Shown: in pieces, positions 1-64,000 of the stretch
How positions within the stretch are numbered: the stretch's first letter is position 1
Layout of the letters: each line of letters begins with the position of its first letter
Origin: Fragum whitleyi
Taxonomy: Eukaryota; Mollusca; Bivalvia; Cardiida; Cardiidae
Assembly (NCBI GenBank): GCA_948146395.1
Contig: OX411544.1
Span: 59,855,856-59,919,855 of the forward strand
Direction of reading: 5' to 3'
DNA length: 64,000 bases
Notes under the pieces: generated by a model
Databases searched by the model: none
Told to the model about the DNA's origin: nothing
Seen by the model: the letters and a program-made list of their open reading frames with translations, nothing else
Made by a program: the position numbers and the translations under genes

Positions 1-129
1 AGATGAATGTACCTAAAGATATTGGCTACAACAGGAAATCAAAAACAGGACCTCATTATTCAGAAAGTCTCACATGCTACCAACTGGGTACTGGTTGGAT
101 GCATAACAGAACTATCACATTTCATTTTC

Positions 130-1683
130 AGCTCCACTGGCTGAAAGCAACTGGGGCTATTGTCATGACGTTGTGTCCGTTGTGCGTCCGTCTGTGCGTC
201 AGTGCGACCGGTCGTAAACTTTTTCTTTTAAAAATCTTCTCAGAAACTACTGGATGAATTTCAATCAAACTTCACAGGAATGATCCTTGGGTGACCCTCT
301 TTTAAAGTTGATCAAGAAATTTTGATCCAATGAAAAACATGGATTTGATGGGCGTGGCTAATTTCCAAATATGGTAAAAAGTAGGGATGGTAACGAGTAC
401 CAATTTTACTAATCGATTACTCGTTCACATTTCCGATCGAGTACTCGAGTACTCGGATAGAATTGAGGACATTCATTATTCTGTGTCTTTAAACGTAAAG
501 ATATACGGTATTTGCTGCATATTTTCGGTCGAAGTTGAAATGACATGATTGCTAATATATTTTAAGAAACGGAAAATTGTAATGTGCTTGCTTATAGAGT
601 GTCATTTCTAGGGAATATTTCCAGACGATATTCATCGGTTATACATGTATATATAACTTTCAGTTGAGAAAGACCAAGTAACTACAACATCGATAAGATT
701 GTGTTACAAGGTTTTGGAACGACACTGCAACCTTCCGTTGATCAGAAGATCCAAGTAAATCACAATGTCCCTAATCAAAGTACCAAAATTCGAAGGTGCA
801 AAAAGTTACAAAATGACGTGTATTGTTTGACAGCAAGAACAATGACAGTTGGCAATTGATTGTAAATTTGGAAAAATATCGATAAGACAATCGGCAGGCG
901 CCCAGGTGTTGCATACATTATCTTTAGATTTTCATATGACAGATCGATATTTTGAGAAAATATGAAAAAAATGAGATTGGAAACGGTTTTGCTATTATTT
1001 CATTTTTTTCTTACCGATTAATCGATTATTGAAATTGGTATAAATCGAATACTCGTTCCCGTCCCTAGTAAAAAGTGAGTTTTCTTAGATTTTAATAGAT
1101 GGATACAATTAAATTTTACATGAACGATCCTTGTGTGACCCTTTATCAGTCTTCAAAAGATTATTGAGATCGGATGTAAATTATGCATTTTATGGGCGGA
1201 GGTCATTTCTGTATATGTTATATAGTGGGAACTTTCAAAATCATCTTCTCAGAATATAATTGATGGATATCAACCAAATTTCACTGGAATGATCCTTGAG
1301 TGACCCTCTATCAGTCTACCAAAAATTATTGTGACCGGATGAAAAATATGTATTTTATGGGCGGAGGTCATTTCTCTATGTGTTATATAGTGGAAACTTT
1401 GAAAATCATTTTTTCAGAATGTAATTGATGGATACCAATGAAATTTTACATGAATGATCCCGATTGATCCTTTATCAGTCTTCTTAAAATCATAACGATC
1501 GTATGAAAATATGCATTTTATGGGCGGATGTCATTTATGGATATGTTTTATAGTTGAATCTTTGAAAATCATTTTCAACATCAGTAGAATCTAAAATATC
1601 TAAAAATCGAGTCAAAACTTTTATTGCTTTACTAGAATTTCAAGCCTGTGGAGCGACTCAAGCCATGGCATGGTTTTCTAGTT
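130..1683 (+). mobile_element. Pearl/HINE-like element, family A, copy A1
   Basis: The element opens with AGCTCCACTGGCTGAAAG and a CCGT-rich segment (GTGTCCGTTGTGCGTCCGTC). About four degenerate tandem units of roughly 164 bp follow, each containing a block like TTTATGGGCGGAGGTCATTT (near 1194, 1359 and 1522). It ends with a short stem-loop (GCCATGGCATGG) and TCTAGTT. Two related copies lie at 6239-7446 and 21081-22333. Hairpin head, short tandem repeat, ~160-bp core array and hairpin tail match the plan known for bivalve pearl elements, regarded as non-autonomous Helitron-like (HINE) elements. No protein is encoded. The copy is interrupted by a hAT-type MITE at 382-1067. Confidence 0.7.
382..1067. 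mobile_element. hAT-type MITE inserted in A1, with 8-bp target duplication
   Basis: The 686-bp insert starts TAGGGATGGTAACGAG and ends CTCGTTCCCGTCCCTA, so its termini are inverted repeats with two mismatches in 16. It is flanked on both sides by the 8-bp direct repeat GTAAAAAG (374-381 and 1068-1075). The sister copy A2 has a single GTAAAAAG at the same site (near 6495), an empty-site control. An 8-bp target duplication and a TIR starting YAGGG are hallmarks of hAT transposons. The interior is AT-rich without a transposase frame, so the element is non-autonomous. Confidence 0.85.
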
Positions 1684-2903
1684 AAAATTGATGTTAAATA
1701 TGCTTGATAAATCAGCATCCTTATTTGTCAAACAAGAACAGCAACTTCTTAATGAAAGTGAGTTAATATACCTTATTTTTTCAATCCTACAGTATTGACA
1801 AAATAGCCAGTACATTCACAATGGGCTATCCTATTCAAAAACTTCAAAAGCCCAATACATGTAATGTGGGTTTAGTGCAAGCACTTACAACTTGTGCAAA
1901 TATCAAAGGACTTGATTAATATGAATACAAATCCTCTGCACTATCCATAGTATTGACAATTATATTGTATTAATTTTTTGTTCATTCACTATCAAGTATT
2001 TTCCTACTTGTTTATGACAATTTTACCTTGCTGAGGGGACAATATTGAAAATGGATCAGTATATCAATTCAAGGGTATTTTTTGTAATAATAATATTATT
2101 ATATGATACACTTTTGTCATCCCAAAAGGACCAAGTATATGACTTAGCCAAATATTTCGCTATATTCTATAACACCCTGGTTATTTCATATGATCTAAAC
2201 ATAAGCAAGAAATGTTAATATGTTTCCATTAGTAATGAACTTTAATGATACATTTTTATCAAATGTTTTCATTGTTGTTTCTAATCTCAATCTTTAATTT
2301 TTAATAGAAGTTTAAATGTCCTTAAACAAAAATCTCTAACTTTCAATTTCTTAGAAATTAAAGAAAATTCAGACATCACAAGTAGAAATCAAAAGTGATG
2401 TGACCCTTTATTGATAACATTTATCCCCTCAATTTTTCTGCAACTAATGGACTCAAAACTTAAAAGGCAGACTTGTTATGAGGCAGTGATACATAGGTCA
2501 TAAACATTTTAAGTCAGAGTCCATTAATTCTTAGCAAAGGTTTGGCACTTTGTTAAGAGAAATAAGATCGTTTTCTCAACAATTTATCTTAATATTGGAT
2601 TCTAACTTTTCAAAAGGTTTTCATTTTCTGTACATTTAATACAATTTTGTATTAATTCACAGTTTGAAAAGCATTTTCAAGAATATCATGATCAAAAGAA
2701 ATCATAGTTTTCTCAGGATCAGAATTATCAAAGATTCCATTTAATTCATGCAACTTGCCCATCCCCATTAGCTGGCAAAATTTGCTAGGTACTTTGTTCA
2801 TTCAAATTCACTATCAACTATAGATAACCTGTATAATTCACTTTAAGACACTTGCCTTGGTCAGCATTCAGCAAGTTCAAACTAGAACTGTCGCAGAGCG
2901 GAC
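1684..2903. other. AT-rich unassigned DNA
   Basis: I see no open frame of useful length, no recognisable repeat family and no RNA gene here. Several short TTTCAA/TTGAAA motifs recur, but not in a pattern that can be assigned. Confidence 0.4.
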
Positions 2904-3069
2904 TAATACCCCCCACAAGCGCTTTGTCAGAATGCAAGTGCTATTAGTGCATGATGTGTTTGTAACTAATATTGAGGTCATATGTAGCATTTGAATGAAG
3001 TTTCATGATTCTAGGTCGCTTGGTTTTTGAGTTAAGAGTCCAGAAATGAAAATTGAACAAAATTGACTG

Positions 3070-3378
3070 TGACCTTGACCTTTGACCTATATGACCCAAA
3101 AACAATAGGGCACTTCCTTGGATCATAAGCAACATTTGCATAAAGTTTCATGCTTGTAGGTTACTTGGTTCTCGAGTTAGAGTCCGGAAACGAAAATTGA
3201 ACAAAAATTTACTGTGACCTTGACCTTTGACCTATGTAACCCAAAAACAATAGGGCACTTCCTTGGGTCATAAGGAACATTTGTATAAAGTTTGATGATT
3301 GTAGGCCACTTGGTTCTTGAGTTAGAGTCCGGAAACGAAAATTGAACAAAGGCTGACTGTGACCTTGACCTTTGACCT
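3070..3378 (-). promoter_or_regulatory. Three perfect DR1-type nuclear-receptor motifs in the D repeat units
   Basis: TGACCTTTGACCT occurs at 3076-3088, 3221-3233 and 3366-3378. On the minus strand it reads AGGTCAAAGGTCA, the DR1 consensus bound by HNF4, RXR/PPAR and COUP-type receptors in animals. It is continuous with TCAAGGTCA, the extended half-site of ERR and NR5A receptors. The matches are seen directly; any binding or activity is conjecture, and a repeat-derived coincidence is possible. Confidence 0.35.
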
Positions 3379-3491
3379 AAATGACCCAAAAACGATAGGG
3401 CACTTCCTTGGGTCATAAGGAACATTTGTATAAAGTTTCATGATTGTAGGTCATTTGGTTCTTGAGTTAGAGTCCGGAAACGAAAAGGTCT

Positions 3492-3551
3492 ACGGACGGA
3501 CGGACGGACGGATGGATGGACGGATGGACGGATGGACAGACAGACAGACAT
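3492..3551. repeat. (GGAC)n/(GGAT)n/(CAGA)n microsatellite of element D
   Basis: Compound tetranucleotide tract of GGAC, GGAT and CAGA units. It is the short-tandem-repeat module of the pearl-like element that contains it. Confidence 0.9.
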
Positions 3552-3598
3552 GGTGAAACCAATATACCCCCCTCTACTTCGTAGGTGGGGGGTATAAT

Positions 3599-4500
3599 AA
3601 ATCATAGATTCATACGGCATGCAACCTGAATGAAGTTGCATTTATTTTTCTGATTAATCTGTATGGTGTGTTAATACCAGAATGCTTTGTCATGGTTGCT
3701 CTTATAACCATCTGGCTCCATTAAGCTGTACAATATTTCTAGAGTGTTTAATTATGGCACTTTAAATACCAATGAAATTTGCACAAGTCATATCATTTTA
3801 TGCAATAGTTAAATTATACAATGCATCTTCTAGTTTCAAAGGGCATCTGGGGGTAGGGGGCCTTTAAGACAAAATGTTGTAAGGTGTGCTGGTGTGAGAA
3901 AAACAGGAAACCATGAGTAGGTGCACCAACCAATACAAATAACTTACATAATAATAGTAATAGTAATGTAACATACAAATCTATAGCTTTAATTATTTTT
4001 GAGCTTCAGCTAAATTCAATTGCCAATAGATATGGATTTCAAAGAAAGCAGTATTATTCAGAATGTCACTAGATGTAATTTTTGAAAAGTGAGAATTAAA
4101 TTAACTGTCCCGATAACTACAATCACCAGTCTCTTAGATGAAGAAAGAGTGGTTTATGGATTTGATAATCACTGCTTAATATCTTGAATTGGCTGTTGGC
4201 TTGTTGGCTTCTAGCTTACAAGAAGAACCATGATTCAATCTATTATTATCAACATGGACATGATGGCCCCATATTGGTCATTTAACATTTTAATGAAGCT
4301 AATAGAACAAGAAAACAACAAATTTGATCTGACCTCAACTATAGTGCCTTTAATACTTTTTAAACTGGTCTTGATATACATACTTGTAATCAACATAATA
4401 TCGTAAGTATAGACAAAGACCTTGATAATAAGGCATCTTTTCTCATGGAGCCCATTCCATTTTCCATTGTGAATATCTGTTTTGCAAACAAACATTTACA
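3599..4500. other. Unassigned DNA with a possible SINE scrap
   Basis: No gene is seen. Around 3888-3945 the words GGTGTGCTGGTGTGAGAAA, CAGGAAACCATGA and GTAGGTGCACCA resemble the 3' body of the tRNA-derived SINE at 27813-28110, so a heavily decayed SINE fragment is likely. Confidence 0.35.
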
Positions 4501-4509
4501 TATATAGGG

Positions 4510-5080
4510 ATTTTGGGCGATAAATTGCCAACCCTAGAGTACAAGCAAAGATATTTTGATTAAGGTCCCTAATCCCACGATTTAGGTAGAAAATTCTAGC
4601 CTTGAGAACATCATCTTTCACCCTTGTGATTAGACAATTACTCAGACATAAAGGTTCCATAAAGTTTTATCCAAATTGCAGCCCCTAGAGTACGAAGAAA
4701 TTTCAATTAAGGTTTTTTTCACAAAAGTTCCAATTTAAAATAGTATTCATCCTTTTGGACTGACAAAAAAAAGTGAAAAGCTAATAACCAAACAAGAACT
4801 AGTACTTAAGGCCAATTTTCTTGTTTCTTTTCCAATAGTGTGTCCAGCTGCCAAAAGTCTTCATTCTTGTAACCAAACAAATATTTGGACTATGTTTTTT
4901 GAAGATTTGGCCAAAAGGTTTGTCAAAATTATGAGGCTCCTAAGGCTAACAAACCTCTCCTGTGTTTGACAATGAAACTTTTCCATTTTCCTTAAGTTTT
5001 TAAGGTTCATCTATACCATGACAAAAATTATGACAAAGTTTAATAGAGACAGAGATAAAAATGTGGGCCCTGGAGTTCTA
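4510..5080. repeat. Degenerate ~150-bp tandem array (pearl-like remnant)
   Basis: Phrases such as AATTGCCAACCCTAGAGTAC (4521) and AATTGCAGCCCCTAGAGTAC (near 4673) recur about 152 bp apart, with a weaker third occurrence near 5061. CTAGAGTAC echoes the CTCTAGAG block of family B units. Termini cannot be found. Confidence 0.4.
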
Positions 5081-5673
5081 ACACTTGGATATTCTACCTC
5101 TGGTTACACAAAAAACTAAAATGCAGATTTTGCAAATGCTCACCTTGCAAGCTTGGATTACTGCGAGCAATAAGAATTAATATAACACAATGAGTATAAT
5201 CCTAAATACAGGTGAATTGAATAGCGTTGATTTATATCAAAAGATAAATGACCAAATTTAAAGTTCAAATTAAACTGACAAAACCTGTCCTTAAAAACTA
5301 TTTTGAGTATCATGAAGGAAATTGATTGAGCCTGATATGCATTTTCCTCTTTTTCCACAATGCTTGTTTGAGGAGGTTTTATCATCTGCAATTAATGGTA
5401 AAGTTTAAAATGATGTATCCTTCAATAGTAAGATTTTCAAGTTTACAAAGAGTAATATCACCAAATTGCAGATATTTTTTTCTATTGAATCTTGTCTCAA
5501 TAATACCAGTACTTTTCTTAGTTTCAAACAACAGTCAGATGTCAAAATTGGAATAAATGATGTCATGTTGTAAAACATGATGAAATCATAGATTATAAAG
5601 ATACAACAATAGTGCATTTTAAAGAGATACTACTTTATTGCGGACAATTATTCTTTTCATATTGAATTTTTTT

Positions 5674-5715
5674 AGTGCAAGAGTGTAGTAAGTTGAGATA
5701 CTACAGTCTTGCACT
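5674..5715. repeat. Palindrome family P, short copy
   Basis: Arms AGTGCAAGAGTGTAGTA (5674-5690) and TACTACAGTCTTGCACT (5699-5715) are complementary at 16 of 17 positions around an 8-bp spacer. A further right-arm-like segment (CTACAGTCGTGCGTTGAA, about 5872-5889, followed by CCCTCGATA) shows that this copy may extend to about 5891. Better copies are at 34584-34662 and 60156-60238. Confidence 0.6.
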
Positions 5716-6030
5716 GACTGACTTTATCGATTTGACTTACTACCTTATTGCAATAATTAAATATCTCTGGAAATAGTAAGAAGCTAGTTTTGATATTTTA
5801 ACAGGTTATGTAAAAGGGTAATATGAGCTGAAAAATGTAAAAACATGAATTTGGGGAAAAATTGTAGTTACTACAGTCGTGCGTTGAACCCTCGATACAC
5901 CTTTTTAGAGGCTAAAATCTACAAATTTTGATTAGATTTTTGAAAAATCTTGAAGCCTCTTATGAAGGCCCATAGCCACAAATTCAATGTCACTTGAAAT
6001 TCAACAGCGGTGTTATGCACCATTTCCCCT

Positions 6031-9000
6031 AATTAGTCCCCCACCAGTTACCGGTTGGGGGACTATAGGTTTGCTCGATTCCGTCTGTCTGTCCATCCGT
6101 CCGTCTGTCCGTCACGCTTTTGTCCGGGCTATATCTTCTAAATCATATGTGCTAGCAACTTCAAACTTGGTACACTTATAGATCTCATTGAGGAGAAGTG
6201 TCATGTTCAAGAACCATTACTCTGCCACACTGATTTTTAGCTCCACTGGCTGAAAGCCACTGGGGCTATTGTCATGGCGTTGTGTCCGTCGTGCGTCCGT
6301 CCGTCCGTCCATGCGTGCGTGCGTGCGTCCGGTCGTAAACTTTTCTTTAAAAATCTTCTCCTCAGAAACTACTGGATGGATTTCAACCAAACTTCACAGG
6401 AATGATCCTTGGGTGACCCTCTTTCAAAGTTGTTCAAGAAATTTTGATCCAATGAAAAACATGGATTTAATGGGCGTGGCTTATTTCCAAATATGGTAAA
6501 AAGTGAGTTTTCTCAGATTCTAATCAATGGATACCAATTAAATTTTACATGAATAATCCTTGGGTGACCCTTTATCAGTTTACAAAAAATCTTTGTGATC
6601 AGATGGAAAATATGCATTTTATGGGCGGAGGTCATTTCTCTATATGTTATATAGTGGAAACTTTGAAAATCATTTTCTCTTAATCTAACTGATGGATATC
6701 AACCAAATTTCACTTGAATGATCCTTGAGTGACCCTTTATCAGTTTACAAAAAATCATTGTTATTGGATGAAAAACATGCATTTTATGGGCGGAGGTCAT
6801 TTCTCTATAAGTTATATAGTGGAAACTTTGAAAATCATTTTCTCAGAATGTAACTGATGGATATCAACCAAATTTCACTGGAATGATCCTTGAGTAACAC
6901 TTTATCAATTTACCAAAAATTATTTTGATTGGATGAAAAATATGCATTTTATGGGCAGAGGTCATTTCTCTATATGTTATATAGTGGAAACTTTGAAAAT
7001 CATTTTCTCAGAATTTGATTTTTGGATATCAATTAAATTTCACTGGAATGATACTTGAGTGACCCTTTATCAGTGTACCAAAAATGATTTTGATTGGATG
7101 AAAAATATACATTTTATGGGTGGAGGTCAATTCTCAATATGTTAAATAGTGGAAACTATGAAAAACATTTTCTCAGAATGTGAATGATGGATATCAATCA
7201 AACATTTTTGGTATGATCTTTGGGTGACCCATTATCATGCAGTCAAAAATTATTTTGATTTGATGAAAAATATGTCTTTTAATAGCAGAGGTCATTTCTC
7301 TATCTGTTATATAGTTGAAACTTTGAAAATCATTTTCAACATCAGTAGAACCCCCAAATATCTAAAAATCTAGTCAAAACATTTATTTGCTTTTACAAGA
7401 ATTTCAAGCCTGTGGAGCGACTCAAGCCATTCATGGCTTTCTAGTTTGAGTTATTGCCCTTTGTGGTTTTACCCTTACATTCTTGTCCGGGCTATATCTT
7501 CTAAACCATATGTGCTAGCAACTTCAAACTTGGTACACTTGTAGATCTCATTGAGGAGAAGTGTCATGTTCAAGAACCGTTACTCTGCCACACCCACTTT
7601 TTGAGTTATTGCCCTTTGTTGTTTTTACCCTTACATTCTTGTCCCGAACATATCTCCTAATTTATGCGTGCTAGCAACTTCAAACGTGTTACACTTATAG
7701 ATCTCATTGAGGAGAAGTGTCATGTTCAAGATCCATAACTCTGCCACGCCCACTTTTTGAGTTATTGCCCTTTGTTGTTTTTACCCTTACATTCTTGTCC
7801 GTTCTATATCTTCTAAACCATATGTGCTAGCAACTTCAAACTTGTTACACTTATAGATCTCATTGAGGAGAAGTGTCATGTTTAAGAACTGTTACTCTGC
7901 CACACCCACTTTTAGAGTTATTGCCCTTTGTTGTTTTTACCCTTACATTCTTGTCCGGAACATATCTCCTAAACTATGTGTGCTAGCAACTTCAAACTTT
8001 GTACACTTATAGATCTCATTAAGGAGAAGTGTCATGTTCAAGATCCATAACTCTGCCATGCCCATTTTTTGAGTTATTGCCCTTTGTTGTTTTTAGTCTT
8101 ACATTCTTGTCAGGATCATATCTCCTAAACTATAAGTGCTAGCATGTTCAAGCTTGGTACACTTATAGATCTTATTGAGGACAAGTGTCATGTACAAGAA
8201 CTGTTACTCTGCCATGTCGACTTTTTGAGTTATTGCCCTTTGTTGTTTTTAGTCTTACATTCTTGTCAGGATCATATCTCCTAAACTATAAGTGCTAGCA
8301 ACTTTAAACTTTGTACATGTATAGATCTCATTGAGGACAATTGTAATGTACAAGAACAGTTACTCTGCCACACCCACTTTTTGAGTTATTGCCCTTTGTT
8401 GTTTTTTACTTTTACATTTTCGTCCGGAACATATCTTCTAAACCATAAGTGCTAGAAACTTCAAACTTGCTACACTTACAGATATCATTGAGGACAAGTG
8501 TCATGTACAAGAACTGTCACTCTGCCATGTCCACTTTTTGAGTTATTGCCCTTTGTTGTTTCTATCCTTACATTTTTGTCCCGTACTTATCTCCTAAACC
8601 ATAAGCCCTAGCAACTTCAAACTTTGTACACTGGTAGATCTCATTGAGAAGAAGTGTAACGCACAAGAACTGCTACTCTGCCACAGCCACTTTTTTTGTT
8701 ATTGTCCGTTGTTGTTTTTTATACTGACATTTTCGTCCGAATCATATCTCCTGAGCCATCAGTGCTAGCAACTTTAAACTTGGTACACTTATAATTCTAA
8801 TTGAAGACAAGTGGCATATACAAGAATCATTCTTCTCCGCCCACTTTTGGAGTTTTTGCCATTGGTTGTTTTTACTCTTATATTTTTGTTTGGGACATTT
8901 TGTTCAAAACCTAATGTGCTAGCAACTTCAAATTTTGTATACAGTTATAGATTAGTTAGTATGAGATATAATATAAGAAAGGATTTTTTGTTATCCGGTG

Positions 9001-9042
9001 GGGGACTCCTGTATTGCATCGCAATACGACATGCACTTGTTT
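6031..9042 (+). mobile_element. Pearl/HINE-like element, family C, split by A2
   Basis: The head is a hairpin at 6035-6064 (AGTCCCCCACC ... GGTTGGGGGACT), followed by CTGT/CCGT repeats. About eleven tandem units follow with a 156-157 bp period (the GATCTCATTGAGG landmark recurs at 7543, 7700, 7856, 8012, 8168, 8324, 8481, 8637 and 8793). The tail repeats GGTGGGGGACT and has a hairpin GTATTGCATCGCAATAC ending ...CACTTGTTT. Units drift progressively toward the tail. The period is divisible by 3 but every frame has stops. Insertion of A2 at 6239 interrupts the first unit. A decayed head of the same family is at 38526-38600. Confidence 0.75.
6239..7446 (+). mobile_element. Pearl/HINE-like element, family A, copy A2, nested in C
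   Basis: Intact head (AGCTCCACTGGCTGAAAG), a CCGT/GTGC short tandem repeat at about 6284-6333, then units with a near-constant 165-bp period (GGGCGGAGG-like block at 6623, 6788, 6953 and 7118) and a stem-loop tail GCCATTCATGGC then TTTCTAGTTT. The interrupted C unit resumes immediately with GAGTTATTGCCC. The insertion fell in a run of T residues, so the exact joint is ambiguous, as expected for T-T insertion by Helentron-type elements. Confidence 0.75.
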
Positions 9043-9107
9043 AAAGTTGATATTTTGGATGGATTATGTTTATTTTTGACAATTTTTCTCTGTCTTTACA
9101 AATACTG

Positions 9108-9179
9108 ATGGCTCAGGGGGAAACAGTTGTAACTGCCTAAATGTTTATAGGCAGTTACAACTGTTTCACATTGAGCCAT
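9108..9179. repeat. Foldback hairpin, 32-bp arms
   Basis: Arms 9108-9139 and 9148-9179 share ATGGCTCA and AAACAGTTGTAACTGCCTA with their complements. Three or four mismatches cluster at the GGGGG/TGTG position, and the loop is 8 nt. It is probably a short foldback MITE. No target duplication is evident. Confidence 0.65.
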
Positions 9180-10405
9180 TGATTATTATGTAGCATAGCT
9201 TGTAATAAAGCCCTTCCCTTTCTAATAGACATGCAATGATTTTTACAGAACCCTCGTCTATTAGACTTTTTTTTAAGGTATAATATATTAAAGAATTATT
9301 AAACCACTGATTTTATGCATAATTGCCCAGTATATGTCTGGAAAAATTGTATTTGAATTCCTGATGCAATAAAAAGAAGTAAAATTTAAACCCTTTCCTT
9401 TCTGATTTTGAATTTGTTTCGAACAAATTGACATTTCTTTTTAAATTCTAACCTGGTCAGCTGAAGTTTTACCCACAATTATCAAAAGGAAAAAGACTTA
9501 TATCCAACTGGATGTCGTGCAGGCTGATCTTGTTTATACTGTCTCCAAAAGCTTTGAGGATGACAAGAACCTGCCCGGAACAGCATGAGGATTTAGGCTT
9601 AATCTTGTAGAAATTAGTAAGATAGACTTTAATGTATTATGATACAAAATAAATTGTCTTAATACACCATCAAAGTTGGTCATATATTGGTATCATCTTT
9701 GCTCTCTGTCTGCTTATGCCCATGTCCCAAGGTCAGTATGTCTGTATATCCATTTCTACAACTCCTTCAGTTATGGATTGATTTGCTTCAAACTTTCTCA
9801 AAATGTTCCTTATCAAGTAACCATGGGTATATGGTTACTGTTTCGAAATTTACTACTTTGTCACCTTAAAATGGGTCTTTAACTTCTCCACAAGTGTGTC
9901 CTGTCCTAACATTCTTTACCTTGTAAACATAAGCTTATTTTCACTGTCCATATTACGCAGCTTTGCAGAAAAGGGGTCTACCTTTTTACTTTGCAGAAAA
10001 GGGGTCTAGCTTTTTAAGAGAAATATTCCATTTGGTGGCATATCTTATGCAATCAGCATTTTTGTTGAATTCATTTCATAGTGTTCATAGAAAACTGTTT
10101 GACATGCCAGTCAGAAACTGGGGAAAGTATAATTTCGTTTATCTCAGTAATTAATACTTATCTACTATGTTTGGCAAGTTTTCTGGGAAAATGTCCAGCA
10201 AGTTATTGATGTATTATACTTTACACCATAAAAATCTTAATTTGAATTCTTCAGCACAGCTTAGCGTTTACCTTTATTTTTTTTGCCTGACTTGATTATT
10301 GAGCCACTTTTTGCCATTGCCTCGGCATAATTAGCTCTAGCCTTTGGGTTGGCATGAGAATTTTAAACTTTATTGAAATTTCTGTCATGAATTTTAATAC
10401 ATATA
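9180..10405. other. Unassigned AT-rich DNA
   Basis: No gene is recognised. About 9440-9600 has weak similarity (CAGGCTGATCTTGTTTA) to the TTAA element at 12265-12510. A 28-bp unit starting CTTTGCAGAAAAGGGGTCTA is duplicated in tandem at 9961-9988 and 9989-10016 with a single clear difference. Confidence 0.4.
9961..10016. repeat. 28-bp tandem duplication
   Basis: Two adjacent 28-bp copies beginning CTTTGCAGAAAAGGGGTCTA differ at about one position, indicating a recent local slippage duplication. Confidence 0.8.
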
Positions 10406-10649
10406 TATGAAACCTGTCATGCCAAAAGGGACCATCTGGGTTGTATGTAAAGTGTCGACTTTAGTCAGACTGCATAAAATTGGGCAGCCCTACTTGGGTA
10501 AACACTTTAAGCTTTTTGCTGATTTACTGAATCTACAATGATCATTTTACCTTCCTGTATTATAATTTTTTAAAAATTCTCTTTTCCTTATTATATTATA
10601 TTTTTTATGGAGTTCCCTGATGGTCCCTTTTTGCCTGATGGGGCACATA
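10406..10649 (+). mobile_element. MITE family T, copy 1
   Basis: The 244-bp element has terminal inverted repeats of about 36 bp that both contain AAAAGGGACCATC. The left end reads TATGAAACC...CATGCC and the right end complements TATGTGCCCCATCAGGC. Copies 2 (17871-18128) and 3 (52941-53180, reverse) share the termini and internal words such as AATGATCAT/ACCTTCC. No transposase is present. The superfamily is not assignable from the termini alone. Confidence 0.7.
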
Positions 10650-12264
10650 TTTGGAACTTCACATAGTTGTGCTCATTTTCAACAGAGAAATCTATATTTT
10701 TGAAGGGGTGCCCCCTATAAAGCTGACTTAAGCTTGAATTCCTCAAGGTGAGCTATCATGATCTCCCCAAAGACTTGTCTTCAAAGCATCTGTCGATCTT
10801 TGAACTGTTTAAACATGTTCTACACTTTGTGTCTTTCATTGAAGATCTACAAGAATAAATTAAAGAATTGACATTCATCTAAAACTCTAAACACGAGGGG
10901 TAATAGAGGCTGTTTAGTAGTAAAAAATAATAAACATATAGTAAAAACACATGGTTTAATACTAAACATTTGACGGAAGAAATGTCCCTTTTACTTATTT
11001 GGACATGCTAATTAGTATATTGACGGTCATGTCATCTTCTACTTGAATATCAAGTGTTTTTACCATTATTACTCGCCTTCCTATCAAGTTTTCCTTGTGA
11101 AAGTCCCATCGAATTCGTTAAAAAATGCTTTGTGATTGGTCTAAATATGTGAATATTGGGTACATCTCAGAATAGATAAAAACAATGATCAATGGTAGAC
11201 ATTGGTGTGTTATATCCCTTGTTTGCTTTGTGGATTAAATCAGAGGTGTTCCAAAATCGTTAGCGGTCCTTTTAGTAATTTTCCTTGGATTTTATCCATA
11301 ATTTCTTTGGAGAAGTTGCGAATTTTATTTTTGTACATACAAAACACTTATTTATGCAATTCGTATTTATGATACAGTTTTCAATAGCAAAGAAGAAAAT
11401 AAATATTTATTTAACGTCAAATGTATTTTGTAAATTGCGCAATATTTGATTTAGAGCTTATATGTAAATCTTACAGTGCAAAGAAAATAAGGATAAACCC
11501 CAAGGTAACCATTGATTTGGACCCTTCCTCCTTTAGGAGTATTTCAAGGGAGATAACCAACCGATATCCCTCATTATCTTGTCAACCAGTTTCTGAACAA
11601 AGAGAGAATATATTCAGATTTGATATCCAAAGGAAGTAAAAATTGTCGACAAACTTAATTTTATAAAAATACTTGATTTCATATTAAAACAACTCACTTT
11701 GAATCTTACACTTTTGACTCTGTCCCTATGCAAATCAGAACTATTTTTGGTTATACAATTCGCTGTTCCGGTTAATACGGGGAGGTATGAAAGGCTGAAA
11801 GTTAACATGTAGACTGACGGACAAAATCATTATTTTACATAAAAAAAATCTGAAAAAAAAATCCGTCATGCTATTTTGAAAATATGATATGACAAGAAAA
11901 AAATAGGTTTCATTTAATTATTTCTGAGATTTTCGGCAAAATGTTGGTCCATATAGAAGTCAAACGGACTATAGTAGAGTGGGGTAAATTGGTTGCAACA
12001 TGTCTGTCTGTTGTACTGTACTGTCTGCCTATAGATCTCTCTGTAGACCTTTCAAACATTTAAGAACAATGTGACCTAGAATTAAGTTAATGTATACAAT
12101 TGTTGCCCATGACCAATGGAAGTGCCAAATTGACTTTGGGTTACGATGGTCAAAGATCAAGGTCACAACTGATATTTGTCTGAAAACCGTTCACTGAAAT
12201 GGGACAATGTGCTGGTTTGGGGCATAAGTTTGGGGTGTTAGTCTGATTTGCAGCAGATCTAGTA
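10650..12264. other. Unassigned DNA with a decayed D-type fragment
   Basis: No gene is seen. At 12060-12200 the words GACTTTGGGTTACGATGG and TCAAAGATCAAGGTCAC resemble family D/F tandem units, and CTGTCTGTTG lies upstream, so an old pearl-like remnant is probable. A 73-codon open frame at 11421-11639 shows no recognisable motif. Confidence 0.4.
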
Positions 12265-12510
12265 TTAACCCTTGTCATGCTGAGCCATGAATATTCCTGC
12301 TTTGGCAGGAGGTAAAGACAAAGATCAGCCTGCACATGTGTGCAGTCTGATCTTAGTCCACACCCCTGATCTTCCTTTTTTAAACCAGAAAAAATATAAT
12401 AATTATTTCTTGATATGAATACTGACTCACACTTAGTGCATTCAGTGCTTTGAGCCCTTTGATTTCAATGTAGTTTTGCAAACGTTTTTATTCAGCATGA
12501 CAAGGGTTAA
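12265..12510. mobile_element. TTAA-flanked MITE family M, copy 1
   Basis: The element is flanked by TTAA at 12265-12268 and 12507-12510. Its termini are the inverted repeat CCCTTGTCATGCTGA/TCAGCATGACAAGGG, and its length including TTAA is 246 bp. TTAA duplications with CCC-starting termini are characteristic of piggyBac-type transposons, which suggests cross-mobilisation by such a transposase. A longer, interrupted relative is at 49094-49886. Confidence 0.75.
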
Positions 12511-14560
12511 CTATATTCAAAATAGATGACTTTTGTTATAGCTGATAGGATGTATATATACAGAACAATTATAAATTACAACAATAATTGCAAAGAAGTT
12601 TATGATTTCCTCAATATCTAATTTTATATGGATCAGGGAAGGCAGCTTTTAAACATATCTGTTATACATGCTTTTGAGGTGGACTACAAGTTCTTAGAAG
12701 TACAAAACAGACAGAATTATATATACCTCAATACAAGAAGAAAGGTCAAAAGAAGCCATTTATGAAGGAGAATAAATCAGTTGGTTAGTTAGGTACAGCA
12801 GTGTTTCTGTGTTCCAAGAAGATTATATCCCAACTGGTGCCATTTACTGAAGATTTGTGTATATAAAAGTCTGACCCCTGTTAACAGGTTTCTTGTTTAT
12901 GGCCATTAAATCTTCTTTGTGGTCAAAGCCTTCAAATAAAAATAATTCTTTTAGAACTTCCAGTAGATAACATACTTTACTTTTGGCTAGCTCCTCAGAG
13001 GGTTTTACCCTTTCCAGATTATCAAAGGCTTCATACTCTACCAGTGTTATTTACTCTTAATGGTCTCTTGAGATAAATGAGCTTTCATGTAATTTCAAAA
13101 TACTCTACTGTTTGCAAATTATACGCAGCTTTGCACACTAGTACAAGTTCAAAATGGTAAAATTTGCAAACAATTTTCAGCGTTTTGTGATCCTGAATGC
13201 AGGGCTGGTGTGATAATGATAGATATCTTGATAGGATCTTATTTTAGTGCAATTACATGTTTTTGTTCATGTTTCCTTCTTTCTTGATAAGTTAGAATCT
13301 ATTGGTTTGCTAGTTTAGTTTTGCATACCTGGATGAAATGTATGATTTATGTCATTGACTTTTACAAATTTGACATTTTTGTGTAATATAATTGAATGAA
13401 GAAGACTTGCACAATTTCATAAAATAACTTGTGTATCTTAGGTTTATGTTGAAAATTATTAAAAAAATATGCATAGTGTGTCCATTGATCATATCAATAC
13501 TTTAGCTTTTTTTCTTTTCTTATTTTGTTTTCAAGATTAAGTTTAAACCAAGAACACAAAAACCTTAAGTAAAAGAGTCTAATGGCTTCTAGACCTTTGA
13601 TTCAATATCGCATTGGGGTCCAAAATGATTATCCATGGAGGCTAAGCTTGAGTTGATTAAAATGGATGTTAGTGTTCTACCTGGGTACTTTATATCTGGA
13701 CCACCACTGCCCAAGCTGTCAAATCTACTGATCATCATAAACTATATCCTAATTATCATGCTATGAGGCTAGTGGACGTGGGCTATGAGGCTAGTGGAAG
13801 TGGTTGCTCTATCAATGCAGATTTTCTCCTTAATTCTTAAACAAGAGTGTCAATATAGCTCCACTGGCACGAAATGCCCTTAAGGCACTTAAGATTTGTG
13901 AAATTTCATTGATAAATTTAATTTTAAGTATTAAGGTAAGCCATAATCTACTTGTAAGTAGATAATCATCTAAGGCCAAGATTGGAGAATGCATGAAATG
14001 AAAAAAATCTTTAATCCACAAATAATCTCTCACAAATGTTTCTTTTTTCCGTGGAATAACATTTCAAATAGTTTTTATGTGTGCATAGTCACTGATAGTC
14101 AAATCATAAGTACCTTGTAACATCTTTTGAAAGTTTCATGAAATCTGTCAGTAAATGTACAAGTTGTGGTTACAAGAAATGTTGCATCACAAAGACCCCT
14201 TTTTCCATGACACAGTAACATCATCAACAAGAAAGTAATCAGAGGGAAGCCTAACCGAAGAACAGTCCTGCATTCAATAATTTGCATTTCAGAGAAGAAG
14301 ATATTTTTTTATATTTTTTCGTACTGCACCTTTTTTAGCTTTCTTAACAGCACCCATGTTTTTCCTCAATCATAATTTCAGGAAGAAATCTAAGAAAGCA
14401 TGTATAAAAAGGTTCACTCCTGTAGAATTTGGTTGAATTTTAGAGAAGAACTTTTTTTTCCATATACGTCCATTTTGCGGTATTTCTAAACATGTATAAG
14501 CAACTATGACAGTTTCTGTTCTTAACCCTTAATTCATTTTCAATTAGCATTTATATATAT
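12511..14560. other. Unassigned AT-rich DNA
   Basis: No gene is recognised. It contains a 22-bp tandem duplication (13760-13803, unit starting GCTATGAGGCTAGTGGA) and a fragment of dispersed repeat R at about 13124-13214. Confidence 0.4.
13760..13803. repeat. 22-bp tandem duplication
   Basis: Two adjacent copies of a 22-bp unit beginning GCTATGAGGCTAGTGGA differ at one position. Confidence 0.75.
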
Positions 14561-14867
14561 ATATAATATGTACTTAGTGTTTTGTATGAGAAAAAATATC
14601 TAACGAGGTTGGGAGAATTGATAATTGGCGAGGCTCTGCCGAGACAATTATCAGTTCTCAGAACCGAGTTAGATATTTTTTTCATACAATACACTAAGTA
14701 TGTATTATATTTATCTTATAACCTATATTTGCCTTGTTGCGTCGATGTTTCTAACTGAAATGCAAGTTTCTAAAAATAACCGCTAAAATATCATTCTTCT
14801 AAAAATATCTATTTGATATCATAAAAAATATCATACAGGATGTTATCACACGGATATTTGTATAGTT
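14561..14867 (+). mobile_element. Foldback element family K, copy 1
   Basis: A large palindrome (14561-14710) has arms of about 66 bp around the loop GCGAGGCTCTGCCGAGA. The arms include TACTTAGTGT and AAAAATATCTAAC with their complements. It is followed by a conserved ~150-bp tail (CTGAAATGCAAGTTTCTAAA ... GGATATTTGTATAGTT). The same layout recurs at 26477-26777 and 42577-42883, so palindrome plus tail is one mobile unit. Nothing is encoded. Confidence 0.75.
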
Positions 14868-15447
14868 AAAAGGTAAAAATATATAAAACATGATACGTTA
14901 AGTTACTGAAAGATTTGGGTACCATATAGTGAAAGAATTTGGCAAATGTTTCATTTCAGTGCTTTTATAATATTATGTACACTATTGTGTCAAAAGTACC
15001 TTAAGAATATTGTAAAGTACTTCTAGTGCTTCAAGTCTCTAGTATTACGTTTGTTGTAGAAGTCAAAGTTACGATGAAAAGGTAAGATGCTTTATACTAG
15101 AAGGGTTTGCGAGTTTAGAAGCAGTTAATATCTAGGTAAAATCTGTAATTAATATGATATATGGTAAAATCTGGCGTGGGAAATGTGTTATATCATAGAG
15201 AATCTTTGTCTTTGATATTAACAGGCAGCTTACTATTTTATCCATCATATTTTTCACCCTTCATCAAAAACATTTGTCTTAAATCTAGGTCCTTTAGAAG
15301 TCCTTAGAACTTGGTTACCGATCTTTTTGAGTTTGCCTGACAAACAGCTTGTAATTTCCTTTCTCTGTATCAAGAATGTTTTGGACACCTAATATCAGAG
15401 CTAAAGATGGTGAGATTCAGCCCCTATATCCCGCTTGCGCGTGTACT

Positions 15448-15530
15448 TGCGTGCAAAGCGGTGTATTATTTGCAAACACATGCCAAGTTTTGTCATCCTG
15501 AACTTAGAACAAGATTTCGCAGGGTAAGGA
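15448..15530. repeat. Dispersed repeat R, copy 2
   Basis: GTGCAAAGCGG, ATTTGCAAACA and GTCATCCTGAAC occur in the same order and spacing as at 62087-62160 and, more weakly, 13124-13214. It is an unclassified repeat with no termini recognised. Confidence 0.5.
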
Positions 15531-15647
15531 TTTGAAACTGGCATTTCCCTTCTTTTTAAGCTGTTAAGTATATTGCTAGAGATAACTGTTTTTTTATCTA
15601 GATAAAAATCAAGTAAAAGTTAATTTAGAATTACATATATTATTTCT

Positions 15648-15876
15648 TTAACCCTTTGCTGTTTAATCCCTGCTTTTTACATGCCTGTGATTTTATGATT
15701 GTGAAAACATTGTGAAAAAAGAAGAAATTGCTTCTGACAAGCAATTTCTTCTTTATCCACACTATTTTCTACCCTACTGAATGGTTATTTTTCAAATTAA
15801 ATCCACTTTTAATTTTCGTCTGCAAAACCTTTGAATTTGGACAAGTCCAAAATTTTGTAAAACAGGAGAGGGTTAA
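15648..15876 (+). mobile_element. piggyBac-like MITE (family Y), copy 1
   Basis: The element is flanked by TTAA at both ends (15648-15651, 15873-15876). Its termini are CCCTTTGCTGTTT and, complementing the right end, CCCTCTCCTGTTTTAC. A perfect 15-bp stem AAGAAGAAATTGCTT (15719-15733) pairs with 15739-15753 across loop CTGAC. Copies lie at 16721-16945 (opposite orientation) and 41550-41777, with a probable deletion remnant at 57229-57258. TTAA duplication with CCC termini is the piggyBac signature. No transposase is present. Confidence 0.85.
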
Positions 15877-16020
15877 GGAATTTTCTAGTTCCTTCAACAT
15901 CTAAATTATATGCACCATTAATCTTTCTAGAAAAATAATTCCATTTATATATTTTTTAATATATTTATTCCAATTATCTTTCTTTGTATTAGCAAAGGAT
16001 GAAATACTCTGTTAACTTTG

Positions 16021-16043
16021 TATATATATATATATATATATAT
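16021..16043. repeat. (TA)n microsatellite
   Basis: About eleven TA dinucleotides. Confidence 0.95.
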
Positions 16044-16720
16044 TGTGTGTAAAAATCATGAAACTTTGTTTTTCTGATAAAAAGATTTCAATATATTTTG
16101 TATTTTAGAAGTTTGTTAATAAAAAGTGCACTTTTACTGTCACCTAGTTTTAAATATTACATGCAATCTTCCATGTCCAAAACGCATTACTTAATGACAT
16201 TTGCTCCTAGAAAGTCTCAGTAGCATCAATCTTGATTATAAATAGGAAACATTGAAAATATTATCTGGGAATGTTTTCATGATTGTATTTGAAAAGTATT
16301 AAAATTTATATTTTAGTCCGACAGGATGCAGATTAGCGAACCTATTATTATCGTTCTCTGTATTCATATGTCCTCCGCCATCAGTCTATTAAGTTTTTTT
16401 TAATCTTTCACTCAAAAACTACATTTCAAATCTCGACCGGTTTTCCCGCGAATTTAACCTTGGTTGGCATCGTTATGTTCCTGTGTGAAGGAAGGCAATT
16501 AAAAGAGGAGATTATTCGATTGTGTTTATGTAAGAAAATGATGTAATGGATTCTTTTCTGCCTTTGCCTTTGTTTAAGGCCAATCAATTTTATTGAAATG
16601 GTTTTCTTTAAGAGTATTCAATATTTATTGTTTCCATGCAAAAATTGATCTCTGTTAAAAATCTAATGTTCATCTCTCAATGCAGCAATTCAATCCACTG
16701 TTCGATTGCAAGAATGTTTC

Positions 16721-16945
16721 TTAACCCTTTCCTGTTTCTCAAAATTTTGGACCTGTCCAAATTCAAAGGTTTTGCAGACGAAAATTTAAAGTGGAATTAA
16801 TTTGAAAAATAACCAGTAGGGTAGAAAATGGTGTGAAAAAAGAAGAAATTGCTTGTCAGAAGCAATTTCTTCTTTTTACACAATGTTTTCTCAATCATAA
16901 AATCACACGAATGTAAAAAGCAGGGATTAAACAGCAAAGAGTTAA
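16721..16945 (-). mobile_element. piggyBac-like MITE (family Y), copy 2, inverted
   Basis: TTAA at 16721-16724 and 16942-16945 bound an element that reads as the reverse complement of copy 1. The central 15-bp stem is preserved perfectly (16840-16854 with 16860-16874) and its loop GTCAG is the complement of the copy-1 loop. It lies about 0.85 kb beyond copy 1 in inverted orientation. Confidence 0.85.
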
Positions 16946-17870
16946 ACCAGGGACTAGTAAATTCCATACAACCAAAAACACAATTTTGGGGGGATTATGA
17001 TCTTATTTCCTGATTTGGAGACATTGAAATCTTTAGATATTTGGATGAAATCACAATTTACGAATATTTTTGATGGTTTATTATACAGATGGTTCCTTAT
17101 TTGAAGTTCTTTCCATTCTTAAGTCACTCTGTTTCGTCAAAACAATTTTATTGATAGCGCTTAAATTTTCAAGAAATTAGTGTAAAAGGTGCCGAGATGC
17201 ATATTAATCCTACAAACCACTCCTTCTATATATAAATATGATAATAAATATTATCCTTTCTCTAGGAAAATCTGCCTAAATGACAAATAAATTGACAATA
17301 AACTTAAACTCCAATTCTTAAAAAATGCAGTATTTGTTAATCGTGAAACATACAGGAAAAATGATATTTTTCAAACAGAAAAAATGCTGTGAACCTATTT
17401 GTATAATTATTTTTGCACAATCCGATTTTTCATGCACTGAAATTTGTTAATTAAGTTGTTAACATTGAGAAAGGAGAAAGTGCAATACATTTCTCCCCAT
17501 CTTTCAATGTTTTCTTCAATATTGTGAAGTATATTTTTCAATTTCAATACACATTGAAACAACCTCTGCAAAATCTTCGAAATGAGATTAGTCTAAAATT
17601 GTTTGTTTTGTAGTATCTGGGTTAGAAAACTGAAATAACATTTAGCGATGTCATTTAGGTAGGTTTTCCTGGAGAACGGATCATATTTTTTCTTAAATTT
17701 GAAGGGCTACCAAATTAAATTTGAATTGAGAATCGTCGAAACTTCCACCATTTATTGTCATTTCACCTCATACTTTGTTTTTTGTTCAGCTTTCAAACTT
17801 AAAGAATTGATGTTATAAAGCCAGTGGAGCCGTAAAACCCTTTCTCCTCTTGTGTGTTACTACGTAAATA
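16946..17870. other. Unassigned AT-rich DNA
   Basis: I see no open frame of interest, repeat family or RNA gene in this stretch. Confidence 0.4.
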
Positions 17871-18128
17871 TATGTGACCCGTCACACGAAAAGGGGCAAT
17901 CTGAGTAGCGCGTAAAGTGTCGATCCTTGTCAGATTGCGCAGACTGACTAGGATTAAAACTTTTCGCACTTTGTTTATTTTCTGAATCGGGAATGATCAA
18001 GCTACCTTCCCGTGAAATTTTTTTTGAAGTGTAACCTCTGGTTGATCTATGCTGGACCTAATCTCTTTTTCAAATATTTATTTTTACAGAGTTCCTAGAT
18101 GGTCCCTTTTCGCGTGTCGGATCACATA
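17871..18128 (+). mobile_element. MITE family T, copy 2
   Basis: 258 bp. The left end is TATGTGACCCGTCACACGAA then AAGG; the right end complements TATGTGATCCGACACGCGAA then AAGGGACCATCTAGG. It is the best preserved copy and more CpG-containing than copy 1, so probably younger. Confidence 0.75.
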
Positions 18129-18579
18129 TAGCTTCAGTTAATGTTACAAATAGGAGAGGTACTTGTATTTGAATTTATAAGAAAATTGCTAAAATATTGG
18201 ATTCGCACACCTAATGCGTTGTGACAAAATTACGAAATGTTTAAGCTCGAATATACTTCTGTAAGCCTCATAATTTTGCAGTATGAAATAATTCCTTTCT
18301 CATGACAACTCTCTTTCTCAGAGTGAGATGACATCCTGCAAAGAATAAATAATTGATGTGTTGTATAACAAAAAAGCATGTTCTTACGCAAGTCATAACT
18401 GTGTGATTGATGCATGCGGATTAACCCCACCCATTTGTTACTTCATTATATAGCTGACATTGACATTACAGAAAACGTGAAAGTCAAGTTGTCTTGGAAT
18501 AAAGAGTTTTTCCTCTATGTGGTGTAAAGGTTCTCCACTAAGCAAGTAGTCTTCATTTCTTCGCACGTTTATATTATTT

Positions 18580-18810
18580 GAGCCTGTGCGTGACATTTCC
18601 AACAATTTGACATGTATGAAAGGTATGAGCAGCCTAGAAAGCCCTACAGTACAATTAGAATTCTGTCTGACTGTCTAAAGATACTTTGAGACCTTGTGTA
18701 TCTACCAAAAGTATAGTATAGTCTTTGGTCAGACTGTGCGAATGCACAGGCTGGCCAGAGTCTTTGCTTTGCGCACTTTTGAAATTGTTGGAAATGTCAA
18801 GCACAAGCTC
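18580..18810. mobile_element. MITE family G, copy 1
   Basis: 231 bp. The left terminus is GAGCCTGTGCGTGACATTTC then CAACAATTT; the right end complements GAGCTTGTGCTTGACATTTC then CAACAATTT, a TIR of about 29 bp. Internal words CAGACTGTGCGAATGC and GACTGTCTAAAGATAC recur in the other copies (38201-38425, 48160-48380, and 53768-53935 truncated). Confidence 0.75.
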
Positions 18811-20554
18811 ATTTATAATAATGATAGCTGTAAGTTGCAATTAAAGTTTATTTCAGTATATTTGCCGGTATACATACATGTATATGTGGGTCATGCTGGC
18901 TGAATTACTTAGGAATTAAACTTTCCGATTTTCAACTTTTCAGTATCATTTAACGCAACTATTGCTCTGTAGTATTAGATGGCATTAATCCTTCCCTTAT
19001 CTAGCTTAGTGATATTCACAATCCTAGTAAATTTGTTGGCAATTTCAAATATCAAGCTTGCATCAAATTCGAACATCTCTTTCAAAAGTTTCCCGTATTT
19101 CACTATTTTCGACCCTAACTGAACTTTCGATTACATCTCAGTGTCGACTTTACAATTCGAAGATGCCAATTGTGGACACAGTGTGAAAGTCAATATAGGC
19201 ATTTTCGCATTGTTACAAAAAAAAGAAGTTTAAGATTATACCCACTCTAAGAAGCAAACCATTTTTAGTTTCCATGAATGTTTGTGCATTCTGATTGGCT
19301 GAAAAATGTGTTCATTCCTCAATAAGAGCAATTCTGAGTGCGCATCTATTTTCTAAGCTTGCACGCAAAGTAGTATATTATAAAGAAAATCTTCAATTTT
19401 GCTTAATAATATTAAATTATAAGATATGAAGAGAGTATTTTTTTAAATTCCGTTGTGTTGTTAAACTAAAAACCTAACTTAATCCCACTCATGTATGAAT
19501 CCGCTTCGCGTTTTTTAACAGTTTGGTTAGGTTTTTAATTTCATACCTCCATGAAATTTAAAAAAAATACTCTCTTCAATCAATTTATTGAATATACATA
19601 CCTTTTAAATTGCCATTAATAGGGATCTATTCAGTAAAAATGAACAATTAGAATCTATATAAATAGAACCGAAAGCAAAAAAGATAAATTAAGAAAGTGT
19701 TTGCAGAAAAAATTTTTGCTTAACAAGTTGACGTTATACTTCTGTGACATTGACTTCGTATACATGCATCAGAAAAGACCTCCCCTCTTTGAAGAAAATT
19801 CGTGATGCGCTTAGGCTTAAACAAAATATACTTCACAGAAGAACTTTTTCAAATAATGTAAATATGATTATATACACATAAATCGTGACTGTAGAATGAG
19901 ATATTTGCCTTCATAATAACATTCTTAATATCATACAAAGCCTATAGTATAGGACCTAGTGAGGGCTTAGTGCATAAACATAGAATGTAATGTATAGACA
20001 CACGCTATGTTTTTATTCTGACCCCTCAATAATTTGACATCTTAGTAACCATTTATTATTTCGCTTATTCGGTTTACTGACACTTTCATGCTGCAAATTG
20101 GATCACAATAAACGTGCCAGAAATTATGCATGATGATGCCTCATAAAAGAAAACAAAGGTAATTGTGTAAATAGAAAACGCATAAAATTAATTATTTCTT
20201 TGAACTCCACCCAACAACTTGTGATATTGACACAGGTTAGAATGTTGGTTATTCTTCAAGGTGAAGGACATGTTTTTTATCATTTAATGAATAACATCAA
20301 ACCTTGCACAATCTTAAAACGTCAGCAGACACAGTCTTGTCACCATGTTTGATCATCGAACTCATCTTGATTGCGTCGGATACACGTATATGTTCTATTC
20401 ATAGCCAAAGTAGTTGTCAAACTAAACATTCTTCAAAAACTGCAAATTTATACATATCCATTTAGTCATTTTATGCCCCCGAATCCATAGATAATTTAGA
20501 TGAAGGTTACCATTCTCACACCGCATAATAAGATAAATATAGCATTTTTTAGGC
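18811..20554. other. Unassigned DNA containing one foldback
   Basis: No gene is seen apart from the foldback at 19428-19577. CTGATTGGCTG near 19289 is a CCAAT-box match on the minus strand without promoter context. Confidence 0.4.
19428..19577. repeat. Foldback element with 22-bp terminal inverted repeat
   Basis: GAAGAGAGTATTTTTTTAAA (from 19428) is complementary to the end at 19555-19577, and an inner pair AAAAACCTAAC/GTTAGGTTTTT lies inside. The loop contains CCGCTTCGCG. It resembles foldback MITEs; no second copy is in the window. Confidence 0.65.
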
Positions 20555-20732
20555 TTAAGGTAGTGGACCCATAAAAGCTCTGCAATGTTTCCGAAGTAAT
20601 GAACTTTAACAGTGTTAACCAAGGTTTCCTAATGATTTTCATAAATGATTTTCATTAGGAAACCTCGGTCAACATTGTGAAAGCCCATGGGTGCCGAAAT
20701 GTTGTGGATCTATTACGGTTCCACTACCTTAA
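20555..20732. mobile_element. MITE family L, copy 1
   Basis: Bounded by TTAAGGTAGTGG and CCACTACCTTAA with inner complementary blocks (AGTGTTAACC..., GGTTTCCTAATGATTTTCAT and its complement), so the whole 178 bp folds on itself. Copies at 56205-56346 and 62347-62511 share the termini. The TTAA may be the target duplication. Confidence 0.75.
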
Positions 20733-21080
20733 ACATGAAATTAATAGTGTTGCGATTTTAGACTGATAATTATATTTGCCAAAATAAGTATAGAATCAGA
20801 GACATGAGTCATTCGAAGATGTTCAAACAACAACAGAAACTTAGTTGCAATTAAATGACATTTCAGAGAGTTTTTTTGAAAAATAGCAGGTATGCTCAAG
20901 GGTTATACGGTATGTATTTTGCTTGTGAAATATCTCAAATGTATTCGATTCAAATAGTCAATGGATATAACATCCCTTTAAGTATTTTCCGTAATTTGAA
21001 ATGCATAATTTCAATCTCTGCATCAACTTCTGAAATGCGTCACGATATGCTGTTTTAGGTCTTTATATGGTAATAGGTGG

Positions 21081-22333
21081 CTTTTCTCAGAAACTGATTG
21101 ATGGATACCAACCAAACTTAACATGAATTATCCTTGAGTGACTCTCTATCAGTCTACAAAAAAGTGAAGTGATCAGATGAAAATTATGTGTTTTATGGGC
21201 GGAGGTCATTTCTCTATATGTTATATAGTGGAAACTTTGAAAATCATTTTTTTCAGAATGTAACTGATGGATATCAACCAAATTTTATTTAAATGATTCT
21301 TTAGTGATCCTTTACAAATCTTTAAAAATATTTATTGTGATCAGATGAAAAAAAAGTCTGTTTATGGGCGGAGGTCATTTCTCTATATATTATTTAGTGA
21401 AAACTTTGAAAATCATTTTGTCAGAATCTAACTGATGGATATCAACCAAATTCCACTGGAATGATTCATTAGTGATCCTTTATCAGTCTGCAAAAAATTA
21501 TTGTGATCAGATGAAAAATATGTATTTTATTGTCAGAGGTCATTTCTTTTGATATGTTATATGGTGTAATATCCAATATAGGGTAAAACAAACTTTTTTC
21601 AAAGTTTAAACAGATGGATTTCTACCAAATATCATGGGAATTTTTATTTCTGTGAAGTTATATCAGGCTGCAAAAAATATTTGATTAGATCAACAGCATG
21701 CTTTTAATTATCAGAGGACATTTCAACATATAAAGTGAATATTTGATCACCTAAATGATTAATTTTTTAGACTCATCAAATTTAATAGATGTAAAGATTA
21801 TAGGTTAGAAGAAACATAAGCTGTATTGGTATCCAAATGTGTAGAAACCTTAGGTAAAACAGGGAGCCTGAGATACCCCATGAGAGTAACTTGTCAGTTT
21901 TAGTCGAACAAAGGTGACTGCACAAAGAGGACAAATGTTAATTGTAAAGTGGCCTTCCAAGGTTCAGAGTGGGGGAGAAAGAGCTGAGTTGACTGCAGTC
22001 TAAGGCATTGGGCAGATTAATATATTTGGTTTAATATTTAACTTCTTATTATCATTAGTTGGAATTCTGTTTTGATGACAAACAATTATTGTAAAGTAAC
22101 ACCCTTATAGTGGTGTTTAATGAAAAGCGGAAAGATCTACAATCAAAATTTTGTGGACAAAGTACCGGTTTATTGTGCAGTAACATTCTGTTAGTGTTGA
22201 AATTTTTATTTTTGGATTTTAAACAAATTTCACTGGAATGATCCTTGTTTTATACAGCCTTATCATCCTCTAATAATCATTATCAGAATATTCAGGCCTG
22301 TGGAGCGAATAAGGCGCTCAAGCGCCTCTAGTT
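21081..22333 (+). mobile_element. Pearl/HINE-like element, family A, copy A3 (5' truncated)
   Basis: It lacks the hairpin head and CCGT tract. It has several ~165-bp units with TTTATGGGCGGAGGTCATTT-type blocks and decays strongly after about 21560. It ends with a perfect stem-loop AGGCGCTCAAGCGCCT followed by CTAGTTTT, the same tail signature as A1 and A2. Confidence 0.65.
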
Positions 22334-22703
22334 TTCTGAGGTATTGGCTGAAGACTGAGTCAAGGATCTGTCGAGACTTTCATTTACTACCCAAAAATAG
22401 CTATTTTTTAAAAGTTTTAGAAAAAGAAAGGTCCCATGGTGCTAATTGTGGAGGATGTGGCAAGGCGGTAAACGTCTTAAACTTAAAAAAAATGCTTCAA
22501 AAGCTCCGTGGTATGTGATGGACTATGAATAGACGGATTTCAGCTGGGCTATAAATAGCGCACAAGTCAAAATTAACAGATTGACACCCTAAGATCATTA
22601 AATGCATCAAGGGTAATTCCACTTGATAGTATATATATGTTCCTCTTTTGATAGTGGCGTGCCAAGTTTAAAGAGAATGCCTTATGGCCCTATCACACCT
22701 CAA

Positions 22704-22987
22704 CGTTTTAGCCAGCGTGTGCCTAACGTGTTTGAGAAATCGACTAAGTCCGCAAAACGTCGGCATACGCTGACCTACATTTTCTTTTTGTCAATTCACG
22801 ACGCGCTTGTAGCGTGTTCATAGCGACTTTAAACGTGCGAGTAACGTGTCCAGAACGTGTTGATAGCGTATGTCAGCGTATACCAACATTCTTGAGCGTG
22901 TGTCCAACGTCTTCGTAACGTCCTCAGAACGTGTTTAATGCGGCGTGTCTGTAACGCGCTGTTAGCGTGTTATAACGTGTTCGCAGC
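22704..22987 (+). repeat. Left phased array of RCGTG motifs in element Z
   Basis: The C of the central CG in successive AACG/AGCG motifs falls at 22813, 22824, 22834, 22845, 22856, 22867, 22877, 22887 (AACA, mutated), 22897, 22908, 22919, 22930, 22944, 22955, 22966, 22976 and 22987. That is 17 sites with steps of 10 or 11 and a single 14. Earlier sites at 22704, 22716 and 22727 belong to the terminal repeat. Confidence 0.9.
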
Positions 22988-23946
22988 GTGTTTGGATGTA
23001 AATATAAATTCTGCAAGAAATTACCACTTTAAATTCATTCTTTTAATATATAAAAAGGCCACCGGCCACTATACATATTCAAATTCAAAGTATGTTGGTT
23101 CATGTAAAAGAAAAATAGGAAAATGCGAAAAGAAAAATACACTGGCACCTGTTACATATGAAAATATGCATACAACAAACTTATAAGATTACAACCTTAT
23201 TAAAGCTTCTGGTACTTTTCACTCAAAAAATATTGCGAAAGGGTAAGGAACTACTTGTCATAATGCACTCCTTTCTTCCTCCATATGCTCCTCCATGTAG
23301 GATGACTTTCTACAACCTCTCTTAATCTTGAATAGCTAATATTATTTTAAGGGGGAAAGGTCAAACCAAATATCAAACTTGTAGTACATATAATAGAATC
23401 AAATATTCTGAACAGAACAGAATAGAGTAAAACACGTCTTGTATTATGTCCACTAGGTACAAAGATGTACTTGTATTTTTGGTATATTCATAATGATCAA
23501 AATGAGACGAATGAATTTTTGCATTTTCGCGAACGTATTGTTATTCTGACCAAAGAGCAGACGCACTTGTAAAGCTATAAACGCAATTTTTAATACACAT
23601 TTAGGCTACATTCTCCACCTCGACAATCTAAGAAATTAAGAAAATCCGTAAAGGATTTTTATGGAATAAAAGACACGCAGCTTATAGCATAACATAACAT
23701 AAGTTTTATTTATATGACTCGAACGAAATCTTTCATCATCAAATATAGAGAATGCTACTTATAATCGAGTTTTCAAGTCATTCTTAGACTGGTCATGAGG
23801 AATCATGCAGATATGAACAGGTCAAAAGGGTCATACACACGTACGTTCACAAATTTATTCATTTACGGCAAACTGATGGTAGAAATTCAGGACAAATATG
23901 CAGCGGAACTTTTTATATTTTCATTGAAAACTGAAACGCTGTCATA

Positions 23947-24320
23947 CGCCAAAAACGCTATGTGAACTCGCTGGCAACGCGCTAGACACACGTTTAGTAC
24001 GCCGAAGACACGCTATGCACACGTTCCCAGTACGCTGGAAACACGCTAGAAGCACGTTAAACTTTGGGCTAACGTGTTTCTCGCGAGTCCGTAGCGTAAG
24101 TGAACAAGCTCCTAGCGTGCGGAACGTGTTCCAACACGTTCGGCACACGCTGAGAAATTTTGTGCATGCACAAAATTTTATGAGATACTCAGCGTATCTC
24201 AACGTGTGCCAACGTGTTACAGCGTGCCGATAGCGTGTGCGGAACGTGTCCATAGCGTACCCGACGTGTTCGCAGCATGTTATAAAAAATCCAACACGTT
24301 CCACACACGCTGGTTAAAAC
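23947..24320. repeat. Right phased array of RCGTG motifs in element Z
   Basis: Motif positions include 23991, 24000, 24011, 24022, 24033, 24044 and 24055 (mostly minus orientation); 24073, 24084, 24095, 24105, 24116 and 24125; 24137 and 24148 (minus); then 24193, 24203, 24213, 24223, 24234, 24245, 24256, 24265 and 24276 (plus); and 24297, 24308 and 24320 in the terminal repeat. Steps are nearly all 9-12 bp. The gap at 24276-24297 is two turns. Confidence 0.9.
24155..24178. repeat. Perfect 24-bp palindrome within element Z
   Basis: AAATTTTGTGCATGCACAAA then ATTT is its own reverse complement. It sits between minus-oriented motifs on its left and plus-oriented motifs on its right, with GCTGAG/CTCAGC just outside, so it is the axis of a local inverted duplication. 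Confidence 0.85.
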
Positions 24321-24689
24321 GTTAAGGTGTGACAGCCTTATTAAGTAGAACCAGAAAAATCACAAACGACGACGCCAAGGCTATAGCAATACCTCGGTTT
24401 TTTTTCCGAAAATAGCCGAGCGAAAAATCCTTGTGCACATTTTCCTTTTGGCAAGTACAAGTATTCTATCATGCTTTGTTAAAACATTTTTTTCCAACTT
24501 TCTGTTACTGGTGAGAAATAGCGAACCCTTGTTTCGTCACAAGTAACTGTGTTTGCAAATTGTCTTTGACCAAGTTTGAAAAGATTTTATCTGTCGCTTA
24601 GCCTTTTGTACTCGTGCGTTTTATACTCCCTAAGAGTATATTTGTTGAGGGTATTGGTATACAGGATTCAGCTTGTCGGACGTCGATCA

Positions 24690-25470
24690 GTCCAGGGCGG
24701 GACTTATTTTGACTCTAAAATCTTAAAATATCTTTTCCTCACTAATAAATGGGCGGATTTCAATCAAACTTGACAGATTTGTATCTTGGGTGACCTTTTT
24801 TCAAAACATGTTATTTAAATAATGATTGACCCCCCCCCCCCCAAAAAAAAAAAAAAAAAAAAAAAAAACAAAAAAAAAACGGATGGGGCTCATTTGACCC
24901 TGAAATCTTATTTTGAAACATATTTTCCTCGGTAACCGAAGGCCTGGTTATAACCAAACTTGGTTGTTTTGCTACATGAGTGATTCTTCTCAAAACATGA
25001 TTATGAAATTTTGAATTGCCCAAAATATGGGCGGTTGGGGCTTATTTTGACCCTAAAATCTCGAAACATCTTAAACTAGATAACCAATGGACAGATTTCA
25101 ACCTAACTTGCTAGATTTGTTCAGTGGGTGACCTTTCTCAAAACCTGTTTGCGAAATTATTTTGTTTGGACCCTAAATATGGGTGTCGAAGGGTGGGGCT
25201 CTTTACAAACTTTAAAGCTTTAAGCACCCAAAAACCAATGGGCAGATTTTAACCAAACTTGGTAGAAATGATTCTTTGGTGACCATTTTCATAATTGTTC
25301 GTGAAATATAATAAGCCCGAATATAATCATGGCAATGCGGGGCTTATTCTGACCGTAAAATCATTAAACACCATTTCATCAACAAAACAATAGCAGATTT
25401 CAACCGAACTTGTCCTGAATGTTTCTTATGTGACTCATTTTAAAAGTTGTTCATCAAATGGATGAAATAC
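24690..25470 (+). repeat. Pearl-like tandem array, family I (degenerate)
   Basis: About five units share GGGGCTTATTTTGACC, AAATCTT..AACATCTT, GGGCAGATTTCAACC and AACTTG..AGA with GGGTGACC blocks, spaced roughly 150-165 bp. A homopolymer tract (13 C then 26 A, 24830-24868) interrupts the first unit. A minus-strand copy with an intact hairpin is at 29450-29822. Confidence 0.55.
24830..24879. repeat. Poly-C/poly-A homopolymer tract
   Basis: 13 C followed by 26 A, one C and nine A. Length is likely to be unreliable in any assembly. Confidence 0.9.
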
Positions 25471-26082
25471 TTGATATAAAATAAGTTTAATGCATTTCTC
25501 TTTTTGAAGCCTTTGTTGACTTCAAAGAACACATTTCCTCTCTTGTCTTTTTAAAAGAAATACTGCAAAGTCATTAAATTTAATCTAATTAAGCCAAATC
25601 TAGTGCACCCCTGGGTCTCCTGGTGCATTCAATTGAAAAGTAATAGGTTTTTCAGTATCCGTTTTGCTGATTTTCAATTCCTTTGTACTTGATTCCTTGG
25701 TTGATGGCTTATTTTACACTGTATCGGAGTTCCAGCTAAATTTGCGTTTGCCTCATAGTTGGTTCTTATTTGGAATGAATGTTTGTGACGGCACTGTTTG
25801 ACCCGTCTGCACCAATTATTCTTTAGATAAACTGTCTTTGTTGGTAATGTGGTCAAAAGAGAATACAAGGTGATTTTGAATTGGCATTCGACTACATATA
25901 TTTTGCGTTATGAAATTGCGTACAATTTTATCACAAATTTTATGGATTCTGGAATGCACTGTGAGGTCTTGTTCTTGCAGGAATGTACCAGAAGCATCAG
26001 TGAAACTTTCGAGATTCATACTTAATACATTTAATGTAGCTGTGAAGGTGATGGATGATATTGAGGATATTGAATGAGTGGT

Positions 26083-26191
26083 CATGGAATACCGAATTTA
26101 TTAAACGAGTCATCTATAAACAGATAAAAACGAGGCTGCGCCAAGATTTTTCTGTTTTAGATGACGAGTTAAATAAATTCTGTATTTCATG
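26083..26191. repeat. Foldback element, ~45-bp arms
   Basis: CATGGAATACCGAATTTATT and the complement of the right end, CATGAAATACAGAATTTATT, head the two arms, which continue through CGTCATCT/AGATGACG to a GC-rich loop GAGGCTGCGCC. The loop resembles that of family K (GAGGCTCTGCC), suggesting related foldbacks. Confidence 0.65.
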
Positions 26192-26476
26192 AGCACAAAT
26201 TTGATATTCTATTTATGATATGACCCGAATTTTGGTGATAAAACGAGAAAATTACGATATTTATCGATTCATGTTATTCCGCGAACCATTATACGCCGTT
26301 TGCGAAATAACGGCAGCAGATCGATTATGGCGTCATTTTCCTAAAAAAATATAACGTTTTTCTTCGTTCTTAGCTCATTTGCATCTAGTTATTCCACAAG
26401 TGTAATAACACTCATGTAATATCAAAAATATTCAACAGCTTTTTTTCACTACGGTGACGTAGGTCATATTATAAAT

Positions 26477-26777
26477 ATATATAACACGTACTTAGTTTTT
26501 GTACGAAAAATTTTATCTAACGAGGTTGGGAGAGTTGGGAGAATTGATCATTGTCGAGGCTCTGCCGAGACGATTATCAATACTCACAACCGAGTTAGAT
26601 ATTTTTTCATACAATACACTAAGTACGTATCATATTATCTTATTACCTCTATTTGTATTGTTTTCGTCGATGTTTCTAACTGAAATGCAAGTTTCTAAAA
26701 TTAACCACATAATGTCACTGTTCAAAAAGTAAAAAATTAAATCATACGGGATGTTATCACACAGATATTTGTATAGT
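26477..26777 (+). mobile_element. Foldback element family K, copy 2
   Basis: Palindrome arms end in CACGTACTTAG and AAGTACGTATC around loop CGAGGCTCTGCCGAG. GGGAGAGTT/GGGAGAATT is a small duplication unique to this copy. The conserved tail ends GATATTTGTATAGTT. Confidence 0.75.
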
Positions 26778-27812
26778 TTTAAGATAAATAAGGAATAAAT
26801 TGTCATTGGGTCCGCATCGACAGAGATGTTAAATTTACTTTTTTTTTATAAAAGAAATTAAAAGTAACAAAATCAATCAACATTTCAAAATTTATGAAAC
26901 TGCAGTAATTGCCTCCATGAAAAATCTTAAACGTCAGCAAAGAGCAAGGATCTTGACCCTTTTGAAAGCTTTTATATAGACATGTAGAAAACTGTATTTG
27001 TCCGGGGACTTTCGGAGGTCACTGTACAATAAGTTTATATTATGTATCTAGGTCCCCGGCTACTGAGTATGAAGCTGTATAATAAAACAATACGGATATG
27101 AAAGTCTTTAGAGTTTCGTAGAAAGTATTTTCCAATATCAAATTTCAAAGATCTATATCACATCAGGATTCTAATTAATGCAAGCTTCAATATAACGAAT
27201 TAATGGATTTTCATGAGTCTACCCTTTTTATGAGAAGGTTAATGACTGCCCAGTTAAACGGTTGTGTCACCAGAGCTCATTGTTTTCGGAACAAAACTCT
27301 CATAATATTGATATAATAGTCCAATTAAAGATTTATATCCATTTACCAGCGTAATCCCATTGGGATTTCAGTAAGTATTGTTCACAGGAAAATCTACTAA
27401 AAACCTATTCATCATGGGAATGATAACATATAAGTGATGTTTTATCATTTTGATGGTTTGAATGGTTTATTCTATTTCATCCCCTCTTCAAGTAACTCCC
27501 ATAGGCTTTGCGGATGACTCAGTTTCCACTTTACAAAGGAAATTAACTTTTTTTCTCATTGTACAATAATGACCATAAATGGAAGAGAAAGAAATTGGAT
27601 CATTATATATAAAATGGACTATCCTTTCGAGTTAATTACCGATTAAACCGTCTTTATGACCAGTATGTACATGTTATAGATAGGAAATCTCTTTGGCTAA
27701 AATATCTTAAAACGTAGTCAAATTGTTTGTCTCCAGTTCCACTAGGTTAAGTTCTAAATTGGACAAAGTTTGGTAAAATAAAAATGTCACAGGGACATGC
27801 CCTACGTTCAAT
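26778..27812. other. Unassigned AT-rich DNA
   Basis: No gene, repeat family or RNA gene is recognised. Confidence 0.4.
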
Positions 27813-28110
27813 GCCGCCGCCATAGCGCATGAGGTAGCGCATCGGACTGTTTAATCTTGAGGTTCCGGGTTCGATCCCTGACGGCGATAATGGCACTCAT
27901 TTTTTCCGACTATTTGTCTCTCACTAATGGATTGATAATTGTAGACCTATGATAGATAGCTGCTTGAGGCTAGGAAAGGATGTGATGGTTGTACTGGTGA
28001 GAGAAATACCAGCAATCAATTGTTACGTGCTCCAGCCGCTGCGATATATCTGAAAAAGTGTTGAAAGCGGCGGAACACTCCATTCAATCAATCAATCTAT
28101 CAATTAACCA
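27813..28110 (+). mobile_element. tRNA-derived SINE, copy 1 (full length)
   Basis: A tRNA-like head (27813-27888) holds an exact pol III A box TAGCGCATGAG (27823-27833) and B box GGTTCGATCCC (27868-27878), 34 nt apart. The anticodon-loop region ACTGTTTAATCT points to a tRNA-Asn-like ancestor, tentatively. The body (CGACTATTTGTCTCTCACTA, GGCTAGGAAAGGATG, GTGAGAGAAATACCAG) ends GTTGAAAGCGGCGGAACAC followed by an AATC-rich tail. Other copies: 52438-52712, 47532-47743, 47135-47418 (minus) and fragments. It would be retrotransposed by LINE machinery elsewhere. Confidence 0.8.
27823..27878 (+). promoter_or_regulatory. Internal RNA polymerase III promoter (A and B boxes) of the SINE
   Basis: TAGCGCATGAG fits TRGYNNANNNG at every position and GGTTCGATCCC fits GGTTCGANNCC. 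The spacing is normal for tRNA-type promoters, so this copy may still be transcribable. Confidence 0.7.
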
Positions 28111-28169
28111 TATGATCACTTTAGTTGTCACATGTAAAGCTCATATGTCTGAAAACTTGATTAGAATAT

Positions 28170-28560
28170 TTCCTTCTTGATTGAAAAGAACGATTGTCCA
28201 CATATCTCGAACGAGTTAAAAATTGGGTCACGGGGTCAAATGTTAATTAGATATTTTGTGCACTCTAGATGTCCCCTTTTTTTGGCCCAAACACCTTGAA
28301 TCTTGGTCAAAATATTTTTGTCTCTATGCGACCTAACACAATGCTGAAAGTGTGTCATTTGAGGTTAAGAATTAGGTCACAGGATCATTTCTTAACCCTT
28401 GTGTGCATTATAGAGATTTATGACTAAAAGACCTATTAACTTTTTCAGAATGATTGTCAACATGACATCTGAGACGAGTTTGAAATTGAGGTCAAAGACT
28501 TGATCAAATCTTTCTAATGGACTACAAAAAGTAAACCATCACTCATGTGTTCATTAAATA
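28170..28560 (+). repeat. Degraded family B array
   Basis: TTGGGTCACGGGGTCAAATG, TTTTGTGCACTCTAGATG, TTGGCCCAAA and CTTGGTCAAAATATTTTTGT correspond to the family B unit seen cleanly at 54.3-55.9 kb. About 2.5 decayed units without termini. Confidence 0.55.
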
Positions 28561-28970
28561 GAATTATTCTAATACACGATACAAAAGATATGGCTTATTT
28601 GCCACTTCACCCTTGAAATTCTTTCGACCTAAAACATTTGCAAAAAGGAAATATAATCATCTCATCAAATTTATTAACATCTTGTTGAAATATTTAAGAA
28701 TCTCGCGAGGCTCTTTATATCTATCCTGAAATATTCTGATGAATTTTGTTATTCAGTATCAAATAAAAGCAGGATTCAATCTCTGGCTTTGATCGGTGAA
28801 TGAACCTTTAATACATTACTTTATTACATTGATAAGACTGAAGGCCCATCTGGGACATAAAGACTACATTGTGTAGTAGATTTCAGAGTTGTTGTGCCAG
28901 AAAATTTACAATTCCGTCAAAACAACTTTTTAATCTCCAAATCGTTTTTGAATGTATATAAAAAAAACGC

Positions 28971-29021
28971 GAAATTACTGAAATATTATTGAAAGCGGTG
29001 TAAAACCCCGTTCAAACAAAT
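28971..29021 (+). mobile_element. SINE 3' end fragment
   Basis: TTGAAAGCGGTGTAAAACCC then CGTTCAAACAAATT matches the 3' terminus of the SINE family. Confidence 0.6.
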
Positions 29022-29449
29022 TCACTCAATTATTAAGTCGTGATAGGGGCTATGATTAAATCAAAGTACTGAAAGTACTGATAAGTTGGAATGCGTTCGA
29101 GAGACGGTTACCTCAAGCTAATAACGAAGCTGACGCCTCCCGCCCACCACAGGTGATCACAAAGAACGTCTCGTCTTTTGACGGGCGTATATGAATCAAT
29201 GTATTTCAACAACGAGAAACGCTTAAACCCCTGAATCGTTATACAGGCCTGAATCTGATGAAAGAAAAATGAGAACAAAAGGGCTAGAATGGCCCTAAAC
29301 CGTTCACCTGAATTCGATTGGTCCAGTGGATCTTATCCAAGAAACTTTCAAAGATTCATTCAAATTTGCCTAATTGTTGAAGAGGAGATATTATATGAAT
29401 TATGAGCAGTCATAATAGACCCTGCCAACCAATTCATTACAGAGGAGAC

Positions 29450-29822
29450 TCAAAACTAGCCCTACCCTGCCACGCCGACTTTATGGGCTAATGAAAATTT
29501 TGCCAACAATATTTGAAGGAGGTCATCAAAGGAACATTCTTGTAAAGTTTCATTATAATCTGCCCTGTGGTTCAGGAGGAGATGTCGTTCAAAGATTTGG
29601 GGCTCAAAATAAGCCCCGCCCTGCCATAACCATATTTATTGGCCAATTAGAATATAGCGACTATTTTGAAGACGGTCACCAAGGGAACATTCTGGCAAAA
29701 TTTCATTGAAATTGGTCCAGCGGTTAAGGAGAAGAATAAGTTTTAAGAAAGTTGACGACGGACGACGGAGTCAGGGTGATCCTAAAAGCTCCCCTTGAGC
29801 CCGTTGTGCTCAGGTGAGCTAA
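29450..29822 (-). mobile_element. Pearl-like element, family I, reverse copy with hairpin head
   Basis: On the minus strand it begins with the hairpin AGCTCACCTGAGCACAAC ... GGGGAGCT (about 29788-29822), then GTCCGTCGTC, then about two units (GTTCCTTTGATGACCTCC, GGGGCTTATTTTGAGCCC). Its head is shared with family B, so B and I are sister families. Confidence 0.6.
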
Positions 29823-30059
29823 AAACGGAAAAAATGATACGGACCATACAGCCGACTGATGGACGCACATGCACACACTTATACACTCAAAACAGTTTTT
29901 ATATTACTTTTCAAATGAGTTCTGTTCCATTTGAGTTATCAATTACCTTTTTTATTAGAAGTGTCGCAAAGTGGACCTCAACAGTTGATTTGTCCATGAT
30001 GAAAAGCTAATTTCGCAGGGAAGTCTTTTACTTCATGAGTTGAAATCTCAAGACAATTT

Positions 30060-30400
30060 TTGGACGGAGTTCAATTGTGATTTCGACCTTTGTGACTTCA
30101 GAATTGGGTACTTTCTCGGGTCATTGACAACATTTGTGTCAAGTTTTATGATTTGGCTCAATTGGTTGTTCAGTTAGAGTGGAAACTGTTAACTGTTAAA
30201 ACTTACTGACGACCGTGACATGTATGACCCCGAAACAATAGGGCATTTCTTTGGGTCATGGGCAATATTTATGTAAAGTTTCGTTATAGCAGGTCAATTG
30301 CTTCTCCGTTTATCTAGCGGAAAGCAAAAGGTCAATGCACTGAGAGATAGACATGATGAAATAAATATATATTCCTCTACTTCTGAGTTGGGGGTACAGT
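30060..30400 (-). repeat. Decayed family D element
   Basis: CATTTGTGTCAAGTTTTATG, CAATAGGGCATTTCTTTGGG then TCATGGG, AGACATGATGAAA and CCTCTACTTCTGAG follow the order of family D at 2904-3598. The terminal hairpin is lost. Confidence 0.55.
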
Positions 30401-32049
30401 TAATAACATCGTGAAATTGATAAGGTGAACGATTTTGGAATGATTTAGGCATGATGTTGAATGAGTGAGCGGAGTGAGTTTTGAGTGAAATTAAAGTGAG
30501 GGAATCCAATGTCGCTTATTTTGTTCAGGATGAACAAAAATAGCGATATATAATACCTATATAAAATATGCATAAACGTTCAATCAATAGCTTTCTGTTT
30601 CGTCAAGAACCAATCAGACGCTTTAAATTTCAATTATGTCAGTGAAATCGTGATTTGGTTTTTGCTAAATTCATTTTGAACGTTCATGTTGATCTTATTT
30701 TTTTTTAATAACTGTGAGCGTTTTTGAATGGTTTATGTGAGTGTTTGGAATGAATGAATGGAGCGCAGAGTGAGCGATTAAGATTTTTTTTATTGAGATG
30801 AATGTCAATTTTACGATGTAACTAACTGTATGATGGTGCTCTTAAACGTGTTGATGTGTAAGAATGTGAAGAAAACAAGTTGAACTAGTTGGTTTGCTTC
30901 AAATGGCAAATTGTCTTGGTGATGGAATGCCATTGGGCAAAGATATTAAAGATGCGTTGGCAAGGGTTTTATTAGATGAGTATTAGGTTTTTACAATGAA
31001 ACTTTCATGTAGACAATCAAAAGTTAAATGTGTAATAAGATCGTTCAGAAAGAGAAACTATACCTTTAAAAGAAGCTATAGCATAATTCTACGAAAAGCA
31101 GGTCGCGACCTTACCAAATAAGCAGATCACGTGATTGGTCTGTGCTATTGCCACAATACTGAGAAAACAGATCGCGACATTACCAAATAAGCGGATCACG
31201 TGATTGGCTAGTTCTATTGTCAATTGCTGACCTTATCGGACTTGACTTATCACATGATTTCCAAATATAGTAATGCAAACATGTGATACTAATATATTCG
31301 TACGCAACATTCAATAAATATCTTTTAAAACATAAAATTAGCGTGTTAATAATATACATGAAGTGATAGTTGTGTAATTGTACAGCATTATTACTTTTTG
31401 ATGAAATAAACTGTATATCTTTGTCAAGTTGAGATATACGAAATAGGCCGAAGTGTAATCACATCCTGTTCACGTGATATGTGTTCTCAAAAAACCCGAA
31501 ATGAAATTATCTTGTGTTCATTTTGCGGTTTTGTTAAATCTAAGTTGGAATTGCTCCGCATTCCAACTTAAAAACCAGCATAATTCAGTGACCTCAAACC
31601 ACAACATTGTACTATGTAGAAAGAGGAGAAAAATAGTAAATATACCGTAACACGGCTATGTCTTCCGCATATCATATTTGACCCGATAGACCATTCAATA
31701 AATATCTCATATTGTCCACAATACCGTGTAATTTTTGTTGAAGTAATCACATATTGATTAAAACGGTCACTTTAATTTACTACTGAAGAACCGAGCGAGT
31801 ATCCTTTCAGACATTATTCTTAACCAATGCGTGGATAATCCTAGACATGGATGAGCAGCTAGAGGTCCAGAAATAATACCGTGGGAAATACAGGAATACA
31901 TAGGTGGGTACTCTAGCCAACGCGATATGACAAAAAATGTAAACCGTAAAAATGTAAAATCTAAATTGAGAAATTGGCGTTAAAACGCCCATCTGAGACA
32001 TAGTTTACCAAGGTTGCAAAATTCCAATAATCTTAAACAGTAGAAAATC
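30400..32049. other. Unassigned DNA containing an E-box/CCAAT duplication
   Basis: No coding exon is recognised. Apart from the 69-bp duplication at 31100-31210 I see no repeat family. CCAATCAG near 30610 and TTCACGTGATA near 31470 are further promoter-type words without visible gene context. Confidence 0.35.
31100..31210. promoter_or_regulatory. 69-bp direct duplication carrying E-box plus CCAAT motifs
   Basis: Two copies share AGRTCGCGAC, TTACCAAATAAGC and GATCACGTGATTGG. ATCACGTGAT lies at 31126-31135 and 31195-31204, each immediately followed by TGG to give ATTGG (a CCAAT box on the minus strand). CACGTG next to CCAAT is a common promoter pairing (USF/MITF-type bHLH-ZIP with NF-Y). No transcript is visible beside it, so a regulatory role is only a suggestion. 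Confidence 0.35.
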
Positions 32050-32735
32050 ATAATATCACTGTGTTTATACCCCCAGCTTTTACCCACCTTGACTAAATTT
32101 TCCTCAGAGTGAAGATATCATGTGGAAAGACAAACATTTTGACAAAATTCCAAGACATTTGAGCCAAATAGGCGACCTCTAGAGTGTTTACAACGGTTTT
32201 CTAAGATTTGCTCTGTGACCTAGCTTTTTACCCTTCTTTATCCAATTCTAAAATCGTTCAAATGGCCATTTACACAAACATTCAGACAAAGTTTCAAGAC
32301 ATTTGAGCTAAAATTGTGGCCTCTAGAGTGCACACAAGGTCTTTCTAAGATTTGCTCCTTGACCTTGTTATTTAACACCAATTTCAAAGTAATTCAAAAT
32401 TTCATTTTGAGACACATTCTGACTAAGTTTCAAGACATTTGAGCCAAGATATCCTGTATTCTGACCAAGTTTTATTTGGGCCAAAATATGGTTTCTTAAG
32501 TGCCCACAAGATTATGCTGACATTTGTTCCCTTAACCTCATTTTTGATCCAACTTGACCCATTTTCGAACTAAGCTGAGATTTGGTGTGACAAACATTCT
32601 GATCGAGTGTCGAGACATCTGAGCCATTTTCTTTTTGCATCAGACAAGAAGTAGACACACGACAGATGCCGGACATGTAGCCTGTTCACATAAGCTCACC
32701 ATGGGCACTTCGTACTCAGGTGACCTAAAATGGCA
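32050..32735 (-). mobile_element. Pearl-like family B element, reverse copy
   Basis: The minus-strand head is the hairpin AGGTCACCTGAGTACGAAGT ... GGTGAGCTTATG near 32695-32730. Units read (minus) AGCAAATCTTAGA, ACCTTGTGTGCACTCTAGAG and GCCACAATTTTAGC. Several units are decayed. Confidence 0.6.
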
Positions 32736-32771
32736 TTAAACCTATTCAATCAATACATCACTTCTTAAAAG

Positions 32772-32950
32772 TGCAAGTTCTATAGGGATGAGTGTCTTTT
32801 TCACTGCGTTTATTGGGGTATAAAGTTCAATTGCCTTAGCACATAGCAAATAACGCCCGTAGGGCGTTATGTTTAAGCCATGTGTTAAGGCAATTGCACT
32901 TTATACCCCTATAAACGCTGTGAAAAAGACACTCTGCCCTTATAATTGCA
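32772..32950. repeat. Large foldback element, ~70-bp arms
   Basis: The core 32791-32933 folds almost completely: AGTGTCTTTTTCACTGCGTT pairs with AACGCTGTGAAAAAGACACT, then GGGGTATAAAGT..CAATTGCC with its complement, ending in ATAACGCCC-GTA-GGGCGTTAT centred at 32860. Weaker complementarity extends outward to TGCAAGTTCTATAGGG. Single copy in the window. Confidence 0.75.
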
Positions 32951-33510
32951 ATCCCCTTGGTCTAAGAAACTATTAAAATACTCGGCTAAACATTGAAGTT
33001 TCGAGTCTACTTTCTGCGTGTATTACACAATCTATTTTTAGAGCGTGTATTTTTTCTCGCTATCGAAGTTAAACGGCATAAAGTTAAACAAATGGTACAC
33101 AAACAAAAGACAATTTGACATTCGTAGAGGTACTTATGATCTAAACAGAATTTTGACAAGTTATTCTGTATTTTAAACCGAAACTATCGTGATCGGGCTT
33201 AGCTGAGAGGGTTGCTTGGTGGTCTTCGTCGACTCGCTGTAAACATCGACTCAGAATCTGAACTGCATGCTTTCAATCATAAATTCTTTCGAAAATATTC
33301 TATTATATTAAATAGCAATATTACGATATGGAAGGGGAACGAGGGGTTTTCGAGTTCCTAAAACACGGGACATGCAGATCAAAGGTCGGGGGTTTCCCGA
33401 TAGACCTATTGCATTTTATACAGAAATAAAGTGCAATGGATTTCCCCACGTGATGCGATTTAAACCAATCAAAATTCTTTATTTCATTAGATTGCAATTA
33501 TTGTAAAGCC

Positions 33511-33813
33511 TTGACACTTGTTCTGAATTGGCCTCTCATAACACTTCCCTTCGGAGACTTTATGCAGACTTGTGATAAATCTTCAAACCTACGGTGTCTT
33601 CGTAGACCTGTATTTCTGGTTAATTTATTTGATTGGATTAACTCGTATCGTTTTGAATTTTGTTTAGAACGCATTGCAAATACTGTGGACTTATCAACCA
33701 GTCTTGCTCACGATTTTCCCACAATTATTAGGAAGAAAGCATGCACTATAGACAAAAGCCGTGTGTACAGCTTGAATATCAGAAGGATACACGTAGTTTT
33801 CACCCTTCGATGA
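33511..33813 (+). other. 100-codon open frame without recognisable similarity
   Basis: An uninterrupted frame of 100 codons. I recognise no domain, signal peptide or transposase motif, and no splice or promoter context supports it. The 33.0-33.9 kb stretch is otherwise unassigned. Probably chance. Confidence 0.12.
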
Positions 33814-33923
33814 CAAACAAATCCTATAGCCCGTACATTTGTCTAGAAAGTTATTTGTTCCTAAGTTTCATATCATTCCTGATATAATCATGACAAAACT
33901 GTGGATGAGTATATAGCGTCTTC

Positions 33924-34310
33924 TAGCTAACCTGAGCATGAACTGCTCAAGGTGAGCTACCGGGAGCGTCCAATGCGTCATCCGTCGTCTACGATTTCTT
34001 CAATATCTTCTAAACCTGTAAGCCAATCTTGATGACACTTGGCAGGAATGTTCCTAAGGTGATTAATATTTGTATAAAGTTTCATTAGTTTTGAAAACTG
34101 CAGGAAGAGTTTACACGACAAAACTGACAGTAACATTAGTTGTTTATGCATATAAAGAGTAAAAAGTTGTGAATAAAGTTCCATTAGTTTTGGAGAAAAA
34201 ACTGTAGGGGGAGTTTGCAACACAAATTTGGCAGTATCTTGTACACAGACGGACATACAGGCTGAATCCAGTATACCCCCGAAAACAATCGTTTTTGCGG
34301 AGGATATAAT
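33924..34310 (+). mobile_element. Pearl-like element with family B hairpin head
   Basis: The hairpin AGCTAACCTGAGCATGAACT ... GCTCAAGGTGAGCT is followed by CGTCATCCGTCGTC and about two units (ATATTTGTATAAAGTTTCAT and AAAGTTCCATTAG). The end carries GGACATACAGGC and a second hairpin of the type TATACCCCCGAAAAC ... GTTTTTGCGGAGGATATA. The different tail suggests either a distinct subfamily or a chimera. Confidence 0.55.
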
Positions 34311-34583
34311 TCGTATTCAGCCTAGATATTGTTCTTTGAAAACCATAACTATTTCTTTCTCAGGCCTTAGTTGATTGAAAAGTCACAATCACACCTATAA
34401 AGATACAGTGACTTTACTCTCAAGCTTGATACAAAATCTTTTTGATGATGAGTTACAACAGATCTACTCAAGAGTCTTTCCTGAATTCGTTTGAGTCTTG
34501 TTCAAAGTATACCACAAGCCCCGGGATGAACATATTATCGATATTGACCCTGTTTTACCGTACATGTTTGGTCTTCTTACATT

Positions 34584-34662
34584 TCGAGGTTTCGGTGCAA
34601 GACCCTAGCAAGTGTATATACATTGTATATACACTTACTACAGTCTTGCGCTGAACCCACGA
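34584..34662. repeat. Palindrome family P, copy 2
   Basis: Two 39-bp arms (34584-34622, 34624-34662) meet at a single central T and match at 32 of 39 positions. The innermost AAGTGTATATACA/TGTATATACACTT is perfect. Confidence 0.8.
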
Positions 34663-35399
34663 TTTGTTAATTTCGTCTTCTCTAAGCTTTCATAATTAAA
34701 TTAAACTTTATAATGATTATGTGAAATAATAATACTAATAATTATGTTTCTCGATTATCCAAAATATAAGAATGATTTTTACCTCTGTTCGCAAAGATAA
34801 AATCAAAGGCCTGAAAGGCCTGAATGCAGTCAGGACGGAACAATATTTGAGTATTAAAATATTTCAATTATAACAAATTCTCTGAAATTTAAGGCTAAAA
34901 TCTACACTTCAGATCTTTGGCCTTCTATTCTGACCTTTCATTCCAAAATATTGCCTTATTCATGCTTAAAGCCCTTGCTTTTGATGAAAAGAGCACTGCT
35001 TGGAAGGAGAATGCTTTACTACAAGGTCAGAAAAATAATATAAAAATAATAAGGGCTTAATTCTTATATCTTCCATCGTCATCCACCTTGATAATAGGGA
35101 TAGCTCCTGTGATGGCTAATACTCATGCCGCGTTAACAGCAAATAACTACAGACATAAAACCACCCCAAAAATTGCACTGGAGTCAACAAATCAACATGA
35201 TATTGTTAACTATCTAACTCTGCTATTCTCTTCTTTTTATTCACAATGAACATGTCATAACGTTGGTTTTCTAACCATACTTAAGCCAGTAATATCTGTC
35301 AAGCAAGTAGGTGAGAAAACCCCGCTTTGGTTTTTAGATCGGCAAAAGTCACTTGCTCGTCTTCTTAAATTTCAGAGGGACAGATTTCCGGTGATTGTG
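34663..35399. other. Unassigned AT-rich DNA
   Basis: No gene or repeat family is recognised. A weak inverted pair (GGCCTGAAAGGCCTGAA ... TTCTGACC) lies at about 34808-34940. Confidence 0.35.
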
Positions 35400-36350
35400 T
35401 AATATGGACGTGGGCCCTGTGAAATCGGCCCGGGTTCATTAGAATCTATTTCTATATTTACTTTTGCCTTCTTTTCGGGAGACCTGGCGAAAAGGTTATA
35501 AATTGTCTTTGATCGCCCTAGATCTTGATCTATTTCGTAAAGAAACATGTAAACATAGAATGGTTCCCGATTTATTGGATTTCCGATAATAGAGCGCCGA
35601 TTATCATAACGCTGTGCGGGGTACCATTAAGATTTTTATTTTGGAATAGGCCAAAACGGCAGGTCGTCGAGGAAGTCCGATTTTCGTCGATGTCATATTT
35701 CAAGATTCGGCGCGACGTAGGGCCCATCCTTTTCATTTTTATTCGCAATCTACAACTTTTTAGTTCTAATCGCGCGGCCTTGGCAGAACCCTTACAACGG
35801 ATTTCAAACTAAACGATAAACCTGTCTGAATAAGGGAAGTAACTCCAAAAGACGATTGTCCTAATTGCATTCCCTTTAAAAAACGGTCGCTGACTACTTT
35901 CGATTTCGTGTTTACTTTTCGGCGCCGTTCAAAATCGATTTTTCCCCGGAATTTTGATGTCCAAATTCGTAATACGGAAATATGGCTTTGAAATCGGAAT
36001 TCTTCACAAAAATCTAGGTAGCTGGCATTCTGTCTGATATTATTTTCGCGGGCTAAAAATCATGAATGGGTTTACTTTTTCACGCTCATGGATTTATTCG
36101 AATTCGGTGTTGTGAGGATCCGATTGCCGGCGATCACTATATGCAAGTCAGACTTTCAGTCTGACTGCATAAAAATGTTGATCTACAATGGATCCAACAA
36201 ATCTAGGTTTTCAAACGCTCCTCGAAAGATTGGGGCGCAAATATTTGATCACCGGTGTCGCCCACTTCTTTGTCGGCAGCATAACTTTGTCACCTTATGT
36301 CAAATTGATTTCCTCTAATTATAATATGGTGTAGTGCGCAAGACCCGTAT
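35400..36350. other. CpG-rich stretch
   Basis: CG dinucleotides are conspicuously dense here compared with the rest of the window (GGCGCGACG, TCGTCGAGG, TCGGCGCCG, CCGGCGATC and others), at only moderate GC. Two open frames of 95 and 76 codons (35525-35812, 36088-36318) show no recognisable domain. A 15-bp-arm hairpin TATGCAAGTCAGACT ... AGTCTGACTGCATA is at about 36139-36172. An unmethylated promoter-like island or a young insertion are both possible. Confidence 0.35.
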
Positions 36351-38200
36351 TTCTACCTCGCTTAATTTTTGCTTATAGCCCTTTGTTATTTTTAATACTT
36401 GGAGATCCAGAAGTGTCACGGGTGTATCTTGTGTCAGTTTTTCCACCTAGCAACAGAAAGATATCACATGTGATAACGGTGGCAATGGACAGCGGCCTCC
36501 AGACTCTATAAACCGGAAGTGGCTTTTCGTTTATTTTACGGCTCTTTTGCGCGTTGTTTAAAAAGACCGGTTTTCGTAAGATTCTACTGATGGAAATAAC
36601 GTAGAAAAATGATGGTAAAACTTCATAATTTAGCTTTTTTTTCAGCATTTGATATTAATTGAATGACTGGATCATTAAATTTAACAATAAAAATGCGTTA
36701 AAACCGTCATTCGATTAGGAGGGGTCACTGTAAAATAACGAAAAACTTTTATATTTTTTATGGTAAAAAATTCAGTTTTTTTAAAAAAATAAAGGAACAA
36801 TATGGGTTATAAACATATCGGACAAAAAGAAAAATTCATTGGATAGTTTCTTCAAAAAATAGTTTTTTTGTGGCATTTTAACCCAGTAAAATTACAAAAT
36901 TGGTGCATTTTTAACTTTTGAAGGCAAATTGTGCAAATGCAATTGATCAAAGAGAAATTTTCTTGTCAATAGCCATCGTGTACGAGTATAAGGTCTATCA
37001 AAATGTATTTGTTTTATAGCTATTACATAGTGCAGTGTTTATACTAGACCTAAAACGAATATAACCGTTTTACTGAAAAATGGCCTATACCCCTCAAGGG
37101 CAGATAACTCTAGCATGAAAACGAGCGTGGAATGGTACCTTCAAATTTTGATATAATGACTACACAATGTTAATCTACAACATGTGTGACCAAGAGAAAA
37201 ATTCATGGGCGGACAAAAATGACGTCATGTGTCCATTGCTATCTTAAAGCTGCACAAGAGCATGATAATTCCAGTCACTACTCCATAGACAATCCCACTC
37301 GGTATTTATGAAATAATCTCGAAGGAGTTTGTTTCTCATATCTATCTTTAGCTTCATTAGAATTGGAACTAATGTCTCTGTACTTAAGCATGCAACCATT
37401 AAGGGTACCGATTTAAGAGATAAACCGTTTGTTTGACCACCAATCTTTCTTACATACGGTAAATAAGGTGTAAAATGTGACGTTTTTCCTTATATTTCTA
37501 ACGCACATGTTGATGTCATTGTTCACACCCGTTGCAGACGGCGTTCTTTATTAGGAGCATTTCTTATATCAGATTTACTTGAAACTTGGCAGCTATGTTC
37601 TTCTGAAGACCGTAACCTAGCATAATTTTTTAGTTATTTACATTTGTTTATAAAGGGACATCCAGAAGTGTGACGGGTGTGTCTAGTGACAATTTGCCCC
37701 CTTGCTTTACTTTTAGTATGTCGGTAAAACCAAGGACAAATTGTAAAAAATGCCCAAAATAAAACAGTTTTAGAAACGGTATTTAACAGGACACAATCAA
37801 ACATTCAAGATAAAATATTTCGGATTCGCCATACATTCTGAAGATATGTTGAAGGTAGGATTTGTCTGATGGTGTATTGAACCTCTTCCCACACAGGTCC
37901 TTTGAACAACTTGCCAAATGATCATTAATCTAGCGCCTTGATATTTAAGGAGGTATTTCTTTGATATGGACAAGGAAAGTTTGTTTGAATCCTTTCCTGA
38001 GTTGTATCAGGCCTATTGATCACCGAAATTGAAATCAATCCGAACCTTAACGACTTCAAATGTGTCTTTCGCTATCCACATTGAAACTTAAACTCTTATT
38101 TTTTCATACAACTTCGTAACCTTTCCACGTGCAATGCTGAAATGGCAAACCATGTCTATAATTACCACTTCTTTTTTTATTGAAAGCCTGTAACATAATT
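36351..38200. other. Unassigned DNA with a diverged repeat pair
   Basis: ATCCAGAAGTGTCACGGGTG (near 36404) and ATCCAGAAGTGTGACGGGTG (near 37661), each followed by TGTCTWGTGWCA-like sequence, mark two diverged copies of an unnamed repeat. TATCACATGTGATA near 36462 is a palindrome. No gene is seen. Confidence 0.4.
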
Positions 38201-38425
38201 AAGCCTGTGCGTGACATTTCCAACAATATCAAATGTGCCCCAAGCAAAGACTCTGGTAAGCCAGTGCATCCATACAGTCCGCCCAGTATCTTCTAGGTAG
38301 ATCAGGTATCAAAGTATCTTTAGACAGTCAGAAAATATTTGAATAGCAATATGTGACTGTCTAGGCTGCTCAATATTTGCAACTCGCGAAAATATAAACT
38401 TGTTGGAAATGGCACGCTCTGGCTC
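38201..38425. mobile_element. MITE family G, copy 2
   Basis: Left end AAGCCTGTGCGTGACATTTC then CAACAAT; right end complements GAGCCAGAGCGTGCCATTTC then CAACAAG. Internal GACTCTGG..AGCCAGTGCAT and TATCTTTAGACAGTCAG match copy 1 in reverse arrangement. Confidence 0.75.
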
Positions 38426-38525
38426 ATATATCTTAAGATGCGAATCATATAATAAGATGCTGGCCTAGGATTAATAATTTCACAAATTCATTCAATGTTA
38501 TTCCACAAGATGGTGCTAGTGTTAT

Positions 38526-38600
38526 TAGTCCTCAATTTGTTAGCGGTTGGGGCGGTTAATCCGAGTCTGTCTGTCTATTCATCACACTTTTCTTCTTTTC
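38526..38600 (+). repeat. Decayed head of a family C pearl-like element
   Basis: ATTAGTCCTCAATTTGTTAG, GGTTGGGGCGGTTAAT then CCGAGTCTGTCTGTCTATTC corresponds to the hairpin head and microsatellite of element C at 6031. Confidence 0.5.
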
Positions 38601-40149
38601 GTTAATGATACAACAATTATTGAAACACTTGTAATATAATAGGTAAATATATATTTTTTTGTAATTGAAAAAAGAATATTGCCCAACATTTTATTGCTGA
38701 GAAACTGATTGATTCAATGGCACTACTCAGATTAAATGAAACTGATATACTCATCTACAATGATAAGACTTTTCAAAGACGAGATGGAGACCATTCAAGC
38801 TAGATTTGGCGTCGTAGCTAAGAGTATTTGTAAATGACATTTATGTGCAATCTATCTCTTTTTCTTTTTCTTTTCCAATTATTTCTTGCAAGCTTCCCTA
38901 GAAAAAAATTTGATTGAAATCAAAATTTAGATATAATGTTTATATGGTAATCCAAGGGACGTATGTCTCAAAAAAGCATTTGAAGCAAGTCATTTTCGTA
39001 TTGGTATTATAGAATATATCATATTGGTTGTAGATGGTTATCAAAGTGCTAAATGTTGAACGCCTTAATGTACCAATTACAACCATTACGAACTAATTTA
39101 TCATTTGGATGTAAGAATTGTATCACAGCGGTATTTTTGTACGCATGTCTGCATTTTGGCAACGGTTTCATAAACCTGTTTTCCTGACAACAGTCTGCTA
39201 TTTAACTGATGGCCTACAGGCTTATCGACTATTAATTTGTTGGCACGTGGCTCCGTTCCCACGCTTACGGAATGAAAGTTACTAAAAATAGACCAGCATG
39301 TGCCAGGTTTTGTTTTTATAAGCTATTACAGACATCATCATCTTGGCAAAATGCTTACATATAGGTAGACGCTTCATTTCAAAAACAGTTATAAATCTTC
39401 CAGAAATTATTACATACAAATCTAGTTAATTGATAATTGAATTGTTAAAAAAAATCAAAAAAAAAACAAAAAAAAAAACCAAAGATAATTAGCACAATGT
39501 TTATAAATTTCTAAAACGATTCTGATTCTACGACAAAATTCAGCTTAAACCATAAACTCGAGAATATATTCAGAGATATGTCATTTATAACTCCTACGTT
39601 GATACCATCAACAGTTAGTCTTTACCATACTGATACATAGTCGATTTCCACAGAAACTATATAACAAATTGTCTTTTTTCAACGATCTTGTCTCCTCAAA
39701 TTCTTTTGTTTACATGCTAATAATAATTGCATTATAAATGGTAAATTTAACAGATCACAGTAGTTGCCTTTTAATCAGACGATGACATTGAACAGACACT
39801 AATTTGAAAATCTAAGGTCAGATATGTTCAGATCTGATATCATTTTAGAAAGATAACATGTGCCATAACAAGTCCTTTAGATAATCTCCACTTGTCAAAG
39901 GTTGTTGCTTTGATTCCATCTTTGTAGTTATATTCTCAACGAAAGGAAGCGCTTGGCTATATACTATGGAACCACTAAGCATATATTTGCTAAATATGGT
40001 GATTTAATGGCTGAAAAAGTGCGCACGATTCTATGATTAAGACAAACCTATTATGATTGTAAAATGAACTTACTATAATATTCGTAAAAAGTTCTGACAC
40101 CAATATTACCACGAAATGCGGACCAAACTCATATCATATCAAATAGATT
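38601..40149. other. Unassigned AT-rich DNA
   Basis: No gene or repeat family is recognised; short A-rich runs occur at about 39449-39480. Confidence 0.4.
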
Positions 40150-40898
40150 GCTCTTGGTTAGCTTTTGTGATCACGCTGTGTACGGCGTCCTTTGTATGTC
40201 GTGCGTCCCCCGTCTGCGAGGTCTAGAGCTCTATATGTCAAATTTTTCGCCCAAGCGTCAGAAACTTGGTCAGACTGTTTGTTTCTATCAGCCCTCGGAC
40301 AAGTTCGAAATTGGATCACGTGGGGGTCAAAAACAAGGTCACAAGGTCATATCACTCGAGGTCATATTTATTGCTCAAATGTCTTTAACCACGGCCAGAA
40401 TGTTTTTCTACATTATATCTCTAATGAGCATTAAATTGGGTCAAGTGGGATCAAAAACTCGGTCGCGGGGTCAAAACAAAGAAAAACATTATGTGCTTTC
40501 TAGAATTAATAATTTTGGCCCAATTGTCTTGAACCTTGGTCAGATCGTTTGTCTCTATCAGCCCTTGAACAAGTTTGAAATTGGATCAAGTGGGGTTGAA
40601 AACTCGGTCACAGATTCAAATCTTAGAAAAACCTTGTGTATACTCTAGATACCATATTTTTTGCCCAAAATGTCTTGAAAATTGGTCAGTATGGGTGTCT
40701 TCATGATATCTCAGATGAGTTGGAAATTGGGTTAAGTAGGATCAAGAACTAGCTGTTTCGATCAAATCAAATAAAACACTTTTGTGCACTCTAGAGGCGA
40801 TATTTGTGGCTCAAATGTCTTGAAACTTGGTCAGAATTTTTATCAACGAGTAATTACAACAAATTCATATTTGGGTCAAGTGCAGTCAAAAACCATGT

Positions 40899-40942
<44 letters not shown>

Positions 40943-41000
40943 AACTCTTTGTTCGGATTGTCCTGAAGCAAACATTAGAACTGAGTCAAATTTGGTTAAA
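40150..41000 (+). mobile_element. Family B pearl-like element, headless copy
   Basis: It starts near GTGATCACGCTGTGTACGGC then GTCC-type sequence, and carries about five decayed units with ATTGGGTCAAGTGGGATCAA, CACTCTAGAGG and GTCTTGAAACTTGGTCAGAA. A run of about 36 A (40906-40941) interrupts the last unit. The 166-codon open frame across it (40148-40648) is a repeat artefact: its peptide repeats LGQxVCLYQP..KFEIGS because the units repeat. Confidence 0.6.
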
Positions 41001-41549
41001 AATATGTAATGGGGTGGAATCTTTGCAAAACACAATTAGTACACAAATATGTCGAATCCCGACCAGACCACATGGATTTTTTTCTGAGCAAAAATTTAAC
41101 TCCAAGTTGACCCTTTTCACCTAGGTGTATAAATTAGTACACATGAAAGTTGGAAGCTGTGGCTCTTTGTTCTATGGGAAATGTAATGGAAGTTCCTCCA
41201 CACATATGGATTTATGTTACAAATAGTATACTTAGCCTTAGATACAAACCCAAATACCATTTAACTATTCAATAGGTGTTATCCTATGCAAATCATTCTT
41301 ACATAACTCCTATTTTGTTGATATTTTTTTCATTAACGTCAAAAGTGTATTTGCAATGAATAATATATTTAAGGAAATATAGGATTTTCATATGCGGAAA
41401 CTTTCTATCGGCGCTGAGTATATATTGATTTTGTATGAAAGGCCAATTAGTAGCAGATAATACAATATTTCTTGAAATGATAGGATACGATTAAAAAAAT
41501 GAGTGTAATTGTTATCTTTACATTGCATTATGCATGTAAAATCATACCG

Positions 41550-41777
41550 TTAACCCTTTACTGTTTAATCCCTGCTTTTTACGTGCCTGTGATTTTATGA
41601 CTGAGAAAACATTGTGAAAAAAGAAGAAATTGCTTCGGACAAGCAATTTCTTCTTTTTCCACACTATTTTCTACCCTACTGAATGGTTATTTTTCAAATT
41701 AAACCCACTTTAAATTTTCGTCTGCAAAACCTTTGAATTTGGACAGGTCTAAAATTTTGTAAAACAGGAAAGGGTTA
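41550..41777 (+). mobile_element. piggyBac-like MITE (family Y), copy 3
   Basis: TTAA at 41550-41553 and 41774-41777; termini CCCTTTACTGTTT and the complement CCCTTTCCTGTTTTAC. The stem 41621-41635/41641-41655 is identical to copy 1, with loop CGGAC. Same orientation as copy 1. Confidence 0.85.
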
Positions 41778-42130
41778 ATTGCATATATAAAGTATCTCAT
41801 CTATCGTCATATGGAGACAATTTACGCTTAGTTATATGAGCTTGAAAAATGTCTTTATTATACCTCACAAATATATTGACTGGTGTGATTTTAATCTGAT
41901 TTGGAAATAAATTTTGATGTTGATATCAGTTGGTTGATTGCATACGGATAACTTGTCTATCAAAAACGTAGAATAGCTTATTTTACACCATTCACCTATA
42001 CAGCTCACAATTGAATGTAGTGGCAACTTTCATGTCTCTTTCTTGGTTAATATTTAAGCCAATGGAGCAATATAGACTCCCACGTGACTCTCCTTTAAAA
42101 ATATTTTTTGCTTAAAAGAATACCCTGACT

Positions 42131-42153
42131 AAAAAAAAAAAAAAAAAAAAAAA
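42131..42153. repeat. Poly-A tract (23 A)
   Basis: Uninterrupted run of A; no adjacent retroelement body is recognised. Confidence 0.85.
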
Positions 42154-42576
42154 GCTGAAAATTTACTAATTACATATCATAAATAAGCATTTTGATTTTT
42201 TTTTTCATTTTTTTCGCTGTAATATGGGAACGGAATTATATCATTTTGAAGAGAAACATTTTAACAGCGACACAGTATTTTCGCTGTGGCGGCAGGATAA
42301 GCCCATGTTTTTGTTGGAACACCTGGAAATTGGTAGACTTTGTTGGATGATGAATTATTTATAAACAAAAGTCTTTGGTCTTAATTTGTTATTTTTGTAT
42401 GGATTCTTGGGTGAAGATAAAAACAGTTTATTTGTTTTTCTTGGTTTTATCCAGGAATTCTGTTATCTGTTCTGTGCTTTTAGTTACTTAAGTGGTACTC
42501 ATTACATCATTTTTTCCCTAGAAATAATTGATATATGGGTGTTTCATCCTTTTCTCAATTGACAACTAAATATATA

Positions 42577-42883
42577 TATAATACGTACTTAGTGTGTTTT
42601 GTATGCAAAAAAATATCTAACAAGGTTGGGAGAATTGATAATTGTTGAGGCTCTGCCGAGACAATTATCAATTCTCACAACCGAGTTAGATATTTTTTTC
42701 ATACAATACACTCAGAACGTATTTTATTTATCTTATAATCTCTATTTGTTTTGTTTTAGTCCATGCTTTCACTGAAATGCAAGTTTCTAAAAATAACCAC
42801 ATGATATCATTGTTCTAAAAATAACTATGTGATATCATAAAAAATATCATATGGGATGTTATCACATGGATATTTGTATAGTT
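42577..42883 (+). mobile_element. Foldback element family K, copy 3
   Basis: ATACGTACTTAGTGTGTTTT ... palindrome with loop TGAGGCTCTGCCGAGAC ... tail CTGAAATGCAAGTTTCTAAA and GATATTTGTATAGTT. The tail contains an extra partial duplication (ATGATATCATTGTTCTAAAA then ATAACTATGTGATATC). Confidence 0.75.
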
Positions 42884-44153
42884 ATTAGATAAATGTGAGT
42901 CCTCTTCAAGTTATGCATCTTGAACTGACGTTAACGTATGGTACGCACCCTCCTTAAAAGGTAACATCACTATTCTATAGCGCGGTTTTATTGACCCGAA
43001 TCTGGTCCCTGCTATTTCGATTAATAAAAATCTGATTGTTTCTACTCGGCTTTGCACGTGCTTTCATAGAAATGAATAATAAATAGTATTGAATGTAATA
43101 TATAATTTGATAATTGATAAAATATGTCAGTAATTGTTATTTAAGCATTTTTTCCACAAAGGTCAAATTCGGGTCAAATTAACCAAGGTATAGAAGGATT
43201 ATATAGAGCCAAACTGAAGTGAAATACAAGAAGGAACCAGTCATGAATGCGCTCTGAACCGCCAAAAAAACGCACTGCTTATAAAGATAAAGAAACAAAT
43301 ACTAAGTTCAGTTTAGACTTCATCAAATAAAGTTACTTCATACTTCTTCATATGTCGTAAAGTATCAGTTACCATTCGGATCCCAGGGATTTGTTGTATT
43401 AAACATCTTACGATCTTAAGTCAAAAAATAAAGTTGCTTCTACAGCAGAAACTAAATATTGAATTCTGCCATGCATCATCTCATTGGAATCGTCTTTAGG
43501 AGACGATTCCAATGAGATATTGCAAGGCAGAATCTAACAATAAATGAAAACACCAGGTACGATTTATGATTCATGTGGAGAAATTCGGTCCATTAGGATT
43601 TTACCTTGGCGCACGCAGTTAGCTGCATATAGCATGGAGGCAGTGGTAATAAATCCGACTAGTTACTTGTTAATAGCATTTAATTGCTTTTCTCCCGTTG
43701 GATTGTTATTCTTGGTCAGCTTAATAGCTAATTTGAGTTCCTAGTGGAATTTGCAGAAAATGCTATAAAAGTGATTCACTCGGCTTAGTGATTCTGATTT
43801 TCGAATTTGAATATTACAATGTAAATCTTTGTTTAATGCATACCGGTAATTTCTTTTTCATGTAGTCAAACGAAATAATGCAGGTTATTACTGAAAAATC
43901 CAATCACTATACCTAAGTTCAAAAAACATTTCGCATTTGATGACAGGCGATTCCGGTTTTGTCCGATATCGGAGAGCATACATGTGTCACTGACATGGCT
44001 CCGGATCAAACCACATGCAATTGTTTTATAACCTCATTTTTAGAGATTTATTATGATCATAAATGTGTTTAATAATAGAACAGAAGACAGAATCGGATTA
44101 TGAAGAAAAAAAATAATTATTTGCAAGAGCACAAGGAGTAATTCAAAATTTGA

Positions 44154-44160
<7 letters not shown>
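42884..44160. other. Unassigned DNA containing one foldback
   Basis: No gene is recognised besides the foldback at 43464-43532. A 66-codon open frame at 43544-43741 has a hydrophobic C-terminus but no other support. Confidence 0.35.
43464..43532. repeat. Foldback hairpin, 32-bp arms
   Basis: Arms 43464-43495 and 43501-43532 match at 29 of 32 positions. The inner TCTCATTGGAATCGTCT and its complement are perfect around loop TTAGG. Confidence 0.8.

Positions 44161-44196
<36 letters not shown>
44161..44196. repeat. (AAT)n microsatellite
   Basis: About twelve AAT units. Confidence 0.95.
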
Positions 44197-44197
<1 letters not shown>

Positions 44198-44399
44198 TAT
44201 AGATACTTAAAATAAGACTAATTGAACCGTGCAGAAGGCATAAGAACGGTTGAAAACCGGGGAAAATGTTTTATCATATTTTCTCACACAAAGCCTTAAG
44301 AAGATCGTGTGAAAAGGAACGATACCGTCGTCATTATTTATAATTAAGTTGAATTTAATATGTTTTTCGTTCACCCACGGACCCTCCCTTGTCACCTGA

Positions 44400-45130
44400 G
44401 CACATTCTACATGAACGTTTCTTGCGTGACCCCTCCTCCCAAAATAGCAAAATTGAACAACTCTGGTTGTAAATGCGGATCTTTAAACCTACCAGGGGCA
44501 GAATCAAATGGGGAGAGGACTCTGGGTCTATATAAAATATTTCAAAATCTTCTTCTTAACTAGGAATTCAATAGTCTTTACCATGTATTTGATATGGATC
44601 ATCAGTTTAGAGGTCTTTATTGGAAAAAAAAGTATTTTATAGTAATGACTGCTTTGCCACAAAGTACGGATCACAAGGGGTAGGTTGTGGTACTATGGGT
44701 CTAAATTAATGTTTAAGATTACTCATTTTCTAAATAAGGAAGTCAACAGCATTTGATATATTTAGTAAGAATCATCAAATGATAGACATTTATTATAAAA
44801 GCAAAAATCCTTAATGTTGGATCGCATGGGGAGAAGCACGGGAGGGAGGGGCAGGACTCCAAGTCTATGTAGATATAACTCTTGCTCTGATAAACCAGAA
44901 GGTTGACTTTAATAGAGCTAAAGGATTATCACTTAACTATTTATGTTGGACCACCAGGTGCGGAGCAAGAGTTTGAGGAAAGACTAAGGTCCATATTTAA
45001 ATCTTAAAATTTCTTCTTCTTCTTCTAAACCAGAAGGTTTATATCATGTATCTCGTATATAATGTCTGGCTCATCAGAGGGGGCGGGGAGCAAAACTCAG
45101 GTCTACAAAGAAATTATGAACGGTTACTTC
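44400..45130. repeat. Highly degenerate tandem array
   Basis: Blocks like GGGGAGAGGACTCTGGGTCT, CTTCTTCTTAACTAGGA/AAACCAGAAGGTT and TATCATGTATTTGATAT recur near 44510, 44690, 44860, 44990 and 45095 at uneven intervals. The word order is conserved, so this is probably an old pearl-like core array with lost termini. Confidence 0.45.
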
Positions 45131-46402
45131 AAATGAAGCCCTCCACAAAATATTCCTGTATTTTGTAAGGACTTTTCTTTAGATGTTCCCTTTTCAAATT
45201 TCTTTTAAAAAATGGACTCAGGTCAATGAACAATTGAACACTTACGAGTATTTTAAATGACACTTTCGTCTAGCCAAACAAAAGTAAAAAATTCTAGCCT
45301 TAATTGGAAGGGCGTTTTCCATCCAATAAGAGCTTGAATCATTGAATGTGAGAAAATCTCTTTTTTTCTGGGTTTGCTTAGACAGAGTCCTATCTATTCT
45401 ATCTGATCTTGACTTTTATCCTAAATTTGTCATCTGTAATTTATGTACAATTTATAAATCTGATACTTTTAGTAGTTTGTCTGTGTACGTAAATGACAGA
45501 CGTCAATGCCAGGTCATTCAAACCGACCTATAAATATAGTTGTTATTCAGACCTACACTGATACTTCAGTTTCACTTCTACAAAGAATTAGGAATAAAAT
45601 ACTTTCTACTGAAATGCATTTATACGTTTTATACATATATGCAACCCAATATAATACCAACTGAAATTCTTTAAAATAATTACTTGAAATAGAGGGCACT
45701 GATTTGTAGTTTCAAATGATTCTTATAAGACAAATATTTTGTTAACGATCTATTCAAGATAGATCATCGCTAATGCTGGAGGAATTTTGATATCGGATCG
45801 ATCTCGTGAGTCGTCGTTTGACACCATACTATTTCTATTTCCCCAAACACGCAAGTTCTTTTTTCATAATGCTCAAATATCACAAAATCATATATATCGA
45901 ACATCTACTTATTACTTATAGTGTCAAGAATACTATGTACTATGTCGTTTTATAATATTGAAAAGTTTGGGGCTTTATTCAAGAATCTTGGATCGATTTC
46001 AAAATTTCTACTATTTGTGGACTACGTGTACCATATTTCTCGTTTGTATACGGTCTAATGCCATTTTCAACGGTATTTCAATTTACTCGCGCACCCACCC
46101 ATGACTTCCTGTCGGTTGCTACACTAGTTCAATAATAGTAGTGAAACAATAACGTTTCATCGGAGCCACCACCTATCCACCCTTCTTAAGGCATATCATT
46201 CGCTCGTTGGGGTAAACAAATGAGGCACGTCAATATGACTATTGACAAGCGTCGGTTAGGCAAGCCGGGGGGAACGAAGCTTTCACGAACACAGAACTGA
46301 TTTTTGAGAGAAAGACGCATTACCGACTGGGTAGATAGCGAAAACTTTGTCAAGTGTCGGAGAGAACTTTGATTGAAAGGATAAGACTCAACTTCAGATT
46401 TC
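45131..46402. other. Unassigned AT-rich DNA
   Basis: No gene, RNA or repeat family is recognised. Confidence 0.4.
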
Positions 46403-46430
46403 AATAATAATAATAATAATAATAATAATA
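46403..46430. repeat. (AAT)n microsatellite
   Basis: About nine AAT units. Confidence 0.9.
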
Positions 46431-46867
46431 CAGACACGCTTTAATTGATGTTATCTTGACAAATACTAAACAAAAAGCTTTTGGCCAATTATTCCTGAAA
46501 GTTAAATGCATATCATTATCTGTAATGTTTTCAAAAAAGATGTACTTAAAAGCCATGTAATTTTTATGAGTTTACTTTTAAAAGATTGAACTTTCTTGCT
46601 TACCTCCACTTAATGATTTTGATTAGTTTGAATGCGGTTTAGCGCTAATTTCAACAATGCAGCTATGATATCGCAGTTGGTGAATCAATTCATAGTTTCC
46701 CGTTGATCCACATACGTGTTCAACTGCATTTTTATCCGAGCCATGAGCTGCCTATCCCACTTATGTGTACTATTTGTTAAGAACCCATTGGCGGGAGAAA
46801 AATTGCCTGTCGCAATGTCTGTAGTCAAATTTTGGAGTTAAGATGGCTAAGCCATGGGCCGATATCA

Positions 46868-46915
46868 TTACCTAAGGATTGAGAACCCATCGCGTTATCG
46901 ACTGAGCTAAGCAAA
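46868..46915 (-). other. tRNA-like 5' fragment
   Basis: On the minus strand TTGCTTAGCTCAGTCGATAA then CGCGATGGGTTCTCAATCC resembles the D arm and anticodon arm of a tRNA. TAGCTCAGTCG (46899-46909) is an exact A-box match. No B box or acceptor partner follows, so it is a broken tRNA or SINE head. Confidence 0.4.
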
Positions 46916-47134
46916 GATGGTGCAGTGTTTTGGAGGGAATTTGATTTAGCAGGGGTCCATAATATATCCAATACAAAATAACAACTAACTGAAAACGTGA
47001 CAAAGCAGAGGTCAAGTTTATTAAAAACAATTCTAGACTCAGCCCATCTGCCAAAATTTGACCCTAACCTTGTCAGTCTAGCAAGTTGCCTATATCTGCG
47101 CCTTTTTGTAGGGTTTTCCTAACGGGTCTCATTC

Positions 47135-47418
47135 GTTTTTGTTTGTTTGTTTGTTTGTTTGAATGGGGTTTTTACGCCGCTTTCAAAGATCTTTTAGTCA
47201 TATCGCGACTGCCCGAGTGCCTTACAATGGATTACTGATTTCTCCCACACCAGTACTACCGTTACAGCCTTTCCTAGTCTCCAGCTGCTTTCCAACATAG
47301 CTATACGATAATCAACCCATAAGTGGGAGACAAATAGACGGAAAGGGTGAGTGTCACCATTACTAGAGACCTATCGGATGGTAGTCCGACATATTACTAC
47401 TGCGCATGATAGCGGCCC
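47135..47418 (-). mobile_element. tRNA-derived SINE, reverse copy
   Basis: On the minus strand the 3' end reads GAAAGCGGCGTAAAAACCCC then an AAAC-repeat tail (47135-47161 as (GTTT)n on plus). The body (GGGAGAAATCAGTAATCCAT, CTGGAGACTAGGAAAGGC) is clear. The head (GCCGCTATCATGCGCAGTAG) is recognisable but its B box is lost. Confidence 0.7.
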
Positions 47419-47531
47419 GGGTCACATTGGCAAATTGATTCTCTTTCAAATAAACAATATACATGTACTAATTTTGGTATGAAAGCTCAACATGTTTTAT
47501 CAAATGTATCCCTCTAAATTAGAGTTCTCCA

Positions 47532-47743
47532 CGACGGCGGCACTCATCCTTTCCGACTATTTGTCTCTCACCAATGGGTTGATATTCGTAGACCTATGTG
47601 AGGTAGCAGCTTGAGGCTAGGAAAGGAGGTTGTGGTAGTACCGGTGAGAGAAATAGTAGGAATCAATTGTTAGGTGCTCCGAGCGCCGCGATATACTTGA
47701 AAAATTGTTGAAAGCGACGTAAAACCCCATTCAAACAAATCAA
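47532..47743 (+). mobile_element. tRNA-derived SINE, head-truncated copy
   Basis: CGACGGCGGCACTCATCC marks the end of the tRNA part. The body GACTATTTGTCTCTCACCAA, GGCTAGGAAAGG and GTGAGAGAAATAG and the end GTTGAAAGCGACGTAAAACC then CCATTCAAACAAATCAA are well preserved. It lies tail-to-head with the reverse copy just upstream. Confidence 0.75.
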
Positions 47744-47753
47744 GTGTCAAATA

Positions 47754-48390
47754 CCAGTTGCCCTAATAAATGACCATTACATGTAATTAATAGTTCACAA
47801 ATTAGTAAGATCCGTCACCTATGCCTGGGTTTCCATAGAAACCATGCATATTGGAAGGTATGTTCAGATTTTGCCAACATCTTAAACGGTCTGATTTTCT
47901 GCCTTTCTGACAAATCAAGACTTACCAACAACCAATTGTTCAAATAACCAACATGACACAGCTCACAGGCGATTTGTTTTACAATTCGATTGTGTCTTAT
48001 ATGTTGTCAATTGTTCTATCTAAGGACCTTTTGACAAAGATATTATGAAACGATCGCCTATGATGCTACATTTCGGTTAGGATGTTAGTATAATTTAGAA
48101 TATTTCCTAAAATGCTCTGTCTTCGTAGATTGATTTACAATTGTAAACCAGAAATATGTAAGCCTGTGCTTGACATTTCAAACAATTTTATCTGTCCGTG
48201 ATGTAGATGCATCAAGCATTTCTGGGCTGCCACACAGTTCATCAAAATAAGCTCCGATTTTCTATACTGATTATAAGTATGTAGCTTATTTGAAAAGTGA
48301 AGACTTTGATCAGAATGTGCGGATGCTGGTCTTAGCGTTGTGCACATGTGAAATAATGGAATGATGTCACGCAGAGGCTCATATATAGTC
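47754..48390. repeat. Paralogous block 1 (pairs with 53325-53945)
   Basis: Ordered shared words with the second block include ATGACCATTACATGTAATTA, GACAAATCAAGA, GTTCAAATAA, ACCTTTTGA, ATGTAG(C)TTATT and AGACTTTGATCAGA. The block includes MITE G copy 3 at its right end. The two blocks are 5.6 kb apart in direct orientation with many substitutions and indels. Confidence 0.65.
48160..48380. mobile_element. MITE family G, copy 3
   Basis: Left end AAGCCTGTGCTTGACATTTC then AAACAATTT. The right end GTCACGCAGAGGCTC complements GAGCCTCTGCGTGAC. Internal GATCAGAATGTGCGGATGC matches copy 1. Confidence 0.65.
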
Positions 48391-48631
48391 TTTTTTTAAG
48401 CAAACTTTTTTATACTGGTATTTTTATGATAAGTTGGCTCGCAAGAAGAATTAACTGATAGATATTTATATTTTTTCTTTCTTTTTTTAAAAAAAATGAT
48501 TATCTTGGTATTTTTACAAATATAAACGTGCTTATCTTTTTGAATAAACAGAGCAGAAAAAACTGTTTTAAGTCGACTATTACAACGCAGTACAGTCATA
48601 AAATAGATGGTTCTAAGGACTCACACCAGAT

Positions 48632-48682
48632 AGTTTTTGAGAGTCCTGGTTACCGCACGGGAGTTACAGACTCTCAAAAACT
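48632..48682. repeat. Hairpin, 14-bp perfect arms
   Basis: AGTTTTTGAGAGTC (48632-48645) and GACTCTCAAAAACT (48669-48682). Similar words (CAGATAGTTTTGAGAGTCC) occur at about 57877-57895 beside a loose partner, suggesting a decayed dispersed hairpin. Confidence 0.55.
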
Positions 48683-48847
48683 GTAATCTTAAAAGATGGT
48701 CATATGTAAAATATATTTCTATTCGAACAAGTTCTTATACATGTCACAAAGCAGAGATAAAGACAGGGTTTAGGGTTACTCGGTTACTTTTATATAGAAT
48801 ATATAGCAATTTTCCAACTGAGGGATACCAGGTAAAGATTTGAGACA

Positions 48848-49045
48848 CCCCCCCCCCCCCTTTAGAACGTTCCATCAGAAAATGCAAGTGCGGGATTACC
48901 CAAGAAATATTCATGCCAATTTTGGTACAAATTGATTCATTGATTAAGGAGCAGAAATCGTCGACCACACGTGACAACTGATGCGTGGCAGTTTCGGATT
49001 GGCCGTAATTGTTCCTCTTGGGCAACATGCTCAGTTGAGCTTAAA
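48848..49045 (-). repeat. Family B-type head remnant plus poly-C tract
   Basis: On the minus strand it starts with TAAGCTCAACTGAGCATGTT (decayed hairpin head) followed by about one decayed unit. A run of 13 C (48848-48860) ends it. Confidence 0.45.
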
Positions 49046-49093
49046 CAATTCAACCCTTAAGAAAAAATATTCTCCCGTCAAATATCAAGAAGT

Positions 49094-49886
49094 TTAATCC
49101 CTGTCATTCTGAATCTGGAGTATTCCTGCTTTGGTAGGAGTTTAAGACAAAGACCAGCCTTCACATAAGCACACGCTGATCTTAGTCCAAACCATCGTAT
49201 TTTCATCTTTAAACCAGATAAGTTTAAAGATAGTATAATTATGCCCACTTTCGAAGTAGTTGAAGGTCGGTAGGTTGGTAGGTTGGTAGGTAGGTCCGCA
49301 GCATATTTCAAAAAGTATGCAAGAATCACGAATGAAGTGCAGTGCACAAGAACCAAAACTCTACTAGTCATATTTCTTTTAGTTATTCCCCTTTGAAAAT
49401 TGACAAAGAACAGGCAATCGACCTGCTCTAATGTGGGGGGGGGGATAAATGTTTTAAAAGACATCTCTTGTTAAAATGAAAAGTATCTCTTTACTAGTGC
49501 AGTCAGTGCTTTTAGCATTTTCATTTAAATGCAATCTTGCATAAGCACATAATAACATTATGAGCAGTGTGATCTTAGTCCAACGAACCTACATTGCATT
49601 TTCAAACTAGAAAAAAAATAAACACCATTTTTTTAAATAAAAACTGACTTACAATAAGTGCATTCAGTGCTTTCAGCCCTATGATTTCAATGCAATCTTG
49701 CAAAAGCACAAACATGCAGTCTGATCTTAGTCCACACACCATGATTTCCTTTATCAACTATAAAAGATTTTATGTCTTTTTATTTTAAAACAAACACTGA
49801 CCCACAGTTAGTGCATTCAGAAGTTTCAGCACTTTGATTTCAATTCGCAATTTTGCAAAGGTTTTTATTCAGCATGATCAGAATCA
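49094..49886 (+). mobile_element. TTAA-type MITE family M, copy 2 (long, interrupted)
   Basis: It starts TTAATCCCTGTCATTCTGAA and ends near TTATTCAGCATGATCAG, mirroring copy 1 at 12265. Internal blocks CTGATCTTAGTCCA and AGTGCATTCAGTGCTTT recur two to three times, a partial internal duplication. A foreign segment at 49239-49448 interrupts it. Confidence 0.6.
49239..49448. mobile_element. Short insertion with GGTAGGTT repeat, nested in M copy 2
   Basis: The segment is bounded by TTATGCCCACTTTCGAAGTA and GTGGGGGGGGGGATAAAT and carries a GGTAGGTT microsatellite (49262-49295). Termini and microsatellite suggest a minimal pearl-like element related to family D's TACCCCCCAC ends. Confidence 0.5.
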
Positions 49887-50185
49887 AAAAGACAAAGGCT
49901 AAGTGCCAAAATATTGGTACAGTGTTCTTATATGCGTATCTTTCAATATTCATATTGTATTAAGTGCATGGATTTACACGTTGAAAAATTTCTTTCAAAT
50001 TGAGTTAAAGCAACAATAAAATAGAGAAGTTGAAAAGATCAAGAGGTAACGACTTTGTAAAGCATGGCAGCTGAATTCATGTTCTTATATACTGCACTTC
50101 TCTTAGACATATTGCATATGTGTATGAGGTTACAAGTTGATAGCTTGCCTTGGATAAAGGTTACAGGTATTCTAGAAAGAAATCG

Positions 50186-50275
50186 GACGGAAAGACAGAC
50201 AGACGTACGGACGGATATGGTGACTCCAGTATATCGCCTCTCTAACATCGTAAGTGGGGATAGAAATATTAGCAT
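50186..50275 (-). repeat. Family D head remnant
   Basis: GGACGGAAAGACAGACAGAC, ATATGGTGACTCCAGTATAT and CTCTAACATCGTAAGTGGGG then ATA match the microsatellite and hairpin of element D. Confidence 0.6.
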
Positions 50276-50547
50276 TGCCCTCTACCGATAGTTACAGGGA
50301 AGTTTTTTTTTTTAAATCATATCGTCTGTGAGCGACAAAGATCTCATACAGCCTCCTTAGTTTATTCAAGCTGTAGAAACGAGGTTTAAAAGTCGCCCTC
50401 CAACGATTTACCAAATTGTACTCCTACGAGAATTCCAACAATAATTTTGATTCCAAAACAACGATTTAACTTAGTTTTAATTGCCAATCGTTCATTTTTT
50501 AAATCATATTTTGTAAACGGGTTGTGTAATCATGGATTGGTATTTTT

Positions 50548-50660
50548 TTTGGTATTTCTCGCATAGGTACTACCAAGATATGCTTTCCGAGCCTCCGTCT
50601 GCTAACCAAAATAGGTTTATGATCATCAACCCATTGATGGGAGACATATGAGAGTAGGGG
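50548..50660 (-). mobile_element. SINE body fragment
   Basis: GGTATTTCTCGCATAGGTAC, GAGCCTCCGTCTGC and ATCATCAACCCATTGATGGG then AGACA are the complement of the SINE body. Confidence 0.5.
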
Positions 50661-50872
50661 TGAATCGCTTTTACAATCAGGCTTTGTACAATCATTAAAA
50701 TTTGATGTATTGCTGGATGCTATTATTTATTTTCAAAAAAAAAAACTTCTGCAAAATCGAAGCTCAAATATAATATATTGTCATACACCACGTTAAAACT
50801 TTTCTCTCAATATTTTCAAATTTTAGTCATTCTACCTTATGTTGTTGTTTTTTGAATGTGATAGCTGACCAT

Positions 50873-51498
50873 GGGCCTCTTTCAAGACAGGTCATACGAC
50901 CGAAATTTGATCGTATAGCAATCGTACAATTAAAATTGGCTTTCAAGAAACTTTTTGGGTTTCAAGAAAAATGTCGCATCGTAAGCTTTACCATCAAATT
51001 TGAGACACATATAACCTAGTCGAATATTTTACGATTTTGGCTTTGAAAGCTTATTATTTTCTCGGATTTCATATAATCTTTGGCAGAGGTTTCTCTGATT
51101 ATTCAGCTTTGTACATGCCAATGTTCCAAGTTCAATTTAATGAAATAAACAAGTAATACCGAAAAGAGTGGATGCAAATCTTTTGAAGTTGGATTTTGCT
51201 CTACGATGATCGTACGATTGTCGCAGAATGTTTAAATAGCGGTTTATCAAGAACTGACCCTTTGACCTTTGTGATCATGAGTAAAAATGTTTGCTGAACA
51301 AAGCGGACTATTTACCAACTTACCAACAAGATTATATCAAATGACCCGCACGTGCAGATGCGAAAGATTAATTTTACGATCACCAGTTGTCTAAGATTTT
51401 CAAAAAGAAAAATGTGAAAGGCATTTACGACCATCTTAGATATTGTCGTACGGTGATTATAAGATCAATCGTACGATTCTTTTTCTTGAAAGAGGCCC
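50873..51498. mobile_element. Inverted-repeat element Q (GGGCCTCTTTCAAGA termini)
   Basis: A 626-bp element with perfect 15-bp termini GGGCCTCTTTCAAGA / TCTTGAAAGAGGCCC. Subterminal CG-containing words are frequent: ATCGTACGAT at 51209-51218 and 51468-51477, with variants TCGTATAGC, ATCGTACAAT, GTCGTACGG and TTACGATCA. No transposase frame and no clear target duplication. Non-autonomous; superfamily unknown. Confidence 0.7.
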
Positions 51499-51532
51499 GA
51501 TACTCTGTTGAATACGATTTTTAGCTCGGCTG

Positions 51533-52288
51533 TTTTCGAAGAAAATCCGAGGTATTGCTATTGCCTTGGTGTCGTCGTCGTCGTCGTTGTCGTCGTCGTA
51601 CGAAAACTTTGAGATTTTGTGATAACTTTTGAATGGTTAGTGATATTTATTTCATATTCCACATGCTGATTGCCTCGGACAAGGCTTTTCTGTTGGTACC
51701 AAGTTCAGGGTCACCAATCAGGTCAAGGTCATTTTTCAAGGTCAAACTTGTGAAAACAATGCAAAAACTTTGACTTTGTGCGATAACCTTAGAATGGTTA
51801 GTGATAGGGCCTTCATATTTCACATGATGATTGCCTTCGACAAGCACTTTCTGTTGGTTCCAAGTTCAGGGTCATAAGTCAAGGTCAAAGTCATTTTTCA
51901 AGGTTAAACTTGTGAAAAAAATACGAAAATTTAACATTGGCCATTACTTTTAAATGGTAAATGATAGGGCCTTCATATTCAAACATATAATGATTGCCTG
52001 GGTCAAGCACTTTCTGATGGAACCAAGTTCTAGGTCATCAGTTAAGGTCAATTTTCAAGGTCAAAATTGTGAAAAAAATGCAAAGACTTTGACATTTTTG
52101 TGATATCTCTGGTTCTACTGAAGGCCTTCACTTGAAACTTAGCACACATATTCACCATCATAAGAGCAACCTTTTCTATCAAGGGGGATAACTTAAGAAG
52201 CATTTTCTGCAAATTATTCCCCTTTTGCTACTTTGTTTTTTCACCATCCATTAGTGTTTTTTTACCATCCAGCACTTACAGCCGAGCA
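51533..52288 (+). mobile_element. Pearl/HINE-like element, family F
   Basis: Head hairpin AGCTCGGCTGTTTTCGAAGA then AAATCCGAGG, a (GTC)n tract (51571-51600), then about three units of ~160 bp (GAATGGTTAGTGATA at 51631 and 51792; AAATGGTAAATGATA at 51952). The tail contains CTTACAGCCGAGC, complementary to the head. TCAAGGTCA occurs at 51723, 51736, 51879 and 52055. Non-coding. Confidence 0.7.
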
Positions 52289-52437
52289 TAGGAACCCGTA
52301 GGCGGTACTCTTACTTTGCTTTGTGGTACTTGCATTGCCGAATTCCCATCTTTCATATCCTTTCTGTATTTGTAAGCGTTAATGACAAATTCATTCCCTA
52401 ATATTCAATAGTTTTGGGCTTCATTCAGGAAATCGCC

Positions 52438-52712
52438 AGCCGGCGTCATTGCGCAGTAGTAGCGCGTCAAGTTGTTATTTTAACGGTCCTGGGTTCGGTC
52501 CCGACGGTGGCACTTTTCCTTTTCGACAATTGGTTTCAAACCAATGGGTTGATAATTGTAGACCTAAATTGGATAGCAGCTGGAGGCTAGAAAGGAATGT
52601 AATGGTACAACAGGTGTGAGAAATACCAGGAATCCATTTATAGGTGCTCCAGCTGCCGCAATATAACTGAAAGATTGTTGAAAGCGGTGTTAAAGCCCTT
52701 TCAAACAAACAA
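52438..52712 (+). mobile_element. tRNA-derived SINE, near full-length copy
   Basis: Head GCCGGCGTCATTGCGCAGTA then GTAGCGCG, B box GGTTCGGTCCC (52492-52502, one mismatch), body GACAATTGGTTTCAAACCAA, GGCTAGAAAGGAATG and GTGTGAGAAATACCAGGAAT, end GTTGAAAGCGGTGTTAAAGC then CCTTTCAAACAAACAAG. Confidence 0.75.
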
Positions 52713-52940
52713 GAAATCTCGGACAGATATCATAAATTCTCTTATGGGTGCACTTCCTCATGGTGGTGCCGGGATTGGTGCACCTACCAAAGACTTTCCG
52801 TCGTTTTCCAGCCACCTCCTTGTCAATTCTACTTGCCAAATGACATTTCTTGTTTGCATTTTTTTTAAATGAAAAGATTGTATAAAATAAACGGAACTAT
52901 TGCATAAAAAGGTGAGATGGAATAAACTATACTCGTAATA

Positions 52941-53180
52941 TACTTGACATGTTAAGCAAAAAGGACCTTCTGGGGACTCTGTAAATAAATGTTTTAGAAA
53001 GATGTTGGTTCAAGAAGAGGTCAACCAGAGTTCGCATTTCAAGGGTGTGTTTTTATACAGGAAGGTAAAATGATCATTATAGATTCAGAAAATCAGTCAG
53101 GTACAAAATGTTTCACAGTCCGCACAGTCAGACCTGCACCACTTACCAAGAAGGTCCTTTTTTGCCCGATGGGTCACATG
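52941..53180 (-). mobile_element. MITE family T, copy 3 (reverse)
   Basis: GCAAAAAGGACCTTCTGGGG near the left end and CCAAGAAGGTCCTTTTTTGC then CCGATGGGTCACATG at the right give the family T terminal repeats. The internal ACAGGAAGGTAAAATGATCA is the complement of the copy-1 interior. Confidence 0.7.
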
Positions 53181-53324
53181 TGCTAAAAGCTTCTCTGTTT
53201 TCAAGAACAATTTACAAGTTTTAATGTTAAACCGAATTGAGTTTTCTCAATTGTCGGTTTATCCCTCTAGGAATCTAGGAACATGGATTCTTGAATTACG
53301 CGTATATGAATACGATGAGCTGAG

Positions 53325-53945
53325 TACCAGCTGCCCTAAATAATGACCATTACATGTAATTAAGAGTTCATAATTTAGTAAAATTGACATGCATGACTTG
53401 GTCGCCATAGCAACAATTTTCAATATTGGAAGATTGTCTTTCTTTTTCACAATATCTTTCATGTTCCACTTTCCATTTTTTTGTCTTTCTTTTTTCACAA
53501 TATCTTAAACTTTCCATTTTTGTCTGTCTGACAAATCAAGAACTTGACCTTTTAATCAAATGTTCAAATAATCAAAATGATACAATTACAGGATACTTGT
53601 TTTATCATATTTTGTCTTAAATGTTTTTAAATGTACTATTAAAACCTTTTGATAATGTGAAACAATCGCATGTGATGTTTCCTTAGGGTTAGGATTTAAG
53701 TATATTGTAGTATATCATAGAATACTATGTCTTCATTGCTTCTCTGTAAAGGATACCAGACATATTTGAGCTTGTGTCTGACCTGTGACATTTCCAACAG
53801 AAACCCCGAGCTTTTCTAGAAGCATCAAGATTATTCTGTTGTTTTGGACAGTGATGATAAGTCTGTAGCTTATTAATTAGCGCGTGGTGAAAACTTTGAT
53901 CAGACTGTGCAAATGAATAGACTTAGACTGATCTGAGTTTGTTGA
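53325..53945. repeat. Paralogous block 2 (pairs with 47754-48390)
   Basis: See block 1. This copy contains an internal tandem duplication (TTTTTCACAATATCTT-type words at about 53443 and 53490) absent from block 1. Confidence 0.65.
53768..53935. mobile_element. MITE family G, copy 4 (right end lost)
   Basis: GAGCTTGTGTCTGACCTGTG then ACATTTCCAACAG begins the element, and GATCAGACTGTGCAAATG lies inside. The right terminal repeat is not recognisable. Confidence 0.5.
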
Positions 53946-54384
53946 CTACTTTTAAGTAGATTTAACTATGTGCGATTAAACGAGGTTGAAAGGTTTCGCC
54001 GACGATATACCTAAATGTGCTGTTACGGGAAATCAAACAACAATTTTGAACATTCCTAGACAATGATAAAACTTAATTTATATCATTTTATATGTTTTTG
54101 TAAATACAGTGTGGAGTAAAATTCTTTGCTCAGAAAAATTTCTGTGGTCTGGGAGGGATTCGATTCAGGGACCGTCTGATCCTTAAGCCAACGTCGTAAT
54201 CACTAAGCCTCGGACTTCACAAGAGTTGGATACAACTGAGTACTTACAAAAATTAGCCGGTACCATTTTAAACCTCTGATAGAGCTGGAATTCTTTTGTA
54301 GAAATACTCTCAAATAATTCTCTCTTTTTTTTTTTAGCTCACCTGAGCACGAAGTGCTCAAGGTGAGCTATTGTGATCGAGCTG

Positions 54385-54453
54385 TGTCCGTCGTCCGTCG
54401 TCCGTCGTCCGGTCGTCCGGGCGTCCGGTCGTCCGGTCGTCCGGTCGTCCGTC
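54385..54453. repeat. (GTCC)/(GTCGTCCG) microsatellite of family B element
   Basis: Compound GTCC/CGTC tract immediately after the hairpin head. Confidence 0.9.
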
Positions 54454-54553
54454 AACATCTTGTGTGCACTCTAGAGGCCACAGTTTTGGCCCAAATGTCT
54501 TGAAACTTGGTCACAATGTTCGTCTCCATCAACTCTCGGTCAAGTTCGAAATT

Positions 54554-55600
54554 GGGTCAAGTGGGGTCAAAAATGGGGTCAAGGGGTCAAATCTTAGAAA
54601 AACCTTGTGTGCACTCTAGAGGCCACATTTTTGGTCCAAATGCTTTAAAACTTGGTCAGAATGTTTGTCTCCATCAAATCTCGATCAAGTTCGGAATTGG
54701 GTCAAGTGGGGTCAAAAATTGGGTCAAGGGGTCAAATCTTAGAAAAACCTTGTGTGCACTCTAGAAACCACATTTTTGGTCCAATTGTCTTGAAACTTTG
54801 TCAGAATGTTTGTCTCCATCAAAGCTCGACCAAGTTCGAAATTGGGTCAAGTGGGGTCAAAATTAGGGTCAAGGGGTCAAATCTTAGAAAACCCTTGTGT
54901 GCACTCTAGAAGCCACATTTTTGGCCCAAATGTCTTGAAACTTGGTCAGAATGTTTGTCTCCATCAAATCTCAGTGAAGTTCAAAATTGGGTCAAGTGGG
55001 GTCAAAAATAGGGTCAAGGGGTCAAATCTTAGAAAAACCTTGTGTGCACTCTACAGGCCACACTTTTGGCCCAAATGTCTTTAAACTTGGTCAGAATGTT
55101 TGTCTCCATCAAATCTCGATCAAGTTCAGAATTGGGTCAAGTGGGGTCAAAAATGGGGTCAGGGGGTCAAATCTTAGAAAAACCTTGAGTGCACTCTTGA
55201 AACCACATTTTTGGTCCAATTGTCTTGAAACTTTGTCAGAATGTTTGTCTCCATCAAATCTCGATGAAGATTGAAAATGGGTCAAGTGGGGTCAAAATTA
55301 GGGTCAAGGGGTCAAATCTTAGAAAAACATGTGTGCACTCTAGAAACCACATTTTTGGCCCAAATGTCTTGAAACTTGGTCAGAATGTTTGTCTCCATCA
55401 AATCTCAGTCAAGTTCGAAACTAGGTCAAGTAGGGTCAAAAATGGGGTCAAGGGGTCAAATCTTAGAAAAACCTTGTGTGCACTCTAGAGGCTACATTTT
55501 TGGCCCAAATGTCTTGAAACTTGGTCAGAATGTTTGTCTCCATTGAATCTCAGCCAAGTTTGAAATTGGGTCAAGTGGGGTCAAAAATGGGGTCAAGGGG
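54554..55600 (+). promoter_or_regulatory. Array of PuGGTCA direct repeats in family B units
   Basis: In the first unit GGGTCA occurs at 54554-54559, 54564-54569, 54576-54581 and 54584-54589, giving spacers of 4, 6 and 2. The arrangement recurs in most of the following 145-bp units. DR4 and DR2 of PuGGTCA are binding layouts for animal nuclear receptors. This is a direct sequence match only; no functional evidence exists here. Confidence 0.3.
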
Positions 55601-56204
55601 TCAAATCTTAGAAAAACCTTGTTTACTCAAATATCTTGAAACTTCGTCAGAATATTTGAATGAAACGAAGGTTAAGTTTGAAATTGGGTCAAGTTGGGTC
55701 CAAAATGAGGTCAAGGGGTAAAATTTGTTAAAGTCCTTATGTGCACTCTTTGATTGAAAATTATGTATTTTGGTCAGAATGTTTGTCTTGAAATCTTACA
55801 CAAGTTTGATAGAGGGTCAAACACTTTTTTTTAGTACTTTAGAGGCAACATATTTGCCTGAAATGTTAACTTCTTGATATCTTTGACTTTTGTTAAGCCA
55901 TGCATCAGGTGAGCGTTTAAGGGCCAATGGCCCTCTTGTTTCTTTTTTTTTTCGAAAAAAAAAAAACCCCAAAACTACCATACCATACCCTGATATAGAA
56001 ATTGCCAAAATGAACATCTAATTATCTAATACTGTATTATAAAGTCTTTAAGACAGTATTGCCAGTGGGCGGCAAAAAAAATAGTATCTGATATTATTTC
56101 AAGCTGATATACAACATTTAAGCCTCTCGCTTACGTTAAACCAATTGTTCTATTTTGAGACTTGCATAATGAAAGCTTTTGAATGTTCCAGACGATGGTT
56201 TGAT

Positions 56205-56346
56205 TTAAGGTAGTGTAACCGTAAAAGTTACGCAACGCTTCGGATGTCACGAGTTTTAACAGTGTTAACCTAGGTTTCCTAATGATTCCATTTGTGAATG
56301 ATCATGAGTTCCGGAATGTTGCGAAAATTATGATCCACTACCTTAA
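56205..56346. mobile_element. MITE family L, copy 2
   Basis: TTAAGGTAGTGTAACCGTAA ... GATCCACTACCTTAA, with the shared internal AACAGTGTTAACC and GGTTTCCTAATGATT. Shorter than the other copies owing to loss of the inner right arm. Confidence 0.7.
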
Positions 56347-56409
56347 TTGTCATTCTGTAATAGTAACGTGTCATTGTAAGTACAAGCTGAAATGGGAACA
56401 ATTGTCTAA

Positions 56410-56585
56410 ATATTGCCCCGGTGGATGCACATATCCTTTCTGCCATTTGACTCCCAACTGAAAGTCAGAAAGGGATGAAATTGTAGTACTGGTGTGAGAA
56501 ATACCAAGAATTTACTGCCAGGTGCACCAGCTGCCGTGATATGACTGAAACCTATTGAAAGCGGCGTCAAGTCCCAAACAAACAA
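56410..56585 (+). mobile_element. SINE 3' fragment
   Basis: GTACTGGTGTGAGAAATACC, AGGTGCACCAGCTGCCGTGA and TTGAAAGCGGCGTCAAGTCC then AAACAAACAAA match the SINE body and 3' end. The 5' third is decayed. Confidence 0.65.
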
Positions 56586-56709
56586 AATCTTTTTGCCGAC
56601 TTAAAAAAACCCAAACACGCTTTGTATTTACTCCACTGTTTTAGTTTGCATTTGCAGAACAATATTTTTAGTTAAAGAGGTTTTATATGCATTTTTATTC
56701 TTGCATATT

Positions 56710-56713
56710 AATA

Positions 56714-56789
<76 letters not shown>
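56710..56789. repeat. (AAT)n microsatellite, ~26 units
   Basis: The longest trinucleotide tract in the window. The minus-strand open frame through it (poly-isoleucine) is an artefact. Confidence 0.95.
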
Positions 56790-56790
<1 letters not shown>

Positions 56791-56967
56791 GATCTAATAA
56801 TAATAAAGAATCTGCTTCGGATCCAGAATTTCTGTGATCGGGTTATATACAAATATCTAATATACAAATAAATGGGCTTCATTTTCCGAGTATTTTGACT
56901 AAATGTTTTTCCATGAAAACTAAAACATTGTAACATTGTAATTCATTAGATTACATGGGGGGTGATT

Positions 56968-56985
56968 CCCCCCCCCCCCCCCCCC
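56968..56985. repeat. Poly-C tract (18 C)
   Basis: Uninterrupted run of C. Confidence 0.9.
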
Positions 56986-57228
56986 GAGCCCTCAACAAAC
57001 TCTGATTCAACAAGTTAAGAATATATATAAATGCAAAAACAGCCTGCTAACACCTGTCTTAAAATAATCGGGTAACTAAAAGAACTGAATGAAGAAAATG
57101 TGTTAATTCTACTTCACGTAACATTTACTTTAAAGGAATATATATGCAAAACAATATAAATCAAGATGATATCTGACTTCATCAAAATAAGCTTTGTCGT
57201 CTGCTACTACTTTCATTATGAATCAGTC

Positions 57229-57258
57229 TTAACCTTTTACAAAAAGGGAAAGGGTTAA
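57229..57258. repeat. Possible deletion remnant of the piggyBac-like MITE
   Basis: TTAACCTTTTAC and, within 30 bp, AAAGGGTTAA look like the two ends of family Y joined after internal deletion. Short, so chance is possible. Confidence 0.35.
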
Positions 57259-57681
57259 TACAAACTATTTTAATTACTGATCTTTATGCAATGTATAATT
57301 TACATTCAAAAATTTGTAATCTGGCATTCTTCGCATCATACAAGTAATAGGCTTGGAAAATATCTAGAAAAGAGGAAAAGTTTAAATACATTAGCTACGT
57401 GTAATTCAAAGAAACATTCTGGACCAAGAATATACCACAAGAGCTTGTTGAGTTAGTGTGAATGACCACTGCATGCAATTAAAATCCAATTAAACAAACA
57501 GACGAGGTAGGCAGCGGTTCCCTGACAAGTTTGATGAGATTTATTGACGGACAAATGTGCAGATAGGGCTTTTTTGACCCCAATCCCTAATGGACTTTTT
57601 GGCCAGAATTTCTCCGTATGTTGTCTTTCGATCAATTTTTTGTAAGATGTTTAGTAAAACGGGCCCCTGGTATATGTTGTA
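57259..57681. other. Unassigned AT-rich DNA
   Basis: No gene is recognised. ATGACCACTGCATGCAATTA at about 57462 resembles the start of the paralogous blocks at 47.8 and 53.3 kb. Confidence 0.35.
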
Positions 57682-58127
57682 AAGAGCTGGGACGAGTATC
57701 TGGGTATCGGATAGAGAAACTTTCCTCTCCGCACCCGAATCTATACCCGTTACCCGACTTTTATATAAGCACTATGTTTCTTTGGGTATCAACTTCAGAA
57801 AATAATTGAAGACTGTTTAAAACAGTTTTTAATTTCTTTCTGATGTTGATTTCCAAATGGTCTTCGGACATGCATCAGATAGTTTTGAGAGTCCGAGCTA
57901 CTTATTTTCGAGGAACAGACTCAGAGCATCTGCGTCCCTTAAAACAATGTCCTTATTAGTCCTTAAAACCACGGAATGTGTATGTTCGAACCCCCTTTAC
58001 AGATGTTTGGGATCCGCCTTTTTATTTAGTTGATGAAATACCGTTATATGGACAGAAATGATCGAATTCGAGTGCCAGCGGATAACTAGATCTCGGGTAC
58101 AAAATTTTTACTCGTCCCAGCTCTGAA
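57682..58127. mobile_element. hAT-like MITE (AGAGCTGGGACGAGTA termini)
   Basis: AGAGCTGGGACGAGTA on the left and TACTCGTCCCAGCTCT on the right are perfectly complementary. The direct repeat TGTTGTA flanks the element (57675-57681, 58129-58135), 7 of a possible 8 bp. CAGAGCTGGGA-type termini and an ~8-bp duplication fit hAT. The interior has ACCCG-rich words (CACCCGAATCTATACCCG) but no transposase. Confidence 0.7.
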
Positions 58128-58954
58128 CTGTTGTATTATCATGTTATTCCTCTTTTATTTCGATGTAAAATAGACAAATTATGCCCTTAAGTTATTCATT
58201 CGATTTCAAAGCATATAATCAAATCAGAAGACATTTCTGATCGAATTCCAAAGTTATGCAGCACGTTTATCATTCACAAAACTGTGCATAACGATTGCAG
58301 TTTCTGTCAGTCCGCGTTTTAGATCTGGGCAGCATATTTATATCCATGCATGGATTGATTGTTAAATGATGATAAATTACAACTGAATAGTTTCGGGGGA
58401 ATTCATGTGCATTCTTCTTGAGATGTTTGCTTTTAGCTAAGACAAGTGTAGTAAGATCGTGGTTCATTTTGCACATTGTATTATATCACACAGTTGAAAT
58501 ATTTTTTCTACCAAAAATAGTAAGCAGTAAAAAATATTGACACTTAAAATTGGGTTCAGGTTGAATCGAATATCCGTTAAAGAGACAATAGAAACCTGTT
58601 AGAGAAGTATATAGCATGTTTCCGATTTTATTGCAAGCTGTCAAAATTCTGTATAATTGTTCTTTCAAAATAGATCGGAATTTTATCTTTAAAGCGACAT
58701 GTTATACATATTTTATAGGCTAGGAGGCCAATAAATAAGGCTTTGTAGAATAAAAAGTGGCAACTTAATTGAGATTTTACGTCAACGGCGGCTATAAACC
58801 GCTGATTGAAATTCTAAGGAAATTTTGATAATCCATATCTAATTTTGTAAAGGCCATAAACATTTCTAAGAAAGTCACAATTTTTTATCGAAGCTTTTAA
58901 GCTAACTGGATTAAGAACTGAACCGGTTTTGTAGTTTTCAATTTTAGGCTTTAA
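58128..58954. other. Unassigned AT-rich DNA
   Basis: No gene or repeat is recognised. Confidence 0.4.
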
Positions 58955-59317
58955 CAGGGCTTGTGTTAGTATTTGATTTTGGGGAGTCATTGACTCCTCA
59001 TCTAAGAAATTCTGGGGGTCAAATCTGAATTTAAAGGGGTCCAAACAACAGAAAAAGCAAATCATAATAAGAATTTTGCATATTGAGGCGTCGCTTAAAC
59101 TGTTTCTTGTAATGATATAGAAACATGTACTTAATTTCTAGAATTTTAGAAAGTAATTTGTGAAAATCTTAGTTTAAAAACCATGTTTTTACCCTTAGTA
59201 ATTCCTCTCAAGGGGTCAAAATGACCCCCTTGGGAGAAATTTCTAGGGGTCAAATTAACATATTTTCATATTTTTGGGGGGTCAAAACCCTGGTTTAACG
59301 GTCAAGCACGAGCCTTG
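58955..59317. mobile_element. hAT-like MITE (CAGGGCTTGTG termini)
   Basis: The left end CAGGGCTTGTG and the complement of the right end, CAAGGCTCGTGCTTGAC, form a short imperfect TIR. CTTTAA is directly repeated at 58949-58954 and 59318-59323. The interior carries repeated GGGGTCAAA/TTTGACCCC words. The assignment rests on a 6-bp flank and short TIR, so it is tentative. Confidence 0.5.
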
Positions 59318-59323
59318 CTTTAA

Positions 59324-60155
59324 TCTTATTCCGAGTTTGGCGCTAGTGCTGATTGGCTTCTTTCTGAAAGGAATTAACAAAGATCAGGCATAATGCGCCC
59401 CGAAATAGCTTTTAAATTAGTGTTCACCTAATCTGTTGAAACTCATATGAAACTAGCCCTTTTATTCTGTGCCTTCTTAGTCGACGGATTGCATAAAATA
59501 ATTAATAATGCAAATAAACTTCAGCTTACGTCTTTACTTAGTGTATGTATTTCCAACAATGGAGTCCGTTTGTGAAATCGGCCATATATTAAAATGAAAA
59601 TGATTTAATAGTCTAAATGCATATTTATGTACGCCCATCTGTTACATTGAGACGGCCTGCTTCGTCTCAATCGGTATAGCTACAGTTCTGTAAGAGTGAA
59701 GATGGAATGATTGTATGATCTTATGCACTTTTATTGTTATCTACCTCGTATCTGCATGAGATTACGAGCTTACAGCTTAAGAGGAACGTAATGCTTTTTT
59801 GAAATGAGGGTTCGCAAAAACAATTTAGGGTAAACAGCAGTAAAGCTGGCTATTACTTTAATGTTCATTTACTAGAAATAAATAAGTCTGTCTGATAAAG
59901 CACTCGTGTAATGCTTATTTCAATTAATTGGAGCACTTGCAAGTTTTTGTGTGCCAATTTTGCGGACATTGCTATTAAGATATTGCACCTAACCACCATC
60001 GTTTACACCTGGAGATAATCAGAGATAATTAATAAGTTTATTTTTCCCAACCTGATGACATTGTTCTTCCGAAAAACTCGTATCTGTAGCTTCTTTCACA
60101 TGGTAGTTAAGGTATTTCTGAAGATCAATACCAATATTACATTCGTTCACTTGTA
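59324..60155. other. Unassigned AT-rich DNA
   Basis: No gene or repeat family is recognised; GTGCTGATTGGC near 59347 is an isolated CCAAT match. Confidence 0.4.
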
Positions 60156-60238
60156 TATCGAGGATTTAGCGCAAGAGTGTACTAAGTGTATATACACTGT
60201 ATATACACTTAGTACACTCTTGCGCTAAACTCTCGATA
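60156..60238. repeat. Palindrome family P, copy 3 (near-perfect, 83 bp)
   Basis: Arms 60156-60196 and 60198-60238 around a single central C match at 39 of 41 positions. They run from TATCGAG through GCGCAAGAGTGTACTAAG to GTGTATATACA. It may end at a TA duplication. Confidence 0.85.
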
Positions 60239-62086
60239 CCTACAATAACTAACAAAGTATAGGATGGACTAAATCTCAGTAGCGTTCCATGGCATCATGG
60301 CCCTGAAGTCAATTTTATACATTGTTTTGTTATCTCGGGACATAAGATATTTTTTCTTTCTGAGTATTTATAGCGAACATTCAAAGAAACAAAATTCTGA
60401 AGTCTGAGTTGCTGACGACTGTGCTATGACTACGACAAAGAACCACCTTACGTGCAATCATCTGTGGTGAATAAAACAAATACCGTAAAAGCTCTAATGC
60501 AACCCCAGGGATAATTAGAATCGGCAAGTTTCTATTAGATGGGACTGGAGGTTTATTAGAGGTTACAGTTGTTTTTAAAAGACGTGATCCTTCGACGTCT
60601 TTACAACTGTGAATCTCCGGTATTGATTACATGCATTTTGAATAACTTGGGGTACAAAAGACTCTGAAAATTAAAGAAGAATTTAAAGCAAATCATTAAT
60701 TTAAGCATTGAATTAACATAAAAGCTTATCATTTGGGTAGGAAAACCATTTGGTGGGGATCATGGTCGACGGGCGGGAGGGGAAGGGGCTTATTTGAAGC
60801 TTCAAATTGTTCGAAAATTATACATACAATTGGCGAATATTGTCGCCCAAAACATGGGATGGGATTATATTAGGATACGACAAGGAATTGCTAGGCAAGA
60901 ACGGTGCAATTATATAAACATCAGCATATGATACCCTTATGCTAATGCAAAATACCAGCAATATCCATTGATAAGATTTAAAATAGTACATTGTAAGCCT
61001 CAATCTTTTTTGTTTGAATAGGATTTAACTTCGCTTTCAAAATCTTTTTATTATATCGCGGCTAGAGGACCTATCGGCGGGTTCCCGATATTTGCTCATA
61101 CCATTGCGACACTTTTTGGCATCAACAAAGTAGGCCTATACTCTTCGAAAAAAGTTATTCGACATCGATTTAAAAACGACTTTTTTCTTAAATAAGACGA
61201 ATGCTTCGTTAAAAATTGATTATTTGTAATCAGTGATTGTATTTCAAGAAATTCACGCATATAGCGATGAATTACTTGATAGCGTTTCTTCATAACGACG
61301 TCAACGTCTTATTACACAAAATCAACCTTTATCACATCGCACGTACACTTTAAGATTCAATAGATAGCAGTCACAATTTTTCATTGTGCTGCTGATAAAA
61401 TGCCACTACTAAATCGTTTTGGAATCATAAGAATTTAAATGAATTGAAAAGATTTGAAATGAAATATGGTTAAATCTACGAAGGAACAACGTCATAATGC
61501 TAACGTCGCTTTCAGGTAGGATTCGTAAGACAAACCGTTGTAAATGAATTTGATGTTTCGGGGCACACTATCTTTTACGTTTAGCACAAGTTTAAGCGAC
61601 TCGCTGCTTTATGTGTAGAGTCAGATAAGCCCGACACATAAAAATAACGTACGTATAGCAATTGGAAAACAGTAAAATATTTCACTGTTATCGCAACCTC
61701 AATTAAATTTTAAGTCTTTTCGTGGTGTAAAATTTCCGGATTAAAAAGTGTAGGGCGCGATTCAAGAGGTCCACCTTCGACTCTTCGACGTAACTGTCTT
61801 AATCGACGTCATCATTTTAAATCTTTGAGCAGGAAACGGTTATTCTGTTTATTTAGTGAAAAGAAGCCTAAACTCCGCCATCTGTGACTTACTTTCAATA
61901 TATAAAGATATATTTGTCTTAATTAAGATATGTATTCAATGTCAAAGAACTTTTTTTTTGGAAGAGTATATAAAGGACTCAATATTTGAGATCTTGAGAG
62001 TCCTATTTTAAGAGTACGCACTCCCTGCTTGGACATACAGAGACTGAAGCAAAAGAAAATTTGTACACAAACTTAAAGCGATCCAA
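60239..62086. other. Unassigned DNA with a SINE fragment
   Basis: No gene is recognised. At 61009-61080 on the minus strand GCGATATAATAAAAAGATTT then TGAAAGCGAAGTTAAATCC is a SINE 3' end. Confidence 0.4.
61009..61080 (-). mobile_element. SINE 3' fragment
   Basis: Complement of GCCGCGATATAAT...GAAAGCGAAGTTAAATCCTA then TTCAAACAAAA, diverged from the family 3' end. Confidence 0.5.
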
Positions 62087-62160
62087 GCGTGCAAAGCGGG
62101 GAATAATTTGCAAACAGTTTGCACCGTTCTGTCATCCTGAACGTAGGGCTGGTGAAATAC
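62087..62160. repeat. Dispersed repeat R, copy 3
   Basis: AAGCGTGCAAAGCGGGGAAT then AATTTGCAAACAG and TGTCATCCTGAACGTAGGGC then TGGTGAAAT follow the same order as 15448-15530 and 13124-13214. Confidence 0.5.
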
Positions 62161-62346
62161 CCGTCCTTCTAAATGGTAAAAGGGAAATAACTTGTGCAAG
62201 CCGTTATTCATTGGATCTCGCATTTTTTTATAGATTTACCAGTATCCAATAAAGACGCATCGCTTTTCAACGAGCCGCGAGAGGAGACCAAAATAATACT
62301 TGCAGGGGTCGATTCTAACTAATGATTATGTAAACATAGCATTACC

Positions 62347-62511
62347 TTAAGGTAGTGGACCCGTAATGGTTCCGCAACGTTTCGGAAGTTATTAACTTAA
62401 ACAGTGTTAATCGAGATTTCCTAATGATTTTCATTAGGAAAGCTCAGTCTACATTGTGAAAGTGCACGAGTTCCGAAATTTTGCGGAAGTATCACGGGTC
62501 CACTACCTTAA
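62347..62511. mobile_element. MITE family L, copy 3
   Basis: TTAAGGTAGTGGACCCGTAA ... GGGTCCACTACCTTAA, with the inner palindrome CCTAATGATTTTCATTAGG. It is the cleanest copy; the whole element folds. Confidence 0.8.
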
Positions 62512-62880
62512 AAATTGTGAAGACAGGGCATTGATATTTTTTTCCTTTATTTTACGCGTAGCGGTAGAAAGGGGTGGCTAAAACATGCCTTAAACAGACA
62601 CATGAAAGGACGGGAGTCACGACATCGACACAGCTCTTCTTGGTTTCGGTCAGAAGTTAAAAATTGCAAAGCATCAATCTAAATAATAATACATTTGTAC
62701 CACGAGTAAATGATAAACTTCTTTTCTTGGACATGGTAAAGTTTATTTCTTCCGAAAATTTGCAAGCATTTCAAAATCATGGTATTAAAGTTGTTTCTTC
62801 TATAGTATAAAAAGTACACATTGTAGTGAAATGCCCATTCGACGGGGGATCTCAGTTCAACAAGCACGGGGGGTGATGTC

Positions 62881-62953
62881 CATAATCGGAGCCACCGGCT
62901 CCGCTTTCAAAATCATATGTGGAACTTCCGCTCCACGTGGGGCTCCGATTATG
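62881..62953. repeat. Hairpin with CATAATCGGAGCC ends
   Basis: CATAATCGGAGCC (62881-62893) and GGCTCCGATTATG (62941-62953) are perfect complements; inside, CACCGGCTCCGC and CTTCCGCTCCACGTGG continue the theme. GGCTCCGATTATG reappears at about 63345 as a boundary of the duplication that follows. Confidence 0.7.
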
Positions 62954-63159
62954 TAGATGTAAACATTTCATATTTTGAATGAAAAATGGGGTAGGAGGTT
63001 GGGATTTCCTCATTTATATAATATTTAATTCATTAATCATTAAAAAGTCGAATGCTATTCGACCAGTTATACATTTTGCAACGTAAACTTACTCAAAAAA
63101 TGTAAGAACGCTCGTTGGTTTTTGTTAAAAATGATTTCTTCTGGGAGTAGTCTTGAGCC

Positions 63160-63660
63160 AGGAATGTCAAAACACGTGGTTTTTACCTTCAAAATGCAAT
63201 ATTTTGAACAGAATTTATAACGCAGACCATTGTTTTCAGTGTATACGAGTTTAACAAAACAACCACAATAATCTTACCAAATGTACTTTTCTTCATATTG
63301 ATATAGATCAAAGAAAATTGTTTGGTACCGTTTATATGGATAGGCTCCGATTATGTTTCCTGGCTCTGAAGTTGTGGAGTGACTTCTTCTTTTTCTTGTT
63401 AGTTCCATGGGGCGCTGTTTTCTCGTCATTCCATGTCACACGTTGTCTATTTTACGTCTCAACTTTCTCGTTTACTTTTATTAACTCCAAAATGCAATAT
63501 TCTGAACAAAATGTCTGATGTAGACCCTTGATTTCAGTGTGTACGAATTCAAGAAGATAACAACAAAATTCTACAAAATTGTTCTGTACTGAAATTTTAG
63601 ATAGTTGAAAGAAAACTATTTGTGTCTAATTATGTACCAATGCTCCAAAGTCTTGGAGTG
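63160..63660. repeat. 298-bp direct duplication
   Basis: AAAATGCAATATTTTGAACA (63191) and AAAATGCAATATTCTGAACA (63489) lie 298 bp apart. Similarity continues through GCAGACC/GTAGACC, TTTCAGTGTRTACGA and AAGAAAAYTRTTTG. The unit includes GGCTCCGATTATG at its junction. Confidence 0.65.
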
Positions 63661-63706
63661 CCTAGCCTTTAGGGACCGAAGCTCATAATCACTTGCCTAG
63701 AACTAC

Positions 63707-63769
63707 ATTTATTTATTTGTTTATTTATTTATTTATCTGTCTATTTATCTATTCAGTTAGTTAGTTAGT
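63707..63769. repeat. (TTTA)n/(TAGT)n microsatellite
   Basis: Imperfect ATTT repeat passing into TCTG and TTAG repeats. Confidence 0.9.
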
Positions 63770-64000
63770 GAGAAAAGGAATGACACCGTAGTCATACGCA
63801 TTGAAGAGTTGTAAGCGCGTGAAGGCGACTATCACTAGGAGCAAATCCCAAAATGGATATGCATTCGATGTTCATTTTGCCTCGATTTCACTCAAAATCT
63901 TGGGTTTTCGCAACTTTTTTTGACTTTCTTTTTAAACTCGTTTTCGATAAGCTCGAGTTTGAAATGAGTCCGGTCGGTGAAGGAATAGGCATTGGTCTCA

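What the first reader, a model, noticed from the sequence alone, without database searches (positions are those of the whole stretch)
22686..24337. Transposon-like element whose arms carry RCGTG motifs every helical turn
Seen: AACGTG/AGCGTG-type motifs occur at 10-11 bp steps for 17 consecutive positions on the left (22813-22987), and at similar steps through the right arm, with gaps close to whole multiples of a turn. Motif sequence alternates (A or G before CG) and the spacer bases vary freely, so phase is conserved more than sequence. Known: several DNA transposons have subterminal transposase-binding repeats (for example Ac/Ds, En/Spm). Inference: so long an array on one helical face would let a protein polymerise along the DNA. 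I know of no described family with this layout.
Basis: partly seen in the sequence, partly recalled or inferred. Interest (0 to 1): 0.88.

Follow-up and report, generated by a model that had tools for sequence, protein, structure and literature searches.

The report
Transposon ends with helix-phased site arrays
A multi-copy jumping gene in an animal genome, and four related families, carry at their ends many short DNA signals repeated about once per turn of the double helix, which looks like a track on which a transposon-encoded protein lines up to bring the two ends together.

Summary
Window 22685-24340 is a non-coding DNA transposon of about 1.7 kb (family F1). Its exact left terminus occurs 537 times in the genome, and 32 of 35 copies have a TTA/TAA target duplication, which places it in PIF/Harbinger. 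Both arms carry the unit ARCGTGT about every 10.6 bp. All 41 left arms and 37 right arms tested keep the period; shuffles rarely or never reach it.

Four related families with PF13359 transposases have the same layout with other units: F4 (ARCGTAT, terminus shared with F1), F2 (CRCGTGTG), F3 (YACGATY), F5 (ACG-centred). F3, F4 and F5 carry a convergent MADF (Myb/SANT-like) gene; genome-wide, 15 of 28 MADF hits lie within 10 kb of a PF13359 hit, all convergent.

Best reading: the MADF protein binds one site per helical turn, lines up on one face of both ends and delivers the transposase. Binding and filament are inferred, not shown. Three relatives (L075, L083, L084) showed no array in the DNA read. 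Closest precedents are the Harbinger3_DR 9-bp subterminal motif and the bacterial IS1535 filament. New variant of a known kind.

The parts
22685..24340 (.). Non-autonomous PIF/Harbinger-type transposon, family F1 (an older, diverged copy)
   Evidence: Multi-copy; window copy about 93% to the others, the others about 96% to each other; termini and target duplication
22682..22684 (.). Left target-site duplication TTA
   Evidence: Sequence; TTA or TAA matching in 32 of 35 copies aligned over the whole consensus
24341..24343 (.). Right target-site duplication TTA
   Evidence: Sequence
22685..22735 (+). Left terminal inverted repeat (family form TGGCCCTGTCACACCTCAACGTTTTA...) with its first array units
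   Evidence: 46-nt inverted repeat, 85% complementary; 537 exact TWATGGCCCTGTCACACCT in the genome, reversed control 0
24290..24340 (-). Right terminal inverted repeat (family form TAGGGCTGTCACACCTTAACGTTTTA...) with its array units
22811..22992 (+). Left array: ARCGTGT-type units every 10-11 bp (16 of 17 positions keep CG here; 18 units in the consensus)
23935..24059 (-). Right array block 1, units on the minus strand (12 in the consensus, gaps 9-11 bp)
24071..24130 (+). Right array block 2, plus strand; this copy lacks 44 bp that the consensus has
24134..24152 (-). Two inverted units between blocks 2 and 3
   Evidence: (consensus)
24189..24272 (+). Right array block 3, plus strand
23001..23929 (.). 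A+T-rich core without array and without convincing coding capacity
   Evidence: No CG periodicity; only short chance-like frames; chain test on 450 bp of the consensus core negative

Best explanation
The feature is a high-copy non-autonomous PIF/Harbinger transposon whose two arms are dense arrays of one short oriented unit (ARCGTGT) placed about once per helical turn. Related families with coding regions carry such arrays too, each with its own unit. In F3 and F4 the arrays lie between each terminus and the start of the gene facing inward: transposase at one end, a convergent MADF (Myb/SANT-like) protein at the other. Proposed mechanism: the MADF protein binds each unit, so that successive molecules sit on the same face of the helix; their C-terminal region lets neighbours associate, giving a filament on each arm; two filaments pair the ends and load the transposase, which has only a weak match to a DNA-binding domain of its own, on the terminal repeats. 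F1 would have been mobilised in trans by such proteins, most plausibly from an F4-like element. Shown by sequence: transposon, copies, target duplication, phase, layout in five families, MADF partner in three. Inferred: who binds, cooperativity, filament, pairing, and the identity of F1's mobiliser.
For: Phase: in the four main consensus blocks, chained at 9-12 bp, the 45 gaps are 31x11, 10x10, 4x9, mean 10.60, with slopes of 10.43-10.71 bp per unit and about 0.5 bp rms deviation. With gaps of 7-14 bp allowed, 248 of 383 gaps over 13 arms of F1-F5 are 10 or 11 bp; chains at 9-12 bp exceed all 10 shuffles in 13 of 13 arms; at 13-16 and 16-19 bp scores are far lower (and stay within the 5 shuffles in 6 of 13 arms each); at 20-23 bp, two turns, 12 of 13 arms exceed their shuffles. 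Sequence-specific: oriented unit, free spacer (0.02-0.44 bits); a fit that did not require CG gave CG near the maximal weight in 22 units of the left arm. Same layout with other units: F2, F3, F4, F5. Shared terminus core GTCACAC in F1, F2 and F4. MADF partner: 15 of 28 PF10545 hits lie within 10 kb of a PF13359 hit, all 15 convergent (tables compared by eye); 12 MADF frames of 269 aa; Pfam MADF E 1.2e-6 (F3) and 9e-8 (F5), 3.3e-9 (F4, frame with one stop). Literature, seen as passages: the Harbinger3_DR Myb-like protein recognises a 9-bp subterminal motif and is needed to bring the transposase to the nucleus (PMC9710019); characterised Harbinger transposases lack an obvious binding domain and ORF1 binds the ends (PMC2836001); MADF-BESS proteins homodimerise through BESS (PMC10573801); four helically phased motifs nucleate a filament that captures the other end in IS1535 (PMC6188088).
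Against: No binding data exist. F1's own mobilising element was not found; the two long F1 copies that I fetched carry nested insertions. L083, whose transposase lies about 3.5 kb from a MADF frame, shows no array in the 4.5 kb read (its MADF-side arm was not read), and L084 shows none; L075, of the same clade, shows none in 1.5-kb flanks. Pfam found no MADF in the F2 second-gene piece and no BESS domain in the F3, F4 or F5 pieces; the BESS-like reading is by eye. The CG in every unit is partly by construction, because units were picked with CG required. The CG periodogram was weak for F3 left (98 of 1000 shuffles reach it), L086 (429) and L085 (600), so those rest on the chain test. F3 left also scores above its 5 shuffles at 13-16 and 16-19 bp (57 and 53, against 66 at 20-23 and 101 at 9-12), so its contrast is less sharp. 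The chain test used 5-30 shuffles per segment, so small probabilities are not resolved, and no shuffled gap distribution was made.
Confidence: 0.6

Rival explanations
1. The transposase itself, through its helix-turn-helix, is the array-binding protein, and the MADF protein acts only in nuclear import.
For: F3 transposase has a weak HTH_Tnp_4 match (E 0.0029, below Pfam's cut-off). In IS1535 it is the transposase that coats phased motifs.
Against: Passages say that characterised Harbinger transposases lack an obvious binding domain and that DNA binding was shown only for the Myb-like protein of Harbinger3_DR. The HTH match is weak.
Confidence: 0.15
2. The arrays are nucleosome-positioning DNA: CG steps every 10.5 bp wrap or phase a histone octamer at each end.
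For: Period and block length (about 100-190 bp) are in the nucleosome range. In the F2 arm, A/T dinucleotides peak 5-7 bp from CG (0.34-0.48 against 0.23 background), the antiphase expected of nucleosome DNA (recalled); F1 left has 0.38 at 4-5 bp against 0.24.
Against: The unit is a 7-bp oriented motif in blocks of one orientation, whereas nucleosome signals are loose and strand-symmetric (recalled). In F1 left and F3 right the highest or equal-highest A/T peak near the unit adjoins CG (0.47 and 0.51 at offset -2), in F4 and F3 left it follows CG (0.58-0.67 at +2), and F5 shows no such pattern.
Confidence: 0.1
3. The arrays are worn tandem repeats (an 11-bp minisatellite) without function.
For: Copies gain and lose exactly 11 bp: 16 of 23 arm indels of 4 bp or more are 11 bp and one is 44 (six share one place, so they are not independent).
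Against: Neighbouring units are not more alike than distant ones: of 24 lag tests two are below p 0.05 (0.015 at lag 3 in one block, 0.034 at lag 6 in another), none at lag 1 or 2. The same period recurs with other units in related families.
Confidence: 0.08
4. The units are sites for a host transcription factor (RCGTG resembles bHLH-PAS sites, recalled), so the arms are promoters or enhancers rather than transposition sites.
For: In F3 and F4 the arrays lie just upstream of both genes. A MADF protein of PIF/Harbinger origin was found by ChIP on its own promoter with primers containing TIR sequence (PMC11893794, passage).
Against: The unit differs between families, which a single host factor does not explain. 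Non-coding F1 and F4 copies keep arrays in both arms. In the same paper a candidate motif of that promoter did not bind in EMSA, which also counts against simple MADF binding.
Confidence: 0.07

Closest known systems
PIF/Harbinger superfamily, animal two-gene type (transposase plus Myb/SANT/MADF protein); zebrafish Harbinger3_DR
   Same: TTA/TAA target duplication, terminal inverted repeats, PF13359 transposase, MADF-type second protein. The Harbinger3_DR Myb-like protein recognises a 9-bp subterminal motif (PMC9710019, passage).
   Different: Here the subterminal sites are tens of units at about one per helical turn in both arms, with the unit changing between families. No such layout appeared in the listings and passages seen; the Harbinger3_DR paper itself was not held.
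Rice Ping/Pong and the MITE mPing
   Same: Two element proteins, with a non-coding element mobilised in trans (PMC2836001, passages; PMC4055405, listing and start of abstract only).
   Different: No phased array in the passages seen; mPing is far shorter (recalled).
IS607-family IS1535 (bacterial serine transposase)
   Same: Directly repeated motifs at 10-11 bp steps nucleate a nucleoprotein filament that captures the second end (PMC6188088, section 17 and passages).
   Different: Unrelated protein, no terminal inverted repeats or target duplication, four phased motifs rather than about 50 units, and not all members of the family are phased.
Galileo and Foldback elements; hAT subterminal repeats
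   Same: Multiple protein sites in long arms; higher-order complexes proposed (PMC3688188, passages; hAT as told in PMC6188088, passage).
   Different: Sites few or at variable spacing; no helical phase in the passages seen.
Plasmid parC/ParR partition sites (recalled)
   Same: About ten 11-bp repeats bound side by side by a protein that forms a helical array.
   Different: Partition, not transposition; unrelated protein. From memory, not looked up.

Membership tests
PIF/Harbinger superfamily (element F1 in the window) | 3-bp target duplication TTA/TAA | tested here: met
   Matching TTA or TAA in 32 of 35 copies aligned over the whole consensus; window copy TTA/TTA
PIF/Harbinger superfamily (element F1 in the window) | Terminal inverted repeats shared with a PF13359-coding element | tested here: met
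   F4 terminus GGGGCTGTCACACC and F2 terminus GGCCCGGTCACAC against F1 GGCCCTGTCACACC / GGGCTGTCACACC
PIF/Harbinger superfamily (element F1 in the window) | Own autonomous master element | tested here: inconclusive
   No F1 copy with a transposase found; only the first 100 of 537 terminus places were listed; the two long copies fetched carry nested insertions
PIF/Harbinger superfamily (families F2-F5) | DDE transposase PF13359 | tested here: met
   F3 E 1.7e-30; F2 fragment E 5.9e-16; F4 and F5 hits, frames; one clade with support 100/100 that also holds L075, L083, L084
PIF/Harbinger superfamily (families F2-F5) | Second gene with Myb/SANT/MADF domain | tested here: met
   Met in F3, F4 and F5; for F2 a second convergent gene exists but no domain was recognised
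PIF/Harbinger superfamily (families F2-F5) | Second protein binds subterminal DNA of its element | not testable with these tools
   Needs binding assays
IS607-type phased filament (works like) | Motifs at 10-11 bp steps near the ends | tested here: met
IS607-type phased filament (works like) | Cooperative filament and capture of the other end | not testable with these tools
   Needs footprinting and paired-end assays
IS607 family (membership) | Serine recombinase, no terminal inverted repeats, no target duplication | tested here: not met
   Terminal inverted repeats and target duplication present; DDE transposase in relatives

The most novel reading that the evidence does not exclude
These Harbinger elements recognise their ends by geometry: a MADF protein polymerises on one face of the helix along hundreds of base pairs. 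The helical phase is the fixed constraint, while the 7-bp unit and the protein's specificity co-evolve and turn over between families, insulating them from each other and from host sites. Non-coding elements thrive by keeping the track and dropping the genes.
Probability: 0.4. Interest if true: 0.87.

Novelty: new variant of a known kind. Interest (0 to 1): 0.75.

Why it matters
[quoted passage not shown] Here five families give natural replicates of one design: same phase, different unit, and in three families a MADF gene in the same element. That makes direct tests possible of what the second protein does, whether end recognition works by a filament, and how a DNA-binding domain and tens of sites change together. 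It also suggests a simple way for an element to be specific with a very short motif.

Tried and rejected
Autonomous F1 among long F1 copies: the two fetched were rejected. L079 holds a nested tyrosine-recombinase element (DUF3504 and Phage_integrase frames) at consensus 323-327, and L081 a nested retroelement. Myb_DNA-bind_5 and Myb_DNA-bind_4 as the partner: 4 hits each in the genome, none near the F2-F5 loci; three of the four Myb_DNA-bind_4 hits lie within about 6 kb of other PF13359 hits (C14, C12, C2; compared by eye), so another Harbinger lineage there has that type. Other PF13359 lineages as array bearers: 17 loci, 136 windows of 450 bp, median excess 0.6 over shuffles, one window above 20 (20.4, in L068); limited to 1.5-kb flanks. 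Simple repeats also give high chain scores (TCTCTCT in L089), so each hit was judged with its motif. F5 termini were not determined: the place taken as its right terminus for probably lies inside the array, and that 220-bp piece scored only 33 against a shuffle maximum of 28, while the windows around it score 58.5 and 79.5 against 35.0 and 37.5. Motif-core against spacer conservation between F4 arms was dropped because core was defined by matching the motif, which biases it. The order of gaps within arrays shows no significant compensation of phase beyond the narrow gap range (P 0.08-0.43). No solved structure of a MADF relative was found by sequence (best E 0.22). A first tree had seven loci on the wrong strand; only the corrected tree is used. 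A first BLAST script returned no copies and was repeated with other gap penalties.
Full report
What was checked. The finding claims a transposon-like element whose arms carry RCGTG motifs at helical-turn spacing. The sequence shows it. The window lies in a 1.22-Gb genome (G000:C2). A search with the element scored 40 of 1144 first-look candidates and gave 41 large matches including the window copy: 36 over the whole query, one over 1-1625 and four shorter. These 41 were aligned. They are about 96% identical to each other and about 93% to the window copy, which is therefore an older member. The exact terminus TWATGGCCCTGTCACACCT occurs 537 times in the genome and its reversed control 0 times; the spaced pattern CGTGT(4-6)CGTGT(4-6)CGTGT occurs 1310 times against 27 for the control.

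Element ends. Of 35 copies aligned over the whole consensus, 32 have identical 3-bp flanks, TTA or TAA, outside T-GGCCC...GCC-CTA. The window copy has TTA at 22682-22684 and 24341-24343, with one C-to-T change in its right end. It has no convincing reading frame. This is the signature of a non-coding PIF/Harbinger element.

The array. In the consensus the unit is A-R-C-G-T-G-T followed by 3-4 free bases. Units were picked with CG required, so the CG in 49 of 49 units of the four main blocks is partly by construction; a fit that did not require it gave CG near the maximal weight in 22 units of the left arm. The second base is A 21 and G 28 times, and the columns outside the 7-bp unit carry 0.02-0.44 bits. 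Gaps in blocks chained at 9-12 bp are 31 of 11, 10 of 10 and 4 of 9 bp, mean 10.60; the four blocks have slopes of 10.43-10.71 bp per unit with about 0.5 bp rms deviation. The left arm has one block of 18 units in one orientation; the right arm has blocks of 12 (minus), 10 (plus) and 9 (plus) with inverted units between and after them. The CG periodogram peaks at 10.65 bp in both arms of the consensus (0 and 18 of 2000 shuffles) and within 10.0-11.2 bp in 41 of 41 left and 37 of 37 right arms; these copies are close relatives, so they are not independent tests of phase. Two of three right-arm blocks alone were not significant by that measure, probably because spacers there also contain CG. A chain search that learns a 7-bp unit with gaps of 9-12 bp recovers the motif without being told it and exceeds all 30 shuffles for both arms, in the window copy and in the consensus, but not for a 450-bp piece of the core.

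How units come and go. Among 37 copies of at least 1600 bp, 16 of 23 arm indels of at least 4 bp are exactly 11 bp and one is 44 bp; none of 21 core indels is 11 bp (all are multiples of 5, 20 of them at a TAACA repeat). Six of the 11-bp deletions share one place, so events are fewer than cells. Units are thus mostly lost and gained whole, which keeps phase. Yet neighbouring units are no more alike than distant ones (lag 1: p 0.26-0.83; of 24 lag tests two below 0.05), so the array is not a recent tandem duplication.

Relatives with genes. PF13359 gave 150 hits in the genome. Near one F1 copy lies a second element (F2) with terminus GGCCCGGTCACACA and a PF13359 domain; a short F2 copy with both termini (2.2 kb, TAA duplication, L080) has periodic arms with a different unit (CG period 10.75, 0 of 1000 shuffles, one arm; 10.85, 8 of 1000, the other; core 93 of 1000). 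A protein search with the F2 transposase fragment gave 97 hits. From these F3 (C6, 455-aa open transposase frame, L082 and L089, about 6.5 kb, TAA duplication), F4 (C7 L087 and L090; C1 L085; non-coding C4 L088) and F5 (C8, L091) were read. Chain scores against shuffle maxima: F3 left 100.2 against 49.0, F3 right windows 61-69 against 36-43; F4 L087 100.4 against 38.9, L088 103.3 and 78.3 against 42.0 and 34.7, L090 104.0 against 37.5, L085 87.7 against 38.8; F5 70.8 against 41.0 and 79.5 against 37.5. The arms were chosen after looking at them; the scans slid over whole loci. Units: ARCGTAT in F4, CRCGTGTG-like in F2, YACGATY in F3, ACG-centred in F5. F4 is the nearest to F1: its terminus GGGGCTGTCACACC differs by a base or two from the F1 ends, its unit differs by one base, and its terminus with six more bases occurs 389 times with up to one mismatch (control 0).

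Phase tested freely. With gaps of 7-14 bp allowed, 248 of 383 gaps in 13 arms are 10 or 11 bp. Chains at 9-12 bp exceed all 10 shuffles in 13 of 13 arms. Chains at 13-16 and at 16-19 bp score far lower, but still exceed their 5 shuffles in 7 of 13 arms each, most in F3 left and F4; chains at 20-23 bp, two turns, exceed theirs in 12 of 13. No shuffled gap distribution was run for the 7-14 bp setting. The plain CG periodogram was weaker in the relatives: F4 L088 right 0, L087 12, L088 left 32, F3 left 98, F2 L086 429 and F4 L085 600 of 1000 shuffles reach the observed power.

Negative relatives. Seventeen other PF13359 loci showed no array in 136 windows within 1.5 kb of the domain. Two more of the F2-F5 clade, L083 and L084, showed none in 4.5 kb. 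The tree of the transposase domain puts F2-F5 with L075, L083 and L084 in one clade (support 100/100) apart from 16 rows without detected arrays; F1 has no transposase and is not in it. So arrays are a property of part of one clade, and L083, which has a MADF frame about 3.5 kb away, is a real exception or has its array outside the DNA read.

The second protein. Myb_DNA-bind_4 and _5 gave nothing near these families. MADF_DNA_bdg (PF10545) gave 28 hits; comparing the tables by eye, 15 of the 28 lie within 10 kb of a PF13359 hit and all 15 are convergent with it. Twelve have a 269-aa frame, eleven of them among those 15 (the twelfth, on C7, lies 15 kb from a PF13359 hit). Pfam confirms the domain in F3 (E 1.2e-6) and F5 (E 9e-8); the F4 hit (E 3.3e-9) has one stop. 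Downstream frames in F3, F4 and F5 contain a stretch that I read by eye as BESS-like; Pfam does not support it. F2 has a second convergent gene, next to a transposase fragment in 4 of 5 hits, without a recognised domain in the piece scanned. In F3 and F4 the arrays fill the space between each terminus and the start of the gene facing inward.

Mechanism. From passages of the literature: Harbinger needs both proteins; the Myb-like protein binds a 9-bp subterminal motif in Harbinger3_DR, and its interaction with the transposase is needed for both to reach the nucleus (PMC9710019); the characterised transposases lack an obvious binding domain (PMC2836001); MADF-BESS proteins homodimerise (PMC10573801; there the CP60 MADF domain did not bind DNA, so not every MADF does); in IS1535 four phased motifs nucleate a filament that captures the other end (PMC6188088). 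Put together, a MADF filament on one helical face of each arm is the simplest reading. It explains phase, orientation blocks, unit-wise gain and loss, arrays kept in non-coding copies, and the change of unit with the family. It remains an inference until binding is measured.

Novelty. Nine literature searches on this theme listed no paper that, from listing or passages seen, describes helically phased subterminal arrays in PIF/Harbinger. The library holds open-licence papers only; Repbase and Dfam were not available, and the Harbinger3_DR paper itself was not held. I therefore rate it a new variant of a known kind. After re-checking the calls I mended the statements on CG in every unit, on the control periods and on the number of lag tests; the odds did not need to change.

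Noticed in passing
L079 (G000:C1:31619500-31625050): An F1 copy split by a 3.3-kb element with DUF3504 and Phage_integrase frames (Crypton-like tyrosine recombinase) at the inner edge of the left array.
   Followed up: partly
L081 (G000:C1:41033750-41039900): An F1 copy split near consensus 536 by a retroelement with a long open frame that looks like RNase H/integrase (read by eye).
   Followed up: no
G000: C6:22928020, C16:35250067, C1:17567044, C16:35183989, C4:58121672, C7:4345727, C8:63098076 and partners: Family F3 has at least seven copies with open 454-455 aa transposase frames, and 269-aa MADF frames beside them; it may be recently active.
   Followed up: partly
L083rc 901-1600 (G000:C13:57965000-57969500): A related transposase with a MADF frame nearby has CG-rich flanking DNA but no phased array by the chain test.
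   Followed up: partly
L082rc 4160-4600: A weaker array with about 9.8-bp gaps and another unit (score 52.6 against a shuffle maximum of 39.8) inside F3, between its two genes.
   Followed up: no
G000:C14:50216206, C12:46080336, C2:7652368: Myb_DNA-bind_4 hits lie within about 6 kb of PF13359 hits of other lineages, so a second type of two-gene Harbinger seems to live in this genome.
   Followed up: no
G000:C9:28017351-28020825: Two F1 copies lie head to head about 60 bp apart.
   Followed up: no
F1 consensus about 1004-1030: A TAACA repeat whose unit number varies between copies.
   Followed up: no
window 54459-55772, 7457-8851, 1062-1570 and 6340-7336: Tandem satellites with 145-, 156- and 165-bp units, several related blocks across the window.
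   Followed up: no
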